This document shows positions 1 through 45,990 of a DNA stretch of 45,990 bases, piece by piece. This DNA is from Gammaproteobacteria bacterium (GTDB taxonomy: Bacteria; Pseudomonadota; Gammaproteobacteria; Ga0077536), in the NCBI GenBank assembly GCA_009692265.1, contig SHZM01000022.1, positions 1-45,990 of the forward strand. Reading direction: 5' to 3'. Position numbers and translations under genes: made by a program. The notes under the pieces are model-generated. The model was not told the DNA's origin. It saw only the letters and a program-made list of their open reading frames with translations, and searched no databases. How positions within the stretch are numbered: the stretch's first letter is position 1; every line of letters starts with the position of its first letter.

Positions 1-287
1 ATGCGCAGGAGCGGCCAGCTGAAGGCTACGAGTCGCTCGGCGTGACAGTCAACGCAGCGAACCCTCAGGAATCCGTACTCCAAGCGGCCGCACTTCAGAT
101 AGTCTTCGAACTCGCGCTGCACATGCACCGGCAACGTCCGCTCACCCGCCGCCAGGTCTTCTACGAACGCCGGGTAGTATTGTTCAACGAGTTGATACAG
201 GAGCGTCTGTTCGGGCCGATGACGAGCATAGTCGCCCGCACGCGCGGCCCCAGCACTGGCGTCCTTGCCGGCCGATAACGGCGTCAT
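1..287 (-). CDS. IS91-family transposase, N-terminal part (runs off the left edge)
   Basis: Read on the minus strand from ATG at 287, the frame is open for 95 codons to the window edge. It gives YQLVEQYYPAF, then an LPVHVQREFEDYLKCGRLEYG-type stretch, then VRCVDCHAERLVAFS. This is the N-terminal zinc-binding region of IS91-family (Y2 rolling-circle) transposases, which normally continues into a cysteine-rich segment and an HUH/Y2 nuclease domain. Here the sequence after AFS reads WPLLR instead of the usual cysteine-containing continuation, so a frameshift or decay near positions 1-20 is possible. No IS91 terminus could be placed. Identification is by family pattern memory; function is not assured because the catalytic part lies outside the window. 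Confidence 0.68.
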   Translation of the reverse strand, partial: MTPLSAGKDASAGAARAGDYARHRPEQTLLYQLVEQYYPAFVEDLAAGERTLPVHVQREFEDYLKCGRLEYGFLRVRCVDCHAERLVAFSWPLLR

Positions 288-639
288 GCATCGCGTCCTT
301 GCGATACCTTACGAGCCGATAGTCTAGCTCGTCCGCCGAGTTTGCCGACTTATCTGAAGTTTGGTCGTCTGTGCAGGCGCAAGCTATTGGGCTCACCCAG
401 CCTTGGGCAGCCTCGCGGGTAGCCCGGAACGTCCGCAAACGGGAAAACTGGGAGCCAAGGTCATGAGGCAGCTGTGGGTCGACTGCCGCCACTCGCAGCG
501 GTACGGCAGAGGATGACTGTTCACGTCCGCTGCAAAGATTGATGATAGCCTTGCAGTTCAAAGCTTTCCCGAAATCGCTCATTTACCGGAAAGATTGATC
601 CCCACCGTCTATAAAACTCGCGACTTTTTCAGCCGATTT
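288..639. other. Intergenic stretch without a recognisable gene
   Basis: No convincing coding sequence was seen. The short open frames here match nothing I recognise. The stretch contains one copy of a degenerate repeat (427-501) whose second copy lies at 5548-5630. It separates an IS91 transposase fragment from an MFS pseudogene and looks like eroded mobile-element flank. Confidence 0.5.
427..501. repeat. Degenerate dispersed repeat, copy 1
   Basis: The block begins GAACGTCCGCAAACGGGAAA and goes on through AACTGGGAGCCAA and GGGTCGACTGC to GCAGCGG. The same order of motifs recurs at 5548-5630 (GAACGTCCGAAAACCGGAAA, AACTGGAAGCTAA, GGGTCGGCTG, GCAGCG). The two copies differ by several substitutions and a small indel, so they are old. 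The element type is unknown. The region lies next to an IS91 fragment, so an insertion-sequence end or a non-autonomous element is plausible. Confidence 0.5.
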
Positions 640-1050
640 AATCGCTGACTTCGGCATTCTTTTTCGCTTACGTTCCCGGCCACATCTTGTCGGGCTGGCT
701 GGTTGAGAAGTTCAATGCCTATCGCACTCTGACCTGGGGGCTTGCCGCCTGGTCGCTGGCGACCTTCCTGACGGGGTGGGCGGGCGGTTTCGCTTCGCTG
801 CTGATCATGCGCCTCTTGCTGGGACTGGGGGAAGCACGGCTTTTCCCGCCAGCTCCAAGCTGCTCGCCCAGCACGTCGCGCCCGACCGACTGGCCAGCGC
901 GAATGCCTGGAACGGGATCGGGCTGTCGGCAGGAAACGGAGTGGGCATATTCGCCGGCGGGTTGATCGTCGTCCAATTCGGTTGGCACCTGCTGTTTTTG
1001 TGTTCGGCGCGCTTTCGCTGCTGTGGCTAGTGAAGGCGATTCGGGATAAT
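640..1050 (+). pseudogene. MFS transporter fragment, truncated and twice frameshifted
   Basis: Three plus-strand frames in succession carry one Major Facilitator protein. Frame one (from about 640) reads FFAYVPGHILSGWLVEKF and continues to the [10 protein letters not shown] motif. At about 840 the match moves to a second frame ([20 protein letters not shown], later [19 protein letters not shown]). At about 995 it moves to a third ([17 protein letters not shown]). The order fits transmembrane helices 2-6 of an anion:cation-symporter (ACS-like) MFS permease. The first helix and the whole second half are missing. Two frameshifts plus truncation at both ends mean no functional transporter is made; raw sequencing error alone would not explain the missing halves. 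Confidence 0.8.
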
Positions 1051-1072
1051 CGGACTAATCTCAAAGAAGCCT

Positions 1073-1558
1073 ATGTCATTATTCAAAGAGGGGAGATTTA
1101 TCTCATTGGCTGCCATATTACACCGATGGGCGCTGCCTCTACTCATATTCGTCCTGATGCGATTCGCACCCGAAAACTCCTCCTCCATAATGAAGAAATT
1201 GCAAAGCTCATCGGCGTTAGTGGCTCTTGGAAACCGCGCAAATATGGCTTTCAGAGCGCATGCGTTCATCGTGACCACTTTACTGAGTGGCTGGCCCTCG
1301 CTGCTGGCCGTGCTGCTCAACTATCTCAAGCGAAGCGACGTCCGCGCGACCTACCTCGATTCGCATTTCGGCTGGCGGATCCGCACCTTCTGGTATGCCC
1401 TTGCATGGTTCCTGGTCGCTTGGATGCTCGCCGTCACGCTGATCGGGATTCCGGTGGCCTTCGTGCTCGCGCTCGGTGTCGGACTCTGGGTGCTGTACCG
1501 CATCGTGCGCGGGTGGCTTGCACTCGCCGGGGGCGAACGGATGCCGGTCCCGCCGTGA
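1073..1558 (+). CDS. DUF4870-type small membrane protein
   Basis: The C-terminal ~85 residues match the DUF4870/COG3671 family of small inner-membrane proteins: [20 protein letters not shown], then [16 protein letters not shown], a second hydrophobic helix ([21 protein letters not shown]) and the closing [12 protein letters not shown]. The function of the family is unknown. The N-terminal ~60 residues do not resemble the family, so the true start may be ATG 1190 (122 aa), close to the usual length. ATG 1073 is preceded by a weak purine-rich AAAGAAG. The gene lies immediately downstream of a decayed MFS transporter, so its own N-terminus may have been replaced by a rearrangement. The next gene starts 4 bases after its stop. 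Confidence 0.6.
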
Positions 1559-1562
1559 GGGG

Positions 1563-2261
1563 GTGTCGGTCGCGGTTACGGGGATACCGGTGACGGGCGT
1601 TCGCGCAGGAACGCACCTCGTGACGTTCGCCGTGTGTGCGCTGGCAGCCGCCTTCGTCGCCGGCTGGTGGTGGGGCCAACGACCGGTGCCGACCCCGCCG
1701 CCGCCCGTGATCGACGGCTTCCTGCGGCCGCTGCTGCCGGTCATGGAGCCTTTCGAACTGCGCGATTTCGACGGACGACCTTTCGACCTCCGCGCGCTGG
1801 CCGGACACTGGACGCTGCTGACCTTCGGTTACACGCGCTGTGCAGAGCCCTGCGCACCGCTGCTCCACGCGTTCTCGACACTGCGCACTGAAGTCGCCGC
1901 GCGCCTGCCCGGTGAGGCGCGGATCGAAGCGTGGTTCGTCTCGATCGACGCGGCACGCGATGCGCCGGCGAGATTGCGCGACTTCCTCCACGAGATCGAT
2001 CCCGCACTGCGCGGGGCGACCGCGCCGCCGGAAGCCCTGCACCTGCTGACCCGCCAACTCGGCGTGCAGGTCATGAAGATCGGCGGCGACGCACCAGAGG
2101 ACTACTGGTTCGAGTTTCCGGCAGTGGTCCTCCTGATCGCCCCCGATGTTCGTCCGGTGGGTGAGTTCCTTCCGCCATTCGACGCGCGTGACGTCGCCGA
2201 TCGCATCCTGCGCATCGCGGACTATCTCGCGCATCGTAACGGACGGAACCGGCCGGATTGA
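1563..2261 (+). CDS. SCO1/SenC-like thioredoxin-fold protein, membrane anchored
   Basis: SCO proteins are periplasmic thioredoxin-fold copper chaperones or thiol reductants for cytochrome oxidase CuA. GTG 1563 is chosen because AGGGG lies just upstream and earlier starts overlap the preceding gene. The 232-aa product has one N-terminal helix (about residues 18-35), a proline-rich linker, a [20 protein letters not shown] strand region, and the CxxxC motif in [11 protein letters not shown] (C93, C97). Next come [12 protein letters not shown] and the C-terminal part of the fold. The conserved distal histidine of copper-binding SCO proteins, normally just before the last strands, appears absent: the place reads [16 protein letters not shown]. 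It may be a redox rather than a copper-loading paralogue. No oxidase genes are adjacent. Confidence 0.78.
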
Positions 2262-2408
2262 TGAGGCACATCGTGCGTTCGCGCTGAACGCGTGGGGTGA
2301 CGCAACGCGCTGCGCACGCTCGCGCGTCTCTAGGAGAAGTCCGACTCATTATCACGCGCATCTGCGTTACACTCCCCCCGGTATTCCTACTCTACTAGGA
2401 GCAGTCCA

Positions 2409-3725
2409 TTGATTCGTTCAACGCCAGCCCATCGTCCGCTCCCGCGTCTCATCGGGGCGTGCCTGTTCGCCTGCGGCCTGCTGACACTCCCGCTCACCGC
2501 GGTCGCGGACGACCAGAGCTACCAGGCCTTGCGCGACTGGATCGCGGCGGGTGATGTCGATACGAGCAGTCTGCAGCCCGGCCAACACCTGACCGCCAAG
2601 GATCGCGGGCCACTGCTCGAACAGCTGATCCCGAAATCGGCGTGGAAGTATTACTTCTTCGACGATATGGACATGGAGATTGCCGCAACCGCGCATTACG
2701 CGAACCCGAAGGACTGGGGTGCGGCTGTTCAACCCGGCTACAGCCTCGATGAACGCGGCGTCCTGAAAGGTTTCACCGGCGGCGGCTTCCCGTTCCCTGA
2801 AATCGATCCGCAGGGTCCGCAGGCAGCGGTGAAGGTCATCTGGAACATGCTGTGGCGACCGGGTCAGCAGGACTTCGACATGCCGATGGTCACCTGGATG
2901 CGCAGCGAAGGCGGCAAACTCGATCGTCGCCTCGAGTACATCTCGGTCTCGACCACCTATGCGCGCGGAGACAAATGCCTCGTGCCCGGCTACGAGGAGG
3001 TCAGGAACAAGCGCATCATGGAATTCCGCTCGCCCCGTGACATGGCCGGTGCGAAGGACATGCTCATCTCCTACACCGATCACGATCGGGAAGATTCAGG
3101 TTGGTTGTACCTGCCAGCGCAGCGCAAGCCACGCCGCACGCTCGCTTCCGAGCGCACCAGCGAGATGATGGGGATGGACATGATTCGGGAGGACCTCGAC
3201 GGGTTCGGCGGCAAGGTCCATGAGAACAACTGGACCTACCTCGGCACCCGCAACGTGCTCGCGACGATCAACGTGCGGGATAACCCGGAAATCGGTGGAC
3301 CGAACAAGTGGGTGCCGAACAAGGCGCGTTGGGAAGTCCGCAAGGCGCACGTGGTGCTGATTGAACCGAAGGCCAGCTCACATCCCTACAGCCACCGCGT
3401 GGTCTTCATCGACGCCGAGAATTACTGGACGCTCTGGATGCTGGCGTTCGACCGGCAGGACGATCAACTGCTGCGGATGAGTCAGCATTTCCTGAAGTAT
3501 TCCGAGTCCTACGCGAGCGAAATGCCGCAGCAGGCGCCGTACCTGAAACAGGATTTCGCGAAGAATGTCGGTTACCAGGTGTTCCTGCACCTCGGCGAAA
3601 CCGACATCAACGCCAAGAAGCCGCACGCCACTATTACGCATTGCTTCGTGAAGAAGCGGGTGTTCTCGTCGGCACGTGCTCAGCAGTTCTTCTCGCTGCG
3701 TAACATGATCAGTGGGCGTCGCTGA
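2409..3725 (+). CDS. DUF1329 periplasmic/outer-membrane-associated protein
   Basis: This 438-residue protein has a clear signal peptide (LIGACLFACGLLTLPLTAVA, cut near ADDQS). It shows the DUF1329 features: an early YQALRDWIAAG segment, GFTGGGFPFPEIDP, WLYLPAQRKPRRT, and a C-terminal region with YWTLWMLAFDRQDDQL. DUF1329 proteins share a LolB-like fold. They are typically encoded beside DUF1302 porins in pseudomonads and relatives, often in sterol, hydrocarbon or aromatic-ester utilisation loci; the molecular role is not established. The start is TTG 2409, supported by AGGAG at 2397-2401 with 7-nt spacing. The DUF1302 gene follows after about 140 bases, so the two are probably one transcript. 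The RND/MMPL transporter often seen with this pair is not in the window. Confidence 0.88.
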   Translation: MIRSTPAHRPLPRLIGACLFACGLLTLPLTAVADDQSYQALRDWIAAGDVDTSSLQPGQHLTAKDRGPLLEQLIPKSAWKYYFFDDMDMEIAATAHYANPKDWGAAVQPGYSLDERGVLKGFTGGGFPFPEIDPQGPQAAVKVIWNMLWRPGQQDFDMPMVTWMRSEGGKLDRRLEYISVSTTYARGDKCLVPGYEEVRNKRIMEFRSPRDMAGAKDMLISYTDHDREDSGWLYLPAQRKPRRTLASERTSEMMGMDMIREDLDGFGGKVHENNWTYLGTRNVLATINVRDNPEIGGPNKWVPNKARWEVRKAHVVLIEPKASSHPYSHRVVFIDAENYWTLWMLAFDRQDDQLLRMSQHFLKYSESYASEMPQQAPYLKQDFAKNVGYQVFLHLGETDINAKKPHATITHCFVKKRVFSSARAQQFFSLRNMISGRR

Positions 3726-3862
3726 AGGCCGACAGCTGGTTGCGACGGCGTACTGCTTCGGCGCGTGTGTTCCGGGCGCCCCGGTCATCGACGACCGGCC
3801 GGAGTTCCCCGGGTGACGCCTGCCACTCCCAACTCGTCCACAAACACCACAAGGTTTCCCCG

Positions 3863-5467
3863 ATGAAGAATCGCGTGCACCCGCTCATTCCGTCCCTGCT
3901 GTTCCTGTTGCTGACCGGCGTCGCGACCCCGGGTCGCGCGATCGTGACCTTCGGCGATGATGTCGAACTCGAGGGGTTTCTGAACTTCCAGAACATCGTG
4001 CGCACGCCGAAGTTCGAATCGACCGAACTGGTCATGCAGCGGAACACCGCCCAGGTCGAAGGCAAGTACTACTTCCTGCGCGACAGCACCGCGTTCGGCC
4101 GGTTCAATACCGGTCGTCTGGAAGAGGCGACGTTCACCTTCGTCGGCCGCTCGGTCTACGACTCCATCTACGACATCCGGCAGTCCTATCACGACGCCTT
4201 CGAAAACGGCGACGACCATCCTGGGGAAATCGAAATCAAGGCCCGCGAGGCCTTTGTCGATCTGCTGCTCCCGCCATTCTCGCTGAGGCTGGGCAAGCAG
4301 CAGGTGGTGTGGGGAGAGACCGACAACTTCCGGGCGCTCGACGTGATCAACCCGCTCGACCTCAGCTGGCACTGGAGCTGGGAGTCGTGGGAGGACATCC
4401 GCATTCCGCTGTGGATGGCGCGCGGTGTCTACGACATCGGCAAGTTCGGTCCGTTCGACGAGTCGTTCTTCGAGGCGGTGTGGATACCATGGGACGTGCA
4501 GTCCAATATCGTGTCGACCGATCCGCGCCGGCCCTGGGCCTTCACCGGGACCGGGCTCAACGAGACGGCGAACTCAGCCATCGTGAACGGGCAGATTCTC
4601 AATCTCGATCTGAAGGTCAACGACAGCAGCCCGGGGCGCCGCTTCGAAAACGGACAGGGGGGTTTCCGGTTCAAGGCTATCTGGGGCGAGATCGAGTTCA
4701 GCCTGAACTACTTCTACGGCTTCGCGACCGACACCGGCGTGAAGTTCCGCAACGATCTGCTGCGTATCGACAACGGTACCCTGCACGCCGAAGTGGATAC
4801 CGTGAATCCGCGCACGCATCTCGTCGGCATCACCGCCAATTACTCGGAAGAAAAATATACACAGGCGGTGTTCAGACTCGAATCGGTGTTCACGACCGGG
4901 GTGCCGGTCTCGGTTGCCGCGGGTGCGCCACTGAACGTCGATCCCGAGCAGGACCAGTTCGAAGACGTAAGACGGTCGGTGGTGATGATCGCGGTCGACC
5001 GTCCTACCTGGATCAAGGCGCTCAACGAGGATCGGACGTTCTTCCTGTCCTCGCAGTTCTTCTGGCGACGTTATCTCGACTACAGCGATTCGTTCCGTGG
5101 CTTTTCGGCCGTGCGACCGGCGATTCTCAACGGCCAGATCTTCCCCGGCCGGTTCATCAGCGAACAGCCGAACCAGTTGAACCGCGACGAGTTCGTGATC
5201 ACCTTCGCCGCCTCGACGAGTTACGGCGATGCCGGGCTGCTGCAGCCGCGCTTCGTCTTCGCGATCGATCCGATCTCCACCGGTGCCTACAACCAGATCG
5301 GGATTGACTACCTGCTGTCGACGCACGTGGTGCTCAAGTTCCAGCAGAACCTGTTCTGGCGTGCATCCGGTCACGATGTGGGGCCGTGGGCGCTGGGCGA
5401 TCTGTGGGGACATTCGAGCGGACAGAGCCGCCACGAAACGGTGTTCAGCCTGGTCTACCAGTTTTGA
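3863..5467 (+). CDS. DUF1302 outer-membrane beta-barrel protein
   Basis: The 534-aa product starts at ATG 3863 with a signal peptide (lysine/arginine-poor N-region, then LIPSLLFLLLTGVATPGRA). An in-frame ATG/GTG extension further upstream lacks signal-peptide character and is rejected. The mature part has alternating beta-strand patterning. It carries the DUF1302 signatures: LEGFLNFQNI near the start, LRLGKQQVVWGETD with DVINPLDLSW about 130 residues in, and a terminal strand ending in phenylalanine (VFSLVYQF), as in outer-membrane barrels recognised by the BAM machinery. Family knowledge suggests a porin-like channel for hydrophobic or aromatic compounds working with the DUF1329 partner upstream. 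The substrate cannot be told from sequence. Confidence 0.88.
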   Translation: MKNRVHPLIPSLLFLLLTGVATPGRAIVTFGDDVELEGFLNFQNIVRTPKFESTELVMQRNTAQVEGKYYFLRDSTAFGRFNTGRLEEATFTFVGRSVYDSIYDIRQSYHDAFENGDDHPGEIEIKAREAFVDLLLPPFSLRLGKQQVVWGETDNFRALDVINPLDLSWHWSWESWEDIRIPLWMARGVYDIGKFGPFDESFFEAVWIPWDVQSNIVSTDPRRPWAFTGTGLNETANSAIVNGQILNLDLKVNDSSPGRRFENGQGGFRFKAIWGEIEFSLNYFYGFATDTGVKFRNDLLRIDNGTLHAEVDTVNPRTHLVGITANYSEEKYTQAVFRLESVFTTGVPVSVAAGAPLNVDPEQDQFEDVRRSVVMIAVDRPTWIKALNEDRTFFLSSQFFWRRYLDYSDSFRGFSAVRPAILNGQIFPGRFISEQPNQLNRDEFVITFAASTSYGDAGLLQPRFVFAIDPISTGAYNQIGIDYLLSTHVVLKFQQNLFWRASGHDVGPWALGDLWGHSSGQSRHETVFSLVYQF

Positions 5468-5547
5468 TTCGGCACCGGGCGGACGGACGCGCGACCAGCT
5501 GCCGGCGTCGTCGCAAACGCTTTTTGCACGCGCCCGGGCGTGGTTGC

Positions 5548-5630
5548 GAACGTCCGAAAACCGGAAAACTGGAAGCTAAAATCTCGGGGCCGGAGAGGGT
5601 CGGCTGTTGTCGTTCGCCGCAGCGCGGCGG
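5548..5630. repeat. Degenerate dispersed repeat, copy 2
   Basis: Second copy of the element at 427-501. The best-conserved part is GAACGTCCG, then GGAAAACTGG, then GGGTCG.CTG, then CGCAGCG, in the same order and similar spacing. It begins about 80 bases after the DUF1302 stop codon. Confidence 0.5.
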
Positions 5631-5863
5631 AATTCCAAACGAACGGCATCATTAGTTGGTTAATTTGGGATAACGACAAACGCAGACTGTCGTTAGATTG
5701 AAGCGTTGTTATTCGCCTAAAGTTGCGGCTAGCCAGGATATTTCGGGGGCATATCAGGGGGCATACTTGGAAAGGGCATGAAGATAAAGATAATTTTATC
5801 AAATGGTTAAACTATTCATTCGGTTGTCCCCGGCACCATTTAAAGGTCCAAGAATTCCTATCG

Positions 5864-5898
5864 AAGTCCGATAACCCGCTGTAACCCGGACTTTTTTT
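5864..5898 (+). terminator. Rho-independent terminator-like hairpin
   Basis: AAGTCCG (5864-5870) pairs with CGGACTT (5887-5893) across a 16-nt loop, and T residues run from 5892 to 5898. The stem is only 7 bp and the loop is large, so strength is moderate. It is about 400 bases after the DUF1302 gene on the same strand. Confidence 0.45.
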
Positions 5899-6011
5899 AA
5901 GAGGGTAAGCGTCCGACCGCCACTCGCGACATCTAGTAAGGAGACGCGACCAACCTCGCAACCGCGCACGGCTTACGATGGTGACGCTTACGTTTCTAAC
6001 ATCAAAAGTTC

Positions 6012-6704
6012 TTGTTCGGCATTGTGCTCTTGGTGACGGCGTGCGCGCTGGGTTCTCAACTCTAGCAGGCGCGCAAGTATGCGGTGCGCGACACGCTGCG
6101 TCTTCCAGTCACGGAATTCAGTGCCGCGGAGTATCCGGAAGATCCCGCCGAGCGGAGCATCATGCATGGGCGCTACCGGGGGCGTTCGCTGACCCTCTTG
6201 AAAAAAGACACGCAGCATTTTGACTTCGTGCTCGAAGCTCAGCAGGTGAGTTTCACGCCGGATTCGCCTCATCTTGAAGTCTCCGGCGGCGACGACATCG
6301 AGCGAACGAATCTCTTCACGGCAGAACTGGCGAAGAACTGCCTGAATGCTGGCCTGTGGGAGATCCAACTGACGATGCAGGAAGGCGGCCACAAGGCCCT
6401 CTACACCCAGGCCTGGTTCACCTTTCCCCTGGGGCATTACCGCAAGTTGGTCGAAATGAACTCCGGGATCACCTATTCCCGGTTCTGGCGGCACCTTGAA
6501 CACTGGGTCAATCCCGAGGGTGTAGGTCTCGACTTAACGCAGCTCCGCACGGTGGTCTCGGAACAAGACGCGAAGGCATCTTCCCTGAAAGACGAACGCG
6601 TCTTCGCCGATGGGGAACAGAATGCCAAGGGCAGTTCAACGTCATCAACTTTGAATGAGTGGGGACTCAGGAACTCACTCGCCTATTTGATACGAGACGG
6701 CTAA
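6012..6704 (+). pseudogene. Lipoprotein-like gene of unknown function, interrupted by an in-frame TAG
   Basis: One plus-strand frame encodes KFLFGIVLLVTACALGSQL, a lipoprotein-type signal with a lipobox-like LVTAC. It then hits TAG at 6063-6065 and continues open with QARKYAVRDTLRLPVTEF to 6704. The next start, GTG 6084, would give a 206-aa protein without a signal peptide. The body contains LLKKDTQHFDFVLEAQQVSF, TAELAKNCLNAGLWEIQL and AWFTFPLGHYRKLVEMNSG. I do not recognise the family. The last ~20 codons may be out of the ancestral frame. The simplest reading is a secreted lipoprotein gene inactivated by a nonsense mutation. Alternatives are a cytoplasmic protein from GTG 6084 or read-through of the amber codon. 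No neighbour clarifies its role. Confidence 0.5.
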
Positions 6705-6850
6705 TGGGCGTCCCCTTTTTCTCCAGAACACGAGTTCACAAATCGTGGTCTGCCAGCCTCACACGCTCCGCAAGCGAATCGCTTCGACTTAACTATCTCG
6801 TGGTGCGAATTAAAATACCCAATTCCTCACGAGAGCCGAAGGAAACACCG

Positions 6851-8722
6851 ATGAAGCCGATGAACACCCTCGCCCTGGCACTGCCTCTGCTGACTTTCGG
6901 CCTCGGCCTGAGCGGCCAAGTGCGGGCACTCGACGTGACCTGTGACACGGCGACTGAAGTCGTCGAGTTCAATTTTACCGGGGGCGAGGCGACCTTTACC
7001 GTCCCGACGCCAACGACGAACCGCTTTTCCAATCTTCATCTCCAAACCTTCGGTGCGCAGGGTGGTAGCGGAGCGACGGGCGTCAATAACTCATCCGGTG
7101 ATATCGGTGCGGAGGGTGGATTTGCAGAAGGTGATCTGTCCCTTCCGACCCCAGGCACAGTACTTTCGATCTCTGTCGGCGGTCAGGGAGGTATCCCAAC
7201 GGGAGGTTTCAACGGCGGCGGAAATGGGGGTTCGCAAAACGCCGGTGGTGGTGGTGCCACGGATGTACGCATGGGAGGTACCGCACTCGCTGATCGCATC
7301 ATTGTCGGCGGTGGTGGCGGTGGTGGCGGTGGTGGCGGCCGCGCGGGGTGCAACGACGTTACTATCGCGGGGGGTAACGGTGGCTTCGGCGGCGGTGGGA
7401 GCGGTGCCAACGGGACCGATGCGCCAACCAACGGCGGTGTTGCCGGCGGTGGTAAAGGCGGTACGGTGTCGGCATTTGGTGCGGCAGGCATAGGGTGTGG
7501 CGGGTTCTTAGGTGCGCCTGGCAGCGCGCCTAGTGGCGGCACCGGAGGAGGGGCGGGGGGCGCGGACCAGAGTTGCTGCTGCAGCAGCACCCCAGGTGGT
7601 GGCGATGGTGGTGGTGGCGTCGACCCCGGCTTTGGCGGTGGTGGCGGCTCGGCCGGGACGACCGGCTGTGTTGGTAACGATAAGGGCGCGGGTGGTGGCG
7701 GCGCAGGCGGAACCTCGAGCACGGGTGAACTTGCGAATCCCTTCGTGACCCCGGGTTCGCGCCTTGGCAACGGCCTAGCCCGAGTCTGCTATAGCCTGAA
7801 ACCGCTGGGAATCACGGTTACCCCCACCAGCGGCTTAGTAACCACGGAATCGGGAACCCAAGCCCGGTTCACCGTGGTATTGGACACCCTACCAAGCGCG
7901 AATGTCGTTGTTAAAGTGGCCAGCAGTGACCTTACCGAAGGAGCCCCATCGGCAGCCACTCTGACGTTCACGACGGCAAATTGGTATACCCCACAAACCG
8001 TGACGGTGACCGGGGTCAACGATGCCAGTGCCGATGGTGACATTGGCTTTAGCATCCTGCTGGGGCCGGTGACCAGTACCGATACGAATTATTCGGCGCT
8101 CGATCCGGACAACGTGACCCTGACCAATCAAGACAATGACGATCCCGGTGTTACCGTGACCCCGACCTCGGGGCTCGTCACCGCCGAGACCGGGGTCCTG
8201 GAGACCGCGACCATGGTGTTGGACTCCCAGCCTTTTGCCGATGTAGCCATTGCCGTTAACATCGCGACCCTGAGCGCCTATCAGCAAATCATCGAAGCCA
8301 TCGCCGTTCACGTCGCCGGCCGAGGACACCGCGACGCCGGAGCGATCGCCGCCGCCCACAACATCGACTTCACCGTTGAGTTGGAACCCGTTGACGCCGT
8401 TCAGGCTCGCCAGATTCAGGTTCGCGGCGAAGGGTTGATCGCTACCGAAGACCACGTAAGTGGAGCCGGCCTCAAAGTCGTTGACATCCCGCCCTCCGGC
8501 GCCGATCAACAGATCATCAAAGCCGTCGCCATTCAGATCGCCGGCGTTGGACAGCGCCAAACCGGAAAAATCGTCGGCGGCGGTCCCGTTGATTTCGAAA
8601 CCGCTGTTGCCGTCCAGTGCCGAGAGCTCAACGGTGGCGCTGAACGGCGAGGCGTGGCCGAACAGCACATAGCTCGCACCGGCGCTATCGCCATTGGTAT
8701 CGCGACCCCACGCACCAATTAG
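6851..8722 (+). CDS. Secreted glycine-rich protein with beta-sandwich repeats, 3' end lost
   Basis: ATG 6851 is preceded by AAGGA with 7-nt spacing. The product has a signal peptide (ALALPLLTFGLGLSGQVRA). A long glycine-rich domain (about residues 40-305) contains repeated GGGGxGG runs, a VRMGGTALADRIIVGGGG segment and scattered cysteines, resembling the ALK/LTK-type glycine-rich domain (PF12810-like). A tandem extracellular repeat follows: copy one about 314-438 (ITVTPTSGLVTTESG ... VTLTNQDND) and the beginning of copy two (VTVTPTSGLVTAETG). Similarity stops at about residue 470 (base ~8260). From there to 8722 the frame is merely the antisense of the convergent FG-GAP gene and has no family resemblance. 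The natural stop and C-terminus are therefore missing. Likely originally a surface or exported protein; function unknown. Confidence 0.72.
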   Translation: MKPMNTLALALPLLTFGLGLSGQVRALDVTCDTATEVVEFNFTGGEATFTVPTPTTNRFSNLHLQTFGAQGGSGATGVNNSSGDIGAEGGFAEGDLSLPTPGTVLSISVGGQGGIPTGGFNGGGNGGSQNAGGGGATDVRMGGTALADRIIVGGGGGGGGGGGRAGCNDVTIAGGNGGFGGGGSGANGTDAPTNGGVAGGGKGGTVSAFGAAGIGCGGFLGAPGSAPSGGTGGGAGGADQSCCCSSTPGGGDGGGGVDPGFGGGGGSAGTTGCVGNDKGAGGGGAGGTSSTGELANPFVTPGSRLGNGLARVCYSLKPLGITVTPTSGLVTTESGTQARFTVVLDTLPSANVVVKVASSDLTEGAPSAATLTFTTANWYTPQTVTVTGVNDASADGDIGFSILLGPVTSTDTNYSALDPDNVTLTNQDNDDPGVTVTPTSGLVTAETGVLETATMVLDSQPFADVAIAVNIATLSAYQQIIEAIAVHVAGRGHRDAGAIAAAHNIDFTVELEPVDAVQARQIQVRGEGLIATEDHVSGAGLKVVDIPPSGADQQIIKAVAIQIAGVGQRQTGKIVGGGPVDFETAVAVQCRELNGGAERRGVAEQHIARTGAIAIGIATPRTN

Positions 8723-10549
8723 TAAATCAGCAAACCCATCTCCGTCCACATCGCCCGCCGCCGATACCGCAGTCCCTGCGTAATCACTGCCCGAGCCTAC
8801 ACTTGCTTCGGCGTTGATCCTGAAGCCAGTGGTGCCGTCCAGTGCCGAGAGGTTAAACGCAGCGCTAAATCCCGAGGCTTTGCCGAACACGACATAGCCG
8901 ACACCGTCATCCGCGCCATCGCTGCCGATCAGCAAATCATCTAGACCATCGCCATTCACATCCCCCGCCGAGGACACCGCAAAGCCGGCGTGGTCGTCCA
9001 AGCCTTCACCGTCGAATTCAGCACCGTTTTTTCCATCGAGAGTCGACAACTCCGCATTCGCGGATACGTTAACGGTGAAGCTGTCGGTGTCACTCAGCGC
9101 GCCGCCGGCGCTCTGGTCATTGCTGATCAAGGTGATGCTCGCGCTGCCGGTTTGGGTGGCGTGCAGCACCAGGTTATTGAGCGCGGCATTCACGTGGCTC
9201 AGAGTGCCGGTAAAGCTCAGCGATTCATCCTGGCCTCCATCGCCGACGGTGAAAGTAAGCCCAGTGACTTGGCTTAGCGACAGGGTGCCGAGATTCGTTG
9301 ACAAGGTGATGCTCAGCGGGCTGCTGCCGATATCCACATCTCCCACGGAGATCCCGGCGAGTACTTTATTCTGCAGCAGGCTCGCATTCTGGGTCGCCGG
9401 CAGCACATTCGTTGGCGCGTCATTTACGCCATTTACCGTGACTGTCACAGTAGTCGTCGCGGTGAGAGTGCCATCGCTCAAGGTGTAGCTAAAGGTATCG
9501 GCTGCGCTCGCCCCGAAGCCGAGCGCTTCAAATTGGCCGTTCGGGTTATAGGTCACGACACCGGCGGTCAAAATCACCTGACCCAGGGTGCCAGTGGTAT
9601 TGATCGCGGTGATTATCGGGGTGTCGCCGGGATTCGGATCGCTGTCGTTGGCCAGCAAGGTGGCGGTCACGTCGGCGGCCGAGGCCCCCTCGTCCACACT
9701 CAGCGCGTCCGCGCCGGCCACCGGCGCTAGCTTGGTAATCACCCCGGACAGAATCTGCACGATCGCCGAGCCACTTTGGAACTGGTGATAGTTTCCGATA
9801 TCGCCGAGCGTCGTCCACACACCGTCGAGTTGGACGGTGTCGTCAGCCGTGCCGTTGATCTTGAGCGTGTCGGTGGTCGCGGAGAGCCCCAGAACAGTCG
9901 CTGGGTTGAGGAACACGGTTTGCGCGCCGCTGGCGTTTAGATCGAGCACTTCCAGGTTACTGAGGATCTCACTCACCGCGTTCAACGCGACTAAGTCAGC
10001 CGTGGTCGCGCCGGTGATGCGCAGGGTGTCAGTGCCTGCGCCCCCATCGGTTCCGCGGGTGTCCAGTGCATCAAAGATCAGAATGTCATTACCAGCCTCG
10101 CCTAGCAGGCGATCGTTGCCGTCACCGCCCGTCAAGGTATCGTTGCCCTTGCCATCTTTGAGCGTGTCATCCCCACCTCCGCCGGCGAGCTTATTGTTCC
10201 CCGTGTTGCCAGTTATAACGTTGGCGTTGAGATTGCCAGTACCATTCAGTGCCTTGCTGCCGAGCAGCACGAGATTCTCCTGTTCAATGCCCAAGGTATA
10301 GGTCACGCTGCTCTTTACGGTGTCGATCCCGGTGTCCGCAGTCGATTTCTTGATCTCGCGCGCATCGTCGATGGTGTAGCTATCGTTACCGGCCCCGCCA
10401 ATGAGCAGATCCAAGCCGATGCCGCCGAGCAACACGTCATTACCACCGCGACCGTCGAGGTGGTCATTGCCCACCAGACCGTCGAGAACGTCGCTGCTGT
10501 TAGTGCCGCGTAACCTGTCCGCACCTGAAGTGCCTGTGAATCTAGCCAT
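7889..10549 (-). CDS. RTX / cadherin-like / FG-GAP surface protein, 3' end lost
   Basis: ATG 10549 has GAGG 6-7 nt upstream. Domains in order: RTX calcium-binding nonapeptides (GGxGxD type) at about 25-60 and 115-165; a VCBS/cadherin-like module with DEGASAADVTATLLANDSD and VNGVNDAPTNV near 280-380; another beta-sandwich to about 490; then FG-GAP integrin-alpha-like repeats from about 500, each with DVNGDGFDDLLIGA-type calcium loops (at least four). Similarity ends near residue 762 (base ~8250-8260). The remaining codons to 7889 are antisense of the convergent glycine-rich gene. RTX proteins are normally exported by type I secretion through a C-terminal signal, and that end is gone here. No type I secretion genes are in the window. 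The RTX repeats at the extreme N-terminus are unusual. Confidence 0.75.
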   Translation of the reverse strand: MARFTGTSGADRLRGTNSSDVLDGLVGNDHLDGRGGNDVLLGGIGLDLLIGGAGNDSYTIDDAREIKKSTADTGIDTVKSSVTYTLGIEQENLVLLGSKALNGTGNLNANVITGNTGNNKLAGGGGDDTLKDGKGNDTLTGGDGNDRLLGEAGNDILIFDALDTRGTDGGAGTDTLRITGATTADLVALNAVSEILSNLEVLDLNASGAQTVFLNPATVLGLSATTDTLKINGTADDTVQLDGVWTTLGDIGNYHQFQSGSAIVQILSGVITKLAPVAGADALSVDEGASAADVTATLLANDSDPNPGDTPIITAINTTGTLGQVILTAGVVTYNPNGQFEALGFGASAADTFSYTLSDGTLTATTTVTVTVNGVNDAPTNVLPATQNASLLQNKVLAGISVGDVDIGSSPLSITLSTNLGTLSLSQVTGLTFTVGDGGQDESLSFTGTLSHVNAALNNLVLHATQTGSASITLISNDQSAGGALSDTDSFTVNVSANAELSTLDGKNGAEFDGEGLDDHAGFAVSSAGDVNGDGLDDLLIGSDGADDGVGYVVFGKASGFSAAFNLSALDGTTGFRINAEASVGSGSDYAGTAVSAAGDVDGDGFADLLIGAWGRDTNGDSAGASYVLFGHASPFSATVELSALDGNSGFEINGTAADDFSGLALSNAGDLNGDGFDDLLIGAGGRDVNDFEAGSTYVVFGSDQPFAANLNLASLNGVNGFQLNGEVDVVGGGDRSGVAVSSAGDVNGDGFDDLLIGAQGRDVNGNGYIGKRLGVQHHGRGLQDPGLGGDEPRGRGHGNTGIVIVLIGQGHVVRIERRIIRIGTGHRPQQDAKANVTIGTGIVDPGHRHGLWGIPICRRERQSGCRWGSFGKVTAGHFNNDIRAW

Positions 10550-10605
10550 TGGAATACCTCAGCAGAACGTGTTTAGGGCATCTCTATGAAGGTCGCAACT
10601 AAGCC

Positions 10606-10636
10606 GACGACCATCGTCAGCCCTGCGATGGTCGTC
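10606..10636. other. 11-bp perfect hairpin upstream of the RTX gene
   Basis: GACGACCATCG at 10606-10616 is the exact reverse complement of CGATGGTCGTC at 10626-10636, with a 9-nt loop. It lies about 57-87 bases before the RTX start codon on the minus strand, so it would sit in that gene's leader or promoter region. No U-tract follows on either strand. Confidence 0.5.
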
Positions 10637-10658
10637 AAAGTAAAGTGACGAGAATATG

Positions 10659-10675
10659 ACGATATCCGATATCGT
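10659..10675. promoter_or_regulatory. 17-bp palindrome between divergent genes, possible operator
   Basis: ACGATATC and GATATCGT flank a central C in a perfect inverted repeat. It lies in the intergenic space between the divergent RTX gene (start 10549, minus) and hrpB (start about 10783, plus). A dimeric regulator could bind here; no regulator gene is adjacent, so this is inference from symmetry and position. Confidence 0.35.
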
Positions 10676-10782
10676 AAGAGTTGCCAGCAGGGACAGTTGT
10701 CAACTTGTGTGCCCGTAGCCGCGAAGTCCCGGGTTACTTTATGCACCCGTCCTCTCAGAATGGGCCACCCCGGAACCCCTCT

Positions 10783-13278
10783 ATGCGCGCAGACCCACGC
10801 TACCCGATCGCAGAAATCCTGCCCGAGATCCTCGCGAGTCTCGCCGCGCATCCACGACTGGTGCTTGAAGCCCCGCCGGGTGCCGGCAAAACCACTCAGG
10901 TACCGCTCGCACTGCTAGCCGCCCCGTGGTGCAAGGGCAAGCTGTTGATGCTCGAACCGCGCCGGATCGCCGCGCGAGCGGCCGCGACATTCATGGCAGA
11001 ACAATTGAATGAAGCGGTTGGCGCGACCATCGGGTATCGCATCCGCTTCGAGCGCAAAATCTCCGCCCAAACCCGGGTGGAAATTGTCACAGAAGGGATC
11101 CTCACCCGCCTGCTGCAGGAGGATCCGAGCTTGGACGGCGTCGCTGGCGTGCTCTTCGATGAGTTCCACGAACGCCACCTCGCGAGCGATCTCGGACTCG
11201 CGCTGTGTCTGGAAGTGCAGGCGAGCCTGCGTCCTGATCTGCGACTGATCGTGATGTCCGCGACCCTGGATGGCGAGCGGATCGCACGTTATCTCGACGC
11301 GCCGCGCCTGACTTCCGCCGGTAAGAGTTTTCCAGTGACGGTGCAACACCTCGTGTTAAAGCCAGCGGAAACACCCGCCTTGCAGCTCAAACGCGCGATC
11401 GCCCTGGCGCTCGCTGAAACCGATGGCGATGTGCTGTGTTTTCTCCCCGGCAAAGCGGAAATCGATCGCGCGACCCGCCTCCTCGGTACCCTCGATGTCG
11501 CAGTCGAAGTTTTGCATGGCGAGCTCGCGGTCGCCGAACAGGCGCGCATTCTGAAAACCAGCGCGACCCGGCGGATCGTGCTCGCGACCAATGTCGCCGA
11601 ATCAAGCGTAACCCTGCCCGGGGTATGCGCGGTGGTGGATACCGGGCTCGCGCGCGAACCGCGCTTTGATCCCGCCAGCGGCATGAGTCGCCTGGAGACG
11701 GTGTTTGTTGCACAGTCGTCCGCCACTCAGCGCGCGGGGCGCGCCGGCCGCGTTGCCGCTGGTCGTTGTTATCGCCTATGGCCGGAAAGCCAGCGTCTCG
11801 ATCCCGCCACCCGCCCCGAATTGCAGCGGCTGGAACTCTCGGCGTTGGTGTTGGAACTCAAGGTCTGGGGCTCCGAACATCTGCGCTTTCTGGACCCACC
11901 TCCGCCCGGTGCGCTGGGCCAAGCCCACACCCTGCTCCGGATGCTCGACGCCTTGGATAACGAAGGTCGACCGACTGCGCACGGCAAGCGCCTACTCGAA
12001 CTCGGTGTACATCCACGGCTGGCGAACGCCATGCTGCGCGCGCCCAAACCGCTGCAAGGTCTGGCCTGCGATCTCGCCGCCCTGCTCGAGGCCCGCGATC
12101 CGCTGCGCGGGCCTCGGCAGCGCAGCGATGACTTGCGCCTGCGCGTCACCGCGCTGAATCGGTATCGACGTGGGGAGCCGTCTAACAGCGAGGTCGCGCG
12201 CGGGGTGTTGTCGACGATCGACCAGACAGCCCAACATTGGCGACGCCGACTCGGCGTGCTGGTAACAGATGCACTCCCGGATTCGCATGCGGTTGGCGAC
12301 GTGCTCGCCCTCGCCTACCCCGATCGCATCGCGAAAAAAGACGAGGCGAATCCGCGACGCTATCAACTGAGCAACGGTCGCGGCGCGACGTTGCTGCATG
12401 AGTCCGCCTTGGTTGGTGAACCGTGGTTAGTGATCGCCGAAATTCGTTACGACGAGCGCGATAGCCTGGTGCTACGCGCGGCACCGTGTGACCTGGCACA
12501 CTTGCGCCAAGCGTTTGCGAGCCACTTCAGCCAGGCGCGGGAATCGCGCTTTAATCCGGATACACGCTCGGTAGAAACCAACGAGAGTCACCGCTTCAGC
12601 GCGATCGTGTTGGAGCAACGCACCGTCGCGACGCCCCGTAACACGCAAACCGCCGAGAGTTTGTTGGCTGGCATTGCGCAGTTGGGCTTGGAGTGTCTGC
12701 CGTGGAGCGACGCCTCGCGTGAGTGGCAGGCCCGTGTGCAATGCCTACGCGGTTGGTGCCCGGAACTTGGTTTACCGGATCTCAATGACGCGGCGCTCAT
12801 GGGTTCCTTGTGTACCTGGCTGCGACCAGCCTTGGAGGGCAAGGCGCGACTGTCGGAGCTCGCGGCGAGTGAATTCGCGCACGCACTCCACGGGCAGCTT
12901 GACTATGCACAGCGCCAAGGTGTCGATGAGCACGCGCCGACCAACTTATTGGTGCCTAGTGGTCAGCGGCGAAAACTCATTTACACCCAGGGTGAGTCGC
13001 CGGTGCTCGCGGTTAAACTGCAAGAACTGTTCGGCCTCGCCGACACCCCGCGCATCGCACAGGGTCGCGCGCCAGTAACGCTGCATCTGTTATCTCCCCG
13101 GCAGACGCCGATTCAAGTCACCCAGGATCTGCGGGGGTTTTGGGATCGCACCTATCCCGAAGTCAAACGCGAGTTGAAAGGTCGCTACCCCAAGCACCCG
13201 TGGCCGGATGATCCGTGGACTGCCACCGCCACCCATCGCCTGAAACCGAAAGCCAATTCGAAAGCAAGAAACGGATAG
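10783..13278 (+). CDS. hrpB: ATP-dependent RNA helicase HrpB
   Basis: This DEAH-family helicase is 831 aa from ATG 10783, close to the usual HrpB length of about 810-850. Motifs in order: Walker A GAGKTT (residues ~33-38), DEFHERHLASDLGL (DExH box), SATLDGERIARYLD (motif III), ATNVAESSVTLPG and VVDTGLAREPRFDP (motifs IV-V), QRAGRAGR (motif VI). The HrpB C-terminal domain follows, with YPDRIAKK and a terminal FWDRTYPEVKRELKGRYPKHPWPDDP, a hallmark of the family. Earlier in-frame starts (ATG 10741, TTG 10681) exist but have no better ribosome-binding site. HrpB is a probable RNA helicase of poorly defined role. ada follows 58 bases downstream on the same strand. Confidence 0.95.
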   Translation: MRADPRYPIAEILPEILASLAAHPRLVLEAPPGAGKTTQVPLALLAAPWCKGKLLMLEPRRIAARAAATFMAEQLNEAVGATIGYRIRFERKISAQTRVEIVTEGILTRLLQEDPSLDGVAGVLFDEFHERHLASDLGLALCLEVQASLRPDLRLIVMSATLDGERIARYLDAPRLTSAGKSFPVTVQHLVLKPAETPALQLKRAIALALAETDGDVLCFLPGKAEIDRATRLLGTLDVAVEVLHGELAVAEQARILKTSATRRIVLATNVAESSVTLPGVCAVVDTGLAREPRFDPASGMSRLETVFVAQSSATQRAGRAGRVAAGRCYRLWPESQRLDPATRPELQRLELSALVLELKVWGSEHLRFLDPPPPGALGQAHTLLRMLDALDNEGRPTAHGKRLLELGVHPRLANAMLRAPKPLQGLACDLAALLEARDPLRGPRQRSDDLRLRVTALNRYRRGEPSNSEVARGVLSTIDQTAQHWRRRLGVLVTDALPDSHAVGDVLALAYPDRIAKKDEANPRRYQLSNGRGATLLHESALVGEPWLVIAEIRYDERDSLVLRAAPCDLAHLRQAFASHFSQARESRFNPDTRSVETNESHRFSAIVLEQRTVATPRNTQTAESLLAGIAQLGLECLPWSDASREWQARVQCLRGWCPELGLPDLNDAALMGSLCTWLRPALEGKARLSELAASEFAHALHGQLDYAQRQGVDEHAPTNLLVPSGQRRKLIYTQGESPVLAVKLQELFGLADTPRIAQGRAPVTLHLLSPRQTPIQVTQDLRGFWDRTYPEVKRELKGRYPKHPWPDDPWTATATHRLKPKANSKARNG

Positions 13279-13336
13279 GCGTCGAACGGCACTTGCCCGA
13301 TGCTGCACGTCACTTAATCGAAGCCTGGGAGTTATC

Positions 13337-14476
13337 ATGGACACAAGCACTGTTTCTTCGCTGTCACTGACGAACACCGGAACACCCCAGCCCGTGAAAA
13401 AAAGCGTCGCACCTGCCCCAATTTCTGACGAGTATGGGGATGACCAAACCCGCTGGTTGGCGGTGGTCGCGCGCGATCGCGCCGCCGATGGAACATTCTT
13501 CTATTCGGTACGCTCCACCGGGGTGTACTGCCGACCGAGCTGCGGCGCGCGGTTGGCAAAGCATGCGAATGTTGCCTTTCATCTCAGCTGCAAGGCGGCC
13601 GAGGTCGCGGGCTTTCGTCCGTGCAAACGCTGCCGCCCCAACGAATTGGCGCTCGCCACTAAACACGCTGATGGCGTTGCCAAGGCGTGCCGGTTGATGG
13701 AGAGCGAAGATCCTCGCCCCCGCCTCGCCGCGCTGGCTGAGGCGGCGGGTTTAAGTCCGTTTCATTTTCACCGCGTGTTCAAGACCTTGACCGGGATAAC
13801 CCCGAAGGCCTACGGCGATCGGCTGCGCGGACAACGGGTGGCGCGTGAATTAACACCCGAGAACACAGTGACGGACGCACTCTACTGCGCAGGGTTCAAC
13901 TCCAGCGGACGGTTTTATGCAACGTATCCCGGCTTACTCGGCATGACCCCGCGTGCCTTTAAGGCACGCGGTATCGGCGAAATCATCCGTTATGCCTGCG
14001 GCAAATGTTCGTTAGGGTTGCTCCTCGTCGCGGCGACCGGCCGCGGCGTATGTACGATTCAATTTGGCGACGACGAAACGAGCTTGTTGGCAGAACTGCG
14101 AGCGCAATTTTCCGATGCAAAGCTGATCGGTGACGATCCCAGTTTCACCCGCGTGGTCGAACAGGTGATCGCATTGGTCGAAGACCCAAGGCGCGAACTC
14201 GATCTTCCGCTCGACGTGCGCGGCACTTCGTTTCAGCAACGTGTGTGGTCTGCCCTGCATGGCATCCGCGCGGGGGAAACCGCGACCTATGCCGAGATCG
14301 CCGCGCGCATCGGGCAACCGAGCGCGGTGCGTGCTGTCGCCTTAGCGGTGGGTGCGAATTCACTCGCGGTCGCCGTACCCTGTCATCGCGTGATCCGGAC
14401 GGATGGCAAAGCCTCGGGCTATCGCTGGGGTTTGCCGCGCAAGGAAGTGCTGCTTCAACGCGAACGCGGCAAATGA
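13337..14476 (+). CDS. ada: Bifunctional Ada: AraC-type regulator / O6-methylguanine-DNA methyltransferase
   Basis: Ada repairs methylphosphotriesters and O6-methylguanine and activates the adaptive response once methylated. Visible parts: an N-terminal Ada zinc domain with GVYCRPSCGAR and FRPCKRCRP (C65, C69, C96, C99, corresponding to the four ligands, C65 being the methyl acceptor by position); an AraC-type helix-turn-helix (LAALAEAAGLSPFHFHRVFK); and the C-terminal methyltransferase with FQQRVWSALHGIRAGETATY and the active-site PCHRV (C349). Length 379 aa, slightly over the E. coli protein because of a ~35-residue N-terminal extension. GGAG at 13328-13331 supports ATG 13337. Its stop overlaps the start of the 2OG-Fe(II) oxygenase gene, which suggests one DNA-alkylation-repair operon. 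Confidence 0.95.
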   Translation: MDTSTVSSLSLTNTGTPQPVKKSVAPAPISDEYGDDQTRWLAVVARDRAADGTFFYSVRSTGVYCRPSCGARLAKHANVAFHLSCKAAEVAGFRPCKRCRPNELALATKHADGVAKACRLMESEDPRPRLAALAEAAGLSPFHFHRVFKTLTGITPKAYGDRLRGQRVARELTPENTVTDALYCAGFNSSGRFYATYPGLLGMTPRAFKARGIGEIIRYACGKCSLGLLLVAATGRGVCTIQFGDDETSLLAELRAQFSDAKLIGDDPSFTRVVEQVIALVEDPRRELDLPLDVRGTSFQQRVWSALHGIRAGETATYAEIAARIGQPSAVRAVALAVGANSLAVAVPCHRVIRTDGKASGYRWGLPRKEVLLQRERGK

Positions 14477-15201
14477 ATGCACCCTTGCAGTCGTCCATCG
14501 CGATTGCTGATCGCGTCGCCGCGCTCGAGTGGTCGGCACTCCGCGAGCAACTCGATGCACAAGGGTTTGCCACCACCGGACCCTTGCTTGAGACACACGA
14601 ATGTCGAGGCTTGGCCGCGAACTATGTTGATGGTGGATACCGCAGTCGCGTCGACATGGCGCGCTACAATTTCGGGCGCGGCGAATATCGGTATTACAGC
14701 TACCCCTTGCCGCCGCTAGTCGCGGCGTTGCGCGGGTCGCTGTATCCAGCCTTAGCCGACATCGCAAACAGCTGGCACCACCGGATGGGCATGGAAGTGC
14801 GATTCCCCAGTGATCACTCGGAGTTTCTGGCGCGCTGCCATGCCGCCGGACAGCAGCGCCCGACTCCACTCATCCTGCGCTACGGGCCGGGTGACTATAA
14901 CTGCCTGCATCAGGATCTCTACGGCGAACACGTTTTCCCGCTGCAAATCGCGTTTCTCCTGTCGGCGCCTGGCGCGGATTTCACGGGTGGCGAATTGGTA
15001 CTCACCGAGCAGCGCCCGCGCATGCAATCACGCGCGTCAGTTGTCCCACTCGCACTCGGCGAAGGTGTGATCTTCGCGGTAAATCAACGTCCGGTGCGCG
15101 GGACGCGCGGAGATTATCGGGTAACCTTGCGACATGGCGTAAGCAGCCTGCGCAGTGGCGAACGCTTCACCCTCGGCGTGATCTTTCACGACGCCACGTG
15201 A
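14473..15201 (+). CDS. 2OG-Fe(II) oxygenase, co-translated with ada
   Basis: This 242-aa protein has the double-stranded beta-helix pattern of Fe(II)/2-oxoglutarate dioxygenases. The metal site HxD is in CLHQDLYGEHVFPLQ. The distal histidine is probably in TLRHGVSSL, and an arginine for 2OG binding in GERFTLGVIFHD follows. FTGGELVLTEQRPR is typical of 2OG-Fe(II)_Oxy domains. ATG 14473 overlaps the ada stop (ATGA), giving translational coupling. Genes of this type beside ada are known in many proteobacteria and are often annotated as a prolyl-hydroxylase-like or AlkB-like oxygenase. Position suggests a role in alkylation damage repair, but the classical AlkB RxxxxxR nucleotide-recognition features are not obvious, so the substrate (DNA, RNA or protein) is undecided. 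Confidence 0.85.
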   Translation: MNAPLQSSIAIADRVAALEWSALREQLDAQGFATTGPLLETHECRGLAANYVDGGYRSRVDMARYNFGRGEYRYYSYPLPPLVAALRGSLYPALADIANSWHHRMGMEVRFPSDHSEFLARCHAAGQQRPTPLILRYGPGDYNCLHQDLYGEHVFPLQIAFLLSAPGADFTGGELVLTEQRPRMQSRASVVPLALGEGVIFAVNQRPVRGTRGDYRVTLRHGVSSLRSGERFTLGVIFHDAT

Positions 15202-15212
15202 ACTTTGATGTC

Positions 15213-16160
15213 TCAAGTTACGAGCAATTCGCGCAGCACCGCGCTCCACGCGCGTCCCAGGTTACCGCGATCGTAGCCGCCGCCGCCGAACGCCATCAGC
15301 CGTCCTTGCGCAAATTTATTGGCGACTGCGCGCAGCCGCGTCGTCGCATGGGCGTGCGCGGCCGGGGTGTAGGCGAGCTGCGCGAGTGGATCGCCCTGCA
15401 CGCTGTCCGCGCCGCACTGGAAAATAATAAATTCGGGTTCGAATTTAGCAAGGTGCGCTTCGACCCGCGGCCAGACCAGCAGAAAATCTGCGTCGGTCGC
15501 AAACGGCGGCATTTCAATATTGAGCTTGGTGCCGGACGCGGATCCTTTGCCGATTTCGTCAGCGCGCCCAGTGCCTGGGTAGAGGGTTCGCGAGTCTTGA
15601 TGCAGATCGGCGAAAATCAGCTCGGGATCGGTCTCGAAGGCGTAGAACACGCCATCCCCGTGGTGCGCGTCGATATCGACGTAGGCGATCCGCTTGCACT
15701 GGTACACCTGCCGCAGGGTTTCGATCACCACTCCGAGATCGTTAAACACACAAAAGCCCGCCGCGTGGTCACGCGCCGCATGGTGCAGGCCCCCGATCGG
15801 CTGCAAGGTCCGCTTGACCGCGCCGTCCATCACCGTTGCCAATCCGCTAAGTGCCGCACCCACGACATACGCCGATACTGCGTAAATATCCGGGAAGATC
15901 GGAGTATCACCGGCATCCAGGGCGGCGCGTTTCTGCGCCTCCGCGCTGGCGACTTCATCGATGTAGGCGCGAGTATGAAAGCGTGCAATCTCCGCGTCCG
16001 TCGCGCGCCGCCCGTGGCTTATTACCACTTGTTCAAGCAACTGCTGCGCCGCCGCTTCGCGCCGAAAGGCTGCTTGCCGATCGCCGCCCAACGGATGATC
16101 ATCAAGAAACCCGTAACGGCCGAGTTCCTCGTCAAGATAAAGGTTCACCGGTTGATTCAC
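15213..16160 (-). CDS. Histone-deacetylase/AcuC-family metal-dependent amidohydrolase
   Basis: The sequence follows the arginase-deacetylase fold of class I/II HDAC homologues: NLYLDEELGRYGFLDDHPLG at the start, GGLHHAARDHAAGFCVFND (tandem His, then the DHAAGFC loop), and IAYVDIDAHHGDGV with the metal-binding D-x-H and the catalytic region. Later come FADLHQDSRTLYPGTG, IIFQCGADSVQGDPL (third metal Asp) and LMAFGGGGYDRGNLGRAW. Bacterial members deacetylate acetyl-polyamines, acetyl-CoA synthetase or acetylated small molecules. GTG 16160 is preferred: AGGAG lies 8 nt upstream and the protein (315 aa) then begins where the family begins. An in-frame ATG at 16259 would add 33 residues that look like a Tat signal (see findings). 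The gene is convergent with the oxygenase gene, 11 bases apart. Confidence 0.88.
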   Translation of the reverse strand: MNQPVNLYLDEELGRYGFLDDHPLGGDRQAAFRREAAAQQLLEQVVISHGRRATDAEIARFHTRAYIDEVASAEAQKRAALDAGDTPIFPDIYAVSAYVVGAALSGLATVMDGAVKRTLQPIGGLHHAARDHAAGFCVFNDLGVVIETLRQVYQCKRIAYVDIDAHHGDGVFYAFETDPELIFADLHQDSRTLYPGTGRADEIGKGSASGTKLNIEMPPFATDADFLLVWPRVEAHLAKFEPEFIIFQCGADSVQGDPLAQLAYTPAAHAHATTRLRAVANKFAQGRLMAFGGGGYDRGNLGRAWSAVLRELLVT

Positions 16161-16328
16161 GGCTTGTGCTCCTCGCATTCCGCCCAACAACACACCGCCC
16201 AGCAGCTGTACGAACCGTCGGCGCGCTCGATCGGGCGGGACCACCCTGGGTTGATTCATGCACCTACGGTACGCGGTGTAGTAGCCCGCGTTCAATAACC
16301 CTGTGGACTAATTTAAGGAATGCTCCGA

Positions 16329-16817
16329 ATGCCAAATAATGACACCTGTTGGTCGGCACCCAGGTTCGTGCACGAGGTTCGTCAGAGTCGAACCTTGATC
16401 GGCGTTTGTCTGCTCCTGGCGCTCGCCGTGGCAAGTGCGGAGGACTCACCTACCTTCAAGCCGCCCCTCGGCAGCTACGAAGTCACGTCCCAAATGATCA
16501 TGCCGCACCTGGATGAAATGCGGCGGATAAGCACTACCGTACCACGCTGCCTGCGAGAGTCTGCGGTGTTCGGCTTGTTCCCGGTCATGGACCAACCGGC
16601 GTTGCGCGGATGTCGCTTCGGCTTTGAGCGGGCCGAGGGCGAGGCCTACCACTACCTGCTCGTGTGCCAAACCGCGCGGGTCGCGACCGGTAGCGCTACC
16701 GTGCGTCTTACAGAAAAAGGAATTTCGGGGATTGTCGACGTTAAAATGGGCGGCAAGAATATGACCTTCAGTCAGCGCATCGAAGCAATCCAAGCAGGTC
16801 GGTGCGGGTCACCTTAG
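16329..16817 (+). CDS. DUF3617-type periplasmic protein
   Basis: ATG 16329 has AAGGA at 16315-16319 (9-nt spacing); an ATG at 16320 abuts the same site and is less likely. The N-terminus holds a basic region and a hydrophobic core, TLIGVCLLLALAVASA, followed by EDSP, so the mature protein is probably periplasmic. The mature part starts PPLGSYEVTSQMIMP and includes paired cysteines (VPRCLRES, LRGCRFGF, LLVCQTARV, AGRCGSP), in the manner of DUF3617 proteins. Their function is unknown. About 165 bases downstream a short sequence encoding AKGISGIVDSKG repeats part of this gene (EKGISGIVDVK), evidence for a lost paralogue or a partial duplication. Confidence 0.6.
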   Translation: MPNNDTCWSAPRFVHEVRQSRTLIGVCLLLALAVASAEDSPTFKPPLGSYEVTSQMIMPHLDEMRRISTTVPRCLRESAVFGLFPVMDQPALRGCRFGFERAEGEAYHYLLVCQTARVATGSATVRLTEKGISGIVDVKMGGKNMTFSQRIEAIQAGRCGSP

Positions 16818-16863
16818 GTAATCGTGCCTGAAAGAGTCGCTTTTTTTACACCCCAAACAAGAT

Positions 16864-16979
16864 GTGGTAGCTGTTCGGGTGAGCAACGCGAACCCCAACA
16901 ACGAACCGCGTCGGCACTTCGATCGCGCAGCGTTGTTGGCCTCATGTTGGGGTTCGCGTTGCTCACTTCAACCTACCAC
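16864..16979. repeat. Large palindromic element with a 22-bp perfect inverted repeat
   Basis: Positions 16879-16900 are the exact reverse complement of 16945-16966 (22 bp, beginning GTGAGCAACGCG). Outside them GTGGTAG (16864-16870) pairs with CTACCAC (16973-16979). Inside, CCAACAACG pairs with CGTTGTTGG as an alternative arm. The element resembles REP/BIME or MITE-like palindromes in form. It lies directly between the DUF3617 gene and a fragment repeating that gene's 3' end. There is no U-tract, so a simple terminator is unlikely. Confidence 0.75.
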
Positions 16980-16982
16980 TGC

Positions 16983-17031
16983 CGCCAAGGGAATTTCGGG
17001 GATCGTCGACAGCAAAGGGTTTCGGGCGTAA
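16983..17031 (+). pseudogene. Fragment duplicating the 3' part of the DUF3617 gene
   Basis: The frame AAKGISGIVDSKGFRA followed by TAA corresponds to EKGISGIVDVKMGGK in the intact gene at 16329-16817. At base level GGAATTTCGGGGAT and GTCGAC are shared. Only this short stretch is recognisable; the palindrome occupies the place where the rest would be. Confidence 0.55.
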
Positions 17032-17169
17032 TTCGCGCCCCGTCCCGCAAACGCGCCACAAACTTCCCATCGTTGACGGCGCGCCGGCCAAAGGTCGATT
17101 CCGCCATCCCTTTCGCGCGGCAAACCCCGTGATCGAATAGGTCGCCCGAGGGTGGTGATTAACTCGCGG

Positions 17170-18195
17170 TCATCCCCACCCAAGCATCGCCGCTAGCGCG
17201 GATGGAATTTCATCAAGTATTGATGGCGGTGCCAGGATTAAACCGCGTGCCGCGGCGCGTACCCGTTCTCGCGCGGGATTATCCAAATATTCTACCGGCG
17301 ATTTACCGTCGATCCGCGCCAGCAACAGACCTGGCAGCAACCTTGCCGCGCGCCGTTCAAAGGTCGCCAGCGCTTCCCACGCGACGTACGCTCGATAAGA
17401 AGTCGTGATGGCCTTGAAGGTTGCGAGATAGCGTGCAGCGAGCAGCGGTCGGTGCGCGGCTTTTAACAGCAAGTGATTCAGCAGGAACGCTAAATCAAAG
17501 GCAGGATCGCCATACCAGGCGGTCTCAGCGTCTAGTAAGACTATTCCCGCGGGACTGAGGAGCATATTTTTTGGACTGACATCCCCATGTACCAACGCGA
17601 GCTTATGGGATAGTGTGGTGTCGACCAGGGCCATTAACCGTGGCGCGAGATCGCCGTGAACCCGCGCGCTTTCGACGAGATAGGACTCGAGGCGCAGCGC
17701 GTAAAAATTCGCGTCGTGCGCGAAGCTGGTCGCCAGCGCCGAATCGAGCGCCGTTGCGGCGTGTAATTTGCCGAGTACTTCGCCGATTAGGCGGCCGTGT
17801 TCACTGTCTATTCGGCCCGCGAGCAGTTCAATTTTCCAATTGCGATACTGTTCTGGTGGAAGATACTCCATGACGAACGCGCCACGGAGATGATCGATCC
17901 CAAACACCGTGGGAACTTGGCGTGGCACAATTGCCGCCGCGGTTTGCAGCCAGGCAGCTTCGGCGAAAACCCGCTCAACCGGCGCATACCAGTCCTTTTG
18001 CACTTTGAGTTTCGGCAGACATTGTTTGACGCAGTAATCTCCGGCCTTGAGTTGCACCCGAAAAATACTCGATGAAACACCGCCGGTGAGTAAGGTTATC
18101 CCCGGGCGCTCATCCGGCTGCGCAAGGCGTAGTTCAACGAGCATGCGCGCCAATTCAGACGGATCGCTGGCGAGATCGTGAAATTTCAGAGCCAT
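17170..18195 (-). CDS. APH/choline-kinase-family small-molecule kinase
   Basis: The 341-aa protein has the aminoglycoside-phosphotransferase kinase fold. It starts with ITLLTGGVSSSIFRV (nucleotide-binding loop) and GDYCVKQCLPKLKV (ATP lysine), followed by the hinge AFVMEYLPPEQY. The catalytic LVHGDVSPKNMLL (Brenner motif with HGDxxxxN) and LLDAETAWYGDPAFDLAF (metal-binding Asp) follow. Relatives phosphorylate hydroxyl groups of choline, homoserine, methylthioribose, fructosamine or antibiotics. Nothing marks it as a resistance gene. Its start overlaps the stop of the upstream enolase-like gene by 10 bases, so the two proteins are made together. A kinase feeding or draining a phosphorylated enolase-type substrate is a reasonable inference; the substrate is unknown. 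Confidence 0.85.
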   Translation of the reverse strand: MALKFHDLASDPSELARMLVELRLAQPDERPGITLLTGGVSSSIFRVQLKAGDYCVKQCLPKLKVQKDWYAPVERVFAEAAWLQTAAAIVPRQVPTVFGIDHLRGAFVMEYLPPEQYRNWKIELLAGRIDSEHGRLIGEVLGKLHAATALDSALATSFAHDANFYALRLESYLVESARVHGDLAPRLMALVDTTLSHKLALVHGDVSPKNMLLSPAGIVLLDAETAWYGDPAFDLAFLLNHLLLKAAHRPLLAARYLATFKAITTSYRAYVAWEALATFERRAARLLPGLLLARIDGKSPVEYLDNPARERVRAAARGLILAPPSILDEIPSALAAMLGWG

Positions 18196-19475
18196 CGGTT
18201 AATGGCGAGAGGCAGCGCGTGGCGGCCGGCAAAGCCAGTGATTCCGGCGCTTTGACGTTCGATGCGTAACCCTTCATTCCACTTGGCCATGCGTTCCGAG
18301 CGCGCGAACGATCCAACCTTGAGCTGGCCGGCGTTCCACCCAATCGCCAAATGGGTAATCACCACGTCTTCGGATTCACCTGAGCGAGCCGAAACGACGG
18401 TGCCCCAGTTCGCGGATTGTGCCTGTTCAAAGGCGGCAAAGGTCTCGCTGATAGTGCCGACTTGATTGGGCTTTAACAACGCGGCGTTGCAGGCTCCGTC
18501 GAGAATCGCCTGACCTACACGGTGCGCGTTACTCACAAGATAATCGTCGCCGATGATTTGAATCCGCTGCCCCATTGCGGCGGTGAACGCGCGCATGCCG
18601 TGATCGTCGTCTTCCGCGACGGGGTCCTCTACCGAGAGAATCGGGTAGCGCTCAATCCACTCACACAGCTGCGCCAACCATCCTTCAGTATCGAATTCGC
18701 GGGCCTCGAGGCCCAGTCGATAACGTCCGTCACGTCCAAATTCGGACGCGGCGATATCGAGGGCAATCATCGCACGCCCGCCGTGGCCCGCGACGTTGAT
18801 CGATTCGGTTAAGGTTTTAAGCGCGTCTTCATTGCTGTCGAACGCCGGCCACCACCCGCCTTCGTCGGCGACCCCGAAGCGCCTACCACGGTGCGCCATC
18901 AGCTCGCCGGCGACTCGGTAGATGTCAGCGCAAATGCTGAGGGCTTCGTCAAACGACTCGGCGCCGATCGGCATAACCAGAAAATCCTGGACATCAACCC
19001 GCCGACCCGCGTGCGCGCCTCCACCAAAAATCTGAATTTGCGGCAGGGGCATGCGCACGGCTTGCGCGCCCGCCAAATACCGCCATAACGGAAGCCCCGC
19101 GCTACCCGCGGCCGCCAGCAGTGTGGCCAGTGAGGTCGCGATCAAGGCATTACCGCCCAATGTCGCCTTGGTCGGCGTCGGATCAAGCTCACAGAGTCGA
19201 TGGTCCACCGCGACCTGCTCGCGCGCGTCCAGGCCGAGTAGCGCGGGTCCGATGATTTCGTTGACGTTGCGTACCGCGCACTCCACGCCAAAACCACCAT
19301 CTCTCGGTCCGCCATCGCGCAGATCCACCGCTTCCCGCGAGCCCCGCGAGGCGCCGGAAGGCGCGACGCCGCGACCGATCTTGCCGTTGGCGAGAATCAC
19401 TTCAACCTCGATCGTCGGGCGGCCGCGTGAATCCCAGATCCGAAAGCCGGCGACGCGCTTAATCTCTGTGTTCAT
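18186..19475 (-). CDS. Divergent enolase-family protein (enolase paralogue)
   Basis: At 429 aa from ATG 19475 the length equals true enolase. Recognisable: WDSRGRPTIEVEV (canonical DSRGNPT), VAPSGASRGSREAVDLRD, GGGAHAGRRVDVQDFLVMP, VADEGGWWPAF (two acidic residues), MIALDIAASEF (metal Asp), SVEDPVAEDD (metal Glu), IIGDDYLVSN (metal Asp), LLKPNQVGT (catalytic Lys region), VVSARSGESED and QLKVGSFARSERMAKWNE. In ordinary enolase the SARSGE position reads SHRSGE, so the phosphate-contacting histidine is replaced by alanine. N-rich loop residues after GGAHA also differ. Metal and lysine machinery is kept, so an active enzyme on a different substrate is plausible. CPEP synthase of phosphinothricin biosynthesis is a known precedent for an enolase paralogue. 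It is the first gene of an enolase-kinase pair. Confidence 0.85.
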   Translation of the reverse strand: MNTEIKRVAGFRIWDSRGRPTIEVEVILANGKIGRGVAPSGASRGSREAVDLRDGGPRDGGFGVECAVRNVNEIIGPALLGLDAREQVAVDHRLCELDPTPTKATLGGNALIATSLATLLAAAGSAGLPLWRYLAGAQAVRMPLPQIQIFGGGAHAGRRVDVQDFLVMPIGAESFDEALSICADIYRVAGELMAHRGRRFGVADEGGWWPAFDSNEDALKTLTESINVAGHGGRAMIALDIAASEFGRDGRYRLGLEAREFDTEGWLAQLCEWIERYPILSVEDPVAEDDDHGMRAFTAAMGQRIQIIGDDYLVSNAHRVGQAILDGACNAALLKPNQVGTISETFAAFEQAQSANWGTVVSARSGESEDVVITHLAIGWNAGQLKVGSFARSERMAKWNEGLRIERQSAGITGFAGRHALPLAINRWL

Positions 19476-19605
19476 ACCTGTCTTTGCGGTGTCCGATGCC
19501 AACTCATACCGCGCCCGTGCCAAACCTGCAAGGCGTGGGTTGATGCTCACTGGTTAATACAGACATAATCGTCCGCACCCTCCCAAGGTCGCCAGGAATG
19601 CGCGC

Positions 19606-20361
19606 ATGGAACTTCACTACGATGAATACGGCACCGGCGATGCGGTACTGCTCGTCCATGGGCTGGGCGGCAGCAGCAATGCATGGGGCGCGCAAGCGCA
19701 GGCCTTAGCGCGGTTCTTTCGAGTCATCGTTCCCGATCTCCGGGGTGCGGGACGTAGCGCCGCCCGCGACGGGATCAACGTTGCCACCATGGTTTCGGAT
19801 CTCGTTGAATTATTGGATCGGCTTGCAATCGCGCAAGCACACACCATCGGCCACTCGTTCGGCAGCGTACTCGCGCAGCACTTAGCAGTGAACCACCCGA
19901 CCCGCGTAGGTCGACTCGGATTAGTTGGGCCGATTCGCGCGCCCAGCGACGCCGCAGTCAAAGCGCTGACCGAGCGCGCAGCCCTAGCGCGTCGAGAAGG
20001 ACTGGTCGCGATCGCGAACGCCACTGTCTCGGTCGGCACTTGCGCACAAACCAAGGCAAAGAATCCGGTAATCGCAGCCTTCGTTCGGGAAATGGTCATG
20101 CGCCAGGATCCCCAAGCCTATGCGGCGACCTGCGAAGCGATCGCGGCTACCCAAGGGGCTGCCTTGGAATCCTTGCGCTGTCCGTGCCTGGTGTTGACCG
20201 GCGACGAAGATGCCACTTCACCCCCAGCGGCGGCGCACACCGTGGCCAATGCCATTGAAGGCTCGACGTTCATGATCATTTCACGCTGCGGACATTGGAC
20301 CCCGATCGAGCAACCGGAAGCGGTGACAAATCATTTGATGAACTTTTTGTTTCAAAAATAG
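19606..20361 (+). CDS. Alpha/beta hydrolase, enol-lactonase/esterase-like
   Basis: A compact 251-aa alpha/beta hydrolase resembling PcaD and MhpC-type enzymes. Features: VLLVHGLGGSSNAWGAQ (oxyanion-hole HG), IVPDLRGAGRSA, nucleophile elbow TIGHSFGSVLAQ, acid in LTGDEDATSP and catalytic histidine in CGHWTPIEQPE. There is no signal peptide, so it is cytoplasmic. It is the first of a plus-strand run of catabolic-looking enzymes and is divergent from the enolase-like gene, sharing a 130-bp intergenic region with it. The likely reaction is hydrolysis of an ester, lactone or C-C bond; the substrate cannot be named. Confidence 0.87.
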   Translation: MELHYDEYGTGDAVLLVHGLGGSSNAWGAQAQALARFFRVIVPDLRGAGRSAARDGINVATMVSDLVELLDRLAIAQAHTIGHSFGSVLAQHLAVNHPTRVGRLGLVGPIRAPSDAAVKALTERAALARREGLVAIANATVSVGTCAQTKAKNPVIAAFVREMVMRQDPQAYAATCEAIAATQGAALESLRCPCLVLTGDEDATSPPAAAHTVANAIEGSTFMIISRCGHWTPIEQPEAVTNHLMNFLFQK

Positions 20362-20378
20362 AGACCAACGGAAAAGCT

Positions 20379-21257
20379 GTGGCCAGCGTCTACCGTGACT
20401 ACGACCAAGCCGGCCTGGACGCGCAGTACAACAACCGCGCGCGGTTCCCGAACTACGTCGAGCACTTTGCAAACTGGGCGCGCTGGAGCGCCACGGCGCG
20501 CGCGGAGCTACCCTGCTCTGTGGATGTCGCGGTCGGTGTATCCGAGTTCGAGAAAATAGACCTGTTCCCGGCCGAGGTTTCTGGCGCGCCGATCTATGTC
20601 TTCATTCATGGCGGCTATTGGTACTCGCTCGATAAATCCGATTACAGCTATGTCGCGCGGGGGATGCGCCCGCATGGCATTACCACGGTGGTGAATAATT
20701 TCGGGCTGGCACCGGACCACGACATGGACCTTATCGTCGCGCACAACCGCGCGGCGTTAGCGTGGTTATGGCGAAACGCTTCGGCGTTTGGGGCGGACCG
20801 CGATTGCATTTATCTCTGCGGTCATTCCGCGGGCGGACATCTGGCGTTGCTCCTGCTCGGGACCCAGTGGCCCACTCTTGACCCTGAGCTCCCGATCGAT
20901 CTCGTCAAAGGCGTGTGTTCGATTGGCGGCATCCATGATCTAGAACCGATCCGATTGTCGTTTCTAAATGAAAAGCTGCACCTCACCCCGGCCCAAGCCG
21001 CGCGACATAGCCCGGTGTATCTGCACTACCGCCATTGCGCGCCGCTGTCGTTAGTCGTCGCGATCGACGAATCGCCCGAATTTTATCGCCAATCCGATTT
21101 GATGCACGCCGTGTGGCAGACCCTTGGCTACCCGGTTGAAATCTTGGTGCCGGCGGATCTCGATCACTTCAGCGTGGTTAACGCGCTTGGCGATCTGGGG
21201 TGCGGGCTGGTGCAGCACCAACTCGCGCAAATGCGTCTGGCCTTCGCAAACTTATAA
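20379..21257 (+). CDS. Alpha/beta hydrolase, arylformamidase-like
   Basis: This 292-aa protein starts at GTG 20379, 17 bases after the previous stop; an earlier in-frame ATG (20295) would overlap that gene and is disfavoured. It carries the HGGYW motif (IYVFIHGGYWYSLDKSD) of kynurenine formamidase/BD-FAE-type hydrolases and the nucleophile LCGHSAGGHLALLL. IGGIHDLEPI and a histidine near DLDHFSVVNAL complete a triad. Family members hydrolyse N-formylkynurenine, carbamates or esters. The N-terminal YRDYDQAGLDAQYNNRARFP segment is typical. No kyn genes are adjacent, so the substrate is probably not kynurenine. Confidence 0.87.
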   Translation: MASVYRDYDQAGLDAQYNNRARFPNYVEHFANWARWSATARAELPCSVDVAVGVSEFEKIDLFPAEVSGAPIYVFIHGGYWYSLDKSDYSYVARGMRPHGITTVVNNFGLAPDHDMDLIVAHNRAALAWLWRNASAFGADRDCIYLCGHSAGGHLALLLLGTQWPTLDPELPIDLVKGVCSIGGIHDLEPIRLSFLNEKLHLTPAQAARHSPVYLHYRHCAPLSLVVAIDESPEFYRQSDLMHAVWQTLGYPVEILVPADLDHFSVVNALGDLGCGLVQHQLAQMRLAFANL

Positions 21258-21269
21258 CGAGGTTCGCCG

Positions 21270-22571
21270 ATGACTCCACAGTTATTCACCAATATCCAGA
21301 TTTTTGATGGCAACGGTACCGCGTGTTTCCCTGGCGAAGTGCTGGTTGAAGGCAATACGATTCGGGCAGTAGAACCGGGACAGCGGAAGCTCCCGCGCGA
21401 ACCCGACACCGCGATCATCAATGGCGGCGGCCGCACCTTGATGCCGGGCCTGGTCGAAGCGCATTCGCATATCACCTACAGCAACATGACCTACCTCAAG
21501 GAGCTTGGGCAGTTGCCGCTCGAAGAGCACACCATGCTGACCTTGCAAAACGCCAAGCTCATGCTGGACTCCGGCTTTACCAGTGCGTATTCGGCAGCAT
21601 CTTCGAAAATGCGGCTCGAAGTCGCGGTTCGCGACGCGATCAACGCCGGCAAGTTCCCAGGACCACGACTGCGCGCCGCGTCGCCCGAAATCGTCGCCAC
21701 CGGCGGCCTCGGCGACGAGCGACAACTGCACCTGCATCACCAAGGGATCGAGGTAATCGCCGATGGCGCCGACGAAGTGCGGCGCGTGGTACGGACCTTG
21801 ATTCGCGAAGGCGTTGATACGATCAAGGTGAATATTTCGGGTGACAACTTCGTGCGCCCGGGATTTGGACAACGCCTGTCCTATACCGACGCCGAAGTTG
21901 CGGCGGCGGCAGAGGTCGCCCATGAGCGCGGTGCGTGGCTGTCCTGCCATGCGCGCGCGGACGCGGCGGTTCGACTAGGACTGAAATATGACTTCAGAGT
22001 GATCTATCACTGCGATTTCATCGAAGGCGAGACGTTTGATTTACTCGAAGCCAAACGCGATCGCATTTTTCTCGCACCGGCGATCGGCATCATCTATACC
22101 ACGGCGCATGAGGCGGAAAAGTTTGGCATTAGCCGCGAAGTGGCCGAGCACATGGGGATGTTTGCGATGCTCGAGCAAGCGCCGCGGGTCTATCAGGAAC
22201 TCAGGCGACGCGGACTGCGAATACTGCCGGGCGGTGACTACGGCTTCGCGTGGAATCCAATCGGCACCAATGCGCGCGATCTCGAGCACTTCGTTAACCT
22301 GTTTGGATTCAGTCCGGCCGAAGTCTTGATGGCGGCGACTAAATGGGGCGGTGAATTAATGGGTCTTCAGAAATTGGGCTTGGTCGCACCCGGCTACCTC
22401 GCCGATCTCTTGCTCATCGACGGCGATCCCGTGCGTGACATCACCTGCCTGCAGCACCGAGAGAACATCGCCATGGTGATGAAGGACGGCGTGTACTACA
22501 AAAGGCCGGATGTAGCTGCAAACGCGGGGCCGCGAACGACGTCGGTGCGCTCGGTATGGGAAACGGCTTAG
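21270..22571 (+). CDS. Metal-dependent amidohydrolase (prolidase/imidazolonepropionase-like)
   Basis: The 433-aa product belongs to the amidohydrolase superfamily. It has LMPGLVEAHSHITYS (HxH metal site), TIKVNISGD (probable bridging lysine), LSCHARADAA and VIYHCDFIEG (metal histidines), and LPGGDYGFAWNP (catalytic Asp). The C-terminal composite beta domain shows LGLVAPGYLADLLLIDGDP. GAGG about 7 nt upstream supports ATG 21270. The enzyme would hydrolyse an amide, lactam or cyclic amidine in the cytoplasm. The stop codon overlaps the next gene by 16 bases, indicating coupled expression with the hydroxyacid dehydrogenase. Confidence 0.88.
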   Translation: MTPQLFTNIQIFDGNGTACFPGEVLVEGNTIRAVEPGQRKLPREPDTAIINGGGRTLMPGLVEAHSHITYSNMTYLKELGQLPLEEHTMLTLQNAKLMLDSGFTSAYSAASSKMRLEVAVRDAINAGKFPGPRLRAASPEIVATGGLGDERQLHLHHQGIEVIADGADEVRRVVRTLIREGVDTIKVNISGDNFVRPGFGQRLSYTDAEVAAAAEVAHERGAWLSCHARADAAVRLGLKYDFRVIYHCDFIEGETFDLLEAKRDRIFLAPAIGIIYTTAHEAEKFGISREVAEHMGMFAMLEQAPRVYQELRRRGLRILPGGDYGFAWNPIGTNARDLEHFVNLFGFSPAEVLMAATKWGGELMGLQKLGLVAPGYLADLLLIDGDPVRDITCLQHRENIAMVMKDGVYYKRPDVAANAGPRTTSVRSVWETA

Positions 22572-23527
22572 GCGCGACGTCCCTGCGCGCCGTGTTGCAT
22601 TATCGCGCGAGTCCGCAACTGGCGGCGGGTTTGCGCCGAGCCGCCCCGGACTGGCTCGAGACCGCCATCGTCGAGGAGGGTGACCGTGTGGGTTTGCACG
22701 CCGCACTCGCCGAAGCCGAAGTCCTGCTCCATGTGCTGACGCCCGCGAACGAAGCCTTGCTCGCCGCAGCGCCCCGGCTGCGCCTGATCCAGAAAATCGG
22801 CGTCGGGATCAACACGATCGATCTGGTCGCGGCCAAAGCGCGCGGTGTTCGGGTCGCCAATATGCCGGGAACCAACAGCCAGGCAGTGTGTGAACTCACG
22901 TTGGCCTTGATGCTGGCGTGCTTGCGGCAAGTCGTGCCGTTTGATCGTGCGACCCGGGGCGGCACCGGCTGGTCGCTGCCATTGGCGGCGCTAGACCGAC
23001 AGCGTGAAATCCACGGTAAAACCGTGGGCCTTGTAGGCTACGGCGAAGTCGCCCGACGCCTGGTGCCGGTGCTGCGTGCGTTGGGCGCGACCGTTGTCTA
23101 CAACGCGCGACGCGATCATCAGGCCGAAGACGCGGCCTTGGTTTCCTTCGACGAGTTACTGCAACGCTCAGACATTATTTCCCTGCACCTGCCACTGATC
23201 CCGGCCACCGAACGCCTGCTCGGTGCCGCGCAAATGCGCGCGATGAAACCAGGAGTTGTCATTATCAACACCGCCCGCGGTGGTTTGATCGACCAAGCGG
23301 CGTTAACCGAGGCGCTGAGATCGGGCATAGTCAGCGCCGCTGGGCTGGACGTGTTTGCCGACGAGCCCGCCACCGCACTGCCGTTGTTTGAGTTACCGAA
23401 TGTTGTCGTAATGCCGCATCTCGCGTGGCTCACGAACGAAACGCTCGCGCGCAGCTTCGATCTCGCGATCGAAAACTGCCGCCGCCTGCGTGAAGGCGGA
23501 CCGCTGTTGAATGAGATCGTCTTATAG
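22556..23527 (+). CDS. D-2-hydroxyacid dehydrogenase, NAD(P)-dependent
   Basis: The Rossmann motif is GKTVGLVGYGEVARRL. Catalytic residues are Arg in INTARGGLIDQAAL, Glu in LDVFADEPA and His in VVMPHLAWLT, the complete triad of the 2-hydroxyacid dehydrogenase family. The substrate domain has LIQKIGVGINTIDL (family GVGxxNID) and ANMPGTNSQAVCE. Length 323 aa is normal. Family members oxidise D-2-hydroxyacids or reduce 2-oxoacids (phosphoglycerate, glycerate, hydroxypyruvate, lactate). The start ATG overlaps the end of the amidohydrolase gene. In context it probably handles an acid released by the hydrolases upstream. Confidence 0.9.
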   Translation: MGNGLGATSLRAVLHYRASPQLAAGLRRAAPDWLETAIVEEGDRVGLHAALAEAEVLLHVLTPANEALLAAAPRLRLIQKIGVGINTIDLVAAKARGVRVANMPGTNSQAVCELTLALMLACLRQVVPFDRATRGGTGWSLPLAALDRQREIHGKTVGLVGYGEVARRLVPVLRALGATVVYNARRDHQAEDAALVSFDELLQRSDIISLHLPLIPATERLLGAAQMRAMKPGVVIINTARGGLIDQAALTEALRSGIVSAAGLDVFADEPATALPLFELPNVVVMPHLAWLTNETLARSFDLAIENCRRLREGGPLLNEIVL

Positions 23528-23555
23528 CGCACCCCCTACCCCAAGGAGAGCCCGC

Positions 23556-24776
23556 ATGTTTACAACGACCAAGGACCTTATGCTTCCAACCACCGTGACG
23601 GGTTCGTGGCCGCGGCCACGCTGGTTTGACAAAAGCCTGTGGGGTCGCAATGTGTCGGATGCGATGACCGATATCGATTACCGCGAAAAATTTCTCGACG
23701 CCGTCGCCTCGGTGTTGAGCGATCAAGAACAGGCGGGCCTGGATATCCTGACCAACGGCGATTATCACCTCGACGAAAATCTTGGCGGTTTGGCGTGGCT
23801 ACTCTACCCGGCGGAGCGAATGTGCGGCGTCGCGCATGATGAAACCTACGCAGCGACCGAAGAATGGAGTTTCCCCCCGGGCACAATTTTGAATGAAGTG
23901 ATGGGTGGCTGGCGCTATCCAGCGGTCACCGACAAGATCACGCGCGGACGTTCCTGGGAGTTCGCGAAGATCTGGCGCCTGGCGCAAGCCAAGGCCGGGC
24001 GACCGGTGAAGTTCGGAACGGTATGCGGCCAAGTGCTGGGGTCCTGCTTGGAAATCAAAACCGACAAATACCCCAAGGATAAACGCGAGCTCGTCTGGGA
24101 TATGTGCGGTGCGATCAATCAGGAGTTACGCGAACTCGCCGCCGCGGGCTGCAAGGCCATTCAAATTGAAGACCCCATGATTCATCTCGCCGGGCCGGCC
24201 AATCCGAGTAAGGACTACATCGATTTTCTGATTGAGGCGTTTAACCACGAAGTCGCCGGACTCGAAGGCTGCGAGATCTGGATCCATACCTGCTGGGGCA
24301 ATCCCAATATGCAGCGAGTACACGATGACACTTCGTATGCGAGTAGCTTCGAAGCGTATATGGAACGCCTGCACGGCGACATCTGGACGGTGGAAATGAA
24401 GGAGCGGAATTATCAGGACCTTGAGTTATTCGGCCGTTACAAGGGCGGGAAATGGCCAAAAAAGGTCGCGCTTGGGGTGATTAGTCACCGCAATCTGCAA
24501 GTCGAAGGCGCGCACGAAGTGGCTGGCGATATCCGACAGGCAATGAAGTACATCGATCCCGAGCAGATCGTGCTCTCGACCGATTGCGGCTTTGGCCGCC
24601 AAGGCTGTAATCGACTGATTGCGTTTCATAAAGCCGTATCGATGGCACGCGGTGCGAATATTGTTCGCGCCGAATTAGGGTTGCCGACGCATGAAATTCG
24701 CGCGGCTAATCCGCTGCTGCAGATCGATCGGACTGGCGTGGGCGAGGCCACCTTGACGGCTGGGAATCGCAATTAA
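23556..24776 (+). CDS. MetE-family (cobalamin-independent methionine synthase C-terminal type) zinc protein
   Basis: ATG 23556 has AAGGAG seven bases upstream; an earlier frame opening at 23511 overlaps the previous gene and is rejected. The 406-aa protein has only the catalytic barrel of MetE: LPTTVTGSWPRP at the N-terminus, DILTNGDYHL, IQIEDPMIHL, IWIHTCWGNPN (zinc His and Cys), TVEMKERN (zinc Glu) and LSTDCGFGRQG (second Cys). The zinc site is complete. Stand-alone members include methyltransferases of degradation pathways and epoxyalkane:coenzyme M transferase, so a thiol alkyl transfer is expected but not necessarily methionine synthesis. The acceptor is unknown. It lies in a run with VOC and GST genes. 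Confidence 0.85.
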   Translation: MFTTTKDLMLPTTVTGSWPRPRWFDKSLWGRNVSDAMTDIDYREKFLDAVASVLSDQEQAGLDILTNGDYHLDENLGGLAWLLYPAERMCGVAHDETYAATEEWSFPPGTILNEVMGGWRYPAVTDKITRGRSWEFAKIWRLAQAKAGRPVKFGTVCGQVLGSCLEIKTDKYPKDKRELVWDMCGAINQELRELAAAGCKAIQIEDPMIHLAGPANPSKDYIDFLIEAFNHEVAGLEGCEIWIHTCWGNPNMQRVHDDTSYASSFEAYMERLHGDIWTVEMKERNYQDLELFGRYKGGKWPKKVALGVISHRNLQVEGAHEVAGDIRQAMKYIDPEQIVLSTDCGFGRQGCNRLIAFHKAVSMARGANIVRAELGLPTHEIRAANPLLQIDRTGVGEATLTAGNRN

Positions 24777-24857
24777 TCACCCCGAACCGCAGTGGGTTGA
24801 CCGCAAGGCAACTTCCCAGTCACGATGTCCACCTGTCATTCGCGCCGGAGCATTAGC

Positions 24858-25481
24858 ATGAACGCTGTTACTTCTCTCGATTCTCGCCCCGACACCGTTG
24901 CGGCCCCGATCGTTCCTACTAAGCTCGCGCATTTTGTGATTCGGGCGAAGCATTTCAAGGAGACGGTGGATTGGTATCGCACGGTGTTTCACGCCAGAAC
25001 AGTCTTCGCCAACGAGATGATCGCCTTCCTGTCGTATGACGACGAGCATCACCGCATGGCGTTTATCAACACTGGACATCTGCCGTCGCCGCAAGGCCTC
25101 CAAACCGGCGTCGATCACATCGCGTTCACTTACGGCTCGTTGGCCGATTTGTTACAGAACTACGCGCGCCTCAAGCAGCTGGGGATAACGCCTTTCTGGT
25201 GTACCAACCACGGTCCGACAACGTCGATGTACTTCCGTGATCCGGATGGCAATGGCGTCGAACATCAAGTAGACAATTTCAGCACCCTGCAAGAGACCAG
25301 CGATTTCTTCTACGGCCCGACGTTCGCGGCGAACCCCATCGGCGTCGACTATGATCCAGACGTCCTCCTGGAAAAATTGCGCGCGGGAGTCCCGGTCGCC
25401 GAGCTGTTGAAACAACATGCGGCGCCGGTTCCGCCGGAAAAGCAGTTCAATGTCAGTGCGTTGTTTCCCCCGCCTAACTAG
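24858..25481 (+). CDS. VOC-family protein, extradiol-dioxygenase/glyoxalase-like
   Basis: The 207-aa protein contains a vicinal-oxygen-chelate domain: KLAHFVIRAKHFKETVDWY (metal His at residue 25), TGVDHIAFTYGSL, and YFRDPDGNGVEHQVDNFST (metal Glu/His). The C-terminal extension FFYGPTFAANPIGVDYDP is seen in biphenyl-2,3-diol-1,2-dioxygenase-like and related proteins. The start is set by CGGAG seven nt before ATG 24858. A single VOC domain of this type may be an extradiol dioxygenase, isomerase or glyoxalase-like enzyme, and the sequence cannot settle which. The position between the MetE-like and GST genes suggests involvement in the same pathway. Confidence 0.8.
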   Translation: MNAVTSLDSRPDTVAAPIVPTKLAHFVIRAKHFKETVDWYRTVFHARTVFANEMIAFLSYDDEHHRMAFINTGHLPSPQGLQTGVDHIAFTYGSLADLLQNYARLKQLGITPFWCTNHGPTTSMYFRDPDGNGVEHQVDNFSTLQETSDFFYGPTFAANPIGVDYDPDVLLEKLRAGVPVAELLKQHAAPVPPEKQFNVSALFPPPN

Positions 25482-25527
25482 TGGCGGCGATCCTCTCAAT
25501 TTTTACAATAAGCCCTAAGGAAATCCT

Positions 25528-26136
25528 ATGAAGCTTTATTACTCACCTGGTGTGTGCTCTTTGTCCCCCCATATTTGCCTGCGCGAAGCCGGAATGGCGG
25601 TTGACCTCGTCAAAGTTGATATCAAGGCCCATACCTTGGACGGTGGTGGCGATTATTTGAAAATTAATCCAAACGGCTATGTGCCGGTGCTCGAACTCGA
25701 CAATGGCGAGCGGTTGACCGAAGGCCCCGCGATCGTCCAATACATCGCTGATCAAAAACCCGCGTCCAGACTTGCCCCACCCAGCGGCACCGTCGAACGT
25801 GCGCATTTGCAGTCGCTCCTAAATTATCTCAGCACTGAAATCCATAAGGGTTATTCACCGCTATTCAATCCGGCAGCCAACGATGAATTCAAAGTCTGGC
25901 TGAAACAACGATTATCGGATCGCTACACCTGGCTCGCGGAACAACTTGGCAACAAGCAGTATTTGATGGGCGAGCAGTTCACTGCCGCTGATGCCTATTT
26001 ATTCACGACCATCGGTTGGATGGGTTTCGTTGGCCTGGACGTCGGCACCTGGCCGATTTTGAGCGCATACCGCGATCGAATCGCTGCACGCCCACGGGTA
26101 CAGGAAGCGATGCGAGCCGAGGGCTTAATCAAGTAG
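25528..26136 (+). CDS. Glutathione S-transferase, beta class
   Basis: At 202 aa it matches bacterial beta-class GSTs. MKLYYSPGVCSLSPHI carries the characteristic Cys10; NPNGYVPVLELDNGERLTEG holds the cis-proline and glutathione-binding loop; GPAIVQYIAD follows. The C-terminal helical domain has GEQFTAADAYLFTTIGW with the N-capping box. AAGGA lies seven nt before ATG. Beta GSTs conjugate or reduce electrophiles with glutathione. As the last gene of the plus-strand run it may detoxify or process an intermediate. It ends 7 bases before the stop of the convergent glycosyltransferase gene. Confidence 0.93.
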   Translation: MKLYYSPGVCSLSPHICLREAGMAVDLVKVDIKAHTLDGGGDYLKINPNGYVPVLELDNGERLTEGPAIVQYIADQKPASRLAPPSGTVERAHLQSLLNYLSTEIHKGYSPLFNPAANDEFKVWLKQRLSDRYTWLAEQLGNKQYLMGEQFTAADAYLFTTIGWMGFVGLDVGTWPILSAYRDRIAARPRVQEAMRAEGLIK

Positions 26137-26143
26137 GCGCGAC

Positions 26144-27808
26144 TTACCGTGGTGATGCTTGGCTGTGAAGTACGACCAACACATCGTCCGCATCGCCGCG
26201 CCGATAGCGACCGAGTTCGGTGACGGCGTAACGCGCGGCCAAACCCGCGACGTCACCCCCGCGCAGCACGAGCCCGAGATCCCCATTGCGACTGCGTGCT
26301 ATTAAACCGTCGACTTCCGCAATATTCGTGAGCGCCGGCACTCGTCGTTTGAGGGTGTAGACATAGACGGTCGGGCTGACCCCGTAGGCGGCTAGGGTCG
26401 TGGCCGGTGCGAGTTCGGTAGCGGCCAACCGCGCAAGGCGATGACCGGCGTAACGTTCACGATCCCAGAGCGCACCGGTCACCGCCGCAGCCGACCAAAG
26501 CACTATCATTACCACTGCCATCGCGACCGTTGCACTTATTGTGCGCGGACCAGGGACCAATCGCCATACTGCATATGACGAACCCACGCTCGCGACGAGT
26601 AAACCCATTATCAAGCCGAACTGCGCGGTGCCTCTTGCCTGCTGGATGACCCAGCCGGCACACCCGAACAAAATCACTATCTGAAGCACGAATGCACCCA
26701 GAATAAGGCCGCGTTCGGGACGGGGCAGGATCGCGCGCAAACTGCATACCCACGGCCGCGCGACCAGGATCGAGAGGACGCCGAGCAACGGCAGGAGGTA
26801 AAAGAAGCGGAACTGCTGCCCGGTGCTGAGCGCGGCGACGGTCAAGAGCAAGGGCCAGACTAAGGGCGAAATACCTTGACGTGCGACCGGACGTCGATAA
26901 CCCACTAGCGCAACGAAGATCACCGGCAGCCACGGCAACAGCAACTGGAGTGGTCGATACAGATAATACGGATTGCCGAGCCGCGAGAGCGCTGGCACCA
27001 ACAAGGTTCCACCGAGTTGACTGGACTCGACCCGCGCCGCGTCCAAGTGCTCTTGCAACAGCCACCACCACGGCACGCACACTGCAAGTACTAGCACGCT
27101 GCCAAGTACCGGGCGCAGTAGGCTTCGCGTGCGTCGCCACGAACCGAGTGTTTGGCGCAAGCCCAGGGCGATGCCGACTAACACCACGATCGGAATATGG
27201 GGACCTTTGGTTAAGGTCGCGAGTCCCGCGCTCAGCCAAAGGGTTACCGCCAGCCACTCCGTGCCGCGGCCCCGGATGGTCGAAGCGTGTACTAAACCGG
27301 CGGCCGCCGCGATCATAAGCGAGATCCAAAAGGCGTAAAGCATGTCTGGTCGCGCGTCATGCATAAAACTGAACATACCTGCACTGCTCGCCAACAAGGC
27401 ACCAGCCACCAGTCCCGTGGTCCGATCAAATAAGAGGCGCGCGTTCAGCACCGTGCAGCCCAACACCCCGAGCCCCGCGAGTACCGAAATCAAGCGCACA
27501 TGCCACGCGCAGACCGTGGGTAAATCGCCAGCGACTTTCGCGAGCAGCGCCGCTGCCCAATAGCTTAGCGGAGGCTTGTTAAGCCGTGGCTGCTCATTGA
27601 AATAAGGCACCAACCAATCGCCGCGAACTGCCATTTCATGGGTCGTCTGCGCGACGAAAATCTCGTGCGAGTCCAAGGGAATGGAATCGATCATGACGAT
27701 CCCGCTACCGGCCGTGAGTATGGCGATAAGCCCGATCAGGAGCCGCCAGCGGCCTACACCAATATCGGCGCGGTGCGCGGAGAACCGGTTAGTCAGCGCT
27801 GGATACAT
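26144..27808 (-). CDS. ArnT/PMT-type glycosyltransferase, polytopic membrane protein
   Basis: About a dozen hydrophobic segments and family motifs mark the GT-C fold. IDSIPLDSHEIFVAQTTHEM puts the catalytic acidic residue in the first periplasmic loop. RGDWLVPYFNEQPRLNKPPL and SYWAAALLAKV are typical of ArnT (lipid A 4-aminoarabinose transferase) and related PMT-like enzymes. Product is 554 aa from ATG 27808; a TTG at 27826 overlaps the previous stop as TTGA and is an alternative. It likely transfers a sugar from a polyprenyl-phosphate donor to a lipid or protein in the inner membrane. No arn operon surrounds it; the only partner is the secreted protein gene upstream. Confidence 0.82.
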   Translation of the reverse strand: MYPALTNRFSAHRADIGVGRWRLLIGLIAILTAGSGIVMIDSIPLDSHEIFVAQTTHEMAVRGDWLVPYFNEQPRLNKPPLSYWAAALLAKVAGDLPTVCAWHVRLISVLAGLGVLGCTVLNARLLFDRTTGLVAGALLASSAGMFSFMHDARPDMLYAFWISLMIAAAAGLVHASTIRGRGTEWLAVTLWLSAGLATLTKGPHIPIVVLVGIALGLRQTLGSWRRTRSLLRPVLGSVLVLAVCVPWWWLLQEHLDAARVESSQLGGTLLVPALSRLGNPYYLYRPLQLLLPWLPVIFVALVGYRRPVARQGISPLVWPLLLTVAALSTGQQFRFFYLLPLLGVLSILVARPWVCSLRAILPRPERGLILGAFVLQIVILFGCAGWVIQQARGTAQFGLIMGLLVASVGSSYAVWRLVPGPRTISATVAMAVVMIVLWSAAAVTGALWDRERYAGHRLARLAATELAPATTLAAYGVSPTVYVYTLKRRVPALTNIAEVDGLIARSRNGDLGLVLRGGDVAGLAARYAVTELGRYRRGDADDVLVVLHSQASPR

Positions 27809-27822
27809 CCCCAACGCGACAC

Positions 27823-28494
27823 TCAACGCGAAAATGCTTTGAGTTCGGAATTCCAGCGTGAATCTTCGTAGGTGATCGTCTTTACCACGCCGCCGATCTC
27901 AGGCGCATACCACGTGGTGCTGTTAAGGCTGCTGCCGGTCTGGCCGACCGTCCAATTATCGTGACACTCAATGCGGTAGGCCTTGAACGTGCCGGCGACG
28001 ACCGTAACTTCGGAAAACTCGGCGACCTCGCAGTTGAGATCGCCCTCCCAGCGTAGACCTTCGATCGCGAGGTAGCCAGCGTACGGTCGATGCCAGTGGT
28101 TGCCGACTTTCAAGGGAAATTCGATACCTGGATAACTCGGTTCGAAGACAAGGATGTTGGCATCCTTCGGACCAGTGGCTTTATGCAGATTTAGGTGATC
28201 ATCCTGCTTGAAATACAGTTTATTGGTGCCACATTCGGAAACCGTTTGGCCGTCGCTATCCAGCGCGACGACCTCCCAACGACTGCAATTCACGCCGGCG
28301 ACCGCGCCCGTGAATTCGCGTACCTCACCGAGCTTGGGGCTCGGCCGGTCGGTGAGGGTCGAAGTCTCCGCCAGCGAGACATCGGGAAGCGAAATATCTA
28401 ACTCTTGCGCCGATCCGTTTGACGTCGCGCCGAAACACAGCGCAACTGTCATATAGGTTAGGAGCGCCGCCCTTGCTTGATGCTTTACGTGCAT
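27823..28494 (-). CDS. Secreted protein of unknown function
   Basis: The 223-aa product begins with a signal peptide (LLTYMTVALCFGATSNGSAQ). Its mature part is beta-rich, with VNCSRWEVVALDSDGQ, GIEFPLKVGNHWHRPYAG, AEFSEVTVVAGTFKAYRIEC and TTWYAPEIGGVVKTITYEDS. The 'VPAGTFKAYRIE... WYAPEVG...VK' pattern occurs in many periplasmic hypothetical proteins and suggests a lipoprotein-like beta-sandwich, but I do not know a function. Four cysteines could form disulfides. It lies upstream of the ArnT-like gene with an overlapping stop/start, so it may be functionally tied to that envelope enzyme. Confidence 0.65.
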   Translation of the reverse strand: MHVKHQARAALLTYMTVALCFGATSNGSAQELDISLPDVSLAETSTLTDRPSPKLGEVREFTGAVAGVNCSRWEVVALDSDGQTVSECGTNKLYFKQDDHLNLHKATGPKDANILVFEPSYPGIEFPLKVGNHWHRPYAGYLAIEGLRWEGDLNCEVAEFSEVTVVAGTFKAYRIECHDNWTVGQTGSSLNSTTWYAPEIGGVVKTITYEDSRWNSELKAFSR

Positions 28495-28594
28495 GACATT
28501 CCCTTCAGCTCATTGAGTGAGGTTTGACAGACCCTCCGACGGGCTTCTATGGTAGGCGAACCCTTGTTCTTACCCTGTGGTATAGGATTCTCGC

Positions 28595-29212
28595 ATGTAT
28601 TTCGCCACTGCCGACGGTCTGCGTCCAGCGCCTCTTAAACATAATCCCGTTAACGCGCTGGTGATGCCGCGACCGATCGGCTGGATCAGCTCGATGTCGG
28701 CGCGCGGCGGTTTAAATCTAGCACCGTTTTCTTACTTCAACGCGGTGTGTGCTGAACCGCCCTATGTAATGTTTGCGCCGAATTCGGCGAGACCAGGAGT
28801 TAATAAGGATACGTATCGGAATATCTGCGAGGTTCCGGAATTTGTCGCGAACTTTGTCGGCGAGCACGATCTACAGGGGATGAACGCGACCTCCGCGCCG
28901 CTGCCGTACGGTGAGGATGAATTCACCGCTTGTGGGATTGAAGCTGTGGCATCACGCCTAGTGAGGCCCCCGCGAGTTGCCACTGCACTGGCTGCGTTTG
29001 AATGTCGCGTCTACGAAGTAGTGCACTTGCCGGTAGGCGCGGACGGCCGCGCGAGCCATGTTGTGATTGGTGAAGTCGTCGGGATTTATATTGCCGACGA
29101 CGTGATCGTCGACGGTAAGGTCGACGAACGATTGCTAAAACCGGTCGCTCGTCTCGGCTATATGAACTACAGCACCCTGGGCGATGTCTTTGAGCTGTTG
29201 CGTCCACAGTAA
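28595..29212 (+). CDS. Flavin reductase-like (FMN-binding split-barrel) protein
   Basis: The 205-aa sequence fits the flavin_reduct family: NPVNALVMPRPIGWISSMSA, LAPFSYFNAVCAEPPYVMFA and KDTYRNICEVPEFVANFVG are its characteristic first third. HVVIGEVVGIYIADDVIVDG and LKPVARLGYMNY close the barrel. Such proteins bind FMN and either reduce flavin for two-component monooxygenases or act as oxidoreductases. There is no partner monooxygenase in the window. It is divergent from the secreted-protein gene and lies upstream of a pentapeptide gene. Confidence 0.88.
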   Translation: MYFATADGLRPAPLKHNPVNALVMPRPIGWISSMSARGGLNLAPFSYFNAVCAEPPYVMFAPNSARPGVNKDTYRNICEVPEFVANFVGEHDLQGMNATSAPLPYGEDEFTACGIEAVASRLVRPPRVATALAAFECRVYEVVHLPVGADGRASHVVIGEVVGIYIADDVIVDGKVDERLLKPVARLGYMNYSTLGDVFELLRPQ

Positions 29213-29348
29213 CTGGCCGTAATCAATAAGCCTGGACGGCGCTGCGGCGTGCGGGGCTTCGAATCTTTCGCGTTTGGGCATCGGAGCCGCGCTCCACATT
29301 TAGTGATCCCGGCCGCTATAGGGATGGGACTAAGTTTAGGAGCGAGTT

Positions 29349-29690
29349 ATGAACGACAAACCGCGGATCAGCGATTGCCCGATGTATCGCCTGCTGCGTA
29401 CGAGCGAGGTGTCGGATTTTAATGCTCGCAGACGCCAGGGTGAAGCTTGCGATCTCGTGGGGACCGATCTCAGTCGCTTGGATCTACGTGGCCTGGAAGC
29501 GAGCGGCCTGGATCTGCAGGACTGCTATTTTCGAATGTCGGATTTGCGGGGAATCGACTTTCGAGCCGCGAACCTTGAAGGTGCGAGTTTTGCGCAAGCC
29601 CATGTCTCTGGTTGCTATTTTCCGACCGAGCTTCGGGCTGACGAACTACAACTTGCGTTAGAGCACGGAACTCGTGTTCGTTACCGGTGA
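29349..29690 (+). CDS. Small pentapeptide-repeat protein
   Basis: TAGGAG six bases before ATG 29349 supports the start. The 113-aa protein has A(D/N)LxX-type repeats from about residue 38 to 88 (LSRLDLRGLEASGLDLQDC, LRGIDFRAANLEGASFAQA), enough for a short right-handed beta-helix. The termini are ordinary. Small pentapeptide proteins in proteobacteria are poorly characterised; this one is too short to resemble Qnr. It faces the nitrile-hydratase operon convergently. Confidence 0.75.
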   Translation: MNDKPRISDCPMYRLLRTSEVSDFNARRRQGEACDLVGTDLSRLDLRGLEASGLDLQDCYFRMSDLRGIDFRAANLEGASFAQAHVSGCYFPTELRADELQLALEHGTRVRYR

Positions 29691-29768
29691 GTCGGCCTTC
29701 CGGCGGCTCGCCTTGGAGGAAAGCTGGTTGCCAACTCTGTTACGAATTCAAGATTGATTGAACCTTGG

Positions 29769-30125
29769 TCAGTGCAGGTGGTCGTGATCTTCGTGATCAT
29801 GATGCTCGGTCTGCGCCGCGCTCATCGCCGAGCACGCCGATTGTAGTTGCGCCGGGTCGACCAATCCGCGCGCCGCGACTAGCTTTTCTGTCGCCATTAA
29901 CCAGAGTTGATAGTAAGGGGTCTCACTGGCCCGCTCGCGATCGGCCGCGATCTCGCCGGCGAGCGTGGCCACCCATTCCTGCCATTCAAAGCAACCCTGT
30001 TGGTGGAGATGAACCACCAGCGCGAACGCTTTCGCTTCCCAGGGCGCCGCGAAGACCGCACCGTCGTCGTCTCGCGGGAGACCGGGGAGCACGCCTAGGT
30101 TTGGTAACGAAGAAGTTGCGGCCAT
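29769..30125 (-). CDS. Nitrile hydratase accessory (activator) protein with His-rich tail
   Basis: The 118-aa protein resembles the N-terminal part of NHase beta subunits. It has the accessory-protein signatures LPGLPRDDDGAVFAAPWEAK, AFALVVHLHQQGCFEWQEW and ETPYYQLWLMATEKLVAARG. Such proteins (P14K, NhlE and related) assist metal loading and maturation of the alpha subunit. The C-terminus ends in a histidine/aspartate cluster (HHDHEDHDHLH), a likely metal-binding tail, consistent with delivery of cobalt. ATG follows the TAG of the preceding gene without any gap, and GGAG within that gene provides the ribosome site. Last gene of the operon. Confidence 0.88.
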   Translation of the reverse strand: MAATSSLPNLGVLPGLPRDDDGAVFAAPWEAKAFALVVHLHQQGCFEWQEWVATLAGEIAADRERASETPYYQLWLMATEKLVAARGLVDPAQLQSACSAMSAAQTEHHDHEDHDHLH

Positions 30126-30473
30126 CTAGCGGGGCTCCATGTAGTCGTCCCATACGTCGACCAACAGCGCATCTTTCGGATTGCCTTGCGGACCCCACAG
30201 TTCGCGCGCGGTGAACCGCACACTGTACACATGCTGCGGCTTCTTTCCCGTGCCGGAGGCGAAAGTATCCGGGAACACGAAGATGCCGTGGTCACGATCG
30301 ATCACGCCCTGCTTCCCACGAATATAGCGCGGCATTCGCGTATGGCCCGATGGATTGATATTTAACACAACGACCTCATCACCGGCCTTAAAGCGTGGCG
30401 CTGATCCTTCTGCCTCGCGCGAACTTGCACCTGCGAGCGCGGCACCTAGGGCTTGTACTAGATTGATGGCCAT
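30126..30473 (-). CDS. Nitrile hydratase beta subunit, separate C-terminal half
   Basis: This 115-aa protein equals only the C-terminal SH3-like half of an NHase beta subunit: APRFKAGDEVVVLNINPSG, HTRMPRYIRGKQGVIDRDHG (arginine-rich segment that packs against the claw-setting cysteines), FVFPDTFASGTG, PQHVYSVRFTARELWGP and VDVWDDYMEP. It has its own start. ATG 30473 overlaps the stop of the N-half gene as TAATG, and AAGGA lies 8 nt upstream, so translation is coupled but independent. The first ~25 residues (MAINLVQALGAALAG...) are additional. Same architecture as the alpha subunit of thiocyanate hydrolase and one of the ToyKL pair. A single-base sequencing error is unlikely to create both the ribosome site and the TAATG. 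Confidence 0.88.
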   Translation of the reverse strand: MAINLVQALGAALAGASSREAEGSAPRFKAGDEVVVLNINPSGHTRMPRYIRGKQGVIDRDHGIFVFPDTFASGTGKKPQHVYSVRFTARELWGPQGNPKDALLVDVWDDYMEPR

Positions 30474-30784
30474 TAGACCGGTCCTTGCGCGATTTGCTGA
30501 CGACGCGTCGTCAACTCGCTTTGCGTAAGCACACCTTTTTCAACCAGCAAGGTTTCATAGGCGAACAGCCAGTGCTCGTAATACGAGGTGTTGAGATACG
30601 CCGGCGCGCCCATGCGCTCGATTGCGTGGCGCAATTCATCGACACCGAAGGCACCGGTCGCGGCGAGCGGGAGAAACATGCCGAAGACGCGCCGCTCCCA
30701 CGCGTGGTGAAACACTGGCTCGTTCTTCTCGACGACTATAGGACCCAGGCCGTGCATGCCCCCTAAATCATGAATGCCATTCAT
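30473..30784 (-). CDS. Nitrile hydratase beta subunit, separate N-terminal half
   Basis: This 103-aa protein matches the N-terminal half of NHase beta: MNGIHDLGGMHGLGPI, FHHAWERRVFGMFLPLAATG, DELRHAIERMGAPAYLNTSY and YEHWLFAYETLLVEKGVLT. Arg52 is in the position of the beta-Arg52 that contacts the oxidised cysteines in cobalt NHases. It ends right after QQIAQGPV, where normal beta subunits run on to the C-half. A near-perfect ribosome-binding site (AGGAGGT, 5 nt spacing) precedes ATG 30784. The start lies 14 bases after the alpha gene. Confidence 0.88.
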   Translation of the reverse strand: MNGIHDLGGMHGLGPIVVEKNEPVFHHAWERRVFGMFLPLAATGAFGVDELRHAIERMGAPAYLNTSYYEHWLFAYETLLVEKGVLTQSELTTRRQQIAQGPV

Positions 30785-30798
30785 AGGTGACCTCCTCG

Positions 30799-31401
30799 CT
30801 ACTTGCCGGGCGCGGCGACTTTCGCCACACCGATCATCGCATCACGGCTAACGAGCTCCGCGAGTTGCGCTTCGCTCCAGCCCTCGGTACCGGCCGGACG
30901 TTCTGGCAACACCATGTATCGCAACTCCGCCGTGCTGTCCCACACTTTGACCTTGACCTCGTCCGCGACCTCGGTTCCGAACTCTTTCAACACGCCACGC
31001 GGATCAATGACCACCCGCGAGCGATACGGCGCGGACTTATACCAAACGGGTGGTAAGCCCAAAGTCGGCCAGGGATAGCACGAGCACAAAGTGCACACGA
31101 GCACGTTGTGGACTTCCGGTGTGTTCTCCACCACCACCATGTCTTCACCTTGGATTCCGCTGTAGCCGAGTTCCAGGATCGCCTTGGTCCCATCAGCGAG
31201 CAGGCGTTGCTTGTAGGCGGGATCGGTCCATGCGCGGGCGACAACCTTCGCACCGTTACGCGGACCGACTTTGTGCTCGTAGGTGTCGATCAAGGCGTCC
31301 ACCGCGGCCGGATCGACAAGGCCTTTTTCGATCAATAGCGTTTCGAGCGCTTTGACTCGAATTTCAATCTCACTCAGCGGCCGGGTGTGATTTTCTCCCA
31401 T
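30799..31401 (-). CDS. Nitrile hydratase alpha subunit, cobalt type
   Basis: The alpha subunit carries the metal and hydrates nitriles to amides in the cytoplasm. At 200 aa it has normal length. The claw motif is [17 protein letters not shown] with Cys103, Cys106, Ser107 and Cys108; Thr in CTLCSC is typical of cobalt enzymes, whereas iron enzymes have CSLCSC. Upstream are [16 protein letters not shown] and [16 protein letters not shown]; downstream [19 protein letters not shown] and [24 protein letters not shown] nine bases before ATG 31401 supports the start. It follows the amidase by 18 bases. In thiocyanate hydrolase the gamma subunit has the same motif, so that activity is the main alternative, although the adjacent amidase favours nitriles. 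Confidence 0.93.
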
Positions 31402-31419
31402 GGTTTTAAGCTCCTCGGG

Positions 31420-32943
31420 TTACTTCGTTTGTTTCCAGTCGAACGCCTGCTCGAAGGCATGGGAGGCGCGCAAAATCGTCGTTTCGGAAAAATGCCGTGT
31501 CACGAGCATCATGCCGATCGGCAAACCCTGCGACATCGCACAGGGGATGTTCATGGCCGGGTGCCCTGTCACGTCGAACGGACTCGTATTCGGCAACATT
31601 TCGAGCGCCCGCGCGCAGTACTCTTCGCGGCTCGCAGTCGGAGCCGGGATCTTGGTTGCTTTCAATGGCAACGTCGGCATCAACAATAGATCGACCTGCT
31701 CAAACGCCGCGTCATACGCGGCGCGCAGGCGACGAGCCAGATTTTGCGCTTTGGCGTAAAAGCGTCCGTGATACTTCTGTTGCAGATATTCACCGGTGAG
31801 CAGTACAAGTTTAGTGGTCTCCGACAGATCGTTTGGCCGTGTCTGCCAGCCACGCGCGAAGGCATCTAACAGGCTCGTCGTGTAATGCCCTTTCCAGTTG
31901 GTGCCCATCGAGTTGCCTTTGAGCATGAGCTGGGTCGCGCCTTCGACCGCGATACCGGTCCAAATATGCTGACCATCGCGATGCCATGGGATCGAGACTG
32001 TCGAGACCACCGCGCCAAGTTGTTCGAATCGGCCCGCAGCGACGCGTACCGCGTCGTCCACATCGGGTTCCGACAGTCCCGCCCAGCCGAAGCCTTCCGG
32101 GACGATTCCGATCCGTAGGCCTTGAATGTTGCCGGTCAACGCTTTTGTGTACGCGGCGGTTTTCACTGCGTACTGGCGCGGATCGAGGCCATCCTCACCC
32201 GCGATTACTTCCAGTAACAGGGCACAATCGGCGGTTGTGCGCGTAATCGGTCCTAAGTGATCGAGCGTGGCTTCGATCGGAAACGCGCCGGTGTAGGGGA
32301 CCAAGCCGTGGGTGGGCTTCAATCCATAGACGCCGCACCATGCCGCCGGAATTCGAATCGAGCCACCTTGATCGCCGCCGATCGCCATGTCGACATGGCC
32401 TGCCGCGACCAGCGCCGCGCTGCCAGCCGACGAACCCCCGGTGGTACGCGTTAGATCATAAGGATTCAAGGTCGGGCCGTTATCGGTAGTATGACTACCG
32501 CCCGAAAAGCACAGGCTTTCGCAATCAGCCTTGCCGACGATTTCACCACCGGCGTCCAAGATCCGCGTGACCAGGGTTGCGTCGATCTCGGGCACATACC
32601 CTTCAAGCACCGCGGTGCCATTCATCATCGGCACGCCAGCGACGCAAATATTGTCTTTAATCGCGATAGTCTTACCTTGAAGTGGCCCGCGTCTAGCGCC
32701 TTTAATCGCGCATTTGTAATACCAGGCGTTAAGTGGATCCTCGTCGCGATCGGGGCGATAGCCTGGGGCGCGCGGATATTTCACCGGCAAGCTTGGTTCG
32801 GGTAACTCCTGCAAACGCTGGTAGGAAGCGAGGGTTCCAGCCATCAGGCCTTGAAACGACGCTAAATCAGCCTCGCTGCAATCGAGTCCGAAATGCTGCG
32901 CCAGGGTATCGATCTCTTCGAGGGTCGGTGTTTTCACGATCAT
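31420..32943 (-). CDS. Amidase, amidase-signature family
   Basis: Amidase-signature enzymes hydrolyse amides with a Ser-cisSer-Lys triad. All parts are visible: IAIKDNICVAG (Lys96), TTGGSSAGSAALVA (cis-Ser region 169-176) and GGDQGGSIRIPAAWCG (nucleophile Ser195). Length about 507 aa with an N-terminal helical extension, like the enantioselective amidases linked to nitrile hydratases in actinobacteria and pseudomonads. ATG 32943 is chosen because GGGAG lies six nt upstream; ATG 32949 abuts that site. Placed directly before the NHase alpha gene, it would complete nitrile to amide to carboxylate plus ammonia. Confidence 0.93.
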   Translation of the reverse strand: MIVKTPTLEEIDTLAQHFGLDCSEADLASFQGLMAGTLASYQRLQELPEPSLPVKYPRAPGYRPDRDEDPLNAWYYKCAIKGARRGPLQGKTIAIKDNICVAGVPMMNGTAVLEGYVPEIDATLVTRILDAGGEIVGKADCESLCFSGGSHTTDNGPTLNPYDLTRTTGGSSAGSAALVAAGHVDMAIGGDQGGSIRIPAAWCGVYGLKPTHGLVPYTGAFPIEATLDHLGPITRTTADCALLLEVIAGEDGLDPRQYAVKTAAYTKALTGNIQGLRIGIVPEGFGWAGLSEPDVDDAVRVAAGRFEQLGAVVSTVSIPWHRDGQHIWTGIAVEGATQLMLKGNSMGTNWKGHYTTSLLDAFARGWQTRPNDLSETTKLVLLTGEYLQQKYHGRFYAKAQNLARRLRAAYDAAFEQVDLLLMPTLPLKATKIPAPTASREEYCARALEMLPNTSPFDVTGHPAMNIPCAMSQGLPIGMMLVTRHFSETTILRASHAFEQAFDWKQTK

Positions 32944-32961
32944 CGTCATCTCCCTTGGAGC

Positions 32962-33414
32962 CTAATTCGCACACTCAAAGACTTGGTACTCGACTCGGCC
33001 ATTCCTGACTCGGCCCTGGCCAACGGCCATTACCCGATTAAGCCATTTGTAGCGCTCGTCACCGGTCTCGAAACGCGGCTGCGAGAAAAAGTGCTCGTCG
33101 CCGTAGTCGGTCGAGCCGGTCCCCGCCAACGCCTCGGTTAAATTATCGGACGCGACCAAGCGACCGAAATACTGCACGTAGATGACGGCACCGTCGTGGG
33201 TTTGGAAGGTCGCCCGTACATCAAGATGACCGACCCCGTCCGCATCGAACAGCAGCCAGTCCCCACCGCCGGTTAAAATTTTGCCATTCAGGCGTGCTCC
33301 TTCAAACGCGCCTCCGATGACCTCGAAAATCGCGCGCTGACCATAAGGCCCCAGACCGACCGCGACTGGTGCTTTTAATTCGGCGTAATACGTCATCAAG
33401 GGTTCCAGGCGCAT
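32962..33414 (-). CDS. DUF3237 family protein
   Basis: The 150-aa protein shows the DUF3237 pattern: LEPLMTYYAELKAPVAVG, GPYGQRAIFEVIGGAFEG, LNGKILTGGGDWLLFDADG, LDVRATFQTHDGAVIYVQYFG and a closing WLNRVMAVGQGRVRNGRVEY. DUF3237 proteins form small barrels and occur in aromatic and amide degradation loci; their activity is not established. GGAG eight nt before ATG supports the start. It is the first gene of the six-gene minus-strand operon ending with the NHase accessory gene, so it is probably linked to nitrile or amide metabolism. Confidence 0.85.
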   Translation of the reverse strand: MRLEPLMTYYAELKAPVAVGLGPYGQRAIFEVIGGAFEGARLNGKILTGGGDWLLFDADGVGHLDVRATFQTHDGAVIYVQYFGRLVASDNLTEALAGTGSTDYGDEHFFSQPRFETGDERYKWLNRVMAVGQGRVRNGRVEYQVFECAN

Positions 33415-33591
33415 CGTGGCAACTCCAAGGGGGTGAACAGGTTGAGGGCGCTAATTGAAGCATGCGAGTCGACGTCTGGCTACCGGGCGAGCACGAAACC
33501 CCGTTAGCGGATTTGCGCCTCCCCGAGAAGCCCGTATCCTAGGCGGCCCCGCCAAACCGGCGGATGGCCCACCCATGTGAATTGAGGTTTT

Positions 33592-34746
33592 ATGGCGATG
33601 TCCGCTGCTCCCCCTCCACCCTGCTCTGTCGTTGGCATCGTCGGCGGCGGCCAACTGGCGCGAATGATGGCGGAAGCTGCGGCAGATATTGGGCTCGAAG
33701 TCATCGTCCTCGACCCCACCCCCGACTGTCCGGCCCGCGAATTTGCCGGGCAAATCGTGGGCGAATTCGATGATCGCGCTAAACTCGCCGAACTCGCACG
33801 ACGCTGTGATGTAGTGACCTTGGACATCGAAGCGGTGCATGCCGAGAGCTTAACGATTCTCGAACAAAGCGGGACACGCGTCGCACCGGGCGCGCGCGTG
33901 CTGGGGATAATTCAAGACAAACTCTTACAGAAAGAATTCCTTCGCCAGCATGGGCTGCCTACCAGCGAATTCGCGGCGGTGGGAAACGGTAATTCAAGCA
34001 TCGTCGCGTTTGGATTGCCGTGCGTGGTGAAGGCGCGGCGTCATGGTTACGACGGCCGTGGGGTCAAGGTCGTGCGCGAACTCCACGACGCGGCGGACCT
34101 ATTGGCAGCGCCGTGCATGGTGGAGCGTCTCGTTAACATCGACAAGGAACTGGCGACCATGGTGGCGCGTAATGCACGGGGCGAAATCGCGCACTACCCT
34201 GTGGTGGAAGCAGAATTCGATGCGCGGGCCAATATTCTCAATATCATTCAAGCGCCGGCACGGATTAGTGCGAAAATCGCGTCGCAGTGTACAGAACTGG
34301 CGAGGCGGATCGTGACCGCAATTGAGGGTGTCGGGATTTTTGGAATTGAATTTTTTCTTGATCGCAACGGCCAGCTTCTAGTTAATGAAATTTCGCCACG
34401 GCCGCATAATTCAGGGCATTACACCATCGAAGCCTGCGCGACCTCGCAATTCGAACAACACCTGCGCGCTGTAACCAATCTACCCCTTGGCCCGACGACC
34501 TTGGTGCACCCGGCGGCAAGCTTCAATCTGCTAGGTGAGCCCAGTGCCTTTGGGATACCAAACATCACTGGCCTGGATGTCGCGGCAGCGACTCCAGGGG
34601 CCGCGGTTCATCTCTACGGAAAGCATAGTGTGAAACCATTTCGTAAAATGGGTCATGTCACTGTCACCGGTAAAACGCTCGAAGCCGCCCTGTCATCGGC
34701 GCAAGCGCTAAAACAAGTCGTCAAAGTCATGGGGCATCCGCCATGA
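33592..34746 (+). CDS. purK: N5-carboxyaminoimidazole ribonucleotide synthase PurK
   Basis: PurK converts AIR, bicarbonate and ATP to N5-CAIR in purine synthesis. The ATP-grasp features are visible: [98 protein letters not shown] and [16 protein letters not shown]. Length 384 aa is typical. GAGG precedes ATG 33592. The stop overlaps the purE start by 4 bases (ATGA), so the two are co-translated in the order purK-purE, reversed relative to E. coli purEK. Confidence 0.96.
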
Positions 34747-35252
34747 AGAAAATACCTGCACCATTGATTGGCGTCATCATGGGCAGTAAATCGGATCTGC
34801 CGGTGATGCAAGCGGCAGTCGAACTCTTGAGCGAATTCGCAGTGCCGCACGAGGTGACGATTGTGTCAGCACATCGCACTCCGAAGCGGATGGTGGAGTA
34901 TGCCGAAACCGCACACGGACGCGGGCTGAAAGTCATCATCGCTGGGGCCGGCGGTGCCGCGCATTTACCGGGCATGACAGCATCCCTAACGACCTTGCCC
35001 GTGATCGGTGTGCCTGTCGCGGTGACCGTATTAAATGGCATGGACGCGTTACTTTCGATCGCTCAGATGCCAGCCGGAGTGCCTGTCGCAACCGTTGCGA
35101 TCAACAACGCGAGCAACGCGGCTCTACTCGCGCTCCGTATCCTTGCGCTCAGTGACAAGCGAATCGCGCGCAGACTCGTAGCGTACAAGCGTGGCTTGGA
35201 AGGCAAGGTACTTGCCGCGGCGAATGATTTGGAAAATTCGCCAGCGCGCTAA
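34743..35252 (+). CDS. purE: N5-carboxyaminoimidazole ribonucleotide mutase PurE
   Basis: Class I PurE (169 aa) rearranges N5-CAIR to CAIR. Motifs: [31 protein letters not shown] (active-site His), [15 protein letters not shown] and [21 protein letters not shown]. The usual GVPVxSKxLNG reads [11 protein letters not shown], a small departure. ATG 34743 overlaps the purK stop by four bases. The MOSC gene starts 31 bases after it and may be in the same transcript. Confidence 0.96.
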
Positions 35253-35283
35253 CCTTTTTTTGAGCGAATACCGAGGAGGCCTT

Positions 35284-36150
35284 ATGCCAGTTGTCGGAAA
35301 GATCAAAGAGCTGTGGCGGTTCCCAGTCAAATCAATGCAGGGATCAACCTTGCAGCGCTGCGAGGTTACGCCACAGGGCGTGATTGGTGATCGTTGCTGG
35401 GCGATGCGCGATGACACACGCGAGGAAGTGCAGTGGGGCAAAATGTTTCCGCAATTAATGCTATGCAGCGCGCGCTACCGAAAGGAGCCGAACTATGGCA
35501 CCGTCGCGCCAGTTGAGATCACGTTCCCGGATAGCGAGGTTCTCGGCAACGACGATCCTCGGATGAATCAAAAACTCTCAGCGCTGTGCGGGCGACCTGC
35601 TTCGTTGTGGCCGCTACAACCGGCCGCTAATCGCGATTTCTATAAGCGCTACAAACCGGATACCCAAGTCTGGCTGACGGAAATGAGCGAGTTGTTCGCG
35701 CGTGAACCGGGCGAACCGCTGCCGGATTTCAGTCAATTTCCGGAAGTATTGATGGACTATGTCGCTGTTCCGGGCACGTTCTTTGACAACGAGGAATTGC
35801 ATTTGATCTCGACCGCGTCGCTGGAATTCATGCGACAAAAGAACCCCGAAGGCACGTGGGATATTCGACGTTTTCGACCCAATCTTTTTATTGAAACAGT
35901 GCCCGGCCTGGACGGCTTGGTCGAGCAGGAGTGGATCGGGAAAACACTCCGGATAGGCGATACAGTCTTGGAGATTTCGGCCCCAACTCCACGCTGCGGC
36001 ATGACCGTTCGCCCGCAAGGCGATCTGCCGTTCGATAAAACGATCCTGCGTACGATCGTGCGCGAAGGAAACCAGAACTTAGGCGTCGGTGCGCATGTGC
36101 GGCAACCGGGTTCATTGCAGGTTGGTGCGGAGGTGGTACTGGAACGCTAA
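35284..36150 (+). CDS. MOSC-domain protein
   Basis: This 288-aa protein starts at ATG 35284 with GAGGAGG upstream; an in-frame extension to 35191 overlaps purE and is rejected. It has an N-terminal MOSC_N beta-barrel (IKELWRFPVKSMQGSTLQRC, GVIGDRCWAMRDD) and a MOSC domain with LIETVPGLDGL-type strands (RRFRPNLFIETVPG), EQEWIGKTLRIGD and LEISAPTPRCGMTVRPQGD, which keeps the conserved cysteine. MOSC proteins bind molybdenum cofactor sulfide or act in amidoxime-type reductase systems (YcbX, mARC). Ferredoxin and reductase partners are not nearby. Confidence 0.88.
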   Translation: MPVVGKIKELWRFPVKSMQGSTLQRCEVTPQGVIGDRCWAMRDDTREEVQWGKMFPQLMLCSARYRKEPNYGTVAPVEITFPDSEVLGNDDPRMNQKLSALCGRPASLWPLQPAANRDFYKRYKPDTQVWLTEMSELFAREPGEPLPDFSQFPEVLMDYVAVPGTFFDNEELHLISTASLEFMRQKNPEGTWDIRRFRPNLFIETVPGLDGLVEQEWIGKTLRIGDTVLEISAPTPRCGMTVRPQGDLPFDKTILRTIVREGNQNLGVGAHVRQPGSLQVGAEVVLER

Positions 36151-36177
36151 CCGCCCTTCGTCAGTTTTCGATTTTAT

Positions 36178-36230
36178 TGGTGCCGACGCGGCAAATCGGA
36201 CACTGGACCTACGGACACGAATCTGTTTTG
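36178..36230 (-). pseudogene. Decayed copy of the 3' half of tRNA-Thr (att-like)
   Basis: TGGTGCCGACGCG (36178-36190) is identical to 36900-36912 in the intact tRNA gene. Beyond it the order TCGxAC, GGACCTAC, ACGAATC.GTT matches the T-arm, variable loop and anticodon arm with scattered substitutions and indels. Similarity ends after the anticodon region. It has the same orientation as the tRNA gene, as expected for the far attachment site of an element integrated at the tRNA 3' end. Confidence 0.7.
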
Positions 36231-36462
36231 TTCGAAGTAATACGACACCGCTGCTCGAACGCCTGAATGCACGACCGTTCCGCAAAGTGTCGGGCTCTCG
36301 GAGCACCATTGGAGCCCTCGACCAGCCTGCAGCGCGACCCCTGCCGCCGCAACCCTATGCCTTCGCGGAAGAAGGTCCGCTTAGACGTCGACTATCACCG
36401 AGTCGGACATTCTCGCTTCTGGCAGTACTCGGCAGCCACGCATTACCGCGGCCGGTAGTGTC

Positions 36463-36582
36463 TCAGTTTGAAAGTGCCGCAACTTCTTCCAGCGACCAGA
36501 CGTGCTCCGTCACGCCGGTTTCCATCGCTAGTGTTACCCGCAGCGTCTTATGGATTCTGACGCTCAACGTAGGACGTAGGAA
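36463..36582 (-). pseudogene. Transposase C-terminal fragment (IS-derived)
   Basis: The minus-strand frame ends VRIHKTLRVTLAMETGVTEH, then VWSLEEVAALSN and a stop. This closely resembles the C-terminal tail 'HKTLRVTPAMEAG..DHVWSLEE' found in a group of proteobacterial IS transposases. Upstream residues in the same frame have no such resemblance, so only the tail is left. Assignment rests on recalled similarity. Confidence 0.4.
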
Positions 36583-36899
36583 CGTGCTTTTCATCAGGAG
36601 TGCCGCAGCGCCATCGCGGCACCCCACGTGCCAGCATGCAATCAGCTTGGCGATGCCTTGCATGAGTATTCCGTTTTGATGAAGCCGCGTCGCGCTGGGG
36701 TCAGCCAAAACAACAAGCGCCATCATCCTGTCTTCGTCATCTCGTTCAGCGGTGCCGATTTGTCCCAGTAGAATTCGGGCGTCGACGCACAGGCGACGCA
36801 AACTATTCCGATGAGTGCAGCTATAGTCGCCGGAGGGTCCCTATTTCGGCCCAATTCTACACAGCCATGTGTGCGCAAATTGCTAAGTAGTTGATTTGC

Positions 36900-36975
<76 letters not shown>

Positions 36976-37015
36976 GTATGGGGTGGATGATAGCCAAATC
37001 TTCTAGGCTACGGAA

Positions 37016-37444
37016 TCACTCGCGATTGCGTACTCGAATAACGATATCGACGCCTTCTGCATAAGTGCCAGCTGGAGGAGGCGGTAAATGTTCAAGGGGG
37101 AGTTCAGCGGGGTCTAGATCGCCGAGCGTGCCGTCATCGACATTGAAAAAATGGTAATGGGGTGCGGTATTCGAATCGTAAAAGACCTGCGTTGATTCGA
37201 CGACTACCTGACGCATCAGTCCGCGTGCTACGAATAAACCCAGAGTGTTATAGACCGTCGCCTTAGAGACTACGTATCCGTTATCGCGGATTTTCTCCCG
37301 CACCTGCTCGGCGGACAAATGCTGCATTGAGCTCAACAACAGGCTCGCAATATCTACTCTCTGAGCTGTCGGAAGAATGCCATGGGCTTCGAGTCGGGCG
37401 GCAATCGCCTGTTTTCCATCGACAAATTCAGAGGTAGTTGGCAT
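37016..37444 (-). CDS. Fur-family regulator, Irr-like, without cysteines
   Basis: The 142-aa protein has the Fur winged helix: LEAHGILPTAQRVDIASLLL, AEQVREKIRDNGYVVSKATV and YNTLGLFVARGLMRQV. The dimer domain has YDSNTAPHYHFFNVDDG, a HxH-type heme/metal motif as in Irr proteins, and a long LPPPPAGTY linker. No cysteine occurs anywhere, so the structural CxxC zinc site of Fur, Zur and PerR is absent. Irr-type regulators sense iron through heme. Target sites could not be identified. A TAGACA-16-TATACT promoter sits so close to ATG that the mRNA may be leaderless. Confidence 0.85.
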   Translation of the reverse strand: MPTTSEFVDGKQAIAARLEAHGILPTAQRVDIASLLLSSMQHLSAEQVREKIRDNGYVVSKATVYNTLGLFVARGLMRQVVVESTQVFYDSNTAPHYHFFNVDDGTLGDLDPAELPLEHLPPPPAGTYAEGVDIVIRVRNRE

Positions 37445-37451
37445 GCAGCGC

Positions 37452-37479
37452 AGTATACGCGCGTCGAAATTGGTGTCTA
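37452..37479 (-). promoter_or_regulatory. Predicted sigma-70 promoter of the Fur/Irr-like gene
   Basis: On the minus strand TAGACA (37479-37474) and TATACT (37457-37452) are 16 nt apart. Only seven bases separate the -10 box from ATG 37444, so the transcript would start at or next to the initiation codon. Confidence 0.45.
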
Positions 37480-37776
37480 GGAACGACTGTTACCGGGCAT
37501 TCGGAGTCCGTTAAGGGATGCCTTGATAGGCTTGGCCAAGACGATTATGGCTGTTGGGATCGAGGCTGTGACTCAACGTCACGAGCGAAGGCAGAGCAAG
37601 GCGCAGTAGTTTTTATGCAGCCTGGATCGTCGGTATACTCACTTTCGCTTGACAGTACATTACCGAACTTGGATGTGGCGATGAGAAATCTTACCCGGCC
37701 CACTGGTGCCTCTAAATCGCAGTCGATGCACGACCCAGTGCGGGTACCCTTCACCGGGCATAATTCGCGGCTTGCT

Positions 37777-38220
37777 ATGAACGTTTCGGGCGCGCTTACC
37801 CTGGCCTTGACGGGGTTATTGTGGCTAGCTCCCTGTCACGCTGAAATTTATCAATGGAAGGACGCGAACGGAAAAACCGTCTTTTCGGAACAACCTCCGC
37901 TGGATATCGACGCGACGGTAGTGAAGCCTAAAACATCCCCGCCATCGGCGGCTGCAATCGAAAAACTGAAGGCGCAGACAGCAGCACCGGCGCTAAAAGG
38001 CACGGGTACCGAAAAGCCGAAGACGGCGCAGAAACCTGAACCGACACCGGAAGAGAAGAAGGCGAACTGTGAAAAATCCAAGCAGGCGCTAGTTCGGCTC
38101 GAAAGTTCAATCCGCCTCCGCTACAAGCAAGAAAATGGCGGACTCGCGTTTTTGCCAGAAGACCGACGCCAGCAGCAAATCAAAGACTCGCAAAAAAATA
38201 TCTCGACGTGGTGCAATTAA
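37777..38220 (+). CDS. DUF4124 periplasmic protein
   Basis: ATG 37777 begins a signal peptide (MNVSGALTLALTGLLWLAPC, then HA). The mature protein opens with the DUF4124 signature EIYQWKDANGKTVFSEQPP. A proline/lysine-rich low-complexity region follows (about residues 50-95), then a helical C-terminus with two cysteines (KANCEKSKQALVRLES and a terminal CN). DUF4124 proteins are small envelope proteins of unknown function common in gamma- and betaproteobacteria. The long in-frame extension upstream to 37438 has no protein-like character. It is convergent with ispH, 36 bases away. Confidence 0.8.
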   Translation: MNVSGALTLALTGLLWLAPCHAEIYQWKDANGKTVFSEQPPLDIDATVVKPKTSPPSAAAIEKLKAQTAAPALKGTGTEKPKTAQKPEPTPEEKKANCEKSKQALVRLESSIRLRYKQENGGLAFLPEDRRQQQIKDSQKNISTWCN

Positions 38221-38256
38221 GCGAACGCAGCCACCAAATTACGAGGAGACTAACTT

Positions 38257-39255
38257 TTAAGCGGCGTTCCCGGCAGCCCGAATGAGTTCGCGCGGGAGAC
38301 TGAACACTACCTGTTCCTTGATCCCCGGAACTTCGTTGACCGTTTGGCCGCCCCACTCTTTCAGCCGAGCAACGACTTGCTCCACCAACACTTCCGGCGC
38401 TGAGGCACCCGCGGTCACTCCCACGCTACGCTTCCCGCTCAACCAACCGCGCTGAATTTCCTCCGCGTTATCTATGAGATAGGCGGCGATCCCTTGTTTT
38501 TCGGCGATTTCTTTCAGGCGGGTGGAGTTGGAGCTTGTTTGTGAACCAACGACCAAGATCAGGTCACAGCTCGCGAGCAACGTTTTTACTGCATCCTGCC
38601 GATTCTGCGTGGCATAGCAGATATCTTCTTTTTTAGGGCCGACAATTTTCGGAAAACGTCTACGTAACGCATCGATTACGACGGCAGTATCATCCATTGA
38701 AAGTGTCGTTTGAGTGACGAAGGCTAGGAAGTTTGGGTCTTTGACTTCAAGTTTACCGACGTCGTCGACCGATTCGACAAGGTACATTCCGCCCCGGCCT
38801 TTACGCGCGCGGTACTGCCCAAGGGTACCTTCGACTTCTGGATGGCCCGCGTGACCTATCAAGACGCATTCCCGCCCTTCTTGCTGATATCGACCTACTT
38901 CCATATGAACTTTCGTTACCAACGGACAAATAGCATCGAATACGCGCAACTTGCGACGGGCGGCTTCTGCGCGCACTGCTTTCGCGACCCCATGCGCACT
39001 GAAGATAACGGTTGCATCATCGGGTACTTCATCGAGTTCGTCGACGAATACCGCGCCCTGGTCGCGCAATCCATCGACGACATACTTGTTATGCACAACT
39101 TCATGTCGGACGTACACGGGTGCGCCAAATATCTCAAGCGCGCGTTCGACGATCCCAATGGCCCGATCGACACCCGCACAGAATCCGCGTGGGTTAGCGA
39201 GATGAATTTCCATAAGCTTTGGTTCGATTTGGGTTGAATTTAAATTCTGCGGCAT
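38257..39255 (-). CDS. ispH: 4-hydroxy-3-methylbut-2-enyl diphosphate reductase IspH
   Basis: IspH is the [4Fe-4S] enzyme of the last MEP-pathway step, making IPP and DMAPP from HMBPP. It shows [16 protein letters not shown] (first cluster Cys), [41 protein letters not shown] (second Cys), [58 protein letters not shown] (third Cys) and [17 protein letters not shown] 39255 overlaps the lspA stop as TAATG and is preferred; ATG 39213 ([10 protein letters not shown]) is an alternative. The ORF extending to 39423 overlaps lspA and is not credible. Confidence 0.96.
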
Positions 39256-39764
39256 TATACGGAACGATCGACATCCTGCGCAGCCAGCAGCCGTTCCTTG
39301 CTGAATACACTGAGTAGTAGCAGTACGGCCCCAACGGTTATCGCCGAATCCGCGACATTGAATGCAGGCCAGTACCACTGTCGATAGTAGACTTGGATGA
39401 AATCGACGACGTAGCCCAGCCATAGGCGGTCAATCAAATTCCCGAGGGCTCCGCCGAGGACGAATGCAAGACCGAGTCGGTAGCTGGCGCTGCTCGGGGT
39501 CGGCAAACGCAGCAAGTAGACAAGATAGCCACTGGCAGCGGTCGCGAGCGCGACGAAAAACCAGCGTTGCCAGCCACCAGCGCTCGCCAGAAAACTGAAC
39601 GCAGCGCCGGTGTTGTGCAACAGGGTTAAATTAAGGCCGGGGCACAGGGGCATCGGCACCCCATAGTCGAAGGTGCCAACCGCTAACCATTTCGTTACCT
39701 GGTCGGTACCGATGATGAGCAGCGCCAGCGCAGCACATGTCGCAAACGAAAGTTTAGGTACCAT
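39255..39764 (-). CDS. lspA: Lipoprotein signal peptidase LspA
   Basis: The 169-aa inner-membrane aspartyl protease cleaves prolipoprotein signal peptides. It has four hydrophobic helices, [50 protein letters not shown] (first catalytic Asp region) and [13 protein letters not shown] (second catalytic Asp). ATG 39764 is used; a TTG at 39770 is in frame. The gene start lies inside the end of ribF and its stop overlaps ispH. In most gammaproteobacteria ileS lies between ribF and lspA, and it is absent here. Confidence 0.96.
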
Positions 39765-40686
39765 GCCCAAGGAGTTTTTTTGCGATCACACAATCCAAGG
39801 CGATTTGGCGGCTTAACGCGTCGAAATCTGTGAACGGCAAATCGTCGCGTACTTTATGAGTGAAATTGACGCCAATATGTCTCCCGTAGAAGTCTTCGGC
39901 GTAATCAAAAAGATGTACTTCTAACACAAATTTTTCACCCCCTAGAATTGGCCGGGTGCCGACATAGGCTATTGCCGGACGTAACTGTGGACCCAGACCA
40001 TTAACCTGCGCGGCAAATATCCCCTGCAAGGGTGAGCGCCGACGATTGAGGTTCAAGTTTGCGGTGGGGAAACCCATCGCGCGACCATTCTTATTTCCGT
40101 GCACCACGATCCCGGATACCCGATAAGAGTGGCCTAGGAGTTCATTAACTTCCGAAAAATCCCCGGCGTGGAGCGCAGCACGTACGCGAGTACTGCTCGC
40201 GCGTTCAGAGTTCGTTAAAAACGAACTGGTGTAATCGAGCGTAAACGCGAATTTGGCTGCAAAGCGCTGCAGGGTTGAAAAATCGCCGCCGCGATCGCAA
40301 CCAAATTTAAAATCGTCGCCGACAATCAGCCCATTAATCGCGAGCTTCTCGATTAAAATCTGTTGAATAAACTCGGCTGCTGTCAGCGACGCCAGCTGCG
40401 CGTTGAAGCGAAGCACGAGCAGCCGATCGACGCCGTACTGCGCAAGCAACGCACACTTATCGCGAAAATTGGTTAAACGCGCAGGCGCGTTGGCGCCACC
40501 AAAAAATTCCGCGGGTTGCGGTTCGAAGACCACCACTATCGCCGGTAAGCTGCTACGCGCAGCAAGCTCGAGTAATTTTCGGATCACCGCTTGGTGGCCA
40601 CGGTGGACGCCATCGAAATTACCGATGGTGGCAACACAGCCGCGGTGCGCAGTGCGTAGGTTGTGCGCGCCTCGAATAACTTCCAT
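39754..40686 (-). CDS. ribF: Bifunctional riboflavin kinase / FAD synthetase RibF
   Basis: RibF makes FMN and FAD. The 310-aa protein from ATG 40686 starts MEVIRGAHNLRTAHRGC. The FAD-synthetase nucleotidyltransferase part has VATIGNFDGVHRGHQAVI, VVVFEPQPAEFFGG, LIVGDDFKFGCDRGGD and SSTRVRAALHAGD. The C-terminal riboflavin kinase part has YRVSGIVVHGNKNGRAMGFP with TANLNL, and YVGTRPILGG followed by EVHLFDY. A frame extension to 40848 overlaps murJ and is rejected. It lies 32 bases after murJ and overlaps lspA. Confidence 0.95.
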   Translation of the reverse strand: MEVIRGAHNLRTAHRGCVATIGNFDGVHRGHQAVIRKLLELAARSSLPAIVVVFEPQPAEFFGGANAPARLTNFRDKCALLAQYGVDRLLVLRFNAQLASLTAAEFIQQILIEKLAINGLIVGDDFKFGCDRGGDFSTLQRFAAKFAFTLDYTSSFLTNSERASSTRVRAALHAGDFSEVNELLGHSYRVSGIVVHGNKNGRAMGFPTANLNLNRRRSPLQGIFAAQVNGLGPQLRPAIAYVGTRPILGGEKFVLEVHLFDYAEDFYGRHIGVNFTHKVRDDLPFTDFDALSRQIALDCVIAKKLLGHGT

Positions 40687-40718
40687 TGGGATCCAATATC
40701 GCCGCTTATAAGGGGCGA

Positions 40719-42284
40719 TTATATCGCCGACTTCGGTTGCACTATATGGCGAAGTCGCAGGCCTAAGGCCCAACAACTCCCGAAATAGACCAGGATGCCG
40801 AGGCCAAGCAGACCTGTGAGCCTGAGCGCGCGCAGCAGCGGCGTCCATTCTGACCAGAGGGCCGTTGGCGAACGTAATCCGAGAAGCACCGCGGCCATGA
40901 TACCCGCAGCGATAAATATTCTAGCGACGAACGTCAGCCAACCGGGACGCGGCCGATACACGCGATCGCGATAGAGCACCAGGAACAGCAAACCTGCATT
41001 AACGAATGCCGCCAGCGACGTCGCCAAAGCCAGCCCCGCGTGTTGCAGCGGCCCCTTCAGCGCAAAAATGAAAATCAAATTACAGCCGACTGCCGCTAAC
41101 CCGATCTTGACCGGGGTTCGAATGTCTTGGCGTGCGTAAAAGCCTGGTGCCAATACCTTTACACAGACGAACCCACTCAGTCCAAAGGCGTAAGCAATCA
41201 GGCTTTTCGCGGACTGGACCACGTCCCATTCTGTCATTTTCCCGTACTGAAACAGGGTGCTCAGGATCGGGCCCGCGAGGACGATTAAGCCGACGGCGCT
41301 CGGAATGGTAACGACGAAAATCAGCCGCATGCCCCAGTCGAGAGTGTCGGAAAACACCTGATGCTGCCCACGTGCGTGGTATTCCGAGAGGCTCGGCAAG
41401 ATGACCGTGCCCAATGCGATACCAAAGATCCCTAAGGGGAATTCCATTAAGCGATCGGAGAAATAGAGCCAGGAAACGCTGCCGCGCGGAAGATACGACG
41501 CAACCGCCGTATCAATAAGGAAATTGATCTGCGCGACCGACACCCCAAATATCGCCGGCCCAATCAACACGAGGATCCGTTGCACTCCCGGATGCCGCCA
41601 GTTCCAGTTAAAACGCGGCAGCAAGCCTATCCGCTGGACCGCATAGATTTGCAAACCAACTTGTAGCACCCCACCGATGGCCACCCCGATGGCAAGCGCC
41701 ACAATCGGACGTTCAAGTTCCGGAGCGAGCCATAAGGCGGATGAAATCATTGCGACATTCAGCAGCACCGGCGTAAACGCCGGCACCGCGAAGCGGCCAT
41801 ACGTATTCAATATTCCGCCGAGTACGGCGGTGAGCGAGATAAAAAAGAGATAGGGGAAGGTGAAGCGCAGCAATTCGCTGCTGAGCGCAAAGCTATCGGC
41901 ATCGTGGACAAATCCGGGCGCGAAAACCATGACGAGCAGGGGCGCGGCGACTACGCCGAAAGCAGTAATCACCAACAGGAGCGTTGCTAAGGCGGTCGTA
42001 ACGGCGTCGAGTAGGCTTCTGATGTCCTCAGCGGTTCGCTCAGCCTTGTAGGAGGCAAGCACTGGTATAAACGCCTGCGAAAACGCCCCTTCCGCGAATA
42101 AGCGGCGCAGAAAGTTGGGGATTCTAAACGCAACGAAGAAGGCATCCGTGGCATGCGACGTGCCAAAGATAGCCGCAATGACGCCGTCCCGTACCAAGCC
42201 CAGCAGCCGCGAAAGGAAGGTCATTTGTCCAACTAAGAATGCGGCGCGCAGTAGGTTTCGGCTCAGGGTCTCATCCTCGCACAT
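40719..42284 (-). CDS. murJ: Lipid II flippase MurJ
   Basis: A 521-aa polytopic membrane protein of the MOP superfamily that flips lipid II for peptidoglycan synthesis. Recognisable are LSRLLGLVRDGVIAAIFG, ATDAFFVAFRIPNFLRRLFA, EGAFSQAFIPVLASYK, SVSWLYFSDRLMEFPLGIFG, VILPSLSEYHARG and LAPGFYARQDIRTPVKIG, in family order with about 14 hydrophobic segments. It begins near ATG 42284 with a short acidic leader. No strong ribosome-binding site is visible, so the start is less sure than the identity. It is divergent from rpsT and followed by ribF. Confidence 0.95.
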   Translation of the reverse strand: MCEDETLSRNLLRAAFLVGQMTFLSRLLGLVRDGVIAAIFGTSHATDAFFVAFRIPNFLRRLFAEGAFSQAFIPVLASYKAERTAEDIRSLLDAVTTALATLLLVITAFGVVAAPLLVMVFAPGFVHDADSFALSSELLRFTFPYLFFISLTAVLGGILNTYGRFAVPAFTPVLLNVAMISSALWLAPELERPIVALAIGVAIGGVLQVGLQIYAVQRIGLLPRFNWNWRHPGVQRILVLIGPAIFGVSVAQINFLIDTAVASYLPRGSVSWLYFSDRLMEFPLGIFGIALGTVILPSLSEYHARGQHQVFSDTLDWGMRLIFVVTIPSAVGLIVLAGPILSTLFQYGKMTEWDVVQSAKSLIAYAFGLSGFVCVKVLAPGFYARQDIRTPVKIGLAAVGCNLIFIFALKGPLQHAGLALATSLAAFVNAGLLFLVLYRDRVYRPRPGWLTFVARIFIAAGIMAAVLLGLRSPTALWSEWTPLLRALRLTGLLGLGILVYFGSCWALGLRLRHIVQPKSAI

Positions 42285-42556
42285 GGTTCTGGGGAGCGTG
42301 CTGGCCTGTCGATTATCCTAGAAACGGCAGTTGAACGGCGTGTGGAGTGTGTTCGATGGTGTGCAGAGCAAGTCGCGAGGAAGAGGAATAGCCCGCTATT
42401 CCGATGAGTCGCAACGCCGCCGTGCGAACCAGCGGACACGCTCCGCACGCCGTATCGACCCTCACCCATCGGGGTGAAGGCAACTTGAAGTGTAATCGTT
42501 AGACTCGCCAACTACTTTATAACCATGTTTAGCGGTCACACGGGCACGGATTGGGA
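42285..42556. other. Non-coding stretch upstream of murJ and rpsT
   Basis: No gene is evident between the divergent murJ and rpsT. It contains the long structured inverted repeat at 42336-42452 and a small TCACCC/GGGTGA hairpin just after it. The rpsT promoter follows at about 42557. Confidence 0.5.
42336..42452. repeat. Structured inverted-repeat element of unknown function
   Basis: CGGCGTGTGGAGTGTG (42336-42351) pairs over 16 bp with CACGCTCCGCACGCCG (42437-42452), with two G-U pairs in the RNA. Inside is a second hairpin, GGAATAG and CTATTCC around a 4-nt loop. The overall shape is a long stem with internal structure, without a U-tract. Similar blocks seem familiar from other proteobacterial intergenic regions, but I cannot name the element. 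It could be a small RNA, a MITE-like repeat or a chromosomal structural element. Confidence 0.5.
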
Positions 42557-42586
42557 TTGACACTACAGCGCTTCGTAACGCATATT
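42557..42586 (+). promoter_or_regulatory. Predicted promoter of rpsT
   Basis: A consensus TTGACA (42557-42562) is followed 18 nt later by CATATT (42581-42586), about 40 bases before the TTG start of rpsT. Confidence 0.5.
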
Positions 42587-42624
42587 TCGCGCCCCTTCCA
42601 TTTTGAGTCCAGACGGAGTCCACC

Positions 42625-42888
42625 TTGGCCAATACCGCGCAGGCACGCAAACGTGCCCGACAATCAGAACGCCGCCGCCTCCACAACGCGAGCCGAAAAT
42701 CACAATTCAGAACACGCTTGAAACAAGTGGTAAAAGCCATCGAAGCAGGCAACAAGGAAGCCGCGATAACAGCGTACGCAGCGGCGGTCCCAGTAATCGA
42801 CCGTATGGTCAAGACCTCGCTGGTCCATAAAAACAAAGCCGCCCGCCATAAATCGCGATTAAACGCCCAAATCCACGCGATGGCATAA
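42625..42888 (+). CDS. rpsT: 30S ribosomal protein S20
   Basis: The 87-aa basic protein MANTAQARKRARQSERRR ... is S20, which binds 16S rRNA early in 30S assembly. It has the typical KSQFRTRLKQVVKAIEAGN and KNKAARHKSRLNAQI regions. The start codon is TTG 42625 with GGAG six bases upstream; a UUG start for rpsT is also known in E. coli, where it is part of autoregulation. The gene is monocistronic by its surroundings: murJ is divergent and proB is convergent. Confidence 0.97.
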   Translation: MANTAQARKRARQSERRRLHNASRKSQFRTRLKQVVKAIEAGNKEAAITAYAAAVPVIDRMVKTSLVHKNKAARHKSRLNAQIHAMA

Positions 42889-42924
42889 CGAATGCCCCCA
42901 GATCGGGTGCGTTTCCGTCCCTTC

Positions 42925-44055
42925 TCATAAAACCACTAAATTATCGCGGTGGATTAATTCCGGCTCGTGCTCAAAGCCGAGCACGGACGCCAATCGTGAC
43001 GTCGGTAACCCTTTAATCAGCGCGACTTCCGCAGCACTGTAGTTCACAAGGCCGCGCGCGATTTCGCGGCCCTGTGGGTCGATGCACGAGACCAATTCGC
43101 CTCGCGCGAAATCGCCCTCGACTGCGTTAACGCCTACGGCTAGCAGGCTTCGACCGCGCTGAATAAGCACCAGACATGCCCCTTCGTCCAGACTGAGCCT
43201 GCCACGAGCGCGCAACGTCCCCGCCATCCATTGCTTACGCGCCGCCAGTTTAGCCCCTGGAGCAGCGAGGAAGGTGCCCCGGGTGCCACCCGCGGCGAGC
43301 GTACACAGGATATCCGGAGTACTGCCGTTGGCAATCACAGTCGAGGTGCCCGAGCGTGCGGCGAGCCGCGCCGCGGAAATTTTCGTGCGCATGCCGCCGC
43401 GTCCCCACTCACCACCTTCGCCCGCAATCGCGTCGAGATTTGGGTCGTCGGTAGTAGCGAATTCGATTAGCTTTGCTGTGGGGTCGAGCCGTGGATTAGC
43501 ATTCATTAGGCCATCCTGATCAGTCAGGATCACCATCAAATCGGCTTCGATTAAATTACTCACCAAGCCTGCCAAGGTGTCGTTGTCGCCCAGTTTGATT
43601 TCGTCTGTCGCAACCGTGTCATTCTCGTTAATCACCGGGATGACGCCGTACTGCATCAAAGTGAGCAAAGTGCCCCGCGAATTTAGATACCGTTCTCGGT
43701 TCGCGATATCTTCATGGGTAAGTAGGATCTGGGCGGTCAGGCATCCGTGCTCTTGAAACGCGAGTTCCCATACGCGCACCAGACCCATTTGCCCAACCGC
43801 AGCGGCGGCTTGTAGCTGATTTACCGATTTCGGACGCGTCTGCCAACCCAGTCTGGCCGCACCTTCAGCAACCGCGCCGGAAGTCACGATGACAATCTCG
43901 CGCCCAGTATTCTTGATGGCGACGATTTGTCGTGCCCAATCCGCGATGGCGTCATTGTTTAAGCCGAGCCCCTGTTTGGTCGCCAGCGCGGACCCGATCT
44001 TTACCACCCAACGTACGGTGTTCGCGACTCGGCTTCGATGTTCCTGCGTTTCCAT
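42925..44055 (-). CDS. proB: Glutamate 5-kinase ProB
   Basis: ProB performs the first step of proline synthesis. The 376-aa product from ATG 44055 has the amino-acid kinase domain (WVVKIGSALATKQGLGL, VIVTSGAVAEGAARLG, QAAAAVGQMGLVRVW, VIPVINENDTVATDEIKLGD, NDTLAGLVSNLIEADLMVIL, GRGGMRTKISAARLAARSG). A C-terminal PUA domain follows (GTLRARGRLSLDEGACLVL, AEVALIKGLPTSRLASVLG). A longer frame to 44241 overlaps obgE and is rejected. It lies 19 bases after obgE, in the usual obgE-proB order. Confidence 0.96.
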   Translation of the reverse strand: METQEHRSRVANTVRWVVKIGSALATKQGLGLNNDAIADWARQIVAIKNTGREIVIVTSGAVAEGAARLGWQTRPKSVNQLQAAAAVGQMGLVRVWELAFQEHGCLTAQILLTHEDIANRERYLNSRGTLLTLMQYGVIPVINENDTVATDEIKLGDNDTLAGLVSNLIEADLMVILTDQDGLMNANPRLDPTAKLIEFATTDDPNLDAIAGEGGEWGRGGMRTKISAARLAARSGTSTVIANGSTPDILCTLAAGGTRGTFLAAPGAKLAARKQWMAGTLRARGRLSLDEGACLVLIQRGRSLLAVGVNAVEGDFARGELVSCIDPQGREIARGLVNYSAAEVALIKGLPTSRLASVLGFEHEPELIHRDNLVVL

Positions 44056-44074
44056 TTTCGTTCGCTTGCAAAAA

Positions 44075-45100
44075 TTAGGGGGATGTATCTCCGCGTTCCT
44101 GCAATCGACGATCAACCGCGGATAAAAGTTCGCGACACCCTTCTCCGGTGAATCCAGAGACGACGAACACCGAACCCTTCCAACGCACGCGTTTAGCAAA
44201 CGTCGCCCAGTCCTGTGCCCGCTCCTCCGGTGCCAATGCATCGATCTTATTTAAAACCAACCAACGTTCCTTCTTCGCGAGTCCTCGGCTGTGTTTCTTA
44301 ATTTCGCGCGAAACGGTCGCAAAATCGACTTTGGGATCGCGCGCGGGATCCATTCGCGACACGTCGACAATGTGGAGCAAAATCTCAGTGCGTTCGACGT
44401 GCCGCAAAAACTGCAGTCCAAGTCCGGCGCCTTCGGCAGCGCCCTCAATGATTCCGGGTATGTCTGCAATCACGAAACTTCGTTCCGGACCTAACGACAC
44501 TACCCCGAGCACGGGCTCCAAGGTGGTGAACGGATAGTCTGCGACTTTTGGTCGGGCCGCCGAAACTTGTCGAATAAAGGTCGATTTACCCGCGTTCGGT
44601 AGCCCCAATAAGCCGACGTCGGCCAACAGTTTTAGCTCTAACGCGAGCCGCCGACTCTCGCCTGGGGTGCCTTTGGTGATACGCCGCGGCGCGCGGTTGG
44701 TACTGCTTTTAAAATGTGCGTTACCAAATCCGTGATAACCACCTTCCGCCACCACAATTCGCGCGCCGTCGGTGGCTAAATCGCCCAAATCCTCGCCAGT
44801 GTCGGCATCGTGCACCTGCGTACCTACGGGGACACTAATCTCCAGATCAACGCCGGATTTACCGATCCGATCACGACCCATCCCGGGCTGTCCGTTAAGA
44901 GCATTGAAGCTACGACGAAATCGAAAATCGACTAAGGTGTTGATCCGACTGGTAGCAACCAGGTAAATACTCCCACCATCGCCCCCTTCGCCACCGTCCG
45001 GACCACCGAACTCAATGAATTTTTCGCGCCGGAAGCTCAGGCAACCGTCACCGCCTTTCCCAGCGTGAACTGTTATGTAGGCTTCATCTGTAAATTTCAT
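44075..45100 (-). CDS. obgE: GTPase ObgE/CgtA
   Basis: Obg is an essential GTPase linked to 50S assembly and the stringent response. The 341-aa protein shows the glycine-rich Obg domain ([37 protein letters not shown]) and the G domain: G1 [10 protein letters not shown]2 region [10 protein letters not shown]3 [10 protein letters not shown]4 NKID and G5 VSGFTGEG. There is only a minimal C-terminal tail. It follows rpmA in the conserved rplU-rpmA-obgE order, with a terminator-like hairpin just before it. Confidence 0.97.
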
Positions 45101-45130
45101 ATTCGCCTACAAAATACGCGCAAACCGCAG

Positions 45131-45157
45131 ATAAAAAACCCCGTGTTGGCGGGGTTT
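45131..45157 (-). terminator. Intrinsic terminator after rpmA
   Basis: On the minus strand AAACCCCG pairs with CGGGGTTT around a short loop and is followed directly by a T-rich tract (complement of 45131-45143). It separates rplU-rpmA from obgE and probably attenuates read-through. Confidence 0.8.
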
Positions 45158-45183
45158 GATTCGAATCGGGTTGGCGCCTGTTT

Positions 45184-45444
45184 TTAAGCAGCAGGCACGA
45201 CGCTCACATATTTTCGACTTAACGCGCCTCTGGTCTCGAACACAACGCGACCAGCGGCGACTGCAAACAAGGTGTGATCGCGGCCGCAATCGACATTCAA
45301 ACCAGGGTGAAAATGGGTGCCACGTTGGCGAACAATAATGTTGCCAGCGATAACATTCTGGCCGCCAAAGCACTTCACGCCCAATCGTTTCGCTTGCGAA
45401 TCGCGGCCATTACGCGTGCTGCCGCCTGCTTTCTTATGCGCCAT
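45184..45444 (-). CDS. rpmA: 50S ribosomal protein L27
   Basis: The 86-aa protein begins [20 protein letters not shown], the typical L27 N-terminus reaching the peptidyl-transferase centre. It continues with [20 protein letters not shown] and [20 protein letters not shown]. It follows rplU by five bases. There is no N-terminal extension needing removal. Confidence 0.98.
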
Positions 45445-45449
45445 GGCAA

Positions 45450-45764
45450 TTACCCTCTGACAATGCTTTTGATTTCGATTTCAGTGAAATTCTGACGATG
45501 GCCCATCTGCTTTCGATAATGCTTGCGGCGTCGGAATTTCACGATCCTGATCTTCGGCGCGCGTCCATGGGCAAGAACATTTGCGAGGACCTTCGCGCCT
45601 GTGATGTGCGGCGTGCCGACTTGGGTACCAGCGTTGTCGCTGATGAGCAACACCTCGTCGAGTTCGATCGAATCGCCCGGATTTACAGGTAGTGATTCAA
45701 TTTTCAGGGTTTGGCCTTCGGCCACGCGGTATTGTTTACCGCCGGTCTTGATGATCGCGTGCAT
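45450..45764 (-). CDS. rplU: 50S ribosomal protein L21
   Basis: The 104-aa protein [18 protein letters not shown] ... is L21, with the conserved C-terminal [20 protein letters not shown] and QNFTEIEI. It is the first gene of the rplU-rpmA-obgE-proB series, with a good promoter about 45 bases upstream. Confidence 0.98.
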
Positions 45765-45808
45765 GGGAATAAAACTCTAAATGCTGTGACGTGCGAGCAG
45801 GGGTCGCG

Positions 45809-45837
45809 ATTCTACGATTCGAGTCCACAATAGACAA
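45809..45837 (-). promoter_or_regulatory. Predicted sigma-70 promoter of rplU
   Basis: On the minus strand TTGTCT (45837-45832) and TAGAAT (45814-45809) are separated by 17 nt, 45 bases before the rplU start codon. A GACAAG/CTTGTC inverted repeat overlaps the -35 region (45833-45851). Confidence 0.6.
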
Positions 45838-45858
45838 GCCCTAGCCTTGTCCAATAGG

Positions 45859-45906
45859 GTATGAGTCTGAACAAAGGGCGTGAATCCAACGGAGTATGAG
45901 TCTGAA
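45859..45906. repeat. Direct repeat of a 13-mer (GTATGAGTCTGAA)
   Basis: The 13 bases occur at 45859-45871 and 45894-45906, a period of 35. They lie just upstream of a putative transposase gene start and may be transposase-binding sites at the end of an insertion sequence. Confidence 0.55.
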
Positions 45907-45928
45907 GGGGTAGCTGGGTTCGGTCATG

Positions 45929-45990
45929 ATGCGAGGCATGGTGATCGATATGAACGACAAACAATTAGTGACGCCGGCCCAGTTGCAGGC
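45929..45990 (+). CDS. Putative transposase/integrase, N-terminal start (runs off the right edge)
   Basis: An open frame starts at ATG 45929 or, more likely, ATG 45950, giving MNDKQLVTPAQLQA and continuing past the edge. This beginning resembles DDE-type integrase/transposase proteins that start MND..L.T..QL..FL.GT. Only about 20 residues are visible, so the call rests on recalled pattern and on the direct repeats upstream. No terminal inverted repeat could be confirmed. Confidence 0.35.
   Translation, partial: MRGMVIDMNDKQLVTPAQLQ

Follow-up and report, generated by a model that had tools for sequence, protein, structure and literature searches.

Three-chain nitrile hydratases (NHases) have already been described in Streptomyces rimosus and Streptomyces canus. 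In S. canus CGMCC 13662 the beta subunit is present as separate N and C chains; according to the available part of the published description, AnhD and AnhE of the AnhD2E2A2 complex correspond to the N-terminal and C-terminal parts of beta, both are needed for an active enzyme, and the complex is active with cobalt (PMC7329996). The S. canus genes are ordered betaN-betaC-alpha, and no activator was found according to the same part of that description. The ToyJKL enzyme of S. rimosus, compared here by its partly available description, has three subunits that form a heterohexamer of two alpha-beta-gamma trimers (PMC8574189), and its alpha subunit alone is reportedly enough for activity (cited in PMC7329996). 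PnhF, a plasmid-encoded enzyme of Microvirga flocculans that was likewise compared by description, from part of a review (PMC11573777), has one alpha and two beta subunits, with the alpha gene between the two beta genes. Thiocyanate hydrolase (SCNase) also carries the equivalent of beta on two chains with related folds. In the cobalt-type NHase of Pseudomonas putida NRRL-18668 (3QXE), beta is encoded by one gene with a Gly/Ala-rich linker, and the gene order is alpha-beta-P14K (PMC3511329).

The window examined here (the whole stretch of 45,990 nucleotides from gammaproteobacterial contig SHZM01000022.1) contains a cluster of six genes on the minus strand, from 33414 to 29769, that encode a DUF3237 protein, an amidase, NHase alpha, the two halves of beta (betaN and betaC) and an activator (Table 1). 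The three-chain plan is known, but the layout with alpha first, accompanied by a TIGR03889 activator and an amidase, differs from the layouts given for S. rimosus and S. canus in the available descriptions, as it does from that of PnhF. Very probably, judging from profiles, trees and conserved residues, the cluster encodes a P. putida-type NHase with its beta subunit split into two genes, the three chains being predicted to form one cobalt enzyme that hydrates a nitrile, and the amidase likely hydrolyses the resulting amide.

Gene content and family assignment

Families were assigned from Pfam and NCBIfam profile matches. Successive intergenic gaps in cluster order are 12, 18, 14, -1 and 0 nucleotides. 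A consensus promoter scan of the locus gave 0 promoter-like sites, and a corresponding scan for terminators gave one terminator-like site, on the opposite strand, neither count being above that of shuffled sequences. The original prediction, made from the sequence alone, had described this six-gene layout with the same coordinates and lengths, a meeting of the two beta genes at TAATG, a separate AAGGA site for betaC and a His-rich accessory gene, all of which agree with the sequence and the profile matches.

Table 1. Genes of the nitrile hydratase cluster and the junction within beta
Feature	Position	Strand	Description
DUF3237 (UPF0311) protein	33414-32962	minus	150 aa; heads the cluster; PF11578, 152.9 bits
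Amidase-signature amidase	32949-31420	minus	509 aa; PF01425, 320 bits; NF005565, 799.2 bits
Nitrile hydratase alpha	31401-30799	minus	200 aa; PF02979, 306.2 bits; TIGR01323, 319.8 bits
betaN (beta N-domain chain)	30784-30473	minus	103 aa; PF21006, 135.1 bits; matches 3QXE_B 1-95
betaC (beta C-domain chain)	30473-30126	minus	115 aa; PF02211, 114 bits; aligned to 3QYG_B and 7W8M_B
Accessory (activator) protein	30125-29769	minus	118 aa; TIGR03889, 75 bits (cut-off 46)
betaN/betaC junction	30486-30471	minus	AAGGA 30486-30482; 8 nt; TAA 30475-30473; ATG 30473-30471

The alpha subunit, the only one encoded in its genome, is assigned by profile and phylogeny to the P. putida-type NHases, which are cobalt-type by family. 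It passes the curated cut-off of the NHase family TIGR01323 (249.85), has a cysteine claw (CTLCSC) that begins at residue 103, and has P. putida 3QXE_A (329 bits) as its best single-stretch match in the PDB. Residues 5-194 of alpha, as well as betaN and betaC, align to 3QXE. The locus shares with the P. putida enzyme its clade and gene order, but not the single gene for beta. The original prediction had regarded its reading as endangered if alpha fell inside ordinary two-chain NHases with close relatives having intact beta. The P. putida-type clade does contain fused-beta members, including one (L077) with a beta subunit near-identical to 3QXE_B, but the nine rows nearest to alpha, within its 100/99 clade, all have split beta; thus the split is upheld, and the change concerns the family assignment alone.

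The junction of the two beta genes

The stop codon of betaN and the start codon of betaC overlap by one base, and the AAGGA motif lies inside the end of betaN, 8 nucleotides ahead of the betaC start. Among 48 non-redundant alpha-first split loci, the one-base overlap (TRATG) is found in 37 and is lacking in 11; a Shine-Dalgarno motif precedes the overlap in 33 of the 37, compared with 7.4% of 7183 control positions. Four further genus members (L112-L115) have the same junction, as do cultured strains such as L028, L063, L073 and L081 and the complete plasmids L259-L261. In Aminobacter MSH1, pUSP2, likewise a complete plasmid, carries the order amidase-nthA-betaN-betaC-activator-CbtB-CbtA; substrain MK1 reportedly lacks this plasmid (PMC8460812). 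Among the best 80 of 344 relatives, a sample that is biased towards the window by being so chosen, beta is split in 43, fused in 33 and incomplete in 4. A sample of 398 genomes across the phylum yielded 60 PF02211 loci besides that of the window, of which 51 are fused, one is an alpha-first split and eight are betaN-betaC-alpha splits.

The residues of the active site are distributed over separate chains, as had been predicted: Arg52, Glu56, Tyr68 and Trp72 of betaN, His44 and Arg46 of betaC, and the claw are kept in all 48 split rows, and the two arginines are kept in all 42 fused rows as well. By alignment, His44 and Arg46 of betaC correspond to residues 147 and 149 of P. putida beta, and Arg46 to residue 157 of P. 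thermophila beta; two beta arginines (R52 and R157 of P. thermophila) contact the claw, according to the available parts of two reports (PMC7193024, PMC12646544). Against the single-beta profile TIGR03888 (cut-off 152.2), the halves match their own parts at 132.5 and 120.9 bits, which do not reach the cut-off. Similarity searches found stand-alone relatives of each half; because these searches discard proteins far exceeding the query in length, fused relatives are uncountable there. The single-chain model of betaC (pLDDT 87.8) matches 3QYG_B best (TM 0.83). That of betaN (pLDDT 76.6) is weak up to residue 30 (block means 44, 51 and 62), and its best matches are NHase beta chains, with TM values of 0.53-0.64 and rmsd of 8.5-9.2. 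Median dN/dS for unsaturated pairs among 10 loci is 0.09 for alpha (38 of 45 pairs), 0.10 for betaN (20 of 45) and 0.22 for betaC (40 of 45); the faster evolution of betaC could indicate relaxed constraint on this chain.

These features bear on three other interpretations. The two halves follow fused beta collinearly, with the break at its inter-domain linker, as might be expected if a sequencing error or recent frameshift had divided one fused or decaying gene. Of four plasmids examined, some have the halves annotated as SH3-like proteins; on L260 and L261 the annotation leaves the stretch from nthA to the accessory gene empty, perhaps because annotators interpreted the split as a frameshift. 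However, the same two genes recur in separate assemblies, in cultured strains and on complete plasmids, dN/dS is well below 1 for both halves, and the Shine-Dalgarno motif, start codon and active site are conserved; the relatives refute an error, decay is very improbable, and the comparison indicates that the split is genuine. The direct abutment and collinearity of the halves would also suit programmed frameshifting or stop read-through that yields some fused beta beside the short chains. This is improbable too, if slightly less so, as an in-frame slippery heptamer (X XXY YYZ) within 60 nucleotides before the betaN stop occurs in 0 of the 48 split loci, and the conserved Shine-Dalgarno motif with an overlapping ATG fits re-initiation instead. 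Kinship with thiocyanate hydrolase, or thiocyanate as the substrate, had been suggested in the original prediction. Thiocyanate hydrolase has three chains, the betaC model matches its alpha chain 2DD4_A (TM 0.77), and both halves weakly match SCNase chains by sequence. Nevertheless, alpha scores 194.7 bits against the SCNase gamma profile TIGR03887, below the cut-off of 291.45, while passing that of TIGR01323; the four SCNase loci that 274 genomes yielded form a separate group in the tree (support 100, long branch) and have the order betaN-betaC-gamma; and an NHase-type activator and an amidase are present in the window. The kinship is not supported, and a thiocyanate hydrolase or near relative has hardly any likelihood as an identity for this enzyme. 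A three-chain cobalt enzyme acting with the amidase, the other part of the original prediction, remains the best reading.

Neighbouring genes and a proposed pathway

The closest PDB relatives of the amidase are the amidases 3A1K (E 4.3e-154) and 3A1I (E 1.2e-153). A nearby amidase match accompanies 20 of the 57 non-redundant rows with split beta and 20 of the 42 with fused beta, but none was found in three close relatives, L004, L006 and L011, where upstream coverage was about 6 kb, indicating that the amide step is not universal. Of these rows, 9 of the 57 with split beta and none of the 42 with fused beta have a DUF3237 match on the same strand within 4.5 kb, contig ends cutting some of the loci. 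The DUF3237 relatives with solved structures bear the names uncharacterised or UPF0311 protein, with one marginal match to PhnH, and none of the papers retrieved by a literature search on DUF3237 concerns NHase, as judged by title or the start of the abstract. The accessory protein has a His/Asp-rich C-terminus (HHDHEDHDHLH) and is a homologue of betaN (PF21006, 42.9 bits). The genome has one match to the cobalt transporter CbtA and none to NicO, for which 5 of 14 controls were positive; no match to aldoxime dehydratase (PF13816) was found in the genome or in the controls. Five CN_hydrolase (nitrilase superfamily) genes are also present in the genome.

In the proposed mechanism, a ribosome finishing betaN would use the AAGGA site to re-initiate at betaC, so that the two chains would be coupled. 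Arg52 and Tyr68 of betaN and Arg46 of betaC would meet the claw of alpha, and an active site would form only with all three chains. The accessory protein would load cobalt by alpha exchange, as reported for P14K of P. putida; free betaN could contribute as well, in the way reported for S. canus AnhD. The enzyme would convert the nitrile to an amide, from which the amidase would release the nitrile nitrogen as ammonia.

Ancestral state of the beta subunit

For the trees, 6 incomplete clusters out of 126 were dropped, and 21 repeats with identical domains were removed (120 to 99 rows). A further 29 of the 99 rows, picked after viewing the first tree, were removed before construction of the P. 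putida-type tree: nine betaN-betaC-alpha splits, five betaN-first fused loci, eight near-copies and seven further rows that were long or distant. Eleven betaN-first loci out of 60 were removed before later tree work. Approximately unbiased (AU) tests, with labels fixed before the trees and in-group bounds fixed after viewing them, rejected a single clade for the split state and for the fused state.

It is possible, with a likelihood somewhat short of even, that independent splits at the same linker occurred many times and that the two-chain P. putida form was never split. Without re-fusion, at least 8 independent fissions are needed on a 119-row tree, where this model is 12.8 log units worse than one with re-fusion, and on the 70-row tree it is 3.2 log units worse. 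In distant split lineages, moreover, the betaC start codon lies at a comparable site before P-(V/A)-L-T-like text, which also argues against independent splits. On the other side, the alpha-only tree under free rates prefers the model without re-fusion. State changes number 7 on the alpha-only tree and 5 on the beta-only tree, both less supported than the joint tree. Gly/Pro-rich linkers are common to fused members in and out of the clade and rare in split tails, although the linker pattern was unanchored in 54 of 57 outgroup fused rows (the outgroup being read from the listing), 2 of 48 split rows and 1 of 7 in-group fused rows; this favours independent splits, but linker composition overall is ambiguous on the direction of change. 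A split ancestor with later re-fusions is favoured by the concatenated trees, with the alpha-only tree under free rates against it. We tentatively propose, at slightly less than an even chance, that alpha-first three-chain NHases are an old, stable class of Alpha-, Beta- and Gammaproteobacteria from which the two-chain P. putida enzyme arose by re-fusion, with betaN serving as both a structural chain and an activator-like chaperone and cobalt being loaded by swaps of small chains.

A much-used family of industrial enzymes thus has two-chain and three-chain forms with the active site kept in both, and the trees indicate repeated switches between them at a single conserved place. Annotators can readily miss such enzymes, as the listing of the plasmid halves as SH3-like proteins, or their omission, illustrates. 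Whether a linker is needed, in what order the chains assemble and how beta relates to its activator become directly testable questions. The three-chain layout is common to many related bacteria, and may predate the two-chain enzyme of Pseudomonas.

A two-gene beta subunit and its relatives

Profile searches identified the six co-directional genes of the nitrile hydratase (NHase) cluster as encoding a DUF3237 protein, an amidase, NHase alpha, a beta N-domain chain (betaN, 103 amino acids), a beta C-domain chain (betaC, 115 amino acids) and an NHase accessory protein, with gaps of 12, 18, 14, -1 and 0 nt. BetaN matches residues 1-95 of the Pseudomonas putida beta chain and betaC residues 114-218; thus, the two chains represent the whole beta subunit, broken at the inter-domain linker. 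The betaN stop codon ends on the base with which the betaC start codon begins (TAATG), and AAGGA lies 8 nt ahead of the betaC ATG. The original observation of a beta encoded by two adjoining genes, the second with its own AAGGA, was confirmed in the sequence.

Location and surroundings of the NHase cluster in the window
Feature	Position	Strand	Context
Flavin-reductase-like gene	28595-29212	+	convergent with operon; nearby in 7/12 loci compared
Pentapeptide-repeat gene	29349-29690	+	convergent with operon; nearby in 7/12 loci compared
NHase cluster	33414-29769	-	
Genes that we take to resemble purK and purE	33592-35252	+	divergent, upstream of operon; upstream in 5/12 loci compared, window included

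The split is a real feature, as had been proposed, and not a sequencing error. In the best 80 loci of 344 relatives from a set of archaeal and bacterial genomes, beta is split in 43 and fused in 33, the other 4 loci being incomplete, and cultured strains with a split beta include Rhodopila globiformis, Vineibacter terrae, Pseudomonas graminis and Paraburkholderia dilworthii. An indel artefact is ruled out by these loci and by complete plasmids with the same layout: pUSP2 of Aminobacter MSH1 encodes amidase, NthA, two SH3-like proteins (their genes overlapping by one base), activator, CbtB and CbtA, and Rhizobium pMK-2 and an Agrobacterium vitis plasmid carry the same two beta genes with a one-base overlap. 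The gene table for the latter two (L260 and L261), which omits pseudogenes and is incomplete, lists nothing between nthA and the accessory gene, though both halves are present. Beta is also two chains on a cyanobacterial plasmid, without the one-base overlap. In the window's genus, all four other members with a full match are split (L112-L115), and a fifth (G003) had no match. One related locus (L078) carries betaN twice in tandem, along with the genes for alpha, betaC and the accessory protein, and two others (L034 and L075) have a second beta-like gene adjoining the operon.

PF02211 is present in 58 of 398 genomes drawn from the phylum, the window's own included. The 60 loci of this sample besides the window's comprise 51 fused, 8 split in the order betaN-betaC-alpha, and only one split with alpha first; thus, the window's type is uncommon overall, but common in the window's closest relatives. 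Of 36 genomes in the window's family, 28 carry PF02211, with split and fused forms both present.

Active site and selection on the split chains

Judged by alignment, the NHase active site is retained on the split chains. Across 48 split and 42 fused rows there is no variation in the alpha claw (CTLCSC in the window), in Arg52, Glu56 and Tyr68 of betaN, or in His44 and Arg46 of betaC; Trp72 of betaN is found in 48/48 split and 41/42 fused rows. The two active-site arginines are thus kept on different chains, as originally observed. Arg46 of betaC aligns to beta 149 of P. putida and beta 157 of P. thermophila, and His44 to P. putida beta 147, which with beta Glu56 is named in PMC8278588 as an important second-shell residue. 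AlphaFold single-chain models (pLDDT 87.8 for betaC, 76.6 for betaN) both have NHase beta chains as first PDB matches, the fit of betaN being loose.

The junction itself looks to be under selection. A one-base TRATG overlap (27 TGA, 10 TAA) occurs in 37 of 48 non-redundant NHase-type split loci and is lacking in 11; GGAG, GAGG or AGGA stands 4-16 nt before the ATG in 33 of the 37, whereas 7183 control positions, taken from these genes at matching codon phase, show such a motif in 7.4% of cases. No in-frame slippery heptamer was found in the last 60 nt of betaN in any of the 48. For ten loci from the window's clade, the median dN/dS over unsaturated pairs (betaN 0.10, betaC 0.22, alpha 0.09) indicates purifying selection on both beta halves, although many synonymous distances are large or saturated.

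Kinship and history of the split

The suggested relationship to thiocyanate hydrolase (SCNase) was not borne out: the alpha subunit scores above the NHase cut-off and below the SCNase cut-off, and a 99-row tree built on alpha plus both beta domains places four SCNases in a group of their own, set off by a long branch. In that tree, loci of a second three-gene type (betaN-betaC-alpha; L140-L143, L162), from the window's family and beyond, are placed between SCNase and NHase; this type possibly resembles the S. canus enzyme or ToyJKL. In the 70-row tree the window belongs to a 10-row clade (support 100/99) nested in the clade of P. putida-type enzymes, which includes a row (L077) with a beta near-identical to the P. 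putida chain 3QXE_B. Of the two signs originally named as counting against a true split, alpha falling among enzymes that include two-chain ones was thus seen, and close relatives with an intact beta were not, the window's own clade being entirely split.

Whether fused enzymes arose again from split ones was considered on several trees. The 70-row tree needs 4 changes of state, and forcing either the 39 in-group split rows or the 22 in-group fused rows into one clade is rejected (p-AU 0.00012 and 0.00023, respectively); the more weakly supported alpha-only and beta-only trees need 7 and 5 changes. With 49 loci from the phylum sample added (119 rows), all 43 split rows lie within one 73-row clade; a 64-row part of it contains the window and P. 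putida, and the ancestor of that part is estimated as split at 0.999, under a simple two-state model with a fixed tree and a fused root; the value on the 70-row tree is 0.94-0.97. The alpha-only tree gives 0.97 with equal rates, and with free rates prefers no re-fusion, the split-ancestor probability being near 0. Because the joint trees infer a split ancestor and the alpha-only tree depends on rates, re-fusion is favoured only. Linkers are Gly/Pro-rich in fused proteins and mostly charged tails in split ones, a difference that may reflect function rather than history.

Proposed working and known three-chain enzymes

The genes would be carried on one transcript, with re-initiation at TAATG yielding betaN and betaC, which would clamp alpha and each bring one arginine to the oxidised claw. 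Cobalt would be loaded by the accessory protein, and the genome also encodes a CbtA homologue for this metal. P14K, the P. putida accessory protein, is described as acting via self-subunit swapping (PMC3511329), and for S. canus the accessory's job is reported to be done by AnhD, a beta N-chain in free form, with AnhE required as well as AnhD (PMC7329996). Because betaN and the accessory protein here are both members of PF21006 by profile search, they could both bind alpha, perhaps in turn. The amidase, for which 3A1K and 3A1I are the best relatives among solved structures, would then receive the amide product.

Section 10 of the review PMC7193024 distinguishes six gene organisations, among which SCNase is the one that has three structural genes, and three-chain NHases are described from S. 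rimosus (PMC8574189), S. canus (PMC7329996) and M. flocculans (PMC11573777). No account of a P. putida-type alpha-betaN-betaC-activator layout was found in searches of an open-access library, most subscription papers being outside its scope. Three-chain NHases are therefore already known, and this apparently new layout is a variant within a known kind.
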